A DNA stretch of 56,476 nucleotides from Candidatus Gemmiger stercorigallinarum (lineage in GTDB: Bacteria; Bacillota; Clostridia; Oscillospirales; Ruminococcaceae), in NCBI GenBank assembly GCA_019119495.1, contig DWWX01000043.1, positions 1-56,476 of the forward strand, in the 5' to 3' direction. The notes under the pieces were generated by a model. It was given only the letters and a program-made list of their open reading frames with translations. It had not been told where the DNA came from and did no database searches. The position numbers and the translations under genes are program-made. Of the stretch, positions 1 through 56,476 are shown piece after piece. Positions within the stretch are counted from its first letter, which is position 1, and every line of letters starts with the position of its first letter.

Positions 1-597
1 GTGGACATCTGCCGCGAAGCCTGCAAGGCCGCCAAGGCCCACGGCGTCAAGATCAGCTGCGACCTGAACTACCGCGGCAAGCTGTGGACCCGTGAGGAAG
101 CCCGCGCCGCCATGACCGACCTGTGCCAGTACGTGGACGTCTGCATCTCCAACGAGGAGGACGCCAAGGACGTGTTCGGCATCGAGGCCGAGGCCACCGA
201 CATCTACGCCGGCGAGATCAACCGCGAGGGCTACAAGAGCGTCGCCAAGCAGCTGGCCGACAAGTTCGGCTTTGAGAAGGTGGCCATCACCCTGCGCGAG
301 AGCCACTCTGCCTTTGACAACGGCTGGAGCGCCATGCTGTACGACGTGGCTTCCGGCGAGTACTGCTTCAGCAAGAAGTACGACCTGCACATCATCGACC
401 GCGTGGGCGGCGGCGACAGCTTCGGCGGCGGCCTGATCTACGCCCTGCTGACCGGCAAGAGCACCCAGGACGCTGTCGAGTTCGCGGTGGCGGCTTCCGC
501 CCTGAAGCACTCCATCGAGGGCGACTACAACATGGTCACCGTCGCGGAGGTCGAGAAGCTGGCCGGCGGCGACGGCTCCGGCCGCATCCAGCGGTAA
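1..597 (+). CDS. kdgK: 2-dehydro-3-deoxygluconate kinase, C-terminal part (PfkB family)
   Basis: C-terminal 198 residues of a PfkB/ribokinase-fold sugar kinase, most like KDG kinase, which phosphorylates 2-keto-3-deoxygluconate with ATP in uronate catabolism. The frame is open through base 1, so the start and the substrate-lid half lie outside the window. DRVGGGD at residues 133-139 of the visible part, followed by SFGGG, is the PfkB signature 2, with the last Asp as expected catalytic base. The SNEEDAK stretch near residue 50 and the ending GDGSGRIQR also resemble KDG kinases. A terminator about 70 bases downstream closes its transcription unit. The substrate is assigned by resemblance; another PfkB sugar kinase is possible. 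Confidence 0.8.
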   Translation: MDICREACKAAKAHGVKISCDLNYRGKLWTREEARAAMTDLCQYVDVCISNEEDAKDVFGIEAEATDIYAGEINREGYKSVAKQLADKFGFEKVAITLRESHSAFDNGWSAMLYDVASGEYCFSKKYDLHIIDRVGGGDSFGGGLIYALLTGKSTQDAVEFAVAASALKHSIEGDYNMVTVAEVEKLAGGDGSGRIQR

Positions 598-667
598 GCG
601 CCGGGCGGCTGTTCCGCGCCCCGCAGACTGAGTTTTCCCCGTTTACGGTTTACCTTCCATAAAAGAG

Positions 668-701
668 AAAGCGACGGTTTTGCGCCGTCGCTTTTTCTTT
701 T
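668..701 (+). terminator. intrinsic terminator of the kdgK unit
   Basis: GCGACGG (671-677) pairs with CCGTCGC (685-691), followed by CTTTTTCTTTT-type tract ending at 701. It separates the kinase from the bioY promoter. Confidence 0.9.
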
Positions 702-727
702 GCCCCCTCCCGCCATTTTTGAGACGT

Positions 728-742
728 CCAAAATTCCTCATT
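728..742. repeat. short AT-rich repeat CCAAAATTCCTCATT (copy 1)
   Basis: The same 15-mer occurs in reverse complement at 6761-6775, upstream of the HAD phosphatase gene. Here it lies just upstream of the bioY -35 box. It may be a trace of a small dispersed repeat. Confidence 0.5.
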
Positions 743-752
743 TCTCATTTTC

Positions 753-782
753 TTGACACCCTCTCCCCCGCCGCGGTACAAT
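753..782 (+). promoter_or_regulatory. bioY promoter
   Basis: TTGACA (753-758), 18-base spacer, TACAAT (777-782). Near consensus, about 60 bases before the bioY start. No BirA-type palindrome was recognised. Confidence 0.85.
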
Positions 783-847
783 AGGGCCGGATCTGCCCGC
801 TCTGCCGCGCGGACTCCTGCCGCCCCAAACGAAAGCGAGGTTGCCCC

Positions 848-1393
848 ATGACCCATTCCCACCGCCGCATCCGCGGCATGGTGCTGTGCGCCCTGTTCAC
901 CGCCCTGACCGCCGTATGCAGCCAGATCGCCATCCCCACGCCTTGGGGCGTGCCCATCAACCTGGCGCTGTTTGCCGTCTACCTGGCCGGCGCCATGCTG
1001 GGGCCGGTGCGGGGCTTTGTCAGCCAGCTGGCCTTTCTGGCGCTGGCCGCCTTTGGCGTGCCGGTGCTGGCGGGCTTCCAGGGCGGGCCGGCGGCGGTGT
1101 TCGGCCCCACCGGCGGCTACGTCATCGGCTACCTGGCGGCGGCGCTGGTGGTCGGGCTGCTGGCCGGCCGCTTCGGCCGCACGGCGCCCCGGCTGTGCGG
1201 CTATATGATGCTGGGCTGTGCGGCCTGCTACCTGTTCGGCACGCTGTGGTTCATGGTGCTGATGCAGATGGACTTTTTCGCGGCGCTGGCGCTGTGCGTG
1301 GCGCCCTACCTGCCCTGCGACGCGGTCAAGATCGCACTGGCCGCCGTGCTGGTGCGGGCGCTGGACCGCCGCCTGCCGGACCTGCGCCGGTGA
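848..1393 (+). CDS. bioY: BioY, biotin-binding S component of an ECF transporter
   Basis: A 181-residue, almost wholly hydrophobic protein with about six predicted membrane helices. BioY binds biotin at the cell membrane and works with the shared ECF energising module (EcfA1A2T), which is not in this window. Family hallmarks are the early TPWGVPINL loop, the LAGAMLGPVRG segment and GPTGGYVIGYL in the middle. The ATG is preceded by GCGAGG, and the gene has its own consensus promoter and terminator, so it is monocistronic. Length is normal for the family. The assignment is firm. Confidence 0.95.
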   Translation: MTHSHRRIRGMVLCALFTALTAVCSQIAIPTPWGVPINLALFAVYLAGAMLGPVRGFVSQLAFLALAAFGVPVLAGFQGGPAAVFGPTGGYVIGYLAAALVVGLLAGRFGRTAPRLCGYMMLGCAACYLFGTLWFMVLMQMDFFAALALCVAPYLPCDAVKIALAAVLVRALDRRLPDLRR

Positions 1394-1416
1394 TCCCCAC
1401 AGCAACCCTAAAAACG

Positions 1417-1450
1417 GCTGCGCTCCGCTAAAGCGGAGTGCAGCTTTTTT
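1417..1450 (+). terminator. intrinsic terminator of bioY
   Basis: GCTGCGCTCCGCT (1417-1429) and AGCGGAGTGCAGC (1432-1444) form a 13-bp stem with one G-U pair, followed by TTTTTT. Confidence 0.92.
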
Positions 1451-1487
1451 GCGCCGCGTCCTGTAGCTTTTTGCGTCCCGGCCCGCC

Positions 1488-1516
1488 TTGCCAGCGGGGG
1501 CCGCGGATGGTATAAT
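1488..1516 (+). promoter_or_regulatory. promoter of the hydrolase-ruvX-uppS run
   Basis: TTGCCA (1488-1493), 17-base spacer, TATAAT (1511-1516). It lies between the bioY terminator and the hydrolase start at 1588. Confidence 0.85.
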
Positions 1517-1587
1517 GGGCACAGATACCGCACCCAGGGGCATGCCGCCCCGCGCCAGAACAGAACCGCGCAGAAAGGAGCCGCCCC

Positions 1588-2703
1588 ATGCCCACTTCCA
1601 AACGCCCCGCGGGGGGCAGCCGGCGCAGCAGCCCGGCCCGCCGCAGCGCGCCCAAACGCCAGGCCCGGCCCGCACCGGCCCCCGCCCACATGCCGGACAG
1701 ACGCGCCCGCGCGGCAGGGTCCCGCCGCTTTTTTGCCGTGATGGTGCTGGTGCTGTGCGTCGCCGCGGTGGTGCTGTGCGTAGTGGCTGCGGCCCGCCTG
1801 ACCGGCCTTGCGGACGGCGGCGCGCCCGCCGTGACCGGCGTCACCACCGACGTGACCTTTGCCTCGGCGCGCGGCACCAACCTGCACGCCACCATCACCC
1901 TGCCCGACTACCTGGCCGACGAGGATACCGCCAACGACGCCGACGCCCCGCTGGTGGTCATGTGCCACGGCTTTACCGGCAACCGCGGCGGCGACGGCCA
2001 TTTCCAGCCGCTGGCCGACACGCTGGCCGCCAGCGGCATTGCCAGCATCCGGGTGGACTTTGCCGGCAACGGCGAAAGCGAGGAGCCTTTTACCGCCTAC
2101 ACGCTGCAAAGCATGTACGACGATATCGAGTCCGCCATCAGCTATATGCGGGGCGCCTACCCCATCACCCAGGTGGGGCTGCTGGGCCACAGCATGGGCG
2201 GCCGGGTGGTGTCGCTGCACCTGAGCGAGAGCATCGCCGCCGCCGCGCTGTGGAGCCCTGCCAACGGCAACGGCCTGAACGGCCTGGAGTTCATCGACCA
2301 CGACGCCAACAACCTGGAATCCATGCGCCAGGCCGCCGTGGAGGCCGGCAGCTACGACGTGTCCGGCTGGAACGTGACCATCAGCGCCGACTTTGTCAAC
2401 CAGATGGACACCAGCCACCCCTGCGACTTTATCCGGGAATACACCGGCGCGCTGCTGGTGGCCTTTAACGGCGGCGACACCGAGCTTTTGAGCCAGACCA
2501 CCATCGACGACACCCTCCAGGCCGCCAAGGACCGCGGGACAGATTTTGTCGACCTGTCCGGCCAGTTTGCCAACGCCAACCACAACTACCAGTCGGCCGC
2601 CGGCGACGAGGCCGAGACCGCCGCCATCAGCGAGAGCATCGAGGGCCAGACCGCGCAGTTTTTCATCGACGCGCTGCTGCCCGCCGACGATGCCGCCGCC
2701 TGA
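1588..2703 (+). CDS. membrane-anchored alpha/beta hydrolase
   Basis: A 371-residue protein with a basic, Pro/Arg-rich N terminus, one membrane helix at about 47-70 and an exported alpha/beta-hydrolase domain from about residue 90. MCHGFTGNRG (125-134) is the oxyanion-hole HG motif and GHSMGG puts the nucleophile at S202; a candidate acid lies in FNGGDTELL and a candidate base in ANANHNY near the C terminus. The architecture suggests an extracytoplasmic esterase or lipase-like enzyme; the substrate is unknown. AGAAAGGAG sits 8 bases before the ATG. It is followed at 21 bases by ruvX in the same direction. Confidence 0.85.
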   Translation: MPTSKRPAGGSRRSSPARRSAPKRQARPAPAPAHMPDRRARAAGSRRFFAVMVLVLCVAAVVLCVVAAARLTGLADGGAPAVTGVTTDVTFASARGTNLHATITLPDYLADEDTANDADAPLVVMCHGFTGNRGGDGHFQPLADTLAASGIASIRVDFAGNGESEEPFTAYTLQSMYDDIESAISYMRGAYPITQVGLLGHSMGGRVVSLHLSESIAAAALWSPANGNGLNGLEFIDHDANNLESMRQAAVEAGSYDVSGWNVTISADFVNQMDTSHPCDFIREYTGALLVAFNGGDTELLSQTTIDDTLQAAKDRGTDFVDLSGQFANANHNYQSAAGDEAETAAISESIEGQTAQFFIDALLPADDAAA

Positions 2704-2724
2704 CGCCCACAGAAAGGACGCCCC

Positions 2725-3189
2725 ATGAAATGGATCGCTGTCGATTACGGCGAGGCCCGCACCGGCCTGGCCGAGTGTGACCCCGGCGAGGTCATCGTCA
2801 CCCCCATCACGCCCCAGATCGAGGAAAAAAGCATGAACAAGGCTGCCCAGGCCGCCGCAGACGCCGCCAAAGCGCGGGCCGCCGGCGGGCTGGTGGTGGG
2901 CCTGCCCAAAAACATGGACGGTACCGAGGGCCCCCGCGCCGGCAAATGCCGCCGCTTCGCCGCCCGGCTGGCCGGCGCCGCCGGCATGCCGGTGGTATTG
3001 TGGGACGAGCGCCGCACCACCGTGTCGGCGGCGGCCATCCTGTCCGGCAACGAGGTGTTCGGCCAAAAACGGAAAGCGCGGCTGGACTCGGTCTCGGCGG
3101 CGGTGATTTTGGAAAGCTGGCTGGCCTGGCGCCGCCAGCACCCCGGCGAGGCCCCGCCCGACACGGTGCAGCCCGCCCCCGCCGAATGA
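2725..3189 (+). CDS. ruvX: RuvX/YqgF-type Holliday junction resolvase family protein
   Basis: A 154-residue RNase H-fold protein. The first strand WIAVDYGEARTGLA carries the acidic D7 and DYG motif, the middle has GLPKNMDGTEG, and WDERRTT is the family's third motif. Family members are proposed Holliday junction resolvases or 16S rRNA maturation nucleases in the cytoplasm. AGAAAGGA lies just before the ATG. It sits 21 bases after the hydrolase gene and 39 before uppS, so probably in one transcript. Length is normal with a slightly extended, Pro-rich tail. Confidence 0.9.
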   Translation: MKWIAVDYGEARTGLAECDPGEVIVTPITPQIEEKSMNKAAQAAADAAKARAAGGLVVGLPKNMDGTEGPRAGKCRRFAARLAGAAGMPVVLWDERRTTVSAAAILSGNEVFGQKRKARLDSVSAAVILESWLAWRRQHPGEAPPDTVQPAPAE

Positions 3190-3228
3190 CCGCCCGCCGC
3201 CAACACCAGACACAAAGGGAGGATCGCC

Positions 3229-3948
3229 ATGGAATCCGCACGCATCCCCAACCATGTGGCCATCATCGTGGACGGCAACCGCCGCTGGGCCCGCCAGCGC
3301 AGCATGATCGCCTCCATGGGCCACAAGGCCGGCTTTGAACGCCTGAAAGAGATCTGCCGCCACGCACTGACCATCCGGGAAGTAAAGGTGCTGAGCCTGT
3401 ATGTCTTTTCCACCGAGAATTTTGCCCGCGACGCCAAGGAAGTGGGCTACCTGATGGACCTGTTTGCCAATAACTTCCGCACGCTGGCCGACGAGATGAA
3501 CGAGCAGGACTGCAAGGTGCTGTTCAGCGGCCGGCGCGAAGGGCTGCAAAAGCGGGTCTGCGACGCCATGGACTACATGATGGACCTGACCAAAAACAAC
3601 AAGCGCGGCATCGTCAATTTCTGCCTGAACTACGGCGGCCACGCCGAGCTGACCGACGCCATGCGGGCCATCGCCGCCGAGGTGCAGGCCGGGACGCTGT
3701 CCCCTGCCGACATCACCGAGGAGACCATCCAGCACCACCTGTACCATGACCTGCCGCCGGTGGATCTGCTGATCCGCACCAGCGGCGAGCTGCGGCTGTC
3801 CAACTTTTTGCTGTGGCAAGTGGCCTACGCCGAGTTCTACGTCACGCCCACCCTGTTCCCCGACTTTACCAACGACCAGTTCGACGCCGCCCTGGCCGCA
3901 TACGGCAGCCGGGACCGGCGCATGGGCGGCGACACCAAGGCGAAATAA
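3229..3948 (+). CDS. uppS: isoprenyl transferase (undecaprenyl diphosphate synthase family)
   Basis: A 239-residue cis-prenyltransferase that elongates farnesyl diphosphate with isopentenyl diphosphate to the C55 lipid carrier for wall synthesis. HVAIIVDGNRRWARQR holds the catalytic Asp at D15 and the diphosphate-binding residues, NYGGHAEL and LLIRTSGELRLSNFLLWQ are the other conserved regions, and AYAEFY precedes the C-terminal LFPDF motif. AAAGGGAGG lies before the ATG. It is part of the hydrolase-ruvX-uppS-AlkD run. Whether it is the only UPP synthase of the cell cannot be told here. Confidence 0.95.
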   Translation: MESARIPNHVAIIVDGNRRWARQRSMIASMGHKAGFERLKEICRHALTIREVKVLSLYVFSTENFARDAKEVGYLMDLFANNFRTLADEMNEQDCKVLFSGRREGLQKRVCDAMDYMMDLTKNNKRGIVNFCLNYGGHAELTDAMRAIAAEVQAGTLSPADITEETIQHHLYHDLPPVDLLIRTSGELRLSNFLLWQVAYAEFYVTPTLFPDFTNDQFDAALAAYGSRDRRMGGDTKAK

Positions 3949-3981
3949 GGCGGCCCGCCGCCCCAAGGGAGAGTGACCCCC

Positions 3982-4680
3982 ATGAACCAGGCTGTCAACA
4001 CGGTGCGCCAGCGGCTGCTGGCCCTGCAGGATACCGGGTACCAGGCGTTCCAGGCCAAGCTGATGCCCACGGTGGACCCGGCCACGGTCATCGGCGTGCG
4101 GATGCCGCTTTTGCGCCAGCTGGCGCGGGAGCTGGCCGCCACGCCGGACGCCGCGGCCTTTATGGCCGACCTGCCCCACCGCTACTACGAGGAAAACACG
4201 CTGCACGGGCTGCTGATCTCCCGCATGAACGACTATGCGGCGGCGGTGGACGCGCTGGAGCATTTTCTGCCCTGCGTGGACAACTGGGCCACCTGCGACT
4301 GCATCAGCCCGCGGGCGTTTGCCCGGCGCCCGCCCCAGCTGCCGGGGCAGCTGCACCGCTGGATGGCCGACCGCCGCCCCTACACCGTGCGGTTCGGCAT
4401 CGGCATGCTGATGCAGTTTTACCTGGACGACGCTTTCCGCCCCGAATACCTGGACTGGGTGTCCGAGGTCCACAGCGAGGAATACTACGTCAACATGATG
4501 ATCGCCTGGTACTTTGCCACCGCCCTGGCCAAGCAGCCGGACGCCGCGCTGCCGGTGCTGCAGCAGAACCGCCTGTCCCCCTGGGTGCACAACAAGACCA
4601 TCCAGAAGGCGGTGGAAAGCTACCGCATCCCGCCCGAACAGAAAGCTTACCTGCGCACGCTGCGCCGCAAAAACGGCTGA
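3982..4680 (+). CDS. DNA alkylation repair protein, AlkD-like HEAT-repeat family
   Basis: A 232-residue all-helical protein of the DNA_alkylation (AlkC/AlkD) family. GVRMPLLRQLARELA near the N terminus, YEENTLHGLLI, and VDNWATCDCISP followed by WVHNKTIQKAVESYRIP near the end are typical. AlkD-like proteins remove bulky alkyl-purines without base flipping. A GTG nine bases upstream is possible, but AAGGGAG is spaced correctly for the ATG at 3982, which I chose. It is the last gene of its run and is followed by a strong hairpin. Confidence 0.85.
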   Translation: MNQAVNTVRQRLLALQDTGYQAFQAKLMPTVDPATVIGVRMPLLRQLARELAATPDAAAFMADLPHRYYEENTLHGLLISRMNDYAAAVDALEHFLPCVDNWATCDCISPRAFARRPPQLPGQLHRWMADRRPYTVRFGIGMLMQFYLDDAFRPEYLDWVSEVHSEEYYVNMMIAWYFATALAKQPDAALPVLQQNRLSPWVHNKTIQKAVESYRIPPEQKAYLRTLRRKNG

Positions 4681-4740
4681 CCGGGGCGCGGCCGCCCCGC
4701 CTTTGGCCCGCAAACGCCGCGCCTGCCCGCAAAACCAAAC

Positions 4741-4789
4741 GATCCCCGCCGCAGGGCCCCCGCATCCGGGGTGCCTTGCGGCGGGGATC
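4741..4789. terminator. bidirectional terminator hairpin between convergent genes
   Basis: GATCCCCGCCGCA (4741-4753) pairs perfectly with TGCGGCGGGGATC (4777-4789) with a further inner stem. The T tract is weak on the + side (TTGCATTTT) and also on the - side. It lies between the AlkD-like gene (+) and the oxidoreductase gene (-). Confidence 0.75.
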
Positions 4790-4841
4790 TTGCATTTTGC
4801 GTTCGGGGATATCCGCTGGTTCCGGGCGCGGGGCCTGCCTG

Positions 4842-5828
4842 TTACACCGTCTCGCCGGCGCTGCGGCGCAGCTGGTCGATCATCTCCATCACAGCCAGGG
4901 TGCGGCGGCGGGCCTCGGCCTCGCCGGCACGGTCATTCTCGGCGATCATGCGGGCAAAGGCGTCAAATTCGTAAGCCATGCGGTGGCGGGTCTTGCGGGG
5001 GCCGTCGGTGCGGGCACCGCTGCCGCGGACACCTCCCAGCACGCTGTACACCGCGGGCAGGGCGTTGGTGCCGCCCTCCACCGTCAGGCAGCCGCCGGGG
5101 CCCTGAATGGTGCAGCCCTGGGCGCTCTCGGAGTCCTTGGCAGCCAGGCAGGCGGCCGAAAAGCCGGGGTAATGCAGCACCGCCAGGCCGGCGGTGTCCA
5201 CGCCGTTTGCGCCCCGGCTGGGGAAATACTCGCACCGTTCCGGCATCCCCAGCAGCCCCCACAGGTAATGCAGGTTGTAAACATTCATGTCGTACAGCGC
5301 GCCGCCGTTGCAGGCCGGGTCAAAGGTGGTGTTCCAGATGCCGGCCAGGTAGTCATCGTAGCGGCGGCTGCGGGCGCAGAAACTGGCCATCACGCCGCGC
5401 ACCGGGCCGATCTTGGGCAGCTCCTGCTGCAAAAACGCATACTCCGGCAGGTAGGGGGTGGTGATGGCCTCAAAGATCATCACGCCCCTGCTGTCCGCCA
5501 GGGCAAACAGCTCCCGCGCCTCGGCGGCGGTGGCGGTAAAGGGCTTTTCCAAAATCACATGGTAGCCCGCCGCCAGCACCCGCTTTGCGGTGGAATGGTG
5601 CAGATGGTTTGCGGTGCCGATGTACACCGCGTCAAAGCCGCCTTCGGCCAGCAGGGCGGCCTCGTCGGTGCAGACGCGGCCGATGCCGTACTGCGCGGCC
5701 CAGGCTTCGGCCTTGGGGGCGCTTTGGGGGCGGCAGCACAGGGCGGCCACCTCAATTTGGGGCATATCGCCCAGGTTTGCCAAAAACTCATCCACAATGC
5801 GGCTGGTGGAAATGACGGCCAGTTTCAT
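4842..5828 (-). CDS. Gfo/Idh/MocA family oxidoreductase
   Basis: A 328-residue NAD(P)-dependent sugar or cyclitol dehydrogenase-type protein. The N-terminal Rossmann part has YIGTANHLHHS, then the catalytic-site EKPFTATAAEA; the C-terminal half is the usual open-faced sheet (GALYDMNVYNLHYLWGLLG). The substrate cannot be read from the sequence. The ribosome site AAGGAGG is separated from the ATG by a run of ten C (ten G on the + strand, 5829-5838), an unusual homopolymer spacer. It follows the HAD phosphatase gene in the same direction after 105 bases and may be cotranscribed with it. Confidence 0.9.
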   Translation of the reverse strand: MKLAVISTSRIVDEFLANLGDMPQIEVAALCCRPQSAPKAEAWAAQYGIGRVCTDEAALLAEGGFDAVYIGTANHLHHSTAKRVLAAGYHVILEKPFTATAAEARELFALADSRGVMIFEAITTPYLPEYAFLQQELPKIGPVRGVMASFCARSRRYDDYLAGIWNTTFDPACNGGALYDMNVYNLHYLWGLLGMPERCEYFPSRGANGVDTAGLAVLHYPGFSAACLAAKDSESAQGCTIQGPGGCLTVEGGTNALPAVYSVLGGVRGSGARTDGPRKTRHRMAYEFDAFARMIAENDRAGEAEARRRTLAVMEMIDQLRRSAGETV

Positions 5829-5933
5829 GGGGGGGGGGTACCTCCTTGCTGGGTCATGGGCTGCCGCCCGGTCGGGAGCGGCAGGGTCAGGGGCAGCTGC
5901 CTGCCCCGCGGAAAAGCCGGCAAAGGGCGGCGT

Positions 5934-6719
5934 TCAGATCACGCCGAAATGCCGCAGCGCGCGCTCCACGCCGTCCTCGTCCACGCTGGCGGTAACGTAG
6001 TCGGCGGCGGCCTTCACGTCGTCCCCGGCGTTGCCCATGGCCACGCCGATGCCCGCATAGCGCAGCATATCGATGTCGTTGCCGCCGTCGCCGAAGGCCA
6101 TGCTCTCCTCCCGCTTCAGGCCAAAGCGTTCCAGCATTTTGCCCACGCCCACCGGCTTGCCGCCGTCGGCGGGGATGATGTCGGCAAAGCAGGGGTTCCA
6201 GCGGACGGCCCTGCAGCCGGGCAGATGGGCCAAAAACTCGGCCTCCTGCTCGGCAGGCAGGTAGGCGCTGAGCTGGTAGGTGGTGTGGGTCAGCGCGCGG
6301 ACGGGGTCGTCCACCGGCTCCTGATCGACGGTGCCGCCCAGCATGGCGTACAGGTCCAGCACCTGCTGGCTGACACGGTTGAGATAGCCGTAGTCCAGCT
6401 CCACAAAGCTGCAGGCCAGGCCGGACTGTTCCAGCCAGGGCAGCAGCTGCCGCAGAGAGGCGGTGGGGATGCTTTTTTCGTAGAAGGGGCCTGTCTCGTC
6501 GGTGCAGTACTGGCCGTTCATGGCCACGATGCCGTCAAACCGGAAGTCCGCCAGCGTGTCCAGAAAGGCGGTCTGGGCCGGCGGACGGCCGGTGGCGATG
6601 AACACCTTGACGCCGTTTTGCCGCAGCGCCTGCAGCGCCCGCCGCGTCGAGTCAGGGATGGTGTGGGTGGTAAAGCTGACCAGCGTACCGTCGATGTCAA
6701 AAAAGACTGCCTTGACCAT
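5934..6719 (-). CDS. Cof-type HAD hydrolase
   Basis: A 261-residue haloacid dehalogenase-like phosphatase with a type II cap. FFDIDGTL holds the nucleophile and acid Asp residues, FIATGRPP is motif II, and MAFGDGGNDIDML is motif III/IV. These enzymes dephosphorylate small sugar phosphates or flavin precursors in the cytoplasm; the substrate is unknown. A GTG lies in frame at 6728, but AAAGGA is only two bases before it and ten before the ATG at 6719, so I prefer the ATG. A terminator of the preceding gpsA unit lies upstream, so it should have its own promoter, which I could not identify. Confidence 0.9.
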   Translation of the reverse strand: MVKAVFFDIDGTLVSFTTHTIPDSTRRALQALRQNGVKVFIATGRPPAQTAFLDTLADFRFDGIVAMNGQYCTDETGPFYEKSIPTASLRQLLPWLEQSGLACSFVELDYGYLNRVSQQVLDLYAMLGGTVDQEPVDDPVRALTHTTYQLSAYLPAEQEAEFLAHLPGCRAVRWNPCFADIIPADGGKPVGVGKMLERFGLKREESMAFGDGGNDIDMLRYAGIGVAMGNAGDDVKAAADYVTASVDEDGVERALRHFGVI

Positions 6720-6744
6720 AGCGGACACGTCCTTTCGAGCGGGA

Positions 6745-6775
6745 AAAATGAGGAATTAGGAATGAGGAATTTTGG
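6745..6775. repeat. short AT-rich repeat (copy 2), partly duplicated
   Basis: Two ATGAGGAATT units in tandem, the second within the reverse complement of the 15-mer at 728-742. It lies just upstream of the HAD gene. Confidence 0.5.
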
Positions 6776-6794
6776 TGCGGCCTTTGGCCGCGGG

Positions 6795-6821
6795 ATAAAA
6801 ACGGCATCGTGCGGCGATGCC
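6795..6821 (-). terminator. intrinsic terminator of the gpsA unit
   Basis: On the - strand GGCATCG, a five-base loop and CGATGCC are followed by GTTTTTATCC. Arms are at 6803-6809 and 6815-6821. Confidence 0.75.
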
Positions 6822-6942
6822 GGGCGGATGCGCGGCAAGGGGGCGAAAGCGGCCGGGGCAGCGGCCCCGCGGGGGCGGGCTTGCCCGATGATGTCCCGGA
6901 TGCGCCCGGCGCCCATATAAGCGGCCCCGCGCAGGAGCAGGC

Positions 6943-7947
6943 TTACTCCCCTTTCAGGTTGCGGCCCATCAGGGCGTCCACGGCGTCGCGGGCGGCCATT
7001 TTGCCGGAAAGGATGGCGTCCACCACATCGACGATGGGCATTTCCACCTTGTACTTTTTCTCCAGGCGCCTGGCGGCGGGCAGCGCGTTGATGCCCTCCA
7101 CCACCTGGCCCACCTCCTTTTTTGCCTCCTCGGCGGCGGCGCCGCGGCCGATCAGCATACCGGCGTGCAGGTTGCGGCTGTGCATGCTGGTGCAGGTCAC
7201 GATCAGGTCGCCCATGCCGGAAAGCCCGGCAAAGGTCTCGGGCCGGCAGCCCATGGCGATGCCCAGGCGGCTGAGCTCGGCGTTGCCGCGGGTGATCAGG
7301 GCAGCCTTGGCGTTGTCGCCGTAGCCCAGCCCCATGGCGATGCCCACCGACAGCGCAATGACGTTTTTGATGGCGCCGCCCAGCTCGGTGCCCAGGCGGT
7401 CGGTGTTGGTATAAACGCGGAAATTGGGGTTGGTAAAGATCTTCTGCACCGTTTTGGCGTCGGTCACATCCTTTGCCGCCGCCACAATAACGGTGGGCAG
7501 GTCGCGGGCCACCTCCTCGGCATGGGTGGGGCCGGACAGCGCCACCACGCGGCAGTGCCCGTGTCCGGGGGCTTTGGCCAGCTCGTCCTCAATCACCTCG
7601 GACATGGTCATCAGCGTCTTTTCCTCCATGCCCTTGGCCACGTCCACGATCAGCTGGCCGTCCGGCATATGCGCCGCCGCCTTTTTTGCGGTGGACCGCA
7701 CAAACACCGACGGCACCGCAAACAGCAAAAGGTCCTTGCCGGCGCAAAGCTCGGCCATGTCGGCGGTGTAGTGCATGCTTTCCGGCAGCTCCATACCGGG
7801 CAGGTTGGGGTGCCGGCGGGTGGTGCGCAGCGTTTTCAGCTCGTCGGGCAGGGCGCTCCACACGGTCACGTCCCTGCCGTTCACGGCCAGCATGCGTGCC
7901 AGCGCGATGCCCCAGGTGCCCGCGCCCAAAACTCCAATTTTCGTCAT
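6943..7947 (-). CDS. gpsA: NAD(P)-dependent glycerol-3-phosphate dehydrogenase
   Basis: A 334-residue enzyme that reduces dihydroxyacetone phosphate to sn-glycerol 3-phosphate for phospholipid synthesis. GVLGAGTWGIALA at residues 5-17 is the nucleotide-binding loop, and GAIKNVIALSVGIAMGLG contains the catalytic Lys region. LSGPTHAEEV and LSGMGDLIVTC are also conserved. GAAGGAGA precedes the ATG. It lies 49 bases after the metallophosphoesterase gene on the same strand and may share its transcript. Length is normal. Confidence 0.97.
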   Translation of the reverse strand: MTKIGVLGAGTWGIALARMLAVNGRDVTVWSALPDELKTLRTTRRHPNLPGMELPESMHYTADMAELCAGKDLLLFAVPSVFVRSTAKKAAAHMPDGQLIVDVAKGMEEKTLMTMSEVIEDELAKAPGHGHCRVVALSGPTHAEEVARDLPTVIVAAAKDVTDAKTVQKIFTNPNFRVYTNTDRLGTELGGAIKNVIALSVGIAMGLGYGDNAKAALITRGNAELSRLGIAMGCRPETFAGLSGMGDLIVTCTSMHSRNLHAGMLIGRGAAAEEAKKEVGQVVEGINALPAARRLEKKYKVEMPIVDVVDAILSGKMAARDAVDALMGRNLKGE

Positions 7948-7996
7948 GGAAGTCTCCTTCTTCTATACGATCGCCGGGGCTGCCGGCGGGGTGGTT

Positions 7997-8659
7997 TCAG
8001 CGGATGATGCGGTGCGGCCGGCCCAGCAGCCGCTGCCAGAAAGTGGGCGGCCGGCGGTCGGACGGCAGGTTCAGCTCCACCACATACCGTTCGAACCCGT
8101 TGACGATGCGGGTCTTGCCGTAAAGATGCTCCCGCAGGACATTGGCCCCGTAGCTCAGGTGCACATGGCCGTGCAGCATCAGCGGCGGGGCGTAGGCGTC
8201 CAGCAGGTCGCGGAAAGCCGCAAAGCCCCGGTGGGGCAGGTCGCTCAGGTCGCCGCAGCCCCGCAGCGGGGCGTGGGTGACCAGCACGTCAAAACCGCCC
8301 ATGCGGTCGATACGGCCGCGCAGCCGCTTGATGCGCTTACGCATCTGGGTCTCGGTGTACTGCCAGCTGCCGGGGCGGTAGCGGCAGCTGCCGCCCAGCC
8401 CCACAAAGCGCACGCCGTGGTAGCTGAACACCTGGTCGTCGATGCAGACCGCGCCGCCGGGCGGCTTGCGGTCGTAGGCCTCGTCGTGGTTGCCGTGGAC
8501 ATAGATCACCGGCACATGGGCCATGGTGGCCAGAAAGCTGACATAGTTGGCGTCCAGGTCGCCGCAGCTGACGATCAGGTCAATGCCCTTGAGTTTTTCC
8601 GGTGCAAAGTAGTCCCACAGCCCCTTGGATTCCTCGTCGGAAACGGCCAAGATCCTCAT
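7997..8659 (-). CDS. calcineurin-like metallophosphoesterase
   Basis: A 220-residue phosphoesterase with the metal motifs GDLD, GNHDE, THAP and HGHVH in order. The usual first D-x-H is replaced by SDEESKG, so one metal ligand differs from the standard set. Its ATG overlaps the stop of the upstream BMP/ParB-like gene (ATGA, 8656-8659), which implies translational coupling and a linked function. The substrate is unknown; small phosphodiesters or nucleotides are plausible. Confidence 0.85.
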   Translation of the reverse strand: MRILAVSDEESKGLWDYFAPEKLKGIDLIVSCGDLDANYVSFLATMAHVPVIYVHGNHDEAYDRKPPGGAVCIDDQVFSYHGVRFVGLGGSCRYRPGSWQYTETQMRKRIKRLRGRIDRMGGFDVLVTHAPLRGCGDLSDLPHRGFAAFRDLLDAYAPPLMLHGHVHLSYGANVLREHLYGKTRIVNGFERYVVELNLPSDRRPPTFWQRLLGRPHRIIR

Positions 8660-10617
8660 AGCTCGCCGGCCTCCCTGGGCAGGCGTTCCCGGTGGATGCC
8701 CTGCACCCGGTACATGGGGCGGGCTTCCTCGGTCAGCTCGTCATATTCGGGGATATGGCCCTCCACCGCGTCGCACAACCAGTCCATGTGCAGGATCTCC
8801 TCCGGAGAAAAGCCGTGCAGGCCGTCGTTTTTCAGGCTGCCGTCCTGGGCGACGATGCGGGTGGCAAAAAGATCGATGGCGCCGGAGATGATGCCGCTGC
8901 GCAAAAGCGACGCCAGGTGGCGCAGGTCATGGGGCAGCTCGCGGCTGAACAGCACGTCGATGACGCCGCTGTTCATGCCCCACCAGTAGTTGACCACCTT
9001 GCCGTCGGCGCCGGATTTTTCTTTGTTCCAGCTGCCGTCCAGCACGCTGCGCACCACATGCTCGTAAAACTGGCCCCAGTGCCAGAAGGGGCTGGCCAGG
9101 TCCTGCAGCACGCCGCCGGGCTTGATCTGGAAGATGCCGTACTCGTGGCTGGGATGGCCGGGGGCCGGGGTGTCCCGCCCCGAAATGACGGTGATGCCCT
9201 TGGCGGTGAACGCCTTGAGGGGATCGCCGGGCAGGCAGGTCCACTGCACCTCCACCTTGACGCGGGGGTTGGTCATGCGGGCGCCCAGCGCAAAGGCGTT
9301 GATATCCGCCGGCATGCCCAGCATGGGGTAGCTGGCCACAAAGCCCACCCGGTCGTTGGCCGCCATGGCGCCGGCAATGGCGCCGGTGATGAACTTGGCC
9401 TCGTAAATGCGGCTGTAATAGGTGCGGATGCTGGCGTAGGGCAGGTCCATCGAGCAGTTCAGGATGCGCACCTCCGGGTGGCGCACCGCGGCCCGCAGGC
9501 TGGCGGCCGCCAGCTTGGGCGTGGTGGTAAAGATCAGCGTGGCGCCGTCGGCAATGGCCTGCTCGATCAGCTGCACGTCGTTTTTGCCCTGCTCGGCGTC
9601 GTTGTAGACGGCGGTGGTGACCTGGCCGGCAAACACCTGGTCCACCTGGGTGCGGCCAAACTCGTGGGCGTTGGTCCAGGTGCTGGTGGCGGGGCTGCGC
9701 TCGTTGACAAAGGCCACCTTGAGGGCAGCGGTCCCGGCCGGGCGCTTGACCGGCAGGATGCGCTGCAAAAGCGGTTTTTCCGGCGGGGCGGCGGGGCTGG
9801 TGCTGACCTGCTTGGCGTCGGGGCGCTCCAGCGCCAGCACGTCGTCCCAGGCGGCGTCCAGCTTGGCGGCCAGGCCGGCGGGGGTGTCGTCCAGCAGGGT
9901 CTGGTAGTCGTACAGCTGCAGCAGCACCACCAGCACGTCCCCGGCCGAAAGCCGCATCCGGCTGCCGCCATGGTCGCGGTAGGCCTTGCCCACGCGGGTC
10001 AGCAGCGAGCGGATGTTGGCGCGGTCGTCGTCGGTCCATTCCTCCTGGGCCTTTTTGCCCATGGCGGCCTGCAGTTTGGCATAGCCGCCCTCCTGCGCCA
10101 GCTGCACCTCGTATATGCCGCTGAGGGCGTAAAACGCCATAAAGTCAAAGTACCGGCGGATGTCCGGGTTGTCGGCGTACTGGGGCACCACGCGGATGAC
10201 GCTGGCGGTCACATTGGCCGCGCCGAAATGCTTCAGCACGCTGACCCGCTTGTTGCCCTCCTGCACGTAAAACCGGCCCAGATACTCGTAGCAGCGGATG
10301 GGGTCGCGGATGCCCTCCTCCACGTGGGCCATGCACAGGTTGATCCACTTGGCGGCAAACTCGGTCTCGGCCCCCAGCAGCGGCATAAAATTGAAGGAGA
10401 ACGCCGCGGTGCGGCCGGCCGTCTTGGTGCCCACCACCTGTGCCAGCGGCACCTCCACAACGCCAAGGGGCAGCTGTGCCTCCACCCTGGCGTTCTGCAG
10501 GATATCGTCCAGCACCGGCAGGTACGGGTAACGCCCCGCCGCAATAGCCTCGCGGTATTCGCGCTGGCCGCGGCGCCGGGCCTGGTTGTATTGTTCGGCA
10601 GCTTCATTGCGGGTCAT
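8656..10617 (-). CDS. cytoplasmic BMP-family ligand-binding protein with ParB-like N-terminal region
   Basis: A 653-residue two-part protein. Residues 1 to about 150 carry QEGNKRVSVLKHFGA (119-133), which resembles the E-G-x-x-R motif of ParB/sulfiredoxin-like domains. From about residue 300 (ALKVAFVNE) to 560 it resembles the periplasmic BMP/Med nucleoside-binding fold. There is no signal peptide or lipobox, so the BMP domain should be intracellular. I chose the ATG at 10617, with AGGGGG eight bases upstream, over a longer frame through the HU terminator. The coupled metallophosphoesterase suggests a nucleotide or nucleoside sensing or processing pair; this is inference. Confidence 0.75.
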   Translation of the reverse strand: MTRNEAAEQYNQARRRGQREYREAIAAGRYPYLPVLDDILQNARVEAQLPLGVVEVPLAQVVGTKTAGRTAAFSFNFMPLLGAETEFAAKWINLCMAHVEEGIRDPIRCYEYLGRFYVQEGNKRVSVLKHFGAANVTASVIRVVPQYADNPDIRRYFDFMAFYALSGIYEVQLAQEGGYAKLQAAMGKKAQEEWTDDDRANIRSLLTRVGKAYRDHGGSRMRLSAGDVLVVLLQLYDYQTLLDDTPAGLAAKLDAAWDDVLALERPDAKQVSTSPAAPPEKPLLQRILPVKRPAGTAALKVAFVNERSPATSTWTNAHEFGRTQVDQVFAGQVTTAVYNDAEQGKNDVQLIEQAIADGATLIFTTTPKLAAASLRAAVRHPEVRILNCSMDLPYASIRTYYSRIYEAKFITGAIAGAMAANDRVGFVASYPMLGMPADINAFALGARMTNPRVKVEVQWTCLPGDPLKAFTAKGITVISGRDTPAPGHPSHEYGIFQIKPGGVLQDLASPFWHWGQFYEHVVRSVLDGSWNKEKSGADGKVVNYWWGMNSGVIDVLFSRELPHDLRHLASLLRSGIISGAIDLFATRIVAQDGSLKNDGLHGFSPEEILHMDWLCDAVEGHIPEYDELTEEARPMYRVQGIHRERLPREAGEL

Positions 10618-10675
10618 AGTCTGCGCCCCCTGTCTGTTGTAAACCACGTTGCCGCGGCCGGCGGATGCCGCCGCG

Positions 10676-10757
10676 AAAAAAGGACCCCGCCGGCCAGGCG
10701 CGCCCACAAGAAAACGGGGTACCCGGTTTCTTACGCTGCCGTCGACCGCGGGGTCTT
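10676..10757 (-). terminator. terminator of the HU gene
   Basis: On the - strand GACCCCGC-type and GCGGGGTC arms (10748-10755 and 10683-10690) enclose a smaller hairpin around GGGTACCC and end in CCTTTTTT. Confidence 0.75.
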
Positions 10758-10766
10758 TCGGGATCT

Positions 10767-11042
10767 TTACTTGCCGACCTTTTCTTTCAGGCGGCCGCTG
10801 GCCTTAAAGCCGGGGATGGCGGTAGGCTCCAGTTGGCTGGCCACCTTGGTCTTGGGGTTGGTAAAGCTCTTGGTGCGGCGCTGGCGCATCTCAAAGCGGC
10901 CAAAGCCGGCAATGGTGACCTTTTCGCCCTGCTTGAGGGTCTCGCCGATGGTGTCGAAAATGCCGTTCATCACGATCTCGACCTCGCTGGCGGAAAAACC
11001 GGTGTCGCCGGCAACTTTGGTAATCAATTGCGATCTTGTCAT
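10767..11042 (-). CDS. hup: HU family DNA-binding protein
   Basis: A 91-residue histone-like protein that bends and compacts DNA. MTRSQLITKVA begins helix 1, GFGRFEMRQR is the start of the DNA-binding arm, and the Pro of the arm tip lies in SFTNPKTK; FKASGRLKEKV ends the protein. Start chosen at 11042, where AGGA is eight bases upstream; a longer frame from 11069 lacks this. It has its own promoter and terminator. Confidence 0.95.
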   Translation of the reverse strand: MTRSQLITKVAGDTGFSASEVEIVMNGIFDTIGETLKQGEKVTIAGFGRFEMRQRRTKSFTNPKTKVASQLEPTAIPGFKASGRLKEKVGK

Positions 11043-11156
11043 AATCTGTTTCCTGCTCCCTGAATCCATCTATATTCTGCGCCTTGCGCGCAGGATGCGG
11101 GCTGCCCTGCCGCCCATACGGGCACAGGGACGCCGCGCTGCAAATTAACGTATTTC

Positions 11157-11185
11157 ATTATAGAAAAAATTGTGCAGTACGGCAA
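11157..11185 (-). promoter_or_regulatory. HU promoter
   Basis: On the - strand TTGCCG (11185-11180), 17-base spacer, TATAAT (11162-11157). It gives a leader of about 110 bases with a GC-rich hairpin. Confidence 0.85.
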
Positions 11186-11337
11186 GTATTTTTTTGCAAA
11201 AAGAGCGTCGCCCGGCAAAAAATCGTCATTTCAGATAAAATCATTTCAGGCAGGGGTCCGCTTTTCTGTGTTTTGCAGGTTGCCAAAACTTGAACATTGT
11301 GCTCAAAGATGGTTTTACAGGAGCGGCGGCGGCAGGC

Positions 11338-14571
<3,234 letters not shown>

Positions 14572-14574
14572 TTC

Positions 14575-15696
14575 TCACAGCCCTCCTTTGGCTTGCTTCA
14601 TCCGCTCGACAAAGCGGTCGAACAGGTATTCGGTGTCCTTGGGGCCGCCGCTGGCTTCCGGGTGGAACTGCACGGTAAAGCAGTTCCATTTGGTGTAGGC
14701 GACGCCCTCGCAGGTCTTGTCGTTGGCGTTCACATGGCTGACCGCGCCCACATCGGCGGGCAGGGTGTCCCCCACCACCGCGTAGCCGTGGTTCTGGCTG
14801 GTGATAAAGGTGCGGCCGGTGGCGAACTCGGTGGCGGGCTGGTTGGCGCCGCGGTGGCCGTATTTCAGCTTGGTGGTCCTGGCACCGGCGGCCAGGGCGG
14901 TCAGCTGGTGGCCCAGGCAGATGCCGAAAGCCGGGATGCCGGTGTCCAGCATTTCGCGGATGTTCTGGATGATCTGCACGTTCTCGGCCGGGTCGCCGGG
15001 GCCGTTGGAGAGCATCAGGCCGTCGGCATGCAGCGCGGCCAGGTCGGCGGCGGTGGCGGTGCCGGGCAGCACGGTGACGCGGCAGCCCCGCTTGCACAGG
15101 CAGCGCACGATGTTTTTCTTGCAGCCCAGGTCCAAAAGCGCCACGTTCAGCGGCTGCTCACCCTCGGCCAGGCCGGCGGTGGGCTCAAAGGTCGAAGGCT
15201 CTTTGCAGGTGACGGCCGCCACCGCGCCGGTGACGGCGTAGGGCTTGATCTCAGCCATCAGGGCGGCCAGCTTTTCGGCGTCGGCGTTGGGGTCGAACTC
15301 GGTGGTGATGGCGCCGTTCATGACGCCGCTCTCCCGCAGGGTGCGGGTCAGGTGGCGGGTGTCGATGCCCTCGATGCCGATGACGTTGTTCTGCTTCAAA
15401 AATTCGTCCAGCGTCGTCTCGCTGCGGAAGTTGCTGGGGGCGGTGCAGGCTTCGCGGACGATGTAGCCCTTTGCCCAGACGCGGCCGCTCTCCTTGTCCT
15501 CGCTGTTCATGCCGTAGTTGCCGATCAGCGGGTAGGTCTGGGTGATGATCTGGCCGTAATAGCTGGGGTCGGTCAGGGTCTCCTCAAAGCCGACCATGCC
15601 GGTGGCAAACACGACCTCGCCCACGGTGGTGCCGGGGCAGCCGACGCTTTTGCCGGCAAAGACCATGCCGTTTGCCAAAACAAGATATGCGTTCAT
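14575..15696 (-). CDS. carA: carbamoyl-phosphate synthase small subunit
   Basis: A 373-residue glutaminase subunit that feeds ammonia to CarB. The N-terminal domain opens with YLVLANGMVFAGKS; the class I amidotransferase triad is C260 in FGICLGHQ and H345/E347 in FHPEASGGP. LLDLGCKKNIVR and SNGPGDP are typical. GGAAGG lies before the ATG. It follows pyrE after 60 bases and precedes carB with a three-base gap, consistent with a UMP-synthesis operon. Confidence 0.98.
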   Translation of the reverse strand: MNAYLVLANGMVFAGKSVGCPGTTVGEVVFATGMVGFEETLTDPSYYGQIITQTYPLIGNYGMNSEDKESGRVWAKGYIVREACTAPSNFRSETTLDEFLKQNNVIGIEGIDTRHLTRTLRESGVMNGAITTEFDPNADAEKLAALMAEIKPYAVTGAVAAVTCKEPSTFEPTAGLAEGEQPLNVALLDLGCKKNIVRCLCKRGCRVTVLPGTATAADLAALHADGLMLSNGPGDPAENVQIIQNIREMLDTGIPAFGICLGHQLTALAAGARTTKLKYGHRGANQPATEFATGRTFITSQNHGYAVVGDTLPADVGAVSHVNANDKTCEGVAYTKWNCFTVQFHPEASGGPKDTEYLFDRFVERMKQAKGGL

Positions 15697-15756
15697 GTTA
15701 CCTTCCCTTCCATAACCCGGACAAACGCGTTGCCCTCTTTGCGCGCTGGGCGCCTG

Positions 15757-16353
15757 TCACAGCGTCTGCTTTGCCTGCTCCTTCATCTTGCGGCTGCCCA
15801 GGTGGACCAGGGGCAGTTTGCCCTCCTTGCAGATGGGGCACTCCTCCGGCAGGTAGTTGGGCAGGTCCAGCTTGAGGGCGCTGGCCAGGATGGGAATGGG
15901 GGACGGGGCCTCGGCGCGGGTGCGGTCCACCACGCAGACGATGCCCAGGCACTGGCAGCCGGCCTCCTCAATGACCTTTTTGGTCTCCAGGCTGGAGATG
16001 CCGGTGGTGACCACGTCCTCGGCAATGATGCACTTTTCGCCGGGATGCAGCGCAAACCGCTTCAGGGTCATCACGTTGTCCACCCGCTCGGTGAAGATGG
16101 CGCGCTTGCCCAGCTGGCGGCCCAGCTCGTAGGCGTAGACGATGCCGCCCATGGCCGGGCCGACGATGACGTCCACGTCCAGGTCTTTCAGCTGCTCGGC
16201 CACGCTGGCCATCACCTCGGCGCACTTGTCCGGGTACTGCTGCAAAAACGCCATCTGGCAGTATGCGCCGGAATGGCGGCCGCTGGAAAGCAGGAAGTGC
16301 CCCTCCAGAAAAGCCTCGCACTCTTTCAAAATTTCCTTGTTGTCTCTCGCCAT
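15757..16353 (-). CDS. pyrE: orotate phosphoribosyltransferase
   Basis: A 198-residue enzyme that joins orotate to PRPP to give OMP. IVGPAMGGIVYAYELGR, the flexible loop with FTERVD, and the PRPP motif IIAEDVVTTGIS are in the usual order; a C-terminal CPICKEG pair is common in clostridial homologues. I chose the ATG at 16353, with GGAGGA seven bases upstream; an in-frame ATG at 16368 overlaps that ribosome site. It is the first gene of the pyrE-carA-carB unit, behind a promoter at 16439-16468. Confidence 0.96.
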   Translation of the reverse strand: MARDNKEILKECEAFLEGHFLLSSGRHSGAYCQMAFLQQYPDKCAEVMASVAEQLKDLDVDVIVGPAMGGIVYAYELGRQLGKRAIFTERVDNVMTLKRFALHPGEKCIIAEDVVTTGISSLETKKVIEEAGCQCLGIVCVVDRTRAEAPSPIPILASALKLDLPNYLPEECPICKEGKLPLVHLGSRKMKEQAKQTL

Positions 16354-16438
16354 GGTGTATTCCTCCATCTGCCTGTTGTTATGCCCCGCGGCGCGCGCCG
16401 CAAAGGGGCCGTCCCGCCCTGCTGCCGGTATTTGCCAT

Positions 16439-16468
16439 ATTGTAGCACAGGGCCGCAATTCAATGCAA
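16439..16468 (-). promoter_or_regulatory. pyrE-carA-carB promoter
   Basis: On the - strand TTGCAT (16468-16463), 18-base spacer, TACAAT (16444-16439). The leader of about 80 bases contains a GC-rich hairpin but no terminator or leader ORF. Confidence 0.8.
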
Positions 16469-16490
16469 GTTATTCAGCCGATTTGGTTCC

Positions 16491-16513
16491 AATATACAGT
16501 TCATTCGTATATT
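16491..16513. promoter_or_regulatory. inverted repeat upstream of the pyrE promoter
   Basis: AATATAC (16491-16497), nine bases, GTATATT (16507-16513), about 25 bases upstream of the -35 box of pyrE. It sits in an AT-rich stretch flanked by two ATTCAGCCG copies (16472-16480, 16530-16538). A regulator site is possible. Confidence 0.4.
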
Positions 16514-16531
16514 TATGCAATCGCACAGCAT

Positions 16532-17440
16532 TCAGCCGCGGGCGCAGCCGCGGATCTCGTCCAGGGTGGCAACGCCGTGGGCGTCCATCCACTCGCTGAT
16601 CTCGCGGGTGATGCGCACGCAGGCGCCGGGGTCCATAAAGTTGGCGGTGCCCACCTGCACCAGCGCCGCGCCGGCCATGATGAACTCCAGCGCGTCGCGG
16701 CCGGTCAGGATGCCGCCCAGCCCCACCACCGGGATGTTCACCGCGCCCACCGCCTGCCAGACCATGCGCAGCGCGATGGGGCGGATGGCCGGGCCGGACA
16801 GGCCGGCAAAGACGTTGTCGAACACCGGGCGGCGCGTTTCCAGGTCGATGGCGCAGGCCTGGAAGGTGTTGCACAGGCTGACGGCGTCGGCGCCGGCGGC
16901 CTCGACGGCCCGGCACATGGCGGCGATGTCCTCGGCCTGGGGGCTGAGCTTGACCACCAGGGGCTTGGTGCAGCAGGCGCGCACGGCGGATACCACGCCG
17001 GAAGCGTCGGCGCAGCGGATGCCGTAGGCCAGCCCGCCCTGTTTGACGTTGGGGCAGCTGATGTTCAGCTCGATGAAATCGACGTCGGTCTCGCACAGGC
17101 GGCGCGCGCCCTCGCAGTATTCCTCGACGCTGTGGCCGCCCAGGTTGGCCCAGGCGGTGGTACCCAGCCGCTTCATTTCCGGCAGTTCATGCCGGATAAA
17201 GTGGTCGACGCCGGGGTTTTGCAGGCCGATGGAGTTCATCAGGCCGGCGGGGGTCTCCAGCAGGCGCTCGCCCTGGTTGCCGGGCTGGCCGTTCAGCGTC
17301 AGGCCCTTGCCCGAGATGCCGCCCAGCAGGCGCAGGTCCTCGATGGCGGCGTACTCCTCGCCAAAGCCGAAGGTGCCGGACGCCGCCACCACCGGGCCGG
17401 CCAGCGTCTTGCCCAAAAAGTTCACACGCAGGTCGCTCAC
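16532..17440 (-). CDS. pyrD: dihydroorotate dehydrogenase, class 1B catalytic subunit
   Basis: A 302-residue FMN enzyme oxidising dihydroorotate to orotate, passing electrons through PyrK to NAD. The catalytic Cys of class 1B lies in LNISCPNVKQGG; GLGGILTGRDALEF and the early SGTFGFGEEY are also typical. The start is GTG, overlapping the pyrK stop as GTGA (17437-17440), so the two subunits are translationally coupled. Last gene of the pyrC unit. Confidence 0.97.
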   Translation of the reverse strand: MSDLRVNFLGKTLAGPVVAASGTFGFGEEYAAIEDLRLLGGISGKGLTLNGQPGNQGERLLETPAGLMNSIGLQNPGVDHFIRHELPEMKRLGTTAWANLGGHSVEEYCEGARRLCETDVDFIELNISCPNVKQGGLAYGIRCADASGVVSAVRACCTKPLVVKLSPQAEDIAAMCRAVEAAGADAVSLCNTFQACAIDLETRRPVFDNVFAGLSGPAIRPIALRMVWQAVGAVNIPVVGLGGILTGRDALEFIMAGAALVQVGTANFMDPGACVRITREISEWMDAHGVATLDEIRGCARG

Positions 17441-18207
17441 AGCGCAAACACCTCCTCGGAGGGGAATACGGGGCCGTCCTTGCAGACGGTCTTGGGGCCG
17501 ACCTTGGTGTGGCAGGTGCAGCCTAAGCAGGCGCCCAGGCCGCAGGCCATCTTGTTCTCCAGGCTGGCCAGGCAGGGGGTGCCGGCGTCATGGCACAGCT
17601 TGGCCACGCCGCGCATCATCACGCCGGGGCCGCAGGTCAGCACCAGGTCGTAGGCGGCGGGGTCCAGCAGGTCGGTGACCAGGCCGTGGTGGCCCGCCGC
17701 GCCGGTGTCGGTGGCAAGGTCGATCCTGGCGCAGTAGGGCTCGAACTCCTCCAGGCCGTAGGGCTTGTCGCGGAAGCCCGCTTTCAGGTCGGGTTTGCAG
17801 CCGGCGGCGGCCAGCTGCTTGCACAAAAACAGCAGCGGCGCGGTGCCGATGCCGCCGCCCACCACGGCCACTTTGCCCGCCTTTGCGGCGGCTTCCACGT
17901 CAAAGCCGTTGCCGCAGGGGCCGGTGATGGTCAGGGTCTGGCCCCAGGCCAGATGGGCCAGCTTTTGGGTGCCCTCGCCCTTGATCTGGTACAAAAAGGT
18001 CAGGCTGCCTTCGGCCTCGTCCACGTCATGGACGCTGATGGGGCGCGAGAGCACCGGGCTTTCGTTCGCAGCCCAGGCGCGCAGCATGTAGAACTGCCCG
18101 GCCTTGGGCAGGGGGCCTTCTTTGGGCAGGGCCACCGTCAGGCGGCGGATGTCGGGCGCCATCGCCTTCTGGCGCAGCACACGGACATTACAGCTTATTG
18201 CACTCAC
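17437..18207 (-). CDS. pyrK: dihydroorotate dehydrogenase electron-transfer subunit
   Basis: A 256-residue flavoprotein carrying FAD and a 2Fe-2S cluster, partner of class 1B PyrD. RPISVHD (55-61) binds FAD, GGGIGTAP (117-124) the nicotinamide nucleotide, and C222, C227, C230 and C242 form the C-x4-C-x2-C-x11-C cluster site. The GTG start at 18207 lies within the end of pyrF (20-base overlap), with GGAGG upstream, and the gene overlaps pyrD at its 3-prime end. Full length. Confidence 0.97.
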   Translation of the reverse strand: MSAISCNVRVLRQKAMAPDIRRLTVALPKEGPLPKAGQFYMLRAWAANESPVLSRPISVHDVDEAEGSLTFLYQIKGEGTQKLAHLAWGQTLTITGPCGNGFDVEAAAKAGKVAVVGGGIGTAPLLFLCKQLAAAGCKPDLKAGFRDKPYGLEEFEPYCARIDLATDTGAAGHHGLVTDLLDPAAYDLVLTCGPGVMMRGVAKLCHDAGTPCLASLENKMACGLGACLGCTCHTKVGPKTVCKDGPVFPSEEVFAL

Positions 18208-19048
18208 TCTGGATATCCTCCCTCATGCGCACGCACTCGTTGTAGGCGGCCTCGTCAAAGGCGACGCCGGGCTGCTTTTTCCAGGCCAGCAGGATGCCGC
18301 GGCTGGAGTTGACCACGCCGCCGTTGCCCTGCTTCATGTACAGGGCAATGTCGGCGGCCTTGCCGCCCTGGGCGCCGTAGCCGGGGATCAGGAAGAAGGT
18401 GTTCTGGTAGCGGGCGCGGATCTCGGCTGCTTCCTCGCCGGTGGTGCCGCCGATGACCAGGCCGACGGAGGAATAGCCCCGCTCGCCCATGTAATCGGCG
18501 CCCAGTTTGGTCAGCGCGTCGCCCACCAGGGTGTAGACGGTGCGGCCGTCGGCCAGGGTCTGGTACTCAAAATCCGTCCGGCCGGGGTTGGAGGTGCGGC
18601 ACAGCACGAACACGCCCTTGCCCTGGTCCTTGCAGTAGGGCAGGTAGGGGCTGATGGAATCCAGGCCCATATAGGGGGCCAGCGTGACGATATCCGCCTC
18701 AAAGTCGCCGGTAAAGTGGCCCTTGGCGTACATTTCGGCGGTCTTGGCAATGTCGCCGCGCTTGATGTCGGCAATGACCGGCAGGCCGGTGGCGCGGGCC
18801 ATTTTCAAGGTCTGCTGGTAGGCCAGCATGCCGTCCATGCCCAGCGACTCGTAGTAGGCGATCTGCACCTTGTAGCAGCCGGCCACCCCCTTGGTGGCGT
18901 CGATCAGGCGGCGGTTGAAAGCCACGATGTTCTCGCCGGCGGTCAGGGCGGTGTCGGTTTCGGGCAGGTAGGAAAGCTCGGTGTCCAGCCCGACGCAGAC
19001 GGGGCCGTTTTTCGCAACGCTGTCGTACAGCTTGTCCATGTTGGTCAT
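18188..19048 (-). CDS. pyrF: orotidine 5-phosphate decarboxylase, type 2
   Basis: A 286-residue TIM-barrel decarboxylase turning OMP into UMP. The long (about 280 residue) type 2 form is recognised by VGLDTELSYLP, the catalytic strand PVIADIKRGDIAKTAEMYA and the phosphate-site end FLIPGYGAQGG. The first in-frame ATG (19058-19056 region) touches the ribosome site AGGGAG, whereas the ATG at 19048 is nine bases away, so I chose the latter. It lies between pyrC and pyrK. Confidence 0.96.
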   Translation of the reverse strand: MTNMDKLYDSVAKNGPVCVGLDTELSYLPETDTALTAGENIVAFNRRLIDATKGVAGCYKVQIAYYESLGMDGMLAYQQTLKMARATGLPVIADIKRGDIAKTAEMYAKGHFTGDFEADIVTLAPYMGLDSISPYLPYCKDQGKGVFVLCRTSNPGRTDFEYQTLADGRTVYTLVGDALTKLGADYMGERGYSSVGLVIGGTTGEEAAEIRARYQNTFFLIPGYGAQGGKAADIALYMKQGNGGVVNSSRGILLAWKKQPGVAFDEAAYNECVRMREDIQSECNKL

Positions 19049-19106
19049 ATACAGCATCTCCCTTTATTTTTTACATTGCAGATAGGGCATCGCGTTCCCC
19101 TGCGGC

Positions 19107-20303
19107 TTACCCCGCGAACTCCGGGCTGCGGTAGGTCTCTTTGCCGGCCTTCAGCGTCAGCATGATCTTGCCGTAGAAGCTCTGGCCGTCGTAGGGGCAG
19201 TTTTTGCTCTTGGAGTGGAGCGTTTGGGCGTCCACCGTGAACATATGGTCGATGTCCACCAGCACCAGATCAGCGTCAAAGCCGGGGGCCACCAGGCCCT
19301 TGGCGGGCAGGTTCATCACCGCGGCGGGGCCGGCGCTCATCAGGGCGCTCAGGTGTTCCAGCGGCAGGCCGCACTCGCGGCAGAGCTTGGTGTAGCAGAC
19401 CGCAAAGGCGGTCTCCAGCCCCACCATGCCGGCGGCGCCGTTGGCCTTGTCCTCGGCGGTGTGGGGGGCGTGGTCGGTGCCGATGCAGCTGACCGTGCCG
19501 TTTTTGATGCCCTCCACCAGCGCGTCCACGTCCTCGGCGGTGCGGATGGGCGGGTTGACCTTGTACTGCAGGCGGGTGTCGTCGAACCACAGGTGGTGGG
19601 GGGTCACCTCGCAGGTGACGCGGCCGCCGCTGAACTGGCTCTGGCGGATGGCGCGGATGGCCTCCTTGGTGGAGACATGGCACATGTGCAGCCGGGTGCC
19701 GTAATATTCGGCCAGGTGGCAGTTGCGCACTGTCTCGATGTTCTCGGCCAGGCGGTAGTCCCAGGGGCTGATCTCCCGGTCCTCGGCGTGGGACATGACG
19801 ACCAGCCCCCGGTCGGTGGCGATGGCAAAGGCCCTGGCCATAACGGCGTTGTTCATCACGCCGTTGCCGTCCTCGCTGATATAGCGCAGGTCGTCGGGCA
19901 GCTCCAAAAGGTGGTCCAGCGTTTTGCCGTCAAAGTCTTTGGTGATGGAGACGCACTGGTTCACGTCGCACAGGCCGATCTCTTTGGCCTTGTCCATCAC
20001 GCTGCGGGCGGTCTCGGCGCTGGAGCAGACCGGCTTGGTGTTGGGCATCAGGTTGACAAAGGTGTAGCCGCCCGCGGCCGCGGCGGCGCTGCCGGTGGCG
20101 ATGTCCTCCTTGTACGTAAAGCCGGGGGTGCGCCAGTGGCAGTGGGTGTCGATGAAGGCGGGCAGCAGCGTCAGGCCCCTGGCGTCCAGCACCGGCTCGC
20201 CCTCCGGCGCGGGCAGGCCGTAGCCCACCGCGCGGATGACGCCGTCCTTGACCCAGACCTCGCAGGGCGCGCCGTTGGCATCTTTCGCGTTTTTCAGGAT
20301 CAT
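19107..20303 (-). CDS. pyrC: dihydroorotase
   Basis: A 398-residue amidohydrolase closing carbamoyl aspartate to dihydroorotate. IDTHCHWRTPG is the first metal motif (the usual DxHxHLREPG, with variant residues), and GTDHAPHTAEDK holds the catalytic Asp. MPNTKP and the ending FYGKIMLTLKAGKETYR fit class I dihydroorotases. GGAGGAAACGC precedes the ATG. It is first in the unit pyrC-pyrF-pyrK-pyrD, 205 bases after a consensus promoter and directly after a leader terminator. pyrB, which makes its substrate, is not in the window. Confidence 0.93.
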   Translation of the reverse strand: MILKNAKDANGAPCEVWVKDGVIRAVGYGLPAPEGEPVLDARGLTLLPAFIDTHCHWRTPGFTYKEDIATGSAAAAAGGYTFVNLMPNTKPVCSSAETARSVMDKAKEIGLCDVNQCVSITKDFDGKTLDHLLELPDDLRYISEDGNGVMNNAVMARAFAIATDRGLVVMSHAEDREISPWDYRLAENIETVRNCHLAEYYGTRLHMCHVSTKEAIRAIRQSQFSGGRVTCEVTPHHLWFDDTRLQYKVNPPIRTAEDVDALVEGIKNGTVSCIGTDHAPHTAEDKANGAAGMVGLETAFAVCYTKLCRECGLPLEHLSALMSAGPAAVMNLPAKGLVAPGFDADLVLVDIDHMFTVDAQTLHSKSKNCPYDGQSFYGKIMLTLKAGKETYRSPEFAG

Positions 20304-20340
20304 GCGTTTCCTCCGTTTTCCATCCTGCCGTCATACGGGC

Positions 20341-20370
20341 AAAAAAAAACTTTTCCCCGAAAGGAAAAGT
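20341..20370 (-). terminator. attenuator terminator in the pyrC leader
   Basis: On the - strand ACTTTTCC (20370-20363), loop TTTCGG, GGAAAAGT (20356-20349), then a run of nine T (20349-20341). It lies between the pyrC promoter and pyrC and has no gene of its own to end, so it should regulate read-through. Confidence 0.85.
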
Positions 20371-20456
20371 CACAACGAAACACCTGCAAAAGGAAACACC
20401 GCCGCCATGCCGCTCTGCAAACCGCTGGAATACCAGGTACGGGAGACAAAGGACAT
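20370..20456 (-). CDS. putative leader peptide of the pyr operon (28 residues)
   Basis: A 28-codon frame from ATG 20456 to TGA 20370 with AAAGGAG nine bases upstream. The stop codon overlaps the first base of the terminator stem, so a ribosome that follows RNA polymerase closely would cover the 5-prime arm. The last third is U-rich (Phe, Val, Ser, Leu codons such as GTGTTTCCTTTT). The layout recalls pyrBI of E. coli, where UTP-sensitive polymerase pausing lets the leader ribosome suppress termination. Peptide expression is inferred only. Confidence 0.55.
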   Translation of the reverse strand: MSFVSRTWYSSGLQSGMAAVFPFAGVSL

Positions 20457-20514
20457 TCCGGTGCGCTCCTTTCCACAGCCTTTTGCGCCGGGCGTACCGG
20501 CACAGATTTTATAT

Positions 20515-20543
20515 AGTGTAGCATACCCGCCCCCGGCTGTCAA
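20515..20543 (-). promoter_or_regulatory. pyrC-F-K-D promoter
   Basis: On the - strand TTGACA (20543-20538), 17-base spacer, TACACT (20520-20515). It is divergent from the response-regulator promoter. A GCCGG/CCGGC hairpin follows close to the start site. Confidence 0.85.
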
Positions 20544-20589
20544 CCGGCAGAAGGTTACATCTTTGATACTGTTTTGCGCCGCGCTGCCC

Positions 20590-20618
20590 TTGCCCGCTGC
20601 CCCGCCGTCCGGTATAAT
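20590..20618 (+). promoter_or_regulatory. two-component system promoter
   Basis: TTGCCC (20590-20595), 17-base spacer, TATAAT (20613-20618), about 60 bases before the response regulator start. Confidence 0.8.
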
Positions 20619-20679
20619 AAATTTAAGAATAAAAGCCTGCCGCGGCACACTGCCTGCCGCCCTGAAAGGAGGCCCCGCC

Positions 20680-21350
<671 letters not shown>

Positions 21351-21354
<4 letters not shown>

Positions 21355-22715
21355 AACGGCTTTCCATCCAATGGCGGGTGACGCTGTGGTTCACGCTGCT
21401 GATGACGCTGCTGGCCGCGGTGGGCCTGGCATTTTTGTTTTTTGTGGGCGGGCAGTCGGCGCTGGCCGCCACCCAAAACCGCATGGCTGAGATGGCCGAG
21501 ACCGCCCGCAGCGAGATCGGCCTGGACAGCAGCGGTTTTGTGTTTGACAGCGACCTGGAATACTTCCGCGACGGCGTCTATCTTTCGGTCTACGACGCGG
21601 CGGGCCTGCCGCTGTACGGCGCGGTGCCCCGCCTGTTCGACAACACGGTGGTGTTTGCCGACAGCCAGCTGCGGGAACTGACCGACGCCGGCGGCCGCTG
21701 GTACGTGTACGACATCAGCTTTGCGGTGGACGAAAGCCAGGTCTGGGTGCGCACGGTGGCCGCGGTGGACGAGGTCGGCTCCACCATCACCCAGCTGCTG
21801 CGGCTGGCCCTTGTTGTGCTGCCGTTTTTTGTGGTGCTGGCGGCGGTGGGCGGCTTCTGGCTGACGCACCGGGCCTTTTTGCCGGTGCGGCGCATCACCC
21901 GCACCGCGCGGGAGATCCGCCAGGGGGGCGATCTGTCCCGCCGCATCGACCTGGGCCCCGGCCGCGACGAGATCCACACCCTGGCCAGCGAGTTTGACAG
22001 CATGTTTGCCCGGCTGGAGGCCTCCTTTGCCGCCGAGAAGCAGTTTGCCTCCGACGCATCCCACGAGCTGCGCACCCCCACCGCCGTCATCCTGACCCAG
22101 TGCGAGGACGCGCTGGAGAGCGCCGCCTCCCCGGAGGAGCTGCGCGCCGCGCTGAAGGCCATCCAGCGCCAGGGCGAGAAGATGGCCGGCCTGCTGTCCC
22201 AGCTGCTGCTGCTCTCCCGCGCCGACAGCGGCCGCCAGACGCTGCGCTCGGAGCCGGTGGACCTGAGCGGCCTGGCCGCCGCCGTGGCCGACGAGCAGCG
22301 GGAGCGCGCCGCCGACAAGGGCATTGCCGTAACGGCGGACATCGCCCCCGGCCTGGTGGTGCAGGGCGACGAGACGATGCTGATGCGGGTGCTGATCAAC
22401 CTGATGGAAAACGGCATCAAGTACGGCCGCGCCGGCGGGCATCTGGCGCTGACGCTGACCGCCGACGGGGACACGGTGACCGGCAAAGTGGCCGACGACG
22501 GCATCGGCATTGCCGCCGAGGACCTGGACAAGGTGTGGCGGCGGTTCTGGCAGGCCGACCCGGCCCACAGCGGCGGCGGCGCCGGGCTGGGGCTCTCGAT
22601 GGTCAAGTGGATCGTGGAAGCCCACGGCGGGCGGATCACCGTCGAGAGCGTTTTGGGCAAGGGCACGGCGTTCACCTTCACCCTGCCCCTGGGCCGCGGC
22701 GCAGAGAGAGGGTGA
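21351..22715 (+). CDS. sensor histidine kinase
   Basis: A 454-residue membrane kinase partnering the upstream regulator. Helices at about 11-33 and 150-172 flank an extracellular sensor region of about 115 residues; a HAMP region follows (RRITRTAREIRQGGD). The H box DASHELRTPTAVI has H238; N box LMENGIKYG, then DDGIGIAAEDL and GGAGLGLSMVKWI form the ATPase domain. The sensed ligand is not evident. A strong bidirectional terminator follows. Confidence 0.95.
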
Positions 22716-22732
22716 CCCCACCCCTGCAAAAG

Positions 22733-22780
22733 AAACACCGCCGCCCCGGCGTACTTGCCAGCCGGGGCGGCGGTGTTTTT
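22733..22780. terminator. bidirectional terminator
   Basis: An 18-bp perfect stem, AAACACCGCCGCCCCGGC (22733-22750) with its complement at 22761-22778, ten-base loop, T run on both strands. It serves the kinase gene (+) and the lipoprotein gene (-). Confidence 0.95.
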
Positions 22781-22817
22781 GTGTTTTGTGTTCCGGCGGG
22801 CTTTGCGCCCGGCCGCG

Positions 22818-23450
22818 TCAGGCCGAGGCGGTGTCGCCTTCCTCGGTGCTGACCAGCGCGTCATTGGTCAGGCCGGTGATGGCCACGCCGCCGGTGGCGC
22901 TGGTCATGACCGAGTCAAAGCTGACGGTGGCCTTGTAGCGGTTGCCGGCGGTCAGGCCGGTGACCTCGTAGGTGTGGCAGGTCTCGTCGGAAGAAAAATC
23001 GATGTAGATGGTGCTGCCCGGCACATAGGTGGCGCGGGTGCCGTCCTCCGACAGTTCCCAAAGCGCGATCTTGTAGCTGTCGATAGAGGTCAGGCTCTCG
23101 TCGGTGGAACCGTAGGCGGTGATGTTGACGCTGCTGCCGGCCACGGTAAAGTAGTCGGTATTGCCCAGCTTGTTGACCGAGATGTCATTGAAGGCAATGT
23201 ACAGCGCGCCGTCCTGCAGCAGCGTGTGGAAGCTGCCCACCGTCTCGAACCCTTCCGGGAAGGTGATGGAGCCGCCGGCCGGGGCGTGCAGCTCGTCGCT
23301 GCCGTCGTCGGTGCTGGTGGAGCCAAGCCCCATGGCCTGCACAATGGCCACCACCATATCCTGCGCCACGGTGACCGGGCTGCACGCTGTCAGGGTGACC
23401 GCCAGCGCCGCAGCCGTCAGCAGCGCCAGCACGCGATGATGCAATTTCAT
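22818..23450 (-). CDS. predicted lipoprotein of unknown function
   Basis: A 210-residue exported protein. The signal sequence ends in a lipobox LTAC (cleavage before Cys near residue 23), followed by a low-complexity Ser/Asp linker. The remaining part looks like a beta-sandwich (alternating strands ending in YEVTGLTAGNRYKATVSF, reminiscent of fibronectin III). No catalytic motif was recognised. Start chosen at 23450 with GGAGG about nine bases upstream. It faces the two-component genes and could be a target or partner, but nothing shows this directly. Confidence 0.75.
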   Translation of the reverse strand: MKLHHRVLALLTAAALAVTLTACSPVTVAQDMVVAIVQAMGLGSTSTDDGSDELHAPAGGSITFPEGFETVGSFHTLLQDGALYIAFNDISVNKLGNTDYFTVAGSSVNITAYGSTDESLTSIDSYKIALWELSEDGTRATYVPGSTIYIDFSSDETCHTYEVTGLTAGNRYKATVSFDSVMTSATGGVAITGLTNDALVSTEEGDTASA

Positions 23451-23534
23451 ATCGGGAAACCTCCGGGGGTGCTTTTCCTGCAAAGATTCCTGCCGCCGCG
23501 CCGCAGTCCGGCCGGCCGGCAGATGTGTTATTTT

Positions 23535-23563
23535 ATTATACCCCATTTGCCCCCGCAGGACAA
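23535..23563 (-). promoter_or_regulatory. lipoprotein promoter
   Basis: On the - strand TTGTCC (23563-23558), 17-base spacer, TATAAT (23540-23535). Confidence 0.8.
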
Positions 23564-23592
23564 GCGAAAGTTTTGTAAACGGGCGGGGGACG

Positions 23593-24015
23593 TCACAGCA
23601 TGGCGGCGTCGGGGGCGCGGCGCAGGTCCTCCAGCGTAACGCTGTCCGCATACTGGTTGATGACCTGGTTCATCCCGGCCCAAAACCCCAGCGTGCGGCA
23701 GAGGCTGCGGCGGGGGCATTGCTCGGCGGTGGAGGCCAGACAGGGGATGGAGGTCAGCTCGCCCTCGATGGCGCGCAGGATCTCGCCCGCGGTGTAGTCG
23801 GCGGCGGGGCGGGCCAGCCGGTAGCCGCCCTGGCTGCCCCGCCCGCTGACCACCAGCCCCGCGCGGGCCAGCGGCGTGATGATCTGCTCCAGGTATTTCA
23901 GGCTGATGCCCTGCCGCTCGCTGACGGTTTTCAGCGGCACGAACTCGTCCGGCTTGTGGCCGGCCAGCTCCAGCATCAGGCGCAGGGCATAACGGTCCTT
24001 GGTGGAAAACTTCAT
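23593..24015 (-). CDS. Rrf2 family transcriptional regulator with IscR-like cysteines
   Basis: A 140-residue winged-helix regulator. The N-terminal STKDRYALRLMLELA and GRGSQGGYRLARP are typical of Rrf2 proteins such as IscR, NsrR and CymR. C92, C100 and C106 occupy the place of the IscR cluster cysteines, so an Fe-S cluster or redox sensing is plausible. It is divergent from the methionine importer unit, and CymR-type Rrf2 proteins control sulfur amino acid genes, so a role in sulfur or Fe-S regulation is a reasonable guess. No isc/suf genes adjoin it here. Confidence 0.9.
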   Translation of the reverse strand: MKFSTKDRYALRLMLELAGHKPDEFVPLKTVSERQGISLKYLEQIITPLARAGLVVSGRGSQGGYRLARPAADYTAGEILRAIEGELTSIPCLASTAEQCPRRSLCRTLGFWAGMNQVINQYADSVTLEDLRRAPDAAML

Positions 24016-24115
24016 TCCTCGGTCTCTCCTGTCGTCGGCCGCGCGCGGGCCGAATAAATAAGCGGTACCGTTTCCAGCACGGGTGACATGTGGAACCGCG
24101 CGGTTTGGCGCCTAT

Positions 24116-24144
24116 ATCATATCAAATCTATATGGGATGTGCAA
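24116..24144 (-). promoter_or_regulatory. Rrf2 gene promoter
   Basis: On the - strand TTGCAC (24144-24139), 17-base spacer, TATGAT (24121-24116). The spacer contains CATATAGATTTGATATG-like AT-rich partial symmetry that could be an autoregulatory site. Confidence 0.75.
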
Positions 24145-24276
24145 GGGGTCCGCGCCAATTTGAACAATGCGTCAAAAATCCCGGCCGTACCACCCAAAAC
24201 CGCCCGGCCGCAGCGCAAACATCGCCGGCCACAGGCGGCAGAAGTTCGCTTTTTGCCACTTTTTTGCCCAAAACGG

Positions 24277-24305
24277 TTGACAGCGCCGCCCGCTGCCGTT
24301 ATACT
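24277..24305 (+). promoter_or_regulatory. metQNI promoter
   Basis: TTGACA (24277-24282), 17-base spacer, TATACT (24300-24305). The transcript begins about 50 bases before the leader ORF. Confidence 0.9.
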
Positions 24306-24351
24306 TGCAGGTAACAAGACCGCCCGCCGGACGGAAACCACCAGGGAAGGA

Positions 24352-24482
24352 GCTGCCGTCAATGTACCGTCGTTATGGCATGATGATGTGCATGTACAGT
24401 TTGCTGCGGCAGCCTGTGCTTGCTTCCCTGTGCGCGCATTCCGGCGTGCGATAAAGGGACATTCCAGGGCAGGGCGCCGCAG
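24352..24482 (+). promoter_or_regulatory. leader region with mutually exclusive RNA pairings (attenuator)
   Basis: Segment 1 GCTGCCG (24352-24358) can pair with CGGCAGC in segment 2 (24407-24413). Segment 2 CTGCGGCAGCCTG (24404-24416) can instead pair with CAGGGCGCCGCAG (24470-24482), which is the 5-prime arm and loop of the terminator. Pairing 2:3 would prevent termination. A ribosome stalled at the Met codons (24380-24394) leaves segment 2 free. Confidence 0.75.
24362..24454 (+). CDS. methionine-rich leader peptide (30 residues)
   Basis: ATG at 24362 with AAGGAG nine bases upstream, 30 codons, TAA at 24452-24454. Codons 7-11 read Met-Met-Met-Cys-Met (peptide start MYRRYGMMMCMY). It lies between a consensus promoter and an intrinsic terminator directly upstream of the methionine importer genes. 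This is the arrangement of amino-acid leader-peptide attenuators such as trpL or hisL. I infer that scarcity of charged elongator Met-tRNA stalls the ribosome and allows read-through into metQNI. Confidence 0.75.
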   Translation: MYRRYGMMMCMYSLLRQPVLASLCAHSGVR

Positions 24483-24503
24483 GCGTCCTGCCCTTTTTGT
24501 TTT
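24467..24503 (+). terminator. attenuator terminator upstream of metQ
   Basis: GGGCAGGGCGCC (24467-24478), loop GCA, GGCGTCCTGCCC (24482-24493), then TTTTTGTTTT. A 12-bp stem with one G-U pair, placed between promoter and first transporter gene. Confidence 0.92.
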
Positions 24504-24552
24504 GTCCCCTGTCCGTCTTGTCCGCACTGCCACGTCATAAGGAGGGACCCCC

Positions 24553-24615
24553 ATGCAAACCGGCCCGGCCTGCAAACAGCCCGGCGTGCGAATGTGCCCG
24601 CCCGGCTGCCCGTGA
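24553..24615 (+). CDS. possible small protein, 20 residues, Cys- and Pro-rich
   Basis: AAGGAGGG (24539-24546) is seven bases before an ATG that opens a 20-codon frame starting MQTGPACKQPGV and ending with MCPPGCP before TGA. The ribosome site is as good as those of the real genes around it. It lies after the attenuator terminator and before metQ, so it would be made only on read-through. It may be a second regulatory ORF, or it may help ribosomes load; no homologue is known to me. Confidence 0.4.
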   Translation: MQTGPACKQPGVRMCPPGCP

Positions 24616-24680
24616 CCCCCGCCCGCGCCCGCTGCGGGCCCCGTCCCCAAAAAAACACCCCAAAACAGGAGGAACCAACC

Positions 24681-25604
24681 ATGAAAAAACTGACTGCTTC
24701 CCTGCTGGCCGCCGCGCTGGCTATCAGCCTGGCCGCCTGCAGCGCCGGCACCTCTTCCACCGCTTCCGGCGAGAGCACCGGCACTTCTTCCGCCGCCGGC
24801 GCCGCCTCCGGCGAGAGCGCCGCCTTTACCGGCGACGGCTTTGACGACAGCATCGACTACGCCGCGCTTGCCGGCACCACCATCCGGGTGGGTGCTTCCC
24901 CCACGCCCCACGCCGAGATCCTGGCCGTGGCCGCCGACATCCTGGCCCAGGCGGACATCACACTGGACATTGTCGAATTTACCGACTACGTCCAGCCCAA
25001 CACCGCCACCGAGAGCGGCGACCTGGACGCCAACTACTTCCAGCACCAGGACTACCTGAACACCTTCAACGAGGAGAACGGCACCCATCTGGTCTCGGTG
25101 GCCGAGATCCACTACGAGCCGCTGGGCCTTTACCCCGGCAAGACCCAGAGCATTGACGAGCTGCCCGACGGCGCCCAGATCTCGGTGCCCAACGATACCT
25201 CCAACGAGGCCCGCGCCCTGCAGCTGCTGGCCGCCCAGGGCCTGATCGAGCTGGACCCCGACGCCGGCCTGACCGCCACCAAAAACGACATTACCGCCAA
25301 CCCCAAGAACATCGAGATCGTTGAGATGGAGGCCGCCCAGCTGCCCCGCACGCTGAGCGACGTGGACATGGCCGTCATCAACGGCAACTACGCCACCCAG
25401 GCGGGCTTCTCCTCGGCCAGTGACGCCCTGGCGGCCGAGAGCGCCGACTCGGAAGCCGCCCAGATCTACCCCAACGTGCTGGTGGTCAAGGAAGGCCGCG
25501 AGAGCGACCCCGCCATCCTGGCCCTGGCCGCTGCGCTGCAGAGCGGCGCGGTGCGCGATTTTATCAACGAGACCTACGGCGGCGCCGTGGTGCCGCTGTT
25601 CTGA
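24681..25604 (+). CDS. metQ: methionine ABC transporter substrate-binding lipoprotein
   Basis: A 307-residue NlpA/MetQ-family lipoprotein. The signal peptide ends at the lipobox LAAC (Cys about residue 19), followed by a Ser/Gly/Thr-rich linker. TIRVGASPTPHAEIL, DANYFQHQDYLNTFN and VPNDTSNEARALQLL are family hallmarks, and the ending DFINETYGGAVVP is typical. It captures methionine outside the membrane for MetNI. AGGAGG is eight bases before the ATG. First structural gene of metQ-metN-metI. Confidence 0.96.
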   Translation: MKKLTASLLAAALAISLAACSAGTSSTASGESTGTSSAAGAASGESAAFTGDGFDDSIDYAALAGTTIRVGASPTPHAEILAVAADILAQADITLDIVEFTDYVQPNTATESGDLDANYFQHQDYLNTFNEENGTHLVSVAEIHYEPLGLYPGKTQSIDELPDGAQISVPNDTSNEARALQLLAAQGLIELDPDAGLTATKNDITANPKNIEIVEMEAAQLPRTLSDVDMAVINGNYATQAGFSSASDALAAESADSEAAQIYPNVLVVKEGRESDPAILALAAALQSGAVRDFINETYGGAVVPLF

Positions 25605-25640
25605 GGCGGCAGCGCCAAATTTCAGGGAAGGGAATCCCAT

Positions 25641-26651
25641 ATGATCGAACTGAAACATCTGACCAAGCATTTTGAGACTCAGGCCGGCACTGTGGCGGCG
25701 CTGGAAGACATCAGCCTGTCCATCGCCGACGGCGACATCTTTGGCGTCATCGGCATGTCGGGCGCCGGCAAGTCCACGCTGGTGCGCTGCATCAACCTGC
25801 TGGAGCGGCCCGATTCGGGCAGTGTGGTCGTCAACGGGCAGGACATGCAGCAGCTCTCCCCCGCCGCCCTGCGCGCGGCGCGGCGGGACATCGCCATGAT
25901 CTTTCAGCAGTTCAACCTGCTGATGCAGCGCACCTGCCTGAAAAACATCTGCTTCCCGCTGGAGCTGGCCGGCCGCCCCAAGGCGGAGGCCGAGGCCCGC
26001 GCCAGGCAGCTGCTGGAGCTGGTGGGCCTGCCGGACAAAGCCGACGCCTACCCGGCGCAGCTGTCCGGCGGGCAGAAACAGCGCATCGCCATTGCCCGCG
26101 CGCTGGCCACCGACCCGAAGGTGCTGCTGTGCGACGAGGCCACCAGCGCGCTGGACCCCAACACCACCCACTCGATCCTGCAGCTGATCCAGCAGATCAA
26201 CCGCGAGCTGGGCATCACCGTGGTGGTCATCACCCACCAGATGAGCGTGGTGGAGGACATCTGCCGCCATGTGGCCATTTTGGACGGCGGCCGGGTGGTG
26301 GAGCAGGGCGACGTGGCCGAGATCTTCTCCAACCCCAAAACCGACGCCGCCCGCCGGCTGGTGTTCCCCGCCGGCGCGCCCCGCAGCGAGGGCGACCTGC
26401 TGCCGGGGCGGCGGATGGTGCGGGTGGCTTTCAACGGCACCCATACCACCGACAAACCGCTGGTGGCCAGCCTGGCCATCGAGTGCAACGCCCTGGTCTC
26501 CATTGTGGCGGCGGACACCCGCGTGGTCAACGGCCAGACGCTGGGCAGCATGCTGCTGGCCCTGCCGGAGGACGAGGCCGCGGCGCAGCGCGCCATCGAG
26601 TATATCCGGGCCTATCCCGGCCTGAGCTTTGAGGAGGTGGACCCGGCATGA
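25641..26651 (+). CDS. metN: methionine ABC transporter ATP-binding protein
   Basis: A 336-residue ATPase. Walker A is GMSGAGKST, the Q loop lies in IFQQFNLL, signature LSGGQKQR, Walker B VLLCDEATSALD and the switch His in VVITHQM. After about residue 245 comes the NIL domain (VRVAFNGTHTTDKPLV onward) that binds cytoplasmic methionine and inhibits transport in known MetN. Overlaps metI by four bases (ATGA). Confidence 0.97.
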   Translation: MIELKHLTKHFETQAGTVAALEDISLSIADGDIFGVIGMSGAGKSTLVRCINLLERPDSGSVVVNGQDMQQLSPAALRAARRDIAMIFQQFNLLMQRTCLKNICFPLELAGRPKAEAEARARQLLELVGLPDKADAYPAQLSGGQKQRIAIARALATDPKVLLCDEATSALDPNTTHSILQLIQQINRELGITVVVITHQMSVVEDICRHVAILDGGRVVEQGDVAEIFSNPKTDAARRLVFPAGAPRSEGDLLPGRRMVRVAFNGTHTTDKPLVASLAIECNALVSIVAADTRVVNGQTLGSMLLALPEDEAAAQRAIEYIRAYPGLSFEEVDPA

Positions 26652-27358
26652 GCGAACTGTTCGCAGCCATTGCTGCATCCGACGAATGGCAGACGATGCT
26701 GGACATCCTGCCCGACCTGCCCTTTGCCACCTGGGAGAGCTTTTACGCCACCGTGCTGACCACAGTGCTGGCGCTGGTCATCGGCCTGCCGCTGGGCGTG
26801 CTGCTGGTGGTGGGCGACCGCGGCGGCCTGCTGCCGCTGCCCCGCTGGCTGATGACGGCGCTGAACGTGGTCATCAACCTGCTGCGCAGCGTGCCGTTTT
26901 TGATCCTGATGATCATGGTGCAGCCGCTGTCGCGCGTGATCATGGGCACCACCATCGGCACGGTGGCGTCCATCGTCCCGCTGGTGGCCGCCAGCTTCCC
27001 CTTTGTGGCGCGCCTGGTGGAGACCAGCCTGCGCGAGGTGGACGGCGGCGTCATCGAGGCCGCCCAGAGCATGGGCGCCACGCCCTTCCAGATCATCGCC
27101 AAGGTCATGATCCCCGAAAGCCTGCCCAGCCTGATCGCCAACGTGACCATCGCGCTGACCACGATCCTGAGCTACGCGGCCATGGCGGGCATCATCGGCG
27201 GCGGCGGCCTGGGCCAGATCGCCATCAACTACGGCTACTACCGCTACCAGTACCTGACCATGGTGGTGGCCACCGTGCTGCTGGTGGTTCTGGTGCAGCT
27301 GTTCCAGAGCGCGGGCACCTGGCTGGCCGCCCGGTGCGACAAGCGCCTGCGCAAGTAA
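26648..27358 (+). CDS. metI: methionine ABC transporter permease
   Basis: A 236-residue membrane protein with about five helices. The ATPase-coupling EAA motif appears as EAAQSMGATPFQIIAKVMIPESLPSL-type sequence near residue 138 onward. LLRSVPFLILMI and GIIGGGGLGQIAINYGY are typical of MetI. The ATG overlaps the metN stop. A strong terminator follows, closing the unit. Confidence 0.97.
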   Translation: MSELFAAIAASDEWQTMLDILPDLPFATWESFYATVLTTVLALVIGLPLGVLLVVGDRGGLLPLPRWLMTALNVVINLLRSVPFLILMIMVQPLSRVIMGTTIGTVASIVPLVAASFPFVARLVETSLREVDGGVIEAAQSMGATPFQIIAKVMIPESLPSLIANVTIALTTILSYAAMAGIIGGGGLGQIAINYGYYRYQYLTMVVATVLLVVLVQLFQSAGTWLAARCDKRLRK

Positions 27359-27389
27359 CGCGCCCCGCACAGCCATATTTTCAACAAGC

Positions 27390-27433
27390 AGCCGCCCGGC
27401 GTTTCCCCAAAGCGGGAAGCCGGGCGGCTTTTT
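27390..27433 (+). terminator. terminator of metQNI
   Basis: GCCGCCCGGC (27391-27400) and GCCGGGCGGC (27419-27428) with an inner CCCC/GGGG-type pairing, then TTTTTG. Confidence 0.9.
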
Positions 27434-27549
27434 GTTCTTTTGCGGGTTCCCTCTTTGCGCGTTCAAAGAAACTTAAAGCTTTTTTACCAGATTCTTCAAA
27501 ATGCTTTTATACCTTTTCCACACAGCGGGGGTATTCTATACCTGTAATC

Positions 27550-27736
27550 AAAAACAGCAGGTTCCTCCGCGCGAGTGACATAAGAAAACAAAGGTTCCGA
27601 AGGAACTGCGCCGCATCGCAAAATCGCTGAAAAGCGACCGATGCAAGGCAGAGGGGCGCGGCATACTTACTGTATGGCAAGCCCCGATAACGCGGCAGAC
27701 GCCGCTTTTCAGTCAGAATTTTGCGGCTTTGTTTTC
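27550..27736. repeat. dispersed-repeat-like element with nested inverted repeats
   Basis: A stretch of lower GC with concentric inverted repeats: GAAAACAAAG (27584-27593) with CTTTGTTTTC (27727-27736), CTGAAAAGCG with CGCTTTTCAG inside, and a central GGGGC...CATAC-TTACT-GTATG...GCCCC hairpin. No gene is credible. From memory, sequences of this kind occur many times in gut Clostridia and are often mispredicted as small proteins; I could not check this. A MITE-like or structured RNA element is likely. The rest of the 27359-27956 gap holds only the metQNI terminator and one hairpin. Confidence 0.6.
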
Positions 27737-27860
27737 GCATGGAACCGCGCCACCCCTCTTTCCTCTGTTTGATTTCCCCACTGAGCCTGACGCCATGCCA
27801 GGGCAGCCGCCCGGCGCAGGCCAGACAACAAACAATGCCGCAAGGCTTTATATAGATCCA

Positions 27861-27902
27861 GCGCCCCCGCCGCGGTGATGCCAATCTCCGCGGCGGGGGC
27901 GC
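27861..27902. terminator. strong hairpin downstream of the MntR-like gene
   Basis: GCGCCCCCGCCGCGG (27861-27875) pairs perfectly with CCGCGGCGGGGGCGC (27888-27902). The tail TTTGTC is weak on the + side and there is no T run on the - side, so termination is uncertain. Confidence 0.5.
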
Positions 27903-27956
27903 TTTGTCGGGTCTCCTGTTCAAAGGGGTGTTCGCCGGGCGGCCCGGCGCGGGGGC

Positions 27957-28334
27957 TTACTGGCCGCTGTGCTTCTCCACATGTTCGCGCAGGCGGTCCA
28001 TCGTTTCCTCGCTGACCACATGCTCGATGCGGCAGGCGTCCTGGGCGGCGGTCTTTTCGTCCACGCCCAGCATGGTCAGCACCCTGGTCAGCAGCCGGTG
28101 GCGGCCGTAGACGTGCTCGGCCACGGCGCGGCCCTCCTCGGTCAGGGTCAGGGCGCCGTCGTGGGGGTCCATGTTGATCATGCCGGCGGTGCGCAGCAGG
28201 CTGATGGCCCGGCTGACGCTGGGCTTGGTCACGCCCAGCCGCTCGGCCACGTCCACGCTGCGGACGTAGGGGCGCTCCTGGTTGAGGATCAGGATGGTTT
28301 CAAGGTAATCTTCGCGGGATTCCGTGGCGCGCAT
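27957..28334 (-). CDS. DtxR/MntR family metal-dependent regulator
   Basis: A 125-residue regulator with an N-terminal winged helix (SREDYLETILIL, VRSVDVAERLGVTKPSVSRAI) and a short dimerisation and metal domain (HRLLTRVLTMLGVDEKTAAQDACRIEHVVSEET). It ends without the SH3-like domain of DtxR, so it is MntR-sized. Candidate ligands are the E-H in CRIEHVVS and E in the first helix. Start chosen at 28334, where AAAGGAGG is seven bases upstream. No manganese or iron transporter adjoins it here. Confidence 0.88.
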   Translation of the reverse strand: MRATESREDYLETILILNQERPYVRSVDVAERLGVTKPSVSRAISLLRTAGMINMDPHDGALTLTEEGRAVAEHVYGRHRLLTRVLTMLGVDEKTAAQDACRIEHVVSEETMDRLREHVEKHSGQ

Positions 28335-28427
28335 GGGCGTGCCTCCTTTCATGGGCAGCGGCAGGCGCTGCCGGGCAGCCGGCGCAGCGCCGGACCGAAA
28401 AAAACGGAACGGTGTTGGTATGTCTTA

Positions 28428-28456
28428 ATTGTACCCCATTTTTGTGCCCATGTAAA
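28428..28456 (-). promoter_or_regulatory. promoter of the MntR-like gene
   Basis: On the - strand TTTACA (28456-28451), 17-base spacer, TACAAT (28433-28428). The leader has a T8 run and two GC hairpins but no clear terminator. Confidence 0.8.
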
Positions 28457-28493
28457 GCGGTTGCCCAAGGCCGCGCCGGGCAGGGCGGCGGGC

Positions 28494-29432
28494 TTACAGC
28501 CGCCGCAGCCGCACCCGGGGCAGCAGCGCCTGCACCGTTTCCGGGGCCGGGGGACGGGTGCCGGGGGTAGTACAGGCCGCGGCGCCGGCCGCCATACCCA
28601 GGCGCAGGCAGTCCGCCAGCGGCAGGCCGCGGTCCATCCCGCAGGCCACGCCGGCCAGCATGGCGTCGCCCGCCCCCACGGTGGAGGCCGGCGTCACCGG
28701 CAGCGCCGGGGCGTACCAGGCGTCCTCTCCCTGCACAAAGCAGGCGCCCTGCCCGCCCATCGAGATGCAGGCCAGGCCCACCCCCTGCCGGGTCAGCGCG
28801 CGGCCCATGTCGGCCAGCTGCGCCGCGTCATCGGTGGTCTCGACGCCGAAATACTGGCACAGCTCAAAGGCGTTGGGCTTGATCACGTCGGGCGCGGCCT
28901 GCACCGCCCTGGCAAACAGCGGGCCGTCGGCGTCGGCCAGCACCTTTGCGCCCGCGGCGTGCAGCGCGCGGGTCAGGTCGCGGTAGATGTCCGGCGGCAC
29001 GCCCGGTCCTGCGCTGCCCGCCAGCACAAACAGCACATCCGGGCCGGCATGGCCCAGCAGGGTCCGGCTCAGCGCCCGGATGTGCTCCGGGCCGGCGGCG
29101 GGGCCGGGTTCGTTCAGCTCGGTCAGGGCGCCGTCCGGCTCCACCAGCTTGAGGTTGGTGCGGGTCTCGCCGGGGAGGGCGACAAAATCGGGCGTGATAT
29201 GCCCGCCCGGCCAGGCGCGCAGCGTCTCGACCACCGTCCGCCCGGCCTGCCCGGCGGCGAACCCGCAGGCGATGCTGTCCTGCCCCAGCGCCGCCAGCAT
29301 CTTGGAGACATTGACCCCCTTGCCGCCCACGTCCCGTTCCACCTGCCCCAGCCGGTTCAGCCCGCGGGGGCACAGCGCGTCGATGCGGGCGGTCTTGTCG
29401 ATGGCGGGGTTAAGGGTAAGGGTAACGATCAT
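28494..29432 (-). CDS. 1-phosphofructokinase family hexose kinase
   Basis: A 312-residue PfkB-family kinase. The N-terminal TLTLNPAIDKTARID, VGGKGVNVSKML and the C-terminal VGAGDAMLAGV (catalytic Asp) are those of FruK/LacC enzymes, which phosphorylate fructose 1-phosphate or tagatose 6-phosphate. The absence of a PTS or repressor gene nearby leaves the substrate open. Start at 29432; AAAGGA lies 12 bases upstream, a little far. It stands alone between repeat-rich DNA and the MntR-like gene. Confidence 0.88.
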   Translation of the reverse strand: MIVTLTLNPAIDKTARIDALCPRGLNRLGQVERDVGGKGVNVSKMLAALGQDSIACGFAAGQAGRTVVETLRAWPGGHITPDFVALPGETRTNLKLVEPDGALTELNEPGPAAGPEHIRALSRTLLGHAGPDVLFVLAGSAGPGVPPDIYRDLTRALHAAGAKVLADADGPLFARAVQAAPDVIKPNAFELCQYFGVETTDDAAQLADMGRALTRQGVGLACISMGGQGACFVQGEDAWYAPALPVTPASTVGAGDAMLAGVACGMDRGLPLADCLRLGMAAGAAACTTPGTRPPAPETVQALLPRVRLRRL

Positions 29433-29539
29433 GGCGGTGCAGCGTCCTTTCGTTTGCCGTCCCGCAGGGCGGCCTTTTCTGGCATCGTAGCACGGCAGGG
29501 CGGGGTTGTCAATGGGGCGGCAGGCCGCCGCAGCACCTG

Positions 29540-29621
29540 CGTAGGGGTCGATGCTTTGCATCGGCCCGCAAGTTTGTGCCCTCGCAAGGCCCACGGGACG
29601 ATGCAAGCATCGTCCCCTACG
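29540..29621. repeat. 82-bp palindromic repeat A, copy 1
   Basis: Begins CGTAGGGG and ends CCCCTACG. Inside are a CGATGC-TTT-GCATCG hairpin and a perfect GGGACGATGC-AA-GCATCGTCCC hairpin. Copy 2 at 29864-29945 is the same length and differs at only about three positions. Confidence 0.85.
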
Positions 29622-29664
29622 AAGCACAGGGCAGGGTCCTGCCGGGCTTTGCAGGATATCTCCG

Positions 29665-29722
29665 CCGCAAACCGGCAATGCACCCCTCAGGCTGCGCCTT
29701 GCGGCGCATTACCGGTTTGCGG
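29665..29722. repeat. inverted repeat between the two A copies
   Basis: CCGCAAACCGGCAATGC (29665-29681) is matched by GCATTACCGGTTTGCGG (29706-29722) with one mismatch. No ORF is supported here. Confidence 0.7.
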
Positions 29723-29808
29723 TACCCGCATCATACGGCGCATGCTGAAGCATGCTTGCATTCTGCGACCGCTGCACCTGCTCCGTCTCGCTTTCTCCGC
29801 CGCAGGCG
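29714..29808. repeat. 95-bp repeat B, copy 1
   Basis: Runs from GGTTTGCGGTACCCGCATC to CCGCCGCAGGCG and matches 56382-56476 at about 80 percent with no gaps. A central 16-base block forms a GCATGCT-GA-AGCATGC hairpin. Nothing coding was seen in the whole 29433-30067 gap. Confidence 0.75.
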
Positions 29809-29863
29809 GCGGAGGGGTGCGGCGCCTGGCCCTGCCACTACCCTTCCGGACCGCCGCAGCCTG

Positions 29864-29945
29864 CGTAGGGGCCGATGCTTTGCATCGGCCCGCAAGTTTG
29901 CGCCATCGCAAGGCCCACGGGACGATGCAAGCATCGTCCCCTACG
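29864..29945. repeat. 82-bp palindromic repeat A, copy 2
   Basis: Direct copy of 29540-29621, about 79 of 82 identical. The first hairpin here is a perfect GGGCCGATGC-TTT-GCATCGGCCC. Confidence 0.85.
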
Positions 29946-30067
29946 GACGCAGGGCAAAGCCCTGCCGGGGTTTGGGCCCCCTCAGGTGCCGCAGCGCAAA
30001 AACAGTCCCGCACCGGGGCTTTGGGTGCAGGGCTGTTTTGCCGGGATGCGGGCGGGCCGTTTGGGGG

Positions 30068-30826
30068 TCAGCGGCCGGCAGCTTCCGGGGTGGCTGTCTC
30101 CGAAGCAGCGGCTTCCGGTGTGGCGGGCGGGGCATCGGCGTCGTCACCACGCCGCCACAGCAGATGCAGCTCCTCCGGAATTTGTTCCGCCACCCAGGTG
30201 CCGTCCTCCTGCTGCGTGATTCCTTCATCGATCAGCGGCTGATCCTCACTCTTGAAATAGTAGATCTCGGTCACGTCCGGGTCCACATCATTGATGCGCC
30301 ACTCGGTGCGGCCGTTGTGGAACAGTTCGTTCCATCGGCTGACCTGCAGGCTGACGGCCAGCGCCTTTTTGCTGCCGTCGCCGTCCGTGATCTCGAAGAT
30401 GCGCCAGGTGGCGCCGTCGCTGTAGCAGCCGTCCTCCAGCAAAATATCCACATAGACCGGCTGCTCCACCTCGACCGACCGGATCTCCTCCGGTTCCAGG
30501 CTGCGTGTTTCGGCTTGCAGCGTGTAGCGCACGCGGGAAAGCACAAACAGTGCTGCAAAAATCGCCACAGCCACCGCCACAGCCGGGACCCACTGTTTTT
30601 TGCGCAGTACGCTCTTGACCTTCCGCAGCGCGGCGGCCTCGGTTTGCTGCTGCTCGGCGGCCAGGGCCTGCTCGGCGCCGGTGCCGGCGTCCAGCGCATC
30701 CAATGCGGCGCGGCAGTCGGCGCAGGTGTCCAGATGTTCTTTTACATCGGCGGCGGCCTGCTCCCCCAGCACCTTGTCGTGGTACAGCGGCAGCAGTTCC
30801 CGCACCAGGTAACAGGGCAGTTTCAT
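30068..30826 (-). CDS. anti-sigma factor-like zinc-finger membrane protein
   Basis: A 252-residue protein with an N-terminal zf-HC2 motif H31-x3-C35-x2-C38 (HLDTCADC), a basic linker, one membrane helix at about 79-97 and an extracytoplasmic domain of about 150 residues with no recognised fold. The start overlaps the end of the ECF sigma gene (ATGA, 30823-30826), the usual sigma/anti-sigma arrangement. It should hold the sigma factor at the membrane until an envelope signal releases it. The C terminus is Ala/Thr/Glu-rich. Confidence 0.85.
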   Translation of the reverse strand: MKLPCYLVRELLPLYHDKVLGEQAAADVKEHLDTCADCRAALDALDAGTGAEQALAAEQQQTEAAALRKVKSVLRKKQWVPAVAVAVAIFAALFVLSRVRYTLQAETRSLEPEEIRSVEVEQPVYVDILLEDGCYSDGATWRIFEITDGDGSKKALAVSLQVSRWNELFHNGRTEWRINDVDPDVTEIYYFKSEDQPLIDEGITQQEDGTWVAEQIPEELHLLWRRGDDADAPPATPEAAASETATPEAAGR

Positions 30827-31308
30827 GTCAATTCCTCCCTCAGTTTGGCTTTTGCGCGGTAGTAGGTCACCCTGGCCCAGCTCTCAGTCTTTTCAAACAG
30901 GCGGGCGATGTCGGCAAAGTTCAGCTCGCCATAGACCCGCAGCCAGAACACCTCCCGGTAGGGGTCGGGCAGGCGGTGCAGCGCCCGGTGGACCCGCATG
31001 GCCTCGTCGTGGGTCTCGGCCTTTTGGGCGGGGCCGGCGTCCGGGTCGGGCGGGTCGGGCAGGGTCTCGGCCGGGGCAGTGCGGGACGCCTTGCGGGCGG
31101 CGTCCACCAGTGCGTTTTTGGCGATGCGGCAGAGCCAGACGTTCACCGGGCATCTGCCGTCAAACCGGTCGATGGCTTTCAGCGCCTTGAAAAAGGTCTC
31201 CTGGGTCAGCTCGGCGGCCAGCGATTCGTCCCGGCACAGCGAGATCAGGTAGGCGTACACCACCCGGTAATACCGGGTGTACACCGCCTCAAATTCGTCT
31301 TTCTGCAC
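30823..31308 (-). CDS. ECF-type RNA polymerase sigma factor
   Basis: A 161-residue sigma-70 family factor with region 2 (LAAELTQETFFKALKAIDRFDG, WLCRIAKNALVD) and region 4 (LPDPYREVFWLRVYGELNFADIARLF). The start is GTG at 31308 with GGAGG seven bases upstream; the longer open frame has no such site. It is coupled to the anti-sigma gene. The upstream TGTAAC and CGTTTA elements suggest autoregulation. Regulon unknown. Confidence 0.92.
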   Translation of the reverse strand: MQKDEFEAVYTRYYRVVYAYLISLCRDESLAAELTQETFFKALKAIDRFDGRCPVNVWLCRIAKNALVDAARKASRTAPAETLPDPPDPDAGPAQKAETHDEAMRVHRALHRLPDPYREVFWLRVYGELNFADIARLFEKTESWARVTYYRAKAKLREELT

Positions 31309-31386
31309 GGCCGCACCTCCTTTTCCCGCGGCGCCGGGCAGGGGCCGGGCCGCGTTTTTTTCATCTCGAAAGCCGCTTTCACCAAG

Positions 31387-31414
31387 TAAACGTATGGGCC
31401 GCCGTTTCGTTACA
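31387..31414 (-). promoter_or_regulatory. putative ECF-dependent autoregulatory promoter
   Basis: On the - strand TGTAAC (31414-31409), 16-base spacer, CGTTTA (31392-31387). AAC and CGT cores at this spacing are typical of ECF promoters. Confidence 0.6.
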
Positions 31415-31443
31415 GGTTTTTTCAAATTTTTTTTGCCGGGCAC

Positions 31444-31490
31444 AAAAAACGGCGGCGCCGCACCGGCCTTTTGCCGGGCAGCGCCGCCGC
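31444..31490 (-). terminator. terminator of the rubredoxin gene
   Basis: On the - strand a 17-18 bp GC-rich stem (arms 31473-31490 and 31450-31467) with loop around AAAAG, then TTTTTTGTG. Confidence 0.92.
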
Positions 31491-31501
31491 TGTTGTGTGT
31501 G

Positions 31502-31663
31502 TCAGTCCGTTTCCGAGAACTGGTCCTTGCCGACGCCGCACAGCGGGCAGACCCAGGTATCGGGCACGTCGGCCCAGACGGTGCCGGCGGCAACGCCGTT
31601 GTCCGGGTCGCCTGCGGCCTCGTCGTAGATGTAACCGCACACATCGCAGATGTAACGCTTCAT
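31502..31663 (-). CDS. rubredoxin
   Basis: A 53-residue one-iron electron carrier. C6, C9, C39 and C42 (CDVC and CPLC) bind the iron; [21 protein letters not shown] is typical. AAAGGAGA precedes the ATG at 31663. It follows the split-barrel flavoprotein gene on the same strand, a plausible redox partner, and ends in a strong terminator. Confidence 0.97.
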
Positions 31664-31756
31664 GTTGGTATCTCCTTTGTCTGGCGTTGTATCTTCAAGC
31701 CGGCGGCGCCGCATCGGGCCGCCGGCCTGCTTCCGGGGGAAACTGCCGGGCGGGGG

Positions 31757-32167
31757 TCAGTAGTTCATCAGGTCCTTGACCACGCCGGACATCGAGAACA
31801 GTTTGGCCGAAAGATGGTCCAGATATACGATGCCCAGTTTCAGGCCGGATTCGTCGTTATACATATCGGCCAGCTGGGGCATGACCTTGAACGCCTCCTG
31901 CACGGCCTGGGGGGTGTTGTCAAAGTTGGCGGTACCCTGCACCCGCAGCCACTCGCCCCGGTCGTTGGCGGCGCAGAGTTCCAGGTTGGTGTTGTCCAAA
32001 AGCTGCTTGTAGGCGGCCTTGTGCTTGCCGATGGCGATGCACAGATGCCCGTTGTACCACATGGAAAAGCCCAGCGGCCGCACGCGGGGCAGGTAGCCGT
32101 CCACAGTGGCCAGGTAAAACACCGGGTTGTCCTTCAAAAACTGCATGATCTCGTTTGCTTCGCTCAT
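31757..32167 (-). CDS. pyridoxamine 5-phosphate oxidase-like FMN-binding protein
   Basis: A 136-residue split-barrel protein. NPVFYLATVDGYLPRVRPLGFSMW at the N terminus and LCIAIGKHKAAYKQLLDN are typical of the small PNPOx-like/flavin reductase group, not of true vitamin B6 oxidase. It may be an FMN- or F420-type oxidoreductase; substrate unknown. GGAGGAATGAACC precedes the ATG. It lies between dapL and rubredoxin genes. Confidence 0.8.
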   Translation of the reverse strand: MSEANEIMQFLKDNPVFYLATVDGYLPRVRPLGFSMWYNGHLCIAIGKHKAAYKQLLDNTNLELCAANDRGEWLRVQGTANFDNTPQAVQEAFKVMPQLADMYNDESGLKLGIVYLDHLSAKLFSMSGVVKDLMNY

Positions 32168-32203
32168 GGTTCATTCCTCCCTGTCCTGTTGAAACACGCA
32201 GCC

Positions 32204-33394
32204 TTATTTCAGCTTCGCCAAGGCGTCCTTCAGCCGCCGGGCCGCCTCCTTGGTGCGGTCGGCGTCGCCGAAGGCGGTCAGGCGGAAGTATCCCTCGCCG
32301 CAGGGGCCGAAGCCGGAGCCGGGGGTGCCCACCACGTGGGCGTTCTCCAGCAGCCAGTCAAAGAAATCCCAGCTCTTCATGCCGGCGGGGCAGCGCAGCC
32401 AGACGTAGGGACTGTTTTTGCCGCCGCAGTACCAGACGCCGGCCTCGTCCAGCGCGGCGGCGATGACGGCGGCGTTTTTGCGGTAGTAGTCCAGGTTTGC
32501 CTGGATTTCCTTCATGCCCTCGTCGGTGAACACGGCCTCGGCGCCGCGCTGCACGATGTAGGGCACGCCGTTGAACTTGGTGGTCTGGCGGCGCAGCCAC
32601 ATCTTGTTCAGGCTCATGCCGCCCTGCTCGATGCCGGCGGGCACGATGGTGTAGCCGCAGCGGGTGCCGGTAAAGCCGGCGATCTTGGAGAAGCTGCACA
32701 CCTCAACGGCCACTTCTTTGGCGCCCTCCACCTCAAAGATGCTGCGGGCGCAGCCGGGCTCGGTGACAAAGCACTCATAGGCCGCGTCGTACAGGATGAC
32801 GGCGTGGTGCGCTTTGGCCCAGGCGACCCACTGTTCCAGCTGGGCGGTGGTGTAGGCCGCGCCGGTGGGGTTGTTGGGGCTGCACAGGTAGACGATGTCG
32901 GCGTCGGTATCCGCGTCCGGCATGGGCAGGAAATGGTTTTCCGCCGTGGCGGCCATGTACTTGACGGTGCGGCCGGCCATGACGTTGTCGTCCACATAGA
33001 CGGGATAGACCGGGTCGGGCACCAGCACGGTGTTGGACACATCAAACAGGTCCAGCAGGTTGCCCAGGTCGCTCTTGGCGCCGTCCGAGACAAAGATCTC
33101 CTCCAGCTTCAGGTCGATGCCGCGGCCGGCGTAATACTTCTGGATGGCCTCGCGCAGGAAATCGTAGCCCTGCTCCGGGCCGTAGCCGCGGAAGGTGGCC
33201 TGGTCGCCCATCTCGTCCACCGCCTTGTGCAGCGCGGCGATGACCGGCTTGGCCAGCGGCAGCGTCACGTCGCCGATGCCCAGGCGGATGACGTCCGCCT
33301 CCGGGTGGGCCGCCTGGTAGGCGGACACCTTGTGGGCAATGTCGCTGAACAGGTAGCTCTCGGCCACCTCGGAAAAATGCTTATTGAGATACAT
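32204..33394 (-). CDS. dapL: LL-diaminopimelate aminotransferase
   Basis: A 396-residue PLP-dependent class I/II aminotransferase that makes LL-diaminopimelate directly from tetrahydrodipicolinate. RLGIGDVTLPLAKPV, FVSDGAKSDLGNLLDLF, LCSPNNPTGA and the PLP-Lys segment SFSKIAGFTGTRCG identify the DapL family. Start at 33394, with GGAGGGG upstream. With dapF a few genes upstream it supplies meso-DAP for peptidoglycan and lysine. It has a promoter of its own. Confidence 0.96.
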   Translation of the reverse strand: MYLNKHFSEVAESYLFSDIAHKVSAYQAAHPEADVIRLGIGDVTLPLAKPVIAALHKAVDEMGDQATFRGYGPEQGYDFLREAIQKYYAGRGIDLKLEEIFVSDGAKSDLGNLLDLFDVSNTVLVPDPVYPVYVDDNVMAGRTVKYMAATAENHFLPMPDADTDADIVYLCSPNNPTGAAYTTAQLEQWVAWAKAHHAVILYDAAYECFVTEPGCARSIFEVEGAKEVAVEVCSFSKIAGFTGTRCGYTIVPAGIEQGGMSLNKMWLRRQTTKFNGVPYIVQRGAEAVFTDEGMKEIQANLDYYRKNAAVIAAALDEAGVWYCGGKNSPYVWLRCPAGMKSWDFFDWLLENAHVVGTPGSGFGPCGEGYFRLTAFGDADRTKEAARRLKDALAKLK

Positions 33395-33445
33395 ATTGCG
33401 TTCCCCTCCGGCGGCACAGGCCGCCAATCTACAGTTTATACGGCA

Positions 33446-33474
33446 ATTATACCACGATTGCTCGTTCAGGGAAA
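33446..33474 (-). promoter_or_regulatory. dapL promoter
   Basis: On the - strand TTTCCC (33474-33469, weak), 17-base spacer, TATAAT (33451-33446). Confidence 0.6.
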
Positions 33475-33535
33475 GCCCCGTTTCCGCAAAGTTTGCACAG
33501 GCTTACCCCCTGCCCGCGCCAACCGGGCGGCCCCG

Positions 33536-34591
33536 TCAAAACTGCGCCAGCAGGGCAAGCAGCGTGTCCAGCTTGCGCTCGGCCACCTGCAGGATCAGGA
33601 TGTCGCAGCCGGGGACCTCGGTCAGGGCGGGGGTCAGGGCGTTCTCGTAGGTATCCCGCCAGCTGGCGGCAAACCGCCGGGACAGGTAGCCCATGTAATA
33701 CTCGCTGAAGCTGTCCCCCAGCACCCCCACGGTGCGGGGGTCCTGCTCGTACAGGGCGGCGTAGTTGGCGGCGGCATAGTCCGTGTCGGCGGGCAGGATG
33801 GTATACAGCGCCGCCACGTTGGCCAGGTCGCCGGTCTGGGTGCCGTTTTCGGCAATGTCGTACTCGGCATAGGGCACACAGTCCAGCCCGGCGGCGGTCA
33901 GTGCGCCGTCCAGCCCCATCAGCGCCCCGGCGCGGTTCCAGTGGGTGTCGGTCTTAAAATACAGCGGCTGGGCCGGGTCGGCCAGCGCGGCGGCGCGGAT
34001 GGCCGGGTACTGCCAGCTGACCGGCACGCCGGTGTTTGCCTGCAGGTAGGCGGCCAGCCGGTCGGTGCGGTTTTGCTCGTTGACGATGGGGTAGCCGTCG
34101 GGCAGGTATTCCTGATACACCCGGTCCTTGGAGGGCGTCAGGTCCAAAACCAGCGTGCAGCCCTGTTCAGCCAGCGCGTCGGCCAGCCGCTGCAGCGATG
34201 CCGCCGCGGCGGCCAGCTCCTCCCCGCTGTCAAAGGTATCGGGCAAGCCCTGGCAGTTGGCCAGCGGGCGGGCGGCGTCGGGGCCGTCTTTGTAAAACAG
34301 CCAGCCGTCCCTGCCTGCCAGCACCTGGTCGTTTTGCACCTGGCCGAACAGCAGATAGTTTGCGTTGGCGTTCAGCTCCACCAGCTGGTAGCGGAAGGGG
34401 GAGTTGTCGGCGATGAAACTGTTCAGATTTTCAAACAGCTCTCCCGGCGCGCTTTGCAGCACCTGGGGCAGGCCGGTGAGCAGGCGGTTTTCGTGGTTGT
34501 CGCCCGAAAGCTGTTTGCTGAAGATGTTGAAGATGAGGAAGCTCAGCCCCAGCGTCCCGCAGAACAGGGCGGCCAGAATTTTTTTGCACAT
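33536..34591 (-). CDS. DHHW/AlgJ-like SGNH-fold protein of an O-acylation pair
   Basis: A 351-residue exported or membrane-anchored protein with an N-terminal hydrophobic helix (about 4-24). GRDGWLFYKDG, KTDTHWNRAGA (D215, H217, W218) and VLGDSFSEYY match the AlgJ/AlgX-like family, with the candidate catalytic Ser in GDSFS. Such proteins transfer acetyl groups delivered by an MBOAT partner to surface polysaccharides. The MBOAT gene is 15 bases upstream in the same unit. The polymer that is modified is not known. Confidence 0.88.
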   Translation of the reverse strand: MCKKILAALFCGTLGLSFLIFNIFSKQLSGDNHENRLLTGLPQVLQSAPGELFENLNSFIADNSPFRYQLVELNANANYLLFGQVQNDQVLAGRDGWLFYKDGPDAARPLANCQGLPDTFDSGEELAAAAASLQRLADALAEQGCTLVLDLTPSKDRVYQEYLPDGYPIVNEQNRTDRLAAYLQANTGVPVSWQYPAIRAAALADPAQPLYFKTDTHWNRAGALMGLDGALTAAGLDCVPYAEYDIAENGTQTGDLANVAALYTILPADTDYAAANYAALYEQDPRTVGVLGDSFSEYYMGYLSRRFAASWRDTYENALTPALTEVPGCDILILQVAERKLDTLLALLAQF

Positions 34592-34606
34592 GGCGACCTC
34601 CTGCTC

Positions 34607-36019
34607 TTAGAACTGCGCGTAGATAAAGCCCTGGTAATTGTTCGCGGTCACCAGCACGATGCTGCAAAACAGCAGCGCCAGCAGCACCGCGGTGCCCAGG
34701 GGGCGGGGCTCGGTTTTCTCCCGCAGCCAGGCCTTGAAGCGGGGCAGCAGCGCCTGCGCCGGCCCGCAGAGGGCGATGGCCGTCACCAGCAGCAGCGCCT
34801 CCCGCACGCCGAAAAAGGCCGCCGCCGTCATGCCGGCCGCACCGGCCTGCCAGGTCAGGACGCCTGCCAGCTCGGCCAATGCCTGGCCAAGCCCCGGCGC
34901 GCCGAACAGCACAAACCCCACCCAGCTGACCGCCGCAAAATACACATGGCTGACCCAGCGGGGCAGTTTGTCCAGCAGTTTGGCCAGGCCCAGGCGCTCG
35001 GCACAGATCCAGACGCCGTGCCAGACGCCAAAGGCCACAAACTGCCAGGCCGCGCCGTGCCAGATGCCGGTGCACAGAAACACCACAAACAGGTTCAGGC
35101 AGGTGCGCGCCGGGCTGCACCGGCTGCCGCCCAGCGGAAAGTAGAGATACCGCCGGAACCAGGCCCCCAGCGTGATGTGCCACCGCCGCCAGAACTCACC
35201 CACCGTGCGGGACAAAAACGGGTAGTCAAAGTTTTCCGGCATGGTCAGGCCGAACATCTCGCCCAGGCCCACCGCCATGTCGCTGTAGCCGGAAAAATCG
35301 TAGTACAGCTGGAAGGCGTAAGCCACCGTCCCCAGCAGCAGCACCGGCGCGGGCACCTGCCCGGCCGAAACCGAAACGACCCGGCTGTGGAACACGCCCA
35401 GCTGGTCGGCCAGCAGGGCTTTTTTGGCAAGCCCCAGCACAAACCGCTTGATGCCGTAGCAGAACCGGTCCAGCGTGACTTTGCGTGCCGGGCTTTTGGG
35501 GTCCAGCGCCGCGGCCTGGTCGCCGTAGCGCATGATCGGCCCCGATGTGACGTGGGCAAAAAAGGCCATGTACAGGAAAAACCGGACGGGATTTTTCTCC
35601 GGCGGGGTCTCCCCTTTTGCCACGTCCACGCAGTAGGAGATGCCCTGGAAGGTGTAAAAGCTCAGCCCCAGCGGCAGCGCGATGGACGCTACCGGCACCG
35701 CGCCGGGCAGCAGCGCGTTGATGTTTTGGGCAGCAAAGCCCGCGTACTTGAAAAAAACCAGCACCGCCAAATCAAGGACCACGGCGGCGGCCAGCAGCGG
35801 CTTTTTGGCCCTGCCCGCCCGCGCCAGCGCCAGCCCCGCCAGCCAGTTGAGGGCGCAAAACGCCAGCAGCAGCGCCGCGGCGCCGTACCCGCCCCAGACG
35901 CAGAACAGCAGGCTGACCGCCGCCAGCGCAGCGTTCCGCACCCGCGGGGGCAGGACAAAATACACCAGCCAGGCCAGCGGCAGAAAAACAAACAAAAACT
36001 GTACGGTGGAAAAATTCAT
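34607..36019 (-). CDS. MBOAT family O-acyltransferase (AlgI/DltB type)
   Basis: A 470-residue membrane protein with about ten helices. SFYTFQGISYCVDV, YYDFSGYSDMAVGLGEMFG, FPLGGSR and GIWHGAAW with the conserved His are hallmarks of the AlgI-like MBOATs, which pass acyl groups across the membrane. It forms a pair with the downstream DHHW protein gene. DltA and DltC genes are absent, so polysaccharide O-acetylation is likelier than D-alanylation. Confidence 0.93.
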   Translation of the reverse strand: MNFSTVQFLFVFLPLAWLVYFVLPPRVRNAALAAVSLLFCVWGGYGAAALLLAFCALNWLAGLALARAGRAKKPLLAAAVVLDLAVLVFFKYAGFAAQNINALLPGAVPVASIALPLGLSFYTFQGISYCVDVAKGETPPEKNPVRFFLYMAFFAHVTSGPIMRYGDQAAALDPKSPARKVTLDRFCYGIKRFVLGLAKKALLADQLGVFHSRVVSVSAGQVPAPVLLLGTVAYAFQLYYDFSGYSDMAVGLGEMFGLTMPENFDYPFLSRTVGEFWRRWHITLGAWFRRYLYFPLGGSRCSPARTCLNLFVVFLCTGIWHGAAWQFVAFGVWHGVWICAERLGLAKLLDKLPRWVSHVYFAAVSWVGFVLFGAPGLGQALAELAGVLTWQAGAAGMTAAAFFGVREALLLVTAIALCGPAQALLPRFKAWLREKTEPRPLGTAVLLALLFCSIVLVTANNYQGFIYAQF

Positions 36020-36031
36020 CCGGGTACCCCT

Positions 36032-36883
36032 TTACTCCACTTCCGCCGTGCCGGTAAAGGCGACTTCGGCCGGGCCGGCCATCCGCACGCGGTCGTCGGC
36101 CAGCACGGTGATCTGCAATGTGCCGCCCAAAAGCTCCACCGCCACCGGGGTCCCGCGCGGGCAGACGCCCCGCAGGACCAGCGCAGCCACCGTGGCGCAG
36201 GCGCCGGTGCCGCAGGCCAGCGTTTCGCCGCTGCCCCGCTCCCAGACGCGCATTTTGACGCGGTCGGGGCTGTAGACATAGACAAACTCGGTGTTGGTGC
36301 GGTCGGGGAAAACGGGGTGATGCTCAAACGCCGGGCCGATGGCCGCCAGCGCATTGCCGGTGGGCACCTCCTCGTCCGGCCACTGGATGACGCAGTGGGG
36401 GTTGCCCATGCTGACGCAGGCGGCGTCCCAGGTCTTGCCGGCGGCCGAGAGCGCCACATGCACCAGCGGGCCTTCGCCCACGTTCACCGCGGGCAGGTCG
36501 GCGGCCATGGCGGAAAACCGCCCCATGTCCGCCTGCCAGAGACCCTCCCCCAGCCGGCGCAGCGTCTTGCGGCCGGCCCGCGTGTCGATCTCCAGCGTGT
36601 CTTTGGGAAGGCCGTGGGTGTACAAAAACTCGGCCACGCAGCGCACGCCGTTGCCGCACATCAGCCCCTCGCTGCCGTCGGCATTGAACATGCGCATGGT
36701 GGCGTCTGCGCCGGGGGTCGCGGGCGGGCAGATGCAGATGATGCCGTCCGCCCCGACGGAAAAGTGCCGGCGGGACAGCTGCACCGACCATTCGGCCACC
36801 CGCTGCGGCAGGCCGGAGGCCCGGCAGTCCAGGTAGATATAGTCGTTGCCGGCGCCGTGCATTTTGGTAAAGGAAAGCTGCAT
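36032..36883 (-). CDS. dapF: diaminopimelate epimerase
   Basis: A 283-residue epimerase converting LL- to meso-diaminopimelate. The two catalytic cysteines are C76 in MCGNGVRC and C224 in ACGTGACA. KMHGAGNDYIYLD starts the protein as usual. It lies 12 bases before the MBOAT gene, so dapF heads a unit with the O-acylation pair; dapL follows the pair. It shares a divergent promoter region with acpP. Confidence 0.97.
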   Translation of the reverse strand: MQLSFTKMHGAGNDYIYLDCRASGLPQRVAEWSVQLSRRHFSVGADGIICICPPATPGADATMRMFNADGSEGLMCGNGVRCVAEFLYTHGLPKDTLEIDTRAGRKTLRRLGEGLWQADMGRFSAMAADLPAVNVGEGPLVHVALSAAGKTWDAACVSMGNPHCVIQWPDEEVPTGNALAAIGPAFEHHPVFPDRTNTEFVYVYSPDRVKMRVWERGSGETLACGTGACATVAALVLRGVCPRGTPVAVELLGGTLQITVLADDRVRMAGPAEVAFTGTAEVE

Positions 36884-36985
36884 ATAGGTTCCCCTCCTGG
36901 TTGGCTTGAGATGGTTTTTGTTTTCGGGCGCGCTGTATGCCGCCTGATCCGGCCTTTGCCGCGGGGCGGCGCGCCCGTTTTTTCT

Positions 36986-37014
36986 ATTATATCGTCCCCG
37001 GCCCGCACATACAA
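36986..37014 (-). promoter_or_regulatory. dapF promoter
   Basis: On the - strand TTGTAT (37014-37009), 17-base spacer, TATAAT (36991-36986). Divergent from the acpP promoter. Confidence 0.8.
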
Positions 37015-37070
37015 GAAAAAGCTGTTTTATCCCCCCGGCAAGGCCCCGCAGAAAAAGCCCCTTCCCCGCC

Positions 37071-37099
37071 TTGACAAGCGCAGGCGGATACGCTATATA
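37071..37099 (+). promoter_or_regulatory. acpP promoter
   Basis: TTGACA (37071-37076), 17-base spacer, TATATA (37094-37099). Confidence 0.85.
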
Positions 37100-37162
37100 T
37101 TTTACTATAAACCATCATGCCGCGCCCGCTGCGGGGCGGACGGACAAAAGGAGAATGCACGA

Positions 37163-37399
37163 ATGGAATCCGAAGTTTTTGACCGTATCCGAGAGTATCT
37201 GGCCGACCAGCTGGACGTCGACCCCGACAAGATCACCCCGGACAGCGACATCGTGGAGGATTTCGGCGCAGACAGCCTGGACGTCGTGGACATGATCACC
37301 ACCCTGTCCGACGAGTTCGGCGTCGACATCCCCGATGAGGAGATCGAAAATTTCCACACCGTGGGCGATGTTGTACAGTACGTCGAGGACCGGATGTGA
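37163..37399 (+). CDS. acpP: acyl carrier protein
   Basis: A 78-residue acidic helical carrier. GADSLDVVDM places the phosphopantetheine Ser at S38. FDRIREYLADQLDVD and IPDEEIENFHTVGDVVQYVED are typical. It carries growing acyl chains for fatty acid synthesis; no other fab genes adjoin it. AAAGGAG precedes the ATG at 37163. Own promoter and terminator. Confidence 0.96.
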   Translation: MESEVFDRIREYLADQLDVDPDKITPDSDIVEDFGADSLDVVDMITTLSDEFGVDIPDEEIENFHTVGDVVQYVEDRM

Positions 37400-37404
37400 C
37401 CCCC

Positions 37405-37446
37405 GATCCCCCTGCGGCCCACACGCAGGGGGATCTCTTTATTTTA
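37405..37446 (+). terminator. terminator of acpP
   Basis: GATCCCCCTGCG (37405-37416) pairs with CGCAGGGGGATC (37424-37435), followed by TCTTTATTTT. Confidence 0.9.
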
Positions 37447-37471
37447 ACGCCGGGAAACAGCGCCCCAAAAA

Positions 37472-37501
37472 TTGCCGCCCGGCGGCATTGTGTGCTATAA
37501 T
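37472..37501 (+). promoter_or_regulatory. proS promoter
   Basis: TTGCCG (37472-37477), 18-base spacer, TATAAT (37496-37501). The leader is only about 70 bases, with no T-box features. Confidence 0.75.
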
Positions 37502-37578
37502 GTGGTATACTGTGATGAAAACAGGCCGAAACGGACGCCGCCGCGCCCGCACGGCCGGGAAAGCGTGAGGAGTTTATC

Positions 37579-39018
37579 ATGGCAAACGACAAGAAAAAGC
37601 TGGTCGAGGCGATCACCGCGCAGGAGGTCGACTTTGCCCAGTGGTACACCGACATCTGCAAAAAGGCCGAGCTGGTGGAGTATTCCAGCGTTAAGGGCTT
37701 TGTGGTACTGCGCCCCTACGGCTACGCCTTGTGGGAGAACATCCAGAAAGACCTGGACGCCCGCTTTAAGGCCACCGGCCACGAGAACGTGGCCCTGCCC
37801 ATGCTGATGCCCGAAAGCCTGCTGAAAAAGGAGGCCGAGCTGGTGGAGGGCTTTGCCCCCGAAGTGGCCTGGGTAACGATGGGCGGCAGCGAGCCGCTGG
37901 AGGAGCGTCTGGCTGTGCGCCCCACCAGCGAGACGCTGTTCAGCGACCATTTTGCCCACGTGCTGCAAAGCTACCGCGACCTGCCCATGCTGTACAACCA
38001 GTGGTGCAGCGTGGTGCGGTGGGAAAAGACCACCCGCCCCTTCCTGCGCACCCGCGAGTTCTGGTGGCAGGAGGGCCACACCATCCACGAGACCGCCGAG
38101 GAGGCCCAGGCCGAGACCGAGCAGCAGCTGAACTGCTACGCCGATTTCTGCGAGCATGACCTGTGCATCCCGGTTTTGAAGGGCCGCAAGACCGACAAGG
38201 AGAAGTTTGCCGGCGCCGAGGCCACCTACACCATCGAGGCGATGATGAAGGACGGCAAGGCGCTGCAGAGCGGCACCAGCCATTATTTTGGCGACAAGTT
38301 CAGCCGCGCCTACGACGTGACCTTTACCGGCCGGGACAACACGCTGCAGTACCCCTTCCAGACCAGCTGGGGCGCGTCCAGCCGGCTGATCGGCGCCATC
38401 ATCATGACCCACGGCGACGACGACGGCCTGATCCTGCCGCCGGCCATTGCACCCATCCAGGTGGTCATCGTGCCCATCGCCGCCCACAAGCCCGGCGTGC
38501 TGGAAAAGGCGAAGGAGCTGGCCGAAAGCCTGAAGTCCGTCGCCCGCGTCAAGCTGGACGACAGCGACAAGGCCCCCGGCTGGAAGTTCAGCCAGTGGGA
38601 GATGAAGGGCGTGCCGCTGCGCATCGAGGTCGGCCCCCGCGACCTGGAGCAGGGCCAGTGCGTGCTGGTCCGCCGCGACAACCGCGAAAAGCAGTTCGTC
38701 AAGCTGGAGGACCTGCCCACCGCCATCCCCGCCGCGCTGGACGCCCTGGCCAGGGCGCTGTACGACCGCGCGCTGGCCAACCGCGAGGCCCGCACCGCCG
38801 CGGCCGCCACCATGGACGAGGTGCTGGCCCTGACCCAAAAGCAGACAGGCTTTGTCAAGACCATGTGGTGCGGCGAGCTGGCCTGCGAGGAGGCCATGAA
38901 GGAGAAGGCCGGCCTTTCCAGCCGGTGCATGCCCTTTGAGCAGGAGCATATCTCCGACGTCTGCCCCGTCTGCGGCAAGCCCGCCAAGACGATGGTCGTC
39001 TGGGGCGTGGCCTACTGA
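37579..39018 (+). CDS. proS: prolyl-tRNA synthetase, type 3
   Basis: A 479-residue class II synthetase that charges tRNA-Pro. It is the short archaeal/eukaryal-type form: no editing insertion, motif 2 in [21 protein letters not shown], motif 3 in [20 protein letters not shown], anticodon domain [11 protein letters not shown], and a C-terminal zinc-type Cys set (C-G-E-L-A-C, C-P-V-C) ending in the hydrophobic-Tyr tail AY. GTGAGGAG precedes the ATG. Monocistronic. Confidence 0.97.
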
Positions 39019-39037
39019 CCCGAAAACAGGGATCACA

Positions 39038-39104
39038 AAAAACGGCTCCCCCGGCGGAGGTCCCGGCGCCTTCGCCGGCGGACCCCCGCCGGGGGAGCTT
39101 TTTT
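39038..39104 (+). terminator. terminator of proS
   Basis: GCTCCCCCGGCGG (39044-39056) and CCGCCGGGGGAGC (39086-39098) with an inner CCGGCG/CGCCGG stem, then TTTTTT. Confidence 0.93.
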
Positions 39105-39117
39105 CGAGGGAATGGCA

Positions 39118-40197
39118 ATGATCGTGCTGGTATCGCTTGTGCTGTTTGTGCTGGGCATGGTGCTGGCTGCCGTGGGCAGCCGGCTGGCCGGGCGCTGCGC
39201 CACCTGGTGCTTTGCGCTGTGCGGCTTCCCCTTGTGGGTGGTCAGCGGCACGGTGGCCAGCCTGTGCATCGCGCTGCCCCAGCTGATGCTGGCGTTTTTG
39301 GCGTCGGGGCTGTCCATCACCTCGCTGGCGGTGGGCGCGGCGCTGGCCGGCGCCGCGGCGGACATCGGGCTGGTGCTGGCTGTCTGCCTGCTGCGGCGGC
39401 AGGTCGATGTGCTGCGGGGCGAGTTTATCCGCAAATGCCTGCTGCTGTTGGCCGCCTGCCTGGTGCTTTTGCTGTTTGTGCGCGACGGCCTGCTCAGCTA
39501 CACCGGCGTCGGCCTTTTGATGGCGCTGTTTGTGCTGTTTGTGCTGGAAAACATCGTCTACCAGCGCCGCTTTATTTACGGCGAGGGGCTGGAGCGCGAT
39601 ACGCTGCTCTCGGCACGGGCCGGCAGCGCCCCGGCCGGCGGCCTGCGCGGCGCCGACGACGGCACGGTGCGTTTCCCGGCCATGAGCATCGTCAACTCGC
39701 TGCGCAACCTGGGCGGCGTGCTGCTGGGCGGCGCGCTGCTGGTGGCCGGGGCCTACGCGCTGGTCATCGCCTCGGTGACCTTTGCCAACCTGACCGGCAC
39801 CATCCAGGCGCTGTGGGCGGCCACCTTTCTCTCGCTGGGGTTCTCGCTGCCGCTGCTGGCCGAGGCGTTCCAGCACCCGCTGGGCTCGGTGTGGAAACGC
39901 TTTGCCGAGCGATGCCGCATCTACCCGCCCGCCGCTTTCCCCATGCACATCCTCAACGCAGCCATCCTCAACATCACGCTGGTGCTGCCCATCGCCAGCC
40001 TGATGTACCGCAAGCGCCTGCCGGTGGGCGAGCAGTTCCGCAGCTACGAGCTGCCCGCCTGCGTGCTGATGGCGCTGGTGCTGCTTGTGCCGGCGGCCTG
40101 CAAACGGCGGCTGTACCGCTGGCAGGGCGCCGCCTGCCTGGGCATCTACCTAATCTACCTGGCCGCCGTGCTGCTGGCCCCCCGCGCCGGCGCCTGA
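39118..40197 (+). CDS. CaCA-like (cation exchanger fold) membrane protein, degenerate
   Basis: A 359-residue membrane protein of about ten helices in two halves. Segments CIALPQLMLAFLASG (first half) and FLSLGFSLPLLAEAF plus HILNAAILNITLVLPI (second half) look like the alpha repeats of sodium/calcium exchangers, where G-T-S-L-P-E and G-S-N-I-F-N are usual. The key Glu after Pro is replaced by Gln or Leu, so ion binding would differ or be lost. GAGGG is spaced seven bases from the ATG at 39118; the ATG at 39112 is too close. Function unknown. Confidence 0.65.
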   Translation: MIVLVSLVLFVLGMVLAAVGSRLAGRCATWCFALCGFPLWVVSGTVASLCIALPQLMLAFLASGLSITSLAVGAALAGAAADIGLVLAVCLLRRQVDVLRGEFIRKCLLLLAACLVLLLFVRDGLLSYTGVGLLMALFVLFVLENIVYQRRFIYGEGLERDTLLSARAGSAPAGGLRGADDGTVRFPAMSIVNSLRNLGGVLLGGALLVAGAYALVIASVTFANLTGTIQALWAATFLSLGFSLPLLAEAFQHPLGSVWKRFAERCRIYPPAAFPMHILNAAILNITLVLPIASLMYRKRLPVGEQFRSYELPACVLMALVLLVPAACKRRLYRWQGAACLGIYLIYLAAVLLAPRAGA

Positions 40198-40225
40198 CCG
40201 CCGCAAAAATCCCGCCAATCAAACG

Positions 40226-40283
40226 CGCCCGCCCTGCGGCCCGGAACCCATCCGGCGCCGCAGGGCGGGCGTTGTTGTGTTGT
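40226..40283 (+). terminator. terminator of the exchanger-like gene
   Basis: CGCCCGCCCTGCGGC (40226-40240) and GCCGCAGGGCGGGCG (40257-40271), 15-bp perfect stem, then TTGTTGTGTTGTTT. Confidence 0.85.
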
Positions 40284-40329
40284 TTGCCGGACCGGGCCGC
40301 AGGCATACCGGTCAGCCCCGGCGGGACGG

Positions 40330-40443
40330 TCAGCCCGCCTCCACCGTAATGCTGTCGATCTGCACAGGCGTATCGTCCAGCGTATGCACCTGGATGCACC
40401 AGCCGATGACAATTTGCTTTCTGTTGCCGGGAATAAAGTTCAT
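40330..40443 (-). CDS. small ORF coupled to the aldose epimerase gene (37 residues)
   Basis: ATG at 40443 overlaps the stop of the epimerase gene as ATGA (40440-40443), and the frame runs 37 codons to TGA. The product (starting MNFIPGNRKQIVIGW, ending DSITVEAG) looks like a piece of a beta-strand domain. It may be a real small protein made by coupled translation, or the remnant of a larger gene. I know no homologue. Confidence 0.4.
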   Translation of the reverse strand: MNFIPGNRKQIVIGWCIQVHTLDDTPVQIDSITVEAG

Positions 40444-41324
40444 CGGTCAAAGGTGGTGGACATGGTGGTGGACCAGCTTTCGCCCTGTTTCAGGCTGACG
40501 GCGCAGGGGCGGTTCTCCCACTCCAGCGGGCCGTTTTCCTCACCGGGCAGGCTGTGCCACGGCTCGATGCAGACAAAGCGGGCGGGCCAGTCCGGCTGCG
40601 ACCAGATCAGCACATAGGGGTAACCCTCGATGTCGCAGCTGACGCGGCGGCCGGTGTCCTTTTCCACAATGGCCAGCGACTTGCTGCGCAGGTTGACCAT
40701 GCAGTGGCTGTCGTTGGCAAACAGCTCCTTCGTCAGCGGGATGCGCCGGGTGTTGCGGGCCAGGTAATAGTAATGGGTGCCGTTGAGCAGGCCGTTGGGC
40801 CGCGCGCTGATGCACAGCGGGCTTTCCAGCTCGTCAAAGCGGAACTCGTAATCCTCGGCGGTGTGCCTGTCGTCAAAGGGGATGGCAAAGCCGGGATGGA
40901 AGCCGATGCCAAACCGCAGCTGCGGTTCCACCGGGTTTTCCACCGTCAGGGTATGGTGAACGGTGGTATCCTCCAGCCGGTAGGTGGAGCGCAACACAAA
41001 GGCGTAGGGCCACAGCTTCAGCGTCTGGTCGTTGGCGTGCAGTTCCAGCACCAGCGTGTCGTCGGTGCAGCTGACCAGGGTGTGCTCCACATCGCGGGCA
41101 AAGCCGTGCTGGCCGCCGGCGTACTCCATGCCTTTGGCGATCATTTTGCCGCCGGTCAGCTTGCCGGTGTAGGGGAACAAAATGGGTGCATGGCGGGGCC
41201 ATACCTTGGGGTCGGCGCTCCAGATCATCTCGGCGCCGGTGTGCTTGTTGACAACGCTGACCATCTCAGCGCCCAGGCTCTCCACCGTCAGGCGGATCTT
41301 GTCGTTCTCAATGGTATACTGCAT
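40440..41324 (-). CDS. aldose 1-epimerase family protein
   Basis: A 294-residue galactose mutarotase-like protein. RHAPILFPYTGKL, GFARDVEHTLV (with the conserved G-F-x-R), FGIGFHPGFAIPF with the catalytic His, and WPARFVCIEPWHSLPG near the end fit the hexose-6-phosphate or broad aldose epimerase group (LacX-like). GGAAGGAAG precedes the ATG at 41324. It acts on alpha/beta anomers of hexoses in the cytoplasm; precise sugar unknown. Confidence 0.9.
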   Translation of the reverse strand: MQYTIENDKIRLTVESLGAEMVSVVNKHTGAEMIWSADPKVWPRHAPILFPYTGKLTGGKMIAKGMEYAGGQHGFARDVEHTLVSCTDDTLVLELHANDQTLKLWPYAFVLRSTYRLEDTTVHHTLTVENPVEPQLRFGIGFHPGFAIPFDDRHTAEDYEFRFDELESPLCISARPNGLLNGTHYYYLARNTRRIPLTKELFANDSHCMVNLRSKSLAIVEKDTGRRVSCDIEGYPYVLIWSQPDWPARFVCIEPWHSLPGEENGPLEWENRPCAVSLKQGESWSTTMSTTFDR

Positions 41325-41430
41325 GGTGGCTTCCTTCCCGCCGGGGCAGGCCCGGCTCTGTTTTGTTCCGGCTGCCTTCGCCGGCACAGCCCCGGACGGC
41401 GCCCGGCGGCTGCGTATTGTGATTAAAATA

Positions 41431-41458
41431 AGTATACCGCAAAGCGGCCGAAATGCAA
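41431..41458 (-). promoter_or_regulatory. aldose epimerase promoter
   Basis: On the - strand TTGCAT (41458-41453), 16-base spacer, TATACT (41436-41431). Confidence 0.7.
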
Positions 41459-41459
41459 A

Positions 41460-41900
41460 GCCCCGTCAGGCACAAAAAGTGCCGCCCGGCCCGCGGAAGC
41501 GGAGCACCAAGCAGCAAAATCGCAAAAGCAGGCCGAAGGCAACGCGCCGGAACGCCGGCGCCCTTTTTGGACGCCAAGCGGCGGCAACGCAGCCAGCAGC
41601 CTGTTTTTGCCAGATTTTGCGGCAAAGTTTCCTTGTGCGCACTCCGCAAAAGGCGCGCCTTTTCCCCCGCCGCCTTTGCGGCAAGGCTTTTGGCAGTCTC
41701 TTGCCCCGCTGCAGCCCGACGGCCGCCTTTTGCCCGCCGCGCCGCTTTGGGGCGGCGGATTTTCCGTTATTTCGATATTTTTGTCCGCGCTGTAAAGGCA
41801 GATCGCCGCCTTGATTTCCTGTTTCAGGCCATTCGACCGAATCTTTGGCAAAAAGCACAAAAATTGGCATAAAACTTTCACAAATACCAGTTGTACCAAA
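41460..41900. other. non-coding stretch without recognised feature
   Basis: About 440 bases between two outward-facing promoters. Several frames are open but none has a ribosome site, coding character or recognisable product. It contains an AAAAGGCGCGCCTTTT palindrome near 41647-41662 and repeated GCAAAA/TTTTGC and GGCGGC words. It may be decayed or regulatory DNA. Confidence 0.5.
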
Positions 41901-41902
41901 TA

Positions 41903-41931
41903 TTGACATTTTTGTAAGTTAATCGTATACT
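41903..41931 (+). promoter_or_regulatory. promoter of the AbrB-like gene
   Basis: TTGACA (41903-41908), 17-base spacer, TATACT (41926-41931), in an AT-rich stretch. The leader is about 135 bases. Confidence 0.88.
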
Positions 41932-42074
41932 ATCCACAAGAAGTTGCGCTGTTCGCGTCGAATCGGGCCCCGCTGACCCCCACCGTACCGTCCGCCTGCT
42001 TTGGTCGGGCAGCCGCTTCTTCGCACTGCCGGCGCACAGCGCCACGTCTAACATTGGGAAAGGAAGTATCTGCT

Positions 42075-42326
42075 ATGAAATCCACCGGAATCATCCGTAC
42101 CGCCGACAACCTGGGACGCATCGTCCTGCCCAAGGAGCTGCGCAAGAGCTTTGCCATTACCAGCGAGACCCCGCTGGAGATCTTTACCGATGACGACGCC
42201 ATCGTCCTGCGCAAGTACCGTCCCGCCGGCAGCTGCGATTTCTGCGGCGAAGTCACCGCCGACACGGTGGAGTATCGGGGCATGCATATCTGCGCCGCCT
42301 GCCGCCGGGCCATCAGCCAGCTGTGA
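42075..42326 (+). CDS. AbrB/SpoVT-type transition-state regulator with C-terminal zinc ribbon
   Basis: An 83-residue protein. Residues 1-48 are the swapped-hairpin DNA-binding domain (STGIIRTADNLGRIVLPKELRKSF). C54/C57 (CDFC) and C73/C76 (CAAC) form a small zinc ribbon in place of the usual C-terminal domain. AAAGGAAG precedes the ATG at 42075. Own promoter and terminator. AbrB proteins act as global regulators of growth-phase genes; the targets are unknown. Confidence 0.92.
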   Translation: MKSTGIIRTADNLGRIVLPKELRKSFAITSETPLEIFTDDDAIVLRKYRPAGSCDFCGEVTADTVEYRGMHICAACRRAISQL

Positions 42327-42329
42327 CAC

Positions 42330-42371
42330 AAAACGGCAGCACCCTTTCGGTGGGAAGGGTGCTGCCGTTTT
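42330..42371. terminator. terminator of the AbrB-like gene, probably bidirectional
   Basis: AAAACGGCAGCACCCTT (42330-42346) and its perfect complement (42355-42371) around TCGGTGGG, with T4 on each strand. Confidence 0.88.
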
Positions 42372-42422
42372 GCTGCGGTCCGTCGCTGCCGCGCCGGGCC
42401 TGCGCTTTTTGCGCCCGGTGCC

Positions 42423-42451
42423 TTGCACTGCCGGCGCCGGGGTGTTACACT
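42423..42451 (+). promoter_or_regulatory. possible antisense promoter at the 3-prime end of the XRE gene
   Basis: TTGCAC (42423-42428), 17-base spacer, TACACT (42446-42451), pointing into the XRE gene on its opposite strand. No + strand gene follows within 1 kb. Confidence 0.45.
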
Positions 42452-42472
42452 ACTGAACAGAGGGGGCTGCGG

Positions 42473-43162
42473 TCACCTCTGCAGTTCCCGCACCGTCTCC
42501 TCGCTGTTTTTGATCAGGTTCATCAGGCTGGTGGCGTGGCGGGGATAATCGGCGGTCAGGCCGGCGGTGGTCATGTCCAGCGCCGCCACCGCGCGGGGCA
42601 CCTCGGCGCCGCTCTCGCCGGCCAGGGCCGCCTGCAGGTCGGCTTCGGCCACATGCATGGCGGCGTCGGTATCGCTTTGCCAGCGGGCCCGGCTGATGCG
42701 GAACATGCTGGCCACATTTTTGGGCGACGCCTGGTACAGCTGCCGGAACACCCGGTAAACTGCCAGCATCAGATAGTTGCTGACTGCGGCGACAAGCCCT
42801 TTGTCTTTGCAGGCCGCCAGCCGGTCAAACAGGATATCCAGCGAGTTTTCGATCAGCTTTTTGTACATGACCGGCAGCACGCTGCCCCGGTATACGCTGT
42901 CGCCGTGGGCTGCGGTATCGGGCAGCTGGTCCACCGTGATGGTCTGGCCGCTGCGCTCGGCACTGCGGCCCAGCAGATAGTCGCAGGAGACGCCGTAGTA
43001 GTTGGCCACCTGCACCACGAACTCCAGGCCGCACTCCCGGATGCCCTTTTCGTAATGGGAAAGCTGCGCCTGAGAGATGCCCAGGTCCTGGGCCGCCTGT
43101 TTTTGGGTCAGGCCCCGCTCCTTACGCAGCAGCGTGATAATGCGATTGAACTCCACCGCCAT
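42473..43162 (-). CDS. XRE family helix-turn-helix regulator
   Basis: A 229-residue protein with an N-terminal HTH (FNRIITLLRKERGLTQKQAAQDLGISQAQLSHYEKG, residues about 4-40) and a C-terminal helical region of about 160 residues without a recognised fold, perhaps for ligand binding or multimerisation. Start chosen at 43162, with AAGGA upstream. It is divergent from the histidine phosphatase gene and could control it through the shared 330-base region. Confidence 0.88.
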   Translation of the reverse strand: MAVEFNRIITLLRKERGLTQKQAAQDLGISQAQLSHYEKGIRECGLEFVVQVANYYGVSCDYLLGRSAERSGQTITVDQLPDTAAHGDSVYRGSVLPVMYKKLIENSLDILFDRLAACKDKGLVAAVSNYLMLAVYRVFRQLYQASPKNVASMFRISRARWQSDTDAAMHVAEADLQAALAGESGAEVPRAVAALDMTTAGLTADYPRHATSLMNLIKNSEETVRELQR

Positions 43163-43225
43163 GATTCCTTGCCGTCCTTGCCGGACCGCGCGCAAGCGGC
43201 CCCGTTTTCGTTCTACGTGCTGTAC

Positions 43226-43254
43226 ATTATATCTTTGCAAAAACATTTTGTAAA
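43226..43254 (-). promoter_or_regulatory. XRE gene promoter
   Basis: On the - strand TTTACA (43254-43249), 17-base spacer, TATAAT (43231-43226). Confidence 0.8.
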
Positions 43255-43396
43255 TACAAAATCCGCCAAGTTTTGACCGCACTTTTTGACGTTTTTGCCA
43301 TGCTTTTTGGCCAAAAACAAGATATGGGCACCGCCGCGCGGCTCCGTGTGCAAATATTGTACCCGGAAATTTTTGCCAGATTCGCCGCGCCCAAAA

Positions 43397-43419
43397 TTGT
43401 AACTATTTTGTAACTATTT
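43397..43419. repeat. tandem 11-bp direct repeat, possible operator
   Basis: TTGTAACTATT occurs twice with an 11-base period (43397 and 43408), one DNA turn apart, upstream of the histidine phosphatase gene. It may be a regulator site or contain -35-like elements. Confidence 0.5.
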
Positions 43420-43496
43420 CTGTCGTCCGTTCTTCCGCCCGGCAGAGGCGGGCAGGGCGGGAGATTGGTTCGTTTGAAAGTACAAGGAGGTATATT

Positions 43497-44138
43497 TTGT
43501 CGAAATATTACAAACTGCACTTGATCCGCCACGGACTGACCGCCGGCAACCTGGAGGGCCGCTACATTGGCAGCGGCACCGACCTGCCGCTGTGCGGCCA
43601 GGGCCGTGCCGAGCTGGCCGCCCTGAAACAGCAGTTTGCCTACCCGCAGGTGTCGCTGGTGTTCACCTCGCCGCTGCTGCGGGCGGTGCAGACGGCGGAC
43701 ATTCTGTACCCCGGTGTAAAGCAGATCCCTTTACAGGACCTGCGCGAGATGGCTTTTGGCGTTTTTGAGGGCCAGCCGCTGGACCAGCTGGTGAAAGACC
43801 CCGCCTTTGCCCGCTGGATGGACCCCGCCAGCCAGGAAGTCCCCCAGGGTGCCGAGGGCCGCGCCGCCTTTTACAAGCGCACCGGCGACATGCTGATGAA
43901 GCTGTTCGAGTATATGCTGCGCACCCACACCCAGGAGGCCGCCTGCGTCACCCACGGCGGCGTGATCATGAGCATGCTGGCCCAGCATGTGCTGCCCCAG
44001 CGCAAGCCGGAGGACTGGATGACCGACCCCGGCTGCGGCTACAGCGTGCGCTGCGACGCCGAGATGTGGATGCGCGACGGCCTGGCCGAAGCCTTTGACG
44101 TGGTGCCTGCGGGCTACCTGGACGGCGCCGAGGGCTGA
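43497..44138 (+). CDS. histidine phosphatase family protein
   Basis: A 213-residue phosphoglycerate mutase-like phosphatase. LHLIRHGLTAGN holds the phospho-acceptor His (R11-H12-G13), TSPLLRAVQTADI and EMAFGVFEG contain the conserved Arg and Glu, and CVTHGGVI the second His. The start is TTG at 43497, with AAGGAGG six bases upstream; no ATG is suitably placed. Related proteins include alpha-ribazole phosphatase and small-molecule phosphatases; no cobalamin genes are near. Confidence 0.9.
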   Translation: MSKYYKLHLIRHGLTAGNLEGRYIGSGTDLPLCGQGRAELAALKQQFAYPQVSLVFTSPLLRAVQTADILYPGVKQIPLQDLREMAFGVFEGQPLDQLVKDPAFARWMDPASQEVPQGAEGRAAFYKRTGDMLMKLFEYMLRTHTQEAACVTHGGVIMSMLAQHVLPQRKPEDWMTDPGCGYSVRCDAEMWMRDGLAEAFDVVPAGYLDGAEG

Positions 44139-44291
44139 ACCTGCCCCCTGCCCTGCCGGGCGCTGTCGGGGGGCGCTTTGCGGCGCTGGCAGGCGCGCCC
44201 CTGCCGCGGAGCCGAGCAGCTGCGCCTGCGCGGCAGCCCCGGCCGCCTTCCTCCTCTTTCATTGGATCCAGCAATGTGGATCGACCGCTCC

Positions 44292-44325
44292 AGCGGCAGC
44301 CCCGGCGGGCTGCCGCTTTTGCTTT
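44292..44325 (+). terminator. terminator of the histidine phosphatase unit
   Basis: AGCGGCAGCCC (44292-44302), CGGC, GGGCTGCCGC (44307-44316), then TTTTGCTTT. It lies about 150 bases after the gene; the rest of the 44139-44519 gap shows no gene. Confidence 0.8.
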
Positions 44326-44440
44326 GCGGGGACGGTGGTCAGGGGGAACCGGTAAACCAAACGCGCCAGTTTTGATGGGCCGCCCCCCCGCAGTTTCCCG
44401 CCCGCGCCCAAAGCACTGGCACAGCGCCCGCTGCAGACCA

Positions 44441-44484
44441 AACCAACCAAGGCCGTCCCGGCAACGGGGCGGCCTTGGCTGGTT
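44441..44484 (-). terminator. hairpin downstream of the surface-protein gene
   Basis: AACCAACCAAGGCCG (44441-44455) pairs with CGGCCTTGGCTGGTT (44470-44484), with one mismatch, plus inner CCCG/CGGG. On the - strand the tail is TTGGTTTGG, so a moderate terminator. Confidence 0.65.
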
Positions 44485-44519
44485 AAGAATGTTTGGCCCT
44501 TACGGGCGGTTTGATGCGG

Positions 44520-47500
44520 TTACTGCTGACGGCGCTTGCGCAGCACCAGAAGCAGGGCGATGGCGGCCGCCGCGATGGCAGCGGTGCCGGCCAGCAGGCC
44601 GATGGGCATGCTGTCGCTGGTCTGGGGGATGGTGCTGGTGGCAGATGCCGCCGGGGTGGGCGTGGGCGTGCCGCCCCAAGTGCCGTTGGCAATGCCTTCC
44701 GCGATGTCGGGGTGCTCGTCCTTGGGGGTGTCGTTATTGTTGCCGCCATCGCCGGGGACAGTGACGGTGCTGCACTTGACCAGGAACTTGACACCGTAAT
44801 CGCCTCTGGTCTCCCATGCCTGAGTATCGTTGTTCCAATACAGGTTGATAATGCCGTAGTCGTTGCCCGGCCAAGTATGGGTGCTGCCGGTAGCTTTATC
44901 ATAGTCGCGCACGTAGGCGTCCGGACGGACCGTGAGAGACACATAATAGAGGTCATTACCACCGTTCACAACCTCGCCGATGGTATAGCTGCCGCTCTTC
45001 AGGTCGTAGGTCACATCGGCATGGTTGACGCTGGTGTTGATGCAGTCGAGGGTGACTGCGTTCTTGATTTCCAGTTTGTCAACTTCTTCAGGGGTGGGGG
45101 CATCCGGCTTGCAGGTGGCTTGGAAGGCAATGGTCTTGCCCAGGTCGCTGCTGTCGATCATCCAGCCATCCTTCTGATAAACCAGAGAGATGGTAATCTG
45201 CTCAGAACCAACCAGTTTGTGGGCAATATTGTTATGATCTGCCTCGAACTTATCCACGTAAGCGGCGCCGAACACAGTCACCTTGACCAAAGCGCCGTAA
45301 CCGCCGCCCTGGATGCTGCCTACTTCATAGATGCCATCGGACAATTTGTAGGTTCCGGTGCCATGGACGTCGCAGGTGACCGTAACGTCGCCAAGAAGTC
45401 CGGCAATATCGTCATACTCCGGCTTGTCCGGGGTGTCGCACTTGACCTTAAACTCGACCTTGGCATCCTTGTTGGCCAGGCCCCAGCTGCCGTTCTGGTA
45501 CAGCAGGGTGACCGTCTTGCTTTCAGTGTCGTTCAAAGTGTGGAGGCCAAAGTCGCCGATGTACTGGTCAACGTAGTTCTGAGCAGCGACAGAAACTTCA
45601 ACAATGAAAGCTTCGTTGTTTCCATCGTAGCCCAAGCTGGACTTATCCACGGTGATGGTGGTGTTGTCAATATCGTAGGTCTTGCTGTTGTGCTCGTCGC
45701 AAGTGACCGTAACATCCTTCAGCAGGCCGGCCACGGTGGTGTTGTCAGGCGCGTCAGGAGCAACGCACTCGGCCAGGAAGCTGACGGTTGCCTCCTCCTC
45801 ATTGGCTACGATCCACTGGTCGTTGACGTAGGCCAGAGGGACCTTCTTGGAGTCCGGCGTACCGCCGACGATCTTGTGTTCGCCAGCCATCTGGGCGATG
45901 TACGAATCTGCCGTAATGGTGACAGTGCACTCGTAGTTTTCCTTTCCCATCGTGGGAGTGGAGATAACGTAGCTGCCATCCAGCAGTTCGGCAAATTCCT
46001 TGCTGTGGTTGGGGTTGTTTTGGCAGGTGACCCCAACGTCCAACAGAGAGTTCAACGTGGAAATTTCAGGTTCAGACGGCGTAGTAGACGAAGTCGTGTC
46101 GCAGGACAGCGTAATCGTCGCAGCCGGAATAGTTTCATCCAAAGCCCAAGCGCCGTTCTCCCACTTCAGTTTGATCGTGACATCCGTAACACCCTCTTCA
46201 ATCTCATACAGATGCTCGCCATAGCCGGGGTATGCGGTTTCGTAGGCATTGACATAAGATTCGGTGCGATTGATAGTAACGGTCGCAGTGATCGCGCCCT
46301 CGGTATAATCGACTTTATAGCTTTCATTTTCCGGTTTACCCTGATCAAGCAAGTCGGAGAGCAGCTCTTCATGGCTGGTATTATCGATACAGACAATTTT
46401 GATTGCATTTTTCAGCAGGCCATCCAGCTCTTCATCCGTAGGCTCATGGGGATCTTCGCTCGGCTCGTCAATTTTCTTCCACTGCGCGTAGAGGGTCAGG
46501 TCTTCGCCACTATCATAAACAGTATCCCCTTTAAACCGTGTATCAGCAGCATAGTCTGTACCCGTACCGTCCGCCTTCGTGTTCCAGCCCAAGAACTTAT
46601 AGCCCGAAGGTTCTGCAAACATATTTCCCTTCAAGCGGGTGCCATAGCCGGTGCCCCAAAGATAATAATAATATTGCGTAGCCGTATCAGGCTCTGATTC
46701 AACCGCATCTTCGGGATAATTGGGTTCATAATCAATGCGGAAATCAACTTTAGGCGGAATTCTCTCACCATTGGTATAATACAAGGTGACAACCGGCAAT
46801 GTAGCATTCCCTGTATAATTTATGACAAAAGTTTCTGAGAAGGCGTACCAACCAGTCTGGCCATGTGCGGGGCCCGTAACTTCTGCATATTTGCTACCGT
46901 CGGAACCGACCGTATACAGCTGATTCTTTTGGCCCGCTGCCGCTGTGTCGGCGCCATATACATATTCGAGCCAATATCCTTCGCCCGCACTCGACGAAAC
47001 TGTAATGTCTACACCCTTCGGCAAGAAAACACGCTTGTCCCAATCGTCATAAACAAAGGAAGTAGCAAAACCATCGTTCGTAAAGCTAATTGTCAGTTCT
47101 TTACAGGCCGAATCCAAATCCAGATTGTCATGCTGGTTGACCAAGCGGTTAAAATCGAAGTTCATGCCTTCCGCTTCTGCCAGACTATAATTAAAGACAT
47201 AGAAACGGATAACATTATGCCCCTCAACATTGGGGTGACCAAAGGTCAGCTGGTCACCTGCGATTGAGACAGTCTGTACCAACGGTGTATCCGCATCGGT
47301 CTGAATATCGGAACTAATCAGCTCCACACCGCGGATAACATCATCATACACTTCATAGAAATAATAGTCCTCACCCAACTGCATATCAAAATTATTGGTA
47401 TGATCACCAGTGCAATCAATACGCAGGTTCTTAAATTCGCATAGAGGTGAATAGTTCAGGTAAATCTGAACATCGGTAGTCTGAGGGCCGCCCTCTGTAT

Positions 47501-47897
47501 AGACAATATCACCAATATCAACTGTGCCGTTTGTCAAATCAAGGGTTTGGCTTGTTTTAGCCTGTGGCGCACTGACGGTACTCGGCATATCCAGCGACAT
47601 AACAGCAGAACTCGGTGCCTCTGTCACTACAGTGCCATCGTCTGTGTTTGTAGGTTGCGTTTCCTCCTCGACTGTCTCCTCAGTCTCAGCTTCCTCGGCA
47701 GGCTGCTCCGTTTCGGTTCCCGTTTCCTCGGTCTTTTCTTCCTCAGCCGGCTCCGTCGCTGTCACAACCTGGCTGGACGGGCTCTCATTGCTGTCCGTGT
47801 TGTTCGCCAGCGCGCCGGCCGGCAGCAGGCTGGCACACAGTGCCAGGGCGCAGACCATTGCAGCGATGCGGCAGAACCTTGTTTTCCATGTTTGCAT
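44520..47897 (-). CDS. cell-wall-anchored repeat surface protein
   Basis: An 1125-residue secreted protein. Signal peptide about 1-31 (ending PAGALA), a Glu/Thr-rich linker (about 45-85), a globular N-terminal part, an InlB-type B repeat near 430-470 (FLGWNTKADGTG, LTLYAQW), then five divergent modules of about 110 residues, each usually with one Cys near the start (VTVTCD) and one near the end (KVKCD), and a Pro/Thr linker. The C terminus has IPQTSD at about 1090, a membrane helix and KRRQQ, a sortase-type signal of variant LPxTG. The 5-prime two thirds is visibly richer in AT than neighbours, suggesting transfer. GGGAGG precedes the ATG. Likely adhesin or matrix protein. Confidence 0.88.
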   Translation of the reverse strand: MQTWKTRFCRIAAMVCALALCASLLPAGALANNTDSNESPSSQVVTATEPAEEEKTEETGTETEQPAEEAETEETVEEETQPTNTDDGTVVTEAPSSAVMSLDMPSTVSAPQAKTSQTLDLTNGTVDIGDIVYTEGGPQTTDVQIYLNYSPLCEFKNLRIDCTGDHTNNFDMQLGEDYYFYEVYDDVIRGVELISSDIQTDADTPLVQTVSIAGDQLTFGHPNVEGHNVIRFYVFNYSLAEAEGMNFDFNRLVNQHDNLDLDSACKELTISFTNDGFATSFVYDDWDKRVFLPKGVDITVSSSAGEGYWLEYVYGADTAAAGQKNQLYTVGSDGSKYAEVTGPAHGQTGWYAFSETFVINYTGNATLPVVTLYYTNGERIPPKVDFRIDYEPNYPEDAVESEPDTATQYYYYLWGTGYGTRLKGNMFAEPSGYKFLGWNTKADGTGTDYAADTRFKGDTVYDSGEDLTLYAQWKKIDEPSEDPHEPTDEELDGLLKNAIKIVCIDNTSHEELLSDLLDQGKPENESYKVDYTEGAITATVTINRTESYVNAYETAYPGYGEHLYEIEEGVTDVTIKLKWENGAWALDETIPAATITLSCDTTSSTTPSEPEISTLNSLLDVGVTCQNNPNHSKEFAELLDGSYVISTPTMGKENYECTVTITADSYIAQMAGEHKIVGGTPDSKKVPLAYVNDQWIVANEEEATVSFLAECVAPDAPDNTTVAGLLKDVTVTCDEHNSKTYDIDNTTITVDKSSLGYDGNNEAFIVEVSVAAQNYVDQYIGDFGLHTLNDTESKTVTLLYQNGSWGLANKDAKVEFKVKCDTPDKPEYDDIAGLLGDVTVTCDVHGTGTYKLSDGIYEVGSIQGGGYGALVKVTVFGAAYVDKFEADHNNIAHKLVGSEQITISLVYQKDGWMIDSSDLGKTIAFQATCKPDAPTPEEVDKLEIKNAVTLDCINTSVNHADVTYDLKSGSYTIGEVVNGGNDLYYVSLTVRPDAYVRDYDKATGSTHTWPGNDYGIINLYWNNDTQAWETRGDYGVKFLVKCSTVTVPGDGGNNNDTPKDEHPDIAEGIANGTWGGTPTPTPAASATSTIPQTSDSMPIGLLAGTAAIAAAAIALLLVLRKRRQQ

Positions 47898-47986
47898 CTC
47901 AGGATTCCTCCCTTAGTATCAATTGCGTTCTTCTTTGGTGTATGCCCGGCGTGCCGGGCGCGGTCATTCAGTGGATGCTACCCCAT

Positions 47987-48883
47987 CTACGCCCCCTCCT
48001 TCCATCCTGCGGCCGTTTGTTCGGCCTGCAAAAGCTGGTCGTAAGCCTGTTGGAGCATCTGCTCCAGGTTGGCGTAGATGTCGTTTTGGGTCGCCTGGTA
48101 CAGGTTGCGCAGGCAGCGGGGGCTGCCCTTTTGCTCCGGCACGCCGGCAGCGCGGCAGAGTTCCTGCATCTCCCGGCACAGGTTGGAGCGGTTGATGGGC
48201 CGCCCGCCGCGGGTGATGAACACCGGGCCGGATGCCGGGCCGTGCTCGGCGATATAATCCAGCAGTTCCTGGCGCAGCGCCGCCGGCAGATGGAACTCCA
48301 GCGGGCTGCCGCGGCAGTCCAGCACGGCGCCGCCGTCCTGCACCACCTGCACGGTGATCTGCTCCAGGCACTGCAGCGACAGATCGGTGGTGGCAAACAG
48401 CTTGATCAGCAGGTACAGCCGGTGCTTGTTCTGGCCGCGGGCCGTCTGCAGCAGGCGCAGATATTCGGCACGGGTCAGTTCCGGCACCGGCACAGCGTTC
48501 GGGCGGCTGTGGTGCATCAGCAGGTCGTGCCTGCCGCACCGGCGGAAGTAGTTGTTGGCTGCCGAGATGCGCATGTTGACGCTGCGCTGCCGGTACCCCT
48601 GCCGGTGCAGGTCCGCCTGCCAGGCTTCCAGCAGCTGGGGCGTGGGCAGGCCCTTGCCGGCCAGGAAATGCTGCAGCTCGTACAGAGCGCGGCGGTAACT
48701 GCGGCATGTGTCCCGGTTCCAGGCCGCACTGTCCGGCCCCTGCAGGAACGCTTCCAGCGGGAAGCCGGGCAAAATTTCCAGATCGCGTTCTTCCACAAGT
48801 CCGCCCCCTTTCTGCAAGGTTTCCAGCAAAGCCGCAAAATCCCGACGGAGAAGCGGCATCCGCCGCATGATCGGGCTTTGCAT
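47987..48883 (-). CDS. tyrosine recombinase homologue with degenerate active site
   Basis: A 298-residue XerC/D-like protein. The N-terminal core-binding domain (about 45-125: TCRSYRRALYELQHFLAGKGL, YRQRSVNMRISAANNYFR) is well kept. In the catalytic domain the usual TGLR is TDLS (about 166-169), H-x-L-R-H is R-C-L-R-N (256-260), and only R259 and perhaps Y281 remain. It should bind DNA but probably cannot recombine it. It is just upstream of the surface-protein gene on the same strand (90 bases), so it may regulate it. AAAGG precedes the ATG at 48883. Confidence 0.75.
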   Translation of the reverse strand: MQSPIMRRMPLLRRDFAALLETLQKGGGLVEERDLEILPGFPLEAFLQGPDSAAWNRDTCRSYRRALYELQHFLAGKGLPTPQLLEAWQADLHRQGYRQRSVNMRISAANNYFRRCGRHDLLMHHSRPNAVPVPELTRAEYLRLLQTARGQNKHRLYLLIKLFATTDLSLQCLEQITVQVVQDGGAVLDCRGSPLEFHLPAALRQELLDYIAEHGPASGPVFITRGGRPINRSNLCREMQELCRAAGVPEQKGSPRCLRNLYQATQNDIYANLEQMLQQAYDQLLQAEQTAAGWKEGA

Positions 48884-48994
48884 CTGCCGCCTTTCAACGG
48901 TTTTTGTGCTGCCGTGCCGTCCGCAGAACCTTTGTTTCCTGCGTCACACGCGCTTTTCCCGCCAAGAGATCGGCAAATGAAAATGCAGTCTCGA

Positions 48995-49034
48995 CCATTT
49001 TAGCATCAAAATAAATATTTTGTTGCTAAAATGG
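48995..49034. repeat. 40-bp near-perfect AT-rich palindrome
   Basis: CCATTTTAGCA (48995-49005) and TGCTAAAATGG (49024-49034) flank CAAAATA/TATTTTG inner arms; only one inner position is unpaired besides the centre. It overlaps the predicted transcription start of the recombinase gene. Candidate operator, recombinase binding site, or 5-prime mRNA hairpin. Confidence 0.75.
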
Positions 49035-49035
49035 T

Positions 49036-49064
49036 TATAAACCACCTGTTTTCATAGGAATCAA
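49036..49064 (-). promoter_or_regulatory. recombinase gene promoter
   Basis: On the - strand TTGATT (49064-49059), 17-base spacer, TTTATA (49041-49036), directly abutting the palindrome. Confidence 0.6.
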
Positions 49065-49279
49065 TATTTTCATTTATGGTATCACACCGTCTGCGAAAAA
49101 TCAAGCGCCCGGGCGCCAATTCGGCAGTTTTGACCAAAATTAGTGCGAAAAATCCGTTGGAGGAACTAAAAATCCGCCCCGCAGCCTTTTTGCGCGTTTT
49201 CCAGTCATTTTGACCGTCCCGCCGCCGCAAAAGCGCCCCGGTGCTTTCGGGCATGGGGTCGGCGCCCGATCAATATTTT

Positions 49280-49453
49280 ACATAATATAATTTATGTTGT
49301 ATTTTAGGGCAGTCAATCGTCGTTCCGGCCCATACTGCTCTCCCGGCTGCACCGGTTTGCCGGGACGCCCCGGCAAACCGGTCCGGCGGACGCCGGCGCC
49401 GTTGGAGGATTGCCCGCAGGCGGCGCCTTCCCCGCCGGAAAGACGCCGCCTGC
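49280..49453. other. non-coding stretch with several palindromes
   Basis: ACATAA/TTATGT (49280-49297) in an AT-rich patch, a perfect 13-bp CCGGTTTGCCGGG/CCCGGCAAACCGG hairpin (49352-49381), and GCAGGCGGCG/CGCCGCCTGC (49416-49453). None has a T run suited to termination. No gene was seen between 48884 and 49525. Confidence 0.55.
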
Positions 49454-49525
49454 AAAATACGTCCAGAATTTATTCTGCTTGTACTCTCTCTGCCGCTGCC
49501 CGCCGGCCGGGCACGGCGGCGCGGC

Positions 49526-50182
49526 TCAGGCCCGGCCCATGCTCAGCGCCAGCAGCAGCATGCCGCCATAGTAGGCCGTCAAATTAGCAATGTGCAGCGC
49601 CCGGCCGCCCCGCCGCGGCGAAAAATACAGGAACAGCAAAATCAGGTCGGACAGCCAGAACAGCGCCGCGCCTGCGGCAAACAGCGCCGTGCCTGTGCCG
49701 GGCGCGGCCAGGGCCAGCGCGGCGCTTTGGCCGGCCATCAGGCTGACGGCAAAGCAGTAGGCCGCGCCGCAGCCGCCCAGCCTGCCCATATCCAGCAGGC
49801 GGCGGTGCAGCAGCCAGGCCAGCACCGCGGCGGCCAATGCGGCAAAGACCAGCGCCCCGGCCGTGGGGGACAGCCGCCGCCACAGCCCGGCCAAAAAGCA
49901 CAAATGCCCGCCTGCAAACAGCCCTACGCCCCACAGCAGCGCCGCCGGGCGACAGCGCAGGTTGTACAGGCCCATGGCCACGTCCCCCGCCGCGCACAGC
50001 ACAAAGCCGGCCGGCAGCGGCCAGGGCCAGGGGCTGCCGCCCATCTGCCCGGCACAGACCGCCGCCAGCGCGCAGAACCCCGCCCCGGCCAGCGCCTTGG
50101 CGGCCGGGTAGGCGGGACGGCCCCGCAGCGCCACCACTGCGGCGGCCAGGGCCAGATAGATGATACAAACCAAAAGCTGCAT
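49526..50182 (-). CDS. YhhN/TMEM86-like membrane protein (lysoplasmalogenase family)
   Basis: A 218-residue membrane protein of about seven to eight helices. KALAGAGFCALA, FVLCAAGDVAMG (with the conserved Asp), LFAGGHLCFLAG and FWLSDLILLF (second Asp) match the YhhN family, some of which cleave lysoplasmalogens; many gut Clostridia make plasmalogens. Start chosen at 50182 with AAAGGAAA upstream. Enzyme activity is not established for bacterial members of this type. It has its own promoter. Confidence 0.85.
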   Translation of the reverse strand: MQLLVCIIYLALAAAVVALRGRPAYPAAKALAGAGFCALAAVCAGQMGGSPWPWPLPAGFVLCAAGDVAMGLYNLRCRPAALLWGVGLFAGGHLCFLAGLWRRLSPTAGALVFAALAAAVLAWLLHRRLLDMGRLGGCGAAYCFAVSLMAGQSAALALAAPGTGTALFAAGAALFWLSDLILLFLYFSPRRGGRALHIANLTAYYGGMLLLALSMGRA

Positions 50183-50296
50183 GGACTTTCCTTTCTTGGC
50201 GTCCGGGCACGGCCGCCCCCGGCACAAAGCCGCGGCGATTGCCAAGCCGGGGCAAACCTGATACAATCGGGGCAGAAGGCTGCGCTTGTCCCTTCC

Positions 50297-50325
50297 AGTA
50301 TACCCAATGCAGCGGGCTGCGGCAA
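50297..50325 (-). promoter_or_regulatory. YhhN gene promoter
   Basis: On the - strand TTGCCG (50325-50320), 17-base spacer, TATACT (50302-50297). A GTTGCCGCGGCAAC palindrome lies just upstream (50331-50344). Confidence 0.75.
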
Positions 50326-50435
50326 GCCCCGTTGCCGCGGCAACGGACAAGACCGGCCAAAACGGAGAGACTATACTTATTATAAAGGAAAGCAGAATAC
50401 GACCGGGCGGGGCATCCCGCCAAAGGAGGCTTTTT

Positions 50436-51365
50436 ATGGCAGAATACAGGGATATTGTTGTGATCGGCGCGGGCATTGCGGGCATGACGGCGGCCATCTA
50501 TGCCGCGCGGGCCGGCAAGAGCGTGCAGGTGCTGGAATGTGAGGGCTTTGGCGGGCAGATCGCCTCTTCCCCCCAGGTGGAAAACTACCCCGGCATCGCG
50601 TCGGTGTCCGGCGCGGCGCTGTCCGACGCCATGTACAGCCAGGCGTCGGCGCTGGGGGTGCAGTTCAGCTTTGCCAGGGCGGCGGGCGTGCAGCCCCAGC
50701 CGGACGGCGGCTTTGTGGTGCCCAGCGACGGCGGGGACTTTGCCTGCCGCAGCGTGGTGCTGGCGGCGGGCGCCCGCCACAAAGGGCTGGGCCTGCCGCG
50801 GGAGCAGGAGCTGACCGGCCGGGGCATCAGCTACTGCGCGGTGTGCGACGGCGCGTTTTACCGCGGCAAAACCGCCGCGGTGGTGGGCGGCGGCAGCGCC
50901 GCGCTGCAAAGCGCCGAGTACCTGTGCGGCGTGTGCGAAAAGGTCCTGCTGATCCACCGTCGGGACGAGTTCCGCGGCGAGGCCGCCCTGGCCCGCCGGG
51001 TGACCGCCAACCCCAACCTGGAGCTGATGCTGGACAGCGTGGTGACCGGATATCTGGGCCAGGACCGGCTGACCGGCCTGACGGTGGAAAACAAAAAGAC
51101 CGGCGTCCGCACCCAGGTACCGGTGGACGGCGTGTTTTTGTGCGTGGGGCAGGCGCCGGGCAATGGCCCCTTTGCTCCGCCGGTGGAGCTGGACGAGGCC
51201 GGCTACGTAAAAGCCGGCGAGGACTGCCGCACCAGCGTGCCCGGCCTGTTTGCCGCCGGGGACTGCCGCGCCAAGGCGGTGCGCCAGCTGACCACCGCCG
51301 CGGCCGACGGCACCGTGGCCGCGGTGGCCGCCTGCAGCTGGGCGGACGCCCACCCCGCCCCGTAA
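50436..51365 (+). CDS. thioredoxin reductase-like flavoprotein
   Basis: A 309-residue FAD/NAD(P)H disulfide reductase of the TrxB type. FAD motif VIGAGIAGMTAA (9-20), GGQIASSPQVENYPG, redox pair C134-A-V-C137 in SYCAVCDGAFY, nucleotide motif VVGGGSAALQSAEYL, and the end VPGLFAAGDCR. It reduces thioredoxin or a similar partner. No thioredoxin gene adjoins it. AAAGGAGG precedes the ATG at 50436. Its promoter is uncertain (TATACT at 50372-50377 without a good -35). Confidence 0.92.
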   Translation: MAEYRDIVVIGAGIAGMTAAIYAARAGKSVQVLECEGFGGQIASSPQVENYPGIASVSGAALSDAMYSQASALGVQFSFARAAGVQPQPDGGFVVPSDGGDFACRSVVLAAGARHKGLGLPREQELTGRGISYCAVCDGAFYRGKTAAVVGGGSAALQSAEYLCGVCEKVLLIHRRDEFRGEAALARRVTANPNLELMLDSVVTGYLGQDRLTGLTVENKKTGVRTQVPVDGVFLCVGQAPGNGPFAPPVELDEAGYVKAGEDCRTSVPGLFAAGDCRAKAVRQLTTAAADGTVAAVAACSWADAHPAP

Positions 51366-51437
51366 CCCCGGCCGCGGGTGCATCTGGTTCGCTGGTGAAC
51401 CATTTGTGAACAAATCGAAAACTTTTCCCCCGCCCTA

Positions 51438-51466
51438 TTGCATCCTGCGCCGGGCGGGGGTATTCT
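51438..51466 (+). promoter_or_regulatory. promoter of the MarR-ABC operon
   Basis: TTGCAT (51438-51443), 17-base spacer, TATTCT (51461-51466). The start site would fall just before the palindrome at 51478. Confidence 0.65.
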
Positions 51467-51477
51467 GTATAAGCAAA

Positions 51478-51497
51478 TACTTAACGCATGTTAAGTA
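51478..51497. promoter_or_regulatory. palindromic operator of the MarR regulator
   Basis: TACTTAAC-GCAT-GTTAAGTA, perfect 8-bp arms, just downstream of the -10 box. This is the position expected for autorepression. Confidence 0.75.
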
Positions 51498-51544
51498 ATT
51501 TACAGTCCCGGTTTTTCCGGCCGGGGCGGAAAGGCGGCGTCCCC

Positions 51545-52078
51545 ATGGACTCGGACCAGACTTTGAGCGAGCTGTTCCAGCTGCTGTGGCAGATGTACAA
51601 GACCGTACAGCTCAGCCTGCAGCAGGTGGAACGCTGCTGCCCCAGGGGGCAGTTTTTTATGCTGGAGCGGCTGGGCGTTACCATCGACCGGCATGGCAGG
51701 GACGGGACCATCCCGGTCTCCACCCTGGCGGCGCAGCTGCGGGTGCTGCCGGCGGCGGTGTCCCGCTCGCTGCGGCAGCTGGAGGACGCCGGCCTGGCCG
51801 AGCGCGTGCCCGACCCCGCCGACCACCGCCGCGCCCTGGTGCGGCTGACCCCCGCCGGGCTGGCGCTGCGCCGCCAGGTGGAGGACGGGCTGCGGGAGTA
51901 TATGCGCCGCGTGGTCTGCCGCATGGGCGAGGCCGAGTTTGCCCGTATGCTGGCAAGCTGCCGCGCCTGGGACGAAGCCATGCGCGCCGAGCTTCCGGTC
52001 CAGGACGGCGCAGTTCCCGCCCCCTGCCCCTGCGGGCAAACACAGCAATCCCAAAAGGAGGAAACCGCTTCATGCTGA
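51545..52078 (+). CDS. MarR family transcriptional regulator
   Basis: A 177-residue winged-helix regulator. ISTLAAQL-type segment (VSTLAAQLRVLPAAVSRSLRQLEDAGLAERVPDPADHRRALVRLTPAG) is the DNA-binding domain. An earlier in-frame ATG at 51488 lies inside the operator palindrome, so I prefer 51545. The last seven bases overlap the first ABC gene. It probably represses the exporter operon and responds to a drug or lipid ligand. Confidence 0.9.
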   Translation: MDSDQTLSELFQLLWQMYKTVQLSLQQVERCCPRGQFFMLERLGVTIDRHGRDGTIPVSTLAAQLRVLPAAVSRSLRQLEDAGLAERVPDPADHRRALVRLTPAGLALRRQVEDGLREYMRRVVCRMGEAEFARMLASCRAWDEAMRAELPVQDGAVPAPCPCGQTQQSQKEETASC

Positions 52079-54318
52079 ATATTTTCCCTCACCTGGCAAA
52101 GCATTGGGCCACCATTTTGGCAGTGGTGGTCCTGCTGCTGGTGCAGGCCAACTGCGACCTGGCTTTGCCAAGCTACACCTCTGACATTGTGGATGTGGGC
52201 ATCCAGCAGGGCGGCGTGGAAAACGGCCTGCCGGGATCCGCCCGCCAGACCACGCTGGACGCCCTGTCGGTGCTGATGAGCGGCGAGGACGCCGCCGCGC
52301 TGGACGCCGCCTACGGCCCCGCCGACGAAAACGGCGTGCGCGCGCTGCTGGACACCGTCACCGAGGAACAGCAGGCCGCCCTGGCCGACGCGCTGACCAC
52401 CCCCGACGTGGCGCTGTATATGGCGGCCGCGGCCCAGTCCGCCAGCCGGCAGGGCGTGGAGACCGCCCTGCCCGAACCGCAGGACCTGGACAGCGCCGCC
52501 GCCATGCTCAGCGCCGCGGCCGCCGCGCCTGACTTTGACCACGAGGCGCTGCTGGCCCGGCTGTCCGGCGCAGCCGGCAGCCTGGACGCCACCGCCGCCG
52601 AGACGCTGGCCAGCCAGGCCGTGCAGCTGGTGCGGCTGGAGTACCAGGCCCAGGGCATCGACGGCAACGTGCAGATGCATTACCTGCTGACCACCGGCGG
52701 CGAGATGCTGCTGGTGGCGCTGCTGATGGCCGCCGCTGCCATCTCGGTGGGCTTTCTGGCCAGCCGGGTGTCGGCCGCGGTGGGCCGCGACCTGCGCCGG
52801 CAGGTGTTCGGCAAGGTCATCAGCTTCTCCAACGCCGAGACCGACCGCTTCTCCACCGCGTCGCTGATCACCCGCACCACCAACGACATCCAGCAGGTGC
52901 AGATGACCGCCGTGATGCTGCTGCGCATTGTCGTCTACGCGCCGATTTTGGGCGTCGGCGGCATCCTCCGGGTGGCCGGCACCCGCACCGGGCTGTCCTG
53001 GATCATCGTGCTGGCGGTGGCGCTGCTGATGGCGCTGGTGTTTGCGCTGATGCGGGTGGCCATGCCCAAGTTCAAGCAGATGCAGAAGCTGGTCGACCGG
53101 CTGAACCTGGTCAGCCGCGAGATCCTGACCGGCATCATGCCCATCCGCGCGTTCAGCCGCGAAAAGTTCGAGGAAGAACGCTTTGACGCCGCCAACAAGG
53201 ACCTGATGAAGACCCAGCTGTTCACCAACCGGACCATGACCTTTATGATGCCGGCCATGACGCTGATCATGAACGGCATCAGCCTGCTGATCGTCTGGTT
53301 CGGCGGCCATGCCATGGAATCCAGCGGCATGCAGGTGGGCGACCTGATCGCCTTTATCACCTACACCATGCAGATCGTCATGTCTTTCCTGATGCTGACG
53401 GCCATCTCCATCATGCTGCCCCGCGCGGGCGTGGCCGCCGACCGCATCGAGGAAGTGCTGCGCACCGAGCCGGTCATCGAGGACCCGGCCCCGGCGCAGC
53501 TGCCCGCCGGCCTGGAAAACAAGCAGTGGCGCGGCGTGGTGCAGTTTGACCACGTGAACTTCCGCTTCCCCGGCGCCGACGCCGACGCGCTGGAGGACAT
53601 CACCTTCACCGCCGAGCCGGGCAAGACCACCGCCATCATCGGCTCCACCGGCTGCGGCAAGTCGACGCTGCTCAACCTGATCCCCCGTTTTTACGACGTC
53701 ACCGGCGGCAAGATCACGCTGGACGGCGTGGACCTGCGGCTGATGCCCCAGGAGACGCTGCGCGCCCAGCTGGGCTATGTGCCGCAGAAAGGGGTGCTGT
53801 TCTCCGGCACCATCGAGTCCAACCTGAAATTCGGCGGCGACGCCATCCCCGACGCCGACATGGTGCAGGCGGCCGAGATCGCCCAGGCCGCCGAGTTCAT
53901 CTCGGCCAAGCCGGAGGGCTACCAAAGCCCCATCGCCCAGGGCGGCACCAATGTTTCCGGCGGGCAGAAGCAGCGGCTTTCCATCGCCCGCGCCATCGCC
54001 AAAAATCCCAAAGTCTATCTGTTTGACGACAGCTTCTCGGCGCTGGACTACAAGACCGACGTGACGCTGCGCCGCGCGCTGAAAGAAAAGACCGGCGACG
54101 CCACCGTCATCATTGTGGCGCAGCGCATCTCGACGGTGCTGCACGCCGACCAGATTTTGGTGCTGGACGAAGGGCGTATCGTCGGCTGCGGCCGCCATGC
54201 GGACCTGCTGGCCACCTGCCCCGAATACCGCGAGATCGCCAAAAGCCAGCTGAGCGAGAAGGACCTGGCCAAAGCCAGCGTCACCGCCGGCGAAACTGCG
54301 AAAGGAGGCGAGGCCTGA
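52072..54318 (+). CDS. ABC exporter, permease-ATPase subunit 1
   Basis: A 748-residue half-transporter. TM1 is followed by an unusually long loop (about 45-195, Ala/Asp/Leu-rich, extracellular), then the remaining TM helices, then the ATPase domain with Walker A GSTGCGKST, signature NVSGGQKQR and Walker B VYLFDDSFSALD, where the catalytic Glu is replaced by Asp-Ser (degenerate). Heterodimeric exporters commonly have one such impaired site. The partner gene follows with a one-base overlap. Substrate likely drugs or lipids. Confidence 0.93.
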   Translation: MLNIFPHLAKHWATILAVVVLLLVQANCDLALPSYTSDIVDVGIQQGGVENGLPGSARQTTLDALSVLMSGEDAAALDAAYGPADENGVRALLDTVTEEQQAALADALTTPDVALYMAAAAQSASRQGVETALPEPQDLDSAAAMLSAAAAAPDFDHEALLARLSGAAGSLDATAAETLASQAVQLVRLEYQAQGIDGNVQMHYLLTTGGEMLLVALLMAAAAISVGFLASRVSAAVGRDLRRQVFGKVISFSNAETDRFSTASLITRTTNDIQQVQMTAVMLLRIVVYAPILGVGGILRVAGTRTGLSWIIVLAVALLMALVFALMRVAMPKFKQMQKLVDRLNLVSREILTGIMPIRAFSREKFEEERFDAANKDLMKTQLFTNRTMTFMMPAMTLIMNGISLLIVWFGGHAMESSGMQVGDLIAFITYTMQIVMSFLMLTAISIMLPRAGVAADRIEEVLRTEPVIEDPAPAQLPAGLENKQWRGVVQFDHVNFRFPGADADALEDITFTAEPGKTTAIIGSTGCGKSTLLNLIPRFYDVTGGKITLDGVDLRLMPQETLRAQLGYVPQKGVLFSGTIESNLKFGGDAIPDADMVQAAEIAQAAEFISAKPEGYQSPIAQGGTNVSGGQKQRLSIARAIAKNPKVYLFDDSFSALDYKTDVTLRRALKEKTGDATVIIVAQRISTVLHADQILVLDEGRIVGCGRHADLLATCPEYREIAKSQLSEKDLAKASVTAGETAKGGEA

Positions 54319-56129
54319 TGCCGCCAGTAAGACGCGGTCCCGGCGAAAAGCCCAAGGACCTGACCGGTACCCTGCGCCGCCTGCTGGGCACCATGGGCAA
54401 ATTCCGCGCGGCGTTCATTGCCGTGCTGGTCTTTGCCATGCTTTCCACCATCTTCAACATTGCAGGCCCCAAGATCCTGGCCGAGGCCACCACGGCCCTG
54501 GCCACCGGCTGGTATGCCATGATCACCGGCACCGGCAGCATCGATTTCGGCTACATCGGCCAGATCTTGCTGATTTTGCTGGGCATGTACCTGCTTTCGG
54601 CCTGTTTCAGCTTTGTGCAGGGCTGGCTGATGAGCGGCGTGTCCCAGCGGCTGTGCTACGACCTGCGCCGTCAGATCAGCGAAAAAATCAACCGCCTGCC
54701 GCTGGCCTACTTTGAAAAGCGCACCGTCGGCGAGGTTTTGAGCCGTATCACCAACGACGTGGACACGCTGGGCCAGAGCTTGAACCAGAGCGTCACCACC
54801 CTGATCACCAGCATCACCACCATGATCGGCGTGCTGATCATGATGCTGTCCATCAGCCCGGCCATGACGCTGATCGCCATCCTGATCCTGCCGGTATCCA
54901 TCTGCCTGGTGCTTTTGGTGGTGCGGTTCAGCCAGAAATACTTCCGCGCTCAGCAGAAATACCTGGGCGACGTCAACGGCCAGGTGGAGGAGGTCTACTC
55001 CGGCCACAACGTCGTCAAGGCCTTCAACCGCGAGGCCGCGGTGCTGGACGAGTTTGGCACCGCCAACGACAAGCTGTACGAGTCCGCCTGGAAGAGCCAG
55101 TTCCTCTCCGGCCTGATGATGCCGGTGATGAACTTTGTGGGCAACCTGGGCTACGTGGCGGTGGCCGTGGTGGGCAGCATCTTTGCGGCCCAGGGCATCA
55201 TCACCATCGGCGAGATCCAGGCCTTTATCCAGTACGTCAAAAACTTCACCCAGCCCATCCAGCAGCTGGCGCAGGTGTCCAACATGCTGCAGAGCATGGC
55301 GGCCGCCGCCGAGCGCGTGTTTGAGTTTTTGGCCGAGCCGGAGGAGGACCAGAAGGCCGACCCCGCCCGCCGCACCGACCCCGCCGTCATCGACGGCCAT
55401 GTGGACTTTGACCATGTGCGCTTTGGCTACAACCCGGACAAGGTCATCATCCACGACTTCAGCTGCCATGTGGAGCCGGGCCAGAAGGTGGCCATCGTCG
55501 GCCCCACCGGCGCCGGCAAGACCACCATGGTCAAGCTGCTGATGCGCTTTTACGACGTGGACAGCGGCTCCATCGCCTTAAGCGGCCACAACGTCAGGGA
55601 CTTTGACCGCACCGAGCTGCGCGAGGGCTTTGGCATGGTGCTGCAGGACACCTGGCTATTCAAGGGCACCATTATGGAGAACATCCGCTACGGCCGCCTG
55701 GACGCCACCGATGAGGAGGTCATCGCCGCGGCCAAGGCTGCCAATGCCGACCACTTTATCCGCACGCTGCCCGGCGGCTACCAGATGGAGCTGAACGAGG
55801 ACGCCTCCAACGTCAGCCAGGGCCAGAAGCAGCTTTTGACCATCGCCCGCGCCATTTTGGCGGACAACAGGATCCTGATTTTGGACGAGGCCACCAGCTC
55901 GGTGGATACCCGCACCGAACAGCGCATCCAGACCGCCATGGACAACCTGATGCGCGGCCGCACCAGCTTTGTCATCGCCCACCGGCTCTCCACCATCCGG
56001 GACGCCGACACCATCCTGGTCATGCGCGACGGCGACATCGTCGAGCAGGGCAGGCACGAGGAGCTGCTGGCCAAAGGCGGTTTCTACGCCGAGCTGTACA
56101 ACAGCCAGTTTGAGGACGTGACGGCGTAA
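54318..56129 (+). CDS. ABC exporter, permease-ATPase subunit 2
   Basis: A 603-residue half-transporter with six membrane helices (about 30-320) and an ATPase domain: Walker A GPTGAGKTT, signature NVSQGQKQL, Walker B ILILDEATSSVD with the catalytic Glu, H loop VIAHRLS. It is the catalytically complete partner of the upstream subunit, in a MarR-regulated operon. The start ATG overlaps the previous stop (TGATG). A terminator follows. Confidence 0.95.
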   Translation: MPPVRRGPGEKPKDLTGTLRRLLGTMGKFRAAFIAVLVFAMLSTIFNIAGPKILAEATTALATGWYAMITGTGSIDFGYIGQILLILLGMYLLSACFSFVQGWLMSGVSQRLCYDLRRQISEKINRLPLAYFEKRTVGEVLSRITNDVDTLGQSLNQSVTTLITSITTMIGVLIMMLSISPAMTLIAILILPVSICLVLLVVRFSQKYFRAQQKYLGDVNGQVEEVYSGHNVVKAFNREAAVLDEFGTANDKLYESAWKSQFLSGLMMPVMNFVGNLGYVAVAVVGSIFAAQGIITIGEIQAFIQYVKNFTQPIQQLAQVSNMLQSMAAAAERVFEFLAEPEEDQKADPARRTDPAVIDGHVDFDHVRFGYNPDKVIIHDFSCHVEPGQKVAIVGPTGAGKTTMVKLLMRFYDVDSGSIALSGHNVRDFDRTELREGFGMVLQDTWLFKGTIMENIRYGRLDATDEEVIAAAKAANADHFIRTLPGGYQMELNEDASNVSQGQKQLLTIARAILADNRILILDEATSSVDTRTEQRIQTAMDNLMRGRTSFVIAHRLSTIRDADTILVMRDGDIVEQGRHEELLAKGGFYAELYNSQFEDVTA

Positions 56130-56165
56130 CGGCTTTGCCCGCGCCCCTTCTTCCTTTGCCGGTTC

Positions 56166-56200
56166 CCCGGCCTGCATTTCCCCGCAGGCCGGGGATTTTT
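56166..56200 (+). terminator. terminator of the ABC exporter operon
   Basis: CCCCGGCCTGC (56166-56176) pairs with GCAGGCCGGGG (56184-56194), then ATTTTTGTG. Confidence 0.92.
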
Positions 56201-56230
56201 GTGTGGTTTTACAAAGTTTGCGCCGGTTCT

Positions 56231-56259
56231 TTGACAGGTTTGCCAAACGGCAGTATACT
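56231..56259 (+). promoter_or_regulatory. strong promoter with no gene in the window
   Basis: TTGACA (56231-56236), 17-base spacer, TATACT (56254-56259). It reads toward three hairpins and the window end. Confidence 0.85.
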
Positions 56260-56273
56260 GTACCCAAATCCAA

Positions 56274-56372
56274 GCGGGCAGCCGCCCGCCTCAGCGTGTC
56301 GAGAAACTCGACACGCTGCAAAGGGGGCAACGCCTCGACTGGCTAACGCCAGCTCGGCGCGTTTCCCCCTTT
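56274..56372 (+). ncRNA. possible structured RNA or repeat: three consecutive hairpins
   Basis: Hairpin 1 GCGGGC-AGCC-GCCCGC (56274-56289); hairpin 2 CAGCGTGTCGAG-AAA-CTCGACACGCTG (56292-56318); hairpin 3 with outer AAAGGGGG/CCCCCTTT (56320-56372) and inner TGGC/GCCA. No ORF with a ribosome site is seen. It may be a small RNA, the leader of a gene beyond the window, or a dispersed palindromic element. Confidence 0.45.
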
Positions 56373-56381
56373 GGAATGTCC

Positions 56382-56476
56382 GGGTTGCGGTGCCCGCATC
56401 ATGCGGCGCGCCTTGGACGGCGCTTGCATTCTGCGACCGCTGCCCCTGCTCCGCCTCGCTGCATCCGCCGCAGGCG
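56382..56476. repeat. 95-bp repeat B, copy 2 (may continue past the window)
   Basis: Ungapped match of about 80 percent to 29714-29808. The central 16-base block differs in sequence but keeps the hairpin (GCGCC/GGCGC). Confidence 0.75.

Follow-up and report, generated by a model that had tools for sequence, protein, structure and literature searches.

Which signal controls the methionine uptake operon metQNI of Candidatus Gemmiger stercorigallinarum, and through what kind of leader? Methionine genes of Gram-positive bacteria are a standard case of riboswitch and T-box control. For Firmicutes, the SAM-I (S-box) riboswitch is named as the usual control of these genes and T-boxes as a further one (PMC4239095). 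The analysed window, a stretch of 56,476 nucleotides, is contig C34 of a 2.06 Mb genome in 44 contigs. An earlier note had read the region before metQ as a leader-peptide attenuator for methionine: a consensus promoter, a 30-codon ORF with a good ribosome site, Met-Met-Met-Cys-Met at codons 7-11 and a strong intrinsic terminator, with metQNI downstream. All these elements were located again, and the genes were identified by domain search:

24277-24305, plus strand: promoter, sigma-70 type, TTGACA-17-TATACT, matching 11 of 12 consensus bases
24362-24454, plus strand: leader peptide ORF 1, 30 codons, reading MYRRYGMMMCMYSLLRQPVLASLCAHSGVR, with an AAGGAG ribosome site at 24347-24352
24380-24394, plus strand: regulatory codons Met-Met-Met-Cys-Met, codons 7-11 of ORF 1
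24466-24498, plus strand: intrinsic terminator, stem 24466-24494 plus the start of the T run
24681-25604, plus strand: metQ, NlpA-type methionine-binding lipoprotein (PF03180)
25641-26651, plus strand: metN, ABC ATPase with NIL domain (PF00005 and PF09383)
26648-27358, plus strand: metI, permease (PF00528)

The terminator stem has 13 pairs and is followed by TTTTGTTTTG. In 6 kb of sequence, six promoter-like sites were present vs. 0.7 in shuffles, and 11 terminator-like sites vs. 4.0. The sequence ATGATGATGTGYATG with at most one mismatch has a chance expectation of 0.01 in the window. A gene of an Rrf2-family regulator (PF02082) occupies 23593-24015 on the minus strand, divergent from the metQNI promoter.

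An attenuator was expected to have a short ORF with a ribosome site after the promoter, a conserved series of codons, also kept in relatives, for the amino acid that its target genes serve, a conserved antiterminator and a terminator ahead of the first gene. The first and the last feature are present before metQ, with translation of the ORF inferred.

The leader could instead conceal an overlooked T-box or SAM riboswitch. Both classes are present in Gemmiger: 32 of 35 genomes have a SAM riboswitch, one each, and T-box matches were obtained in 35 of 35, above the Rfam cut-off in at least 30. SAM-I senses SAM, and the only copy in the source genome precedes metK, not metQNI. A Met T-box, as described for the Lactococcus met operon (PMC7058034), senses the charging of tRNA-Met and controls methionine uptake via a terminator. 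It binds the tRNA directly, unlike the Gemmiger leader, which has no Rfam T-box match. The whole window yielded nothing against Rfam at the gathering score, neither RF00230 (T-box) nor RF00162 (SAM-I). Five further loci were scanned down to E ≤ 1, of which four carry a Met leader (L003, L011, L023 and L040) and one, a metG locus, has none (L046). Neither class was matched there; this relaxed scan gave five weak, unrelated matches only. A hidden riboswitch of these classes is hardly credible.

Conservation within the genus was high. Leader DNA matched in 33 of 35 Gemmiger genomes, and in 19 of 19 of high quality (at least 90% complete, at most 5% contaminated). At the same locus, 31 leaders are located directly before metQ. 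In G009, leader and metQ are at the ends of different contigs; in G018, G029 and G030, metQ was not detected. The leader is present in 32 of 32 Gemmiger genomes with a detected metQ, a count that leaves aside possible extra metQ paralogs without a leader. A similar promoter is upstream of all 38 leaders located by script; the 39th (L037) was not located. All 31 aligned metQ leaders have three or more Met codons in the run and a terminator. The run is MMM(C/R)M in 30 of them and MMCM in L031. A loss of the Met codons with the terminator retained would have refuted the attenuator and was not observed in these 31 leaders. The codon run fulfils the second expectation for the metQ and metG targets.

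The metG target was not recognised in the earlier note. A second copy of the leader in the same genome (72% identity, E 8.6e-10) is directly before metG and consists of a promoter-like TTGACA/TATACT, the ORF MDFERRDGMVRMCSSLRQPAPAFPCL and a terminator. The gene behind it encodes methionyl-tRNA synthetase (NF008900, 760.7 bits vs. a cut-off of 598), as also found with Pfam. The Met leader precedes metG in seven genomes, the source genome (G000) and G006, G016, G018, G023, G032 and G033. The metG set comprised 30 loci, minus L058, in which the alignment began inside the gene, plus L035. Inspection by eye of these 30 usable upstream regions found seven Met leaders, seven ORFs with QPGFRM and 16 regions with neither recognised. 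The metG locus, independent of metQ, points to charged tRNA-Met as the signal. The peptides of the metG leaders L061 (G006) and L063 (G032) look degenerate, and L061 has lost most of the antiterminator.

In 30 of the 31 metQ leader blocks that are in frame, the codon after MMM is Cys. This would allow a sensor for sulphur amino acids that responds to cysteine alone or to both cysteine and methionine, and some leaders outside Gemmiger precede cysH or cysD. However, the metG leaders of G032 and G018 retain Met codons but lack Cys in the run, L030 has Arg in place of Cys, and a MetRS gene as target fits tRNA-Met. Cysteine sensing is a possible explanation, which we consider rather unlikely.

The alternative RNA pairings involve three segments in addition to the 3' arm of the terminator:

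24344-24358, plus strand: segment 1, leader ribosome-binding site plus GCTGCCG, partner of segment 2 (24407-24413 and 24423-24428)
24404-24428, plus strand: segment 2, of which 24404-24416 pairs with segment 3, and 24407-24413 and 24423-24428 with segment 1
24470-24482, plus strand: segment 3, the antiterminator partner, within the terminator 5' half and loop

The pairings proposed in the earlier note were exact, with 7 of 7 pairs between 24352-24358 and 24407-24413 and 11 of 13 between 24404-24416 and 24470-24482. Pairing 1:2 is longer than had been noticed, also taking in the leader ribosome site (24344-24349 with 24423-24428). The covariation analysis suggested for these pairings was performed on an alignment of 37 leaders, 31 before metQ and six before metG. 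Omitted were L002 (same place as L040), L039 (a chance hit), L027 (leader cut at the contig end) and the G018 metG leader L037 (start not located by the script; the same leader as L068).

The terminator helix is paired in 93.3% of the cells of the alignment. Changes on both sides were present in 56 cells, vs. 21.1 in shuffles, and in seven pairs, vs. 6.1. The antiterminator is paired in 83.5% of the cells, in comparison to 33-49% when slid by one to three columns, and at least nine pairs can form in 36 of 37 leaders, in accordance with a conserved antiterminator. Twelve of its cells changed on both sides vs. 7.3 in shuffles (6 of 500 shuffles reached 12), and its covariation score of 0.184 (0.140 in shuffles) was reached by none of 500. 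Three antiterminator pairs have changes on both sides, vs. 2.6 in shuffles. One pair occurs as U-A, G-C, C-G, U-G and G-U; a U-A pair was gained in the leaders of G007/G014/G015 and G028 via changes on both strands. The duplex energy of segments 1 and 2 from the same leader is -20.3, vs. a mean of -17.2 (sd 0.47) for permuted rows, with -18.6 as the best of 2000 permutations. For segments 2 and 3 it is -20.8 vs. a mean of -19.8 (sd 0.33), and the best of 2000 permutations equals the value of the true combination. Individual rows surpassed all 100 shuffles of their own letters in 7 of 37 leaders for 1:2 and in 8 of 37 for 2:3. The shuffle controls leave the relatedness among the leaders in place. 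As far as sequence comparison can tell, the terminator covaries clearly, the antiterminator covaries modestly, and the helix 1:2 over the ribosome site is co-adapted in its energies.

Sequence and comparison demonstrate the predicted architecture: promoter, leader ORF, Met run, the pairings 1:2, 2:3 and 3:4, terminator and target genes. Very probably, the leader is a trp/his-type attenuator in which a translating ribosome controls transcription in response to charged tRNA-Met. The response to methionine is inferred, as are translation, ribosome stalling and the kinetics. In this form, and in the absence of expression data, the earlier reading is supported as a prediction. With scarce Met-tRNA, the ribosome would halt at the Met codons, with its front edge not quite reaching segment 2. 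During the stall, segment 2 would pair with segment 3 as the latter is made, no terminator would arise and metQNI (or metG) would be transcribed. With ample Met-tRNA, the ribosome would pass through segment 2, which may then fold back onto segment 1 and occlude the ribosome site of ORF 1, and the terminator would form.

Spacing and folding were examined for these states. In 34 of 37 leaders, the start of the last core Met codon and the first 2:3 pair are 14 nt apart; ten of these 34 carry an additional Met codon 9 nt downstream, at 5 nt from the first pair. When a stalled ribosome was mimicked by masking the leader up to segment 2, 2:3 formed in 32 of 37 leaders as long as segment 4 was absent. 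Under the same mask but with every segment available, the terminator prevails in the minimum-energy folds of 35 of 37 leaders. Since the terminator is favoured once segment 4 is present, the antiterminator would have to win kinetically by forming first. Full folds without a ribosome have 1:2 plus the terminator in 27 of 37 leaders. Before segment 4 is made, folds without a ribosome contain 2:3 in 24 of 37 and 1:2 in 7 of 37. As 2:3 is the commoner of the two at this stage, 1:2 is also assumed to form first.

A peptide end like LRQPVLAF was found again in many leaders, and ORF 1 may accordingly encode a nascent peptide that arrests the ribosome on a ligand such as methionine or SAM. An arrest peptide would be expected to conserve its end at the amino-acid level, and ORF 1 does not. 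After the Met run, the 17 unique blocks differ by 517 non-synonymous vs. 167 synonymous pairwise codon differences (31 in-frame metQ blocks, L027 included and L031 left out), without a synonymous bias. L031 and L063 have shifts of one nucleotide which alter the peptide and keep the pairing segment. Together, the non-synonymous excess and these frameshifted leaders indicate selection on the RNA rather than on the end of the peptide. In G007/G014/G015 and G028, the leaders differ in sequence with compensated pairing, which also counts against an arrest peptide. This role of ORF 1 is quite improbable.

The terminator may also be constitutive or under the control of a protein, for example the divergently transcribed Rrf2-family regulator at 23593-24015, with an incidental Met run. 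In contrast, Met codons, antiterminator and spacing are kept throughout the genus, and the same leader is located before metG at a separate locus. Control without the leader peptide is highly improbable, and attenuation on charged tRNA-Met remains the preferred reading.

Between terminator and metQ is a second small ORF which the earlier note had missed:

24553-24615, plus strand: ORF 2, reading MQTGPACKQPGVRMCPPGCP (..KQPGVRM..), with the Shine-Dalgarno sequence AAGGAGGG at 24539-24546, role unknown

A motif-free search for short ORFs with a preceding Shine-Dalgarno sequence in this interval succeeded at 26 of 31 metQ loci, and each of these 26 ORFs contains QPG(V/I)RM. The ORF 2 of G012 is a 27th, not caught by the Shine-Dalgarno rule; at the metQ loci of G016, G023, G028 and G031, ORF 2 is absent. 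The 26 rows comprise ten unique cores, with 16, 0 and 83 pairwise differences at codon positions 1, 2 and 3, or 69 synonymous vs. 16 non-synonymous differences. The Arg codon is CGA in 26 of 26. The synonymous bias indicates conservation of ORF 2 at the peptide level, in contrast to ORF 1. The end of the ORF 2 peptide has the amino-acid conservation of an arrest leader, with arrest itself only a possibility. By eye only, no pairing partner was seen for the invariant CGAATGTG of ORF 2. Five small peptides, three of the ORF 1 and two of the ORF 2 type, matched no Pfam or NCBIfam family.

A pattern search located ORF 2 at 36 places in 27 of 35 Gemmiger genomes: 27 beside the metQ leader, seven just upstream of metG as GFRM and two others (G017:C48, and G019:C21 reading LPGVRM). 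No match to the pattern was obtained in 194 genomes from other genera of the family. In L044, L045, L059, L062, L064, L065 and L067, the QPGFRM ORF replaces the Met leader before metG, and inspection by eye revealed no terminator at these seven loci.

The Gemmiger leader resembles trp/his-type attenuators in its short ORF, its run of cognate codons, its overlapping antiterminator and terminator and its targets of the same amino acid. It differs in its Met codons, with metQNI and metG as targets, in a pairing 1:2 that buries the leader ribosome site, in the second conserved small ORF that follows and in a stop codon beyond segment 2. In the classical trp leader, the stop codon is not beyond segment 2. 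Leader-peptide attenuators for histidine have been predicted in some Firmicutes (PMC2965389, PMC9413887). Cys leader peptides were predicted for actinobacterial cys operons and are also short ORFs with codons for a sulphur amino acid (PMC1262725). Their Cys runs are near the stop codon and no conserved terminator hairpin was found for them, unlike in Gemmiger. No conserved RNA structure was reported at actinobacterial methionine operons (PMC1262725).

No description of a methionine leader-peptide attenuator was found in the open literature, with most subscription papers outside the scope of the search. This agrees with the previous statement that none is described for metQNI. As the subscription literature was mostly outside the search, the novelty is provisional. 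A genus with both riboswitch and T-box seems to gauge its methionine supply through translation of a leader peptide, for the uptake operon and, in some of its members, also for the tRNA synthetase gene. ORF 2, conserved in its amino acids, is a defined new target for work on ribosome arrest.

Outside the genus, the distribution is scattered. The pattern ATGATGTGYATGTRC was present in 7 of 197 genomes of the family: three Gemmiger, one with a real leader (L070) and three others. L074, L075 and L076 looked like chance matches to the pattern and were rejected as leaders. L070 belongs to another genus of the family and has the leader MGRFGQNSNMMMCMCGMMMRSALFGVLRSRRV and a terminator before a metF-like gene (best match TIGR00676, just under the cut-off). 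The Met-run motif is rare: its 18-base pattern was found in none of 290 other genomes of the class; the codon-permuted control, with 0 of 291, was equally empty and is unable to show enrichment. R1, a covariance model built from the Gemmiger leader, gave strong full-length matches only in the three Gemmiger of a 157-genome sample of the family. Weak matches of R1 (at most 32 bits) occurred in 34 of 154 genomes of other genera, mostly to the 3' terminator part only.

A scan of named genomes for MMMCM(C/Y) codons (ATGATGATGTGYATGTRC) gave at least 80 loci. Among the matches listed, 13 Gemmiger and 34 other loci have a short ORF plus terminator, defined as a frame of at most 60 codons and a terminator score of at least 7 in our own finder. 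The 34 non-Gemmiger leaders among the matches listed belong to Bacillota, Synergistota and Bacteroidota, and 24 of them precede metN (13), metY (5), cysH (4), cysD (1) or metX (1). Of the remainder among these matches, five precede a polar amino-acid permease, three another gene (without family, GNAT or M20 amidohydrolase) and two no gene in the covered DNA. Part of the next genes was scanned against NCBIfam or Pfam, and the rest was assigned by blastp to the scanned ones. MetN and MetX were best matches below the curated NCBIfam cut-offs; metY (TIGR01326), cysH and cysD were above. Several non-Gemmiger loci are near-identical and not independent. For 19 of 42 non-Gemmiger candidates among the matches listed, the pairing of the stretch after the Met run with the terminator 5' arm ranked in the top 10 against 200 shuffles, where about two candidates are expected. 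Near-identical loci and a few likely chance matches are among the 42. The sequences are so short that common descent and convergence cannot be distinguished. In other phyla, the leaders before metN, metY, metX, cysH and cysD suggest an overlooked mode of control, with peptides too short for annotation.

A broader proposal is tentative and possible at best. Gemmiger would run methionine uptake and MetRS with two kinds of leader peptide: the Met-codon attenuator and a QPG(V/I/F)RM peptide that follows or replaces it and acts via its own amino-acid sequence, possibly by an arrest that tunes metQ/metG translation. More widely, MMMCMC-type leaders would form a scattered class of sulphur amino-acid attenuators in at least three phyla.

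Some further loci were noticed in the scan. In Flavobacterium (L077, L082, L109 and L133), a Thr/Ile-rich short ORF, MNTITEITLTAITAS in L082, seems by eye to be located between the Met/Cys leader and cysH. Brachybacterium L125, L145 and L146 have short frames with MMMCMCMMHRQPSL, for which no terminator was found, possibly another Met leader. Five uncultured Clostridia-like loci (L088, L090, L099, L117 and L151) have an MMMCMC leader and a terminator before an identical polar amino-acid ABC permease, which is possibly a methionine or cystine transporter.
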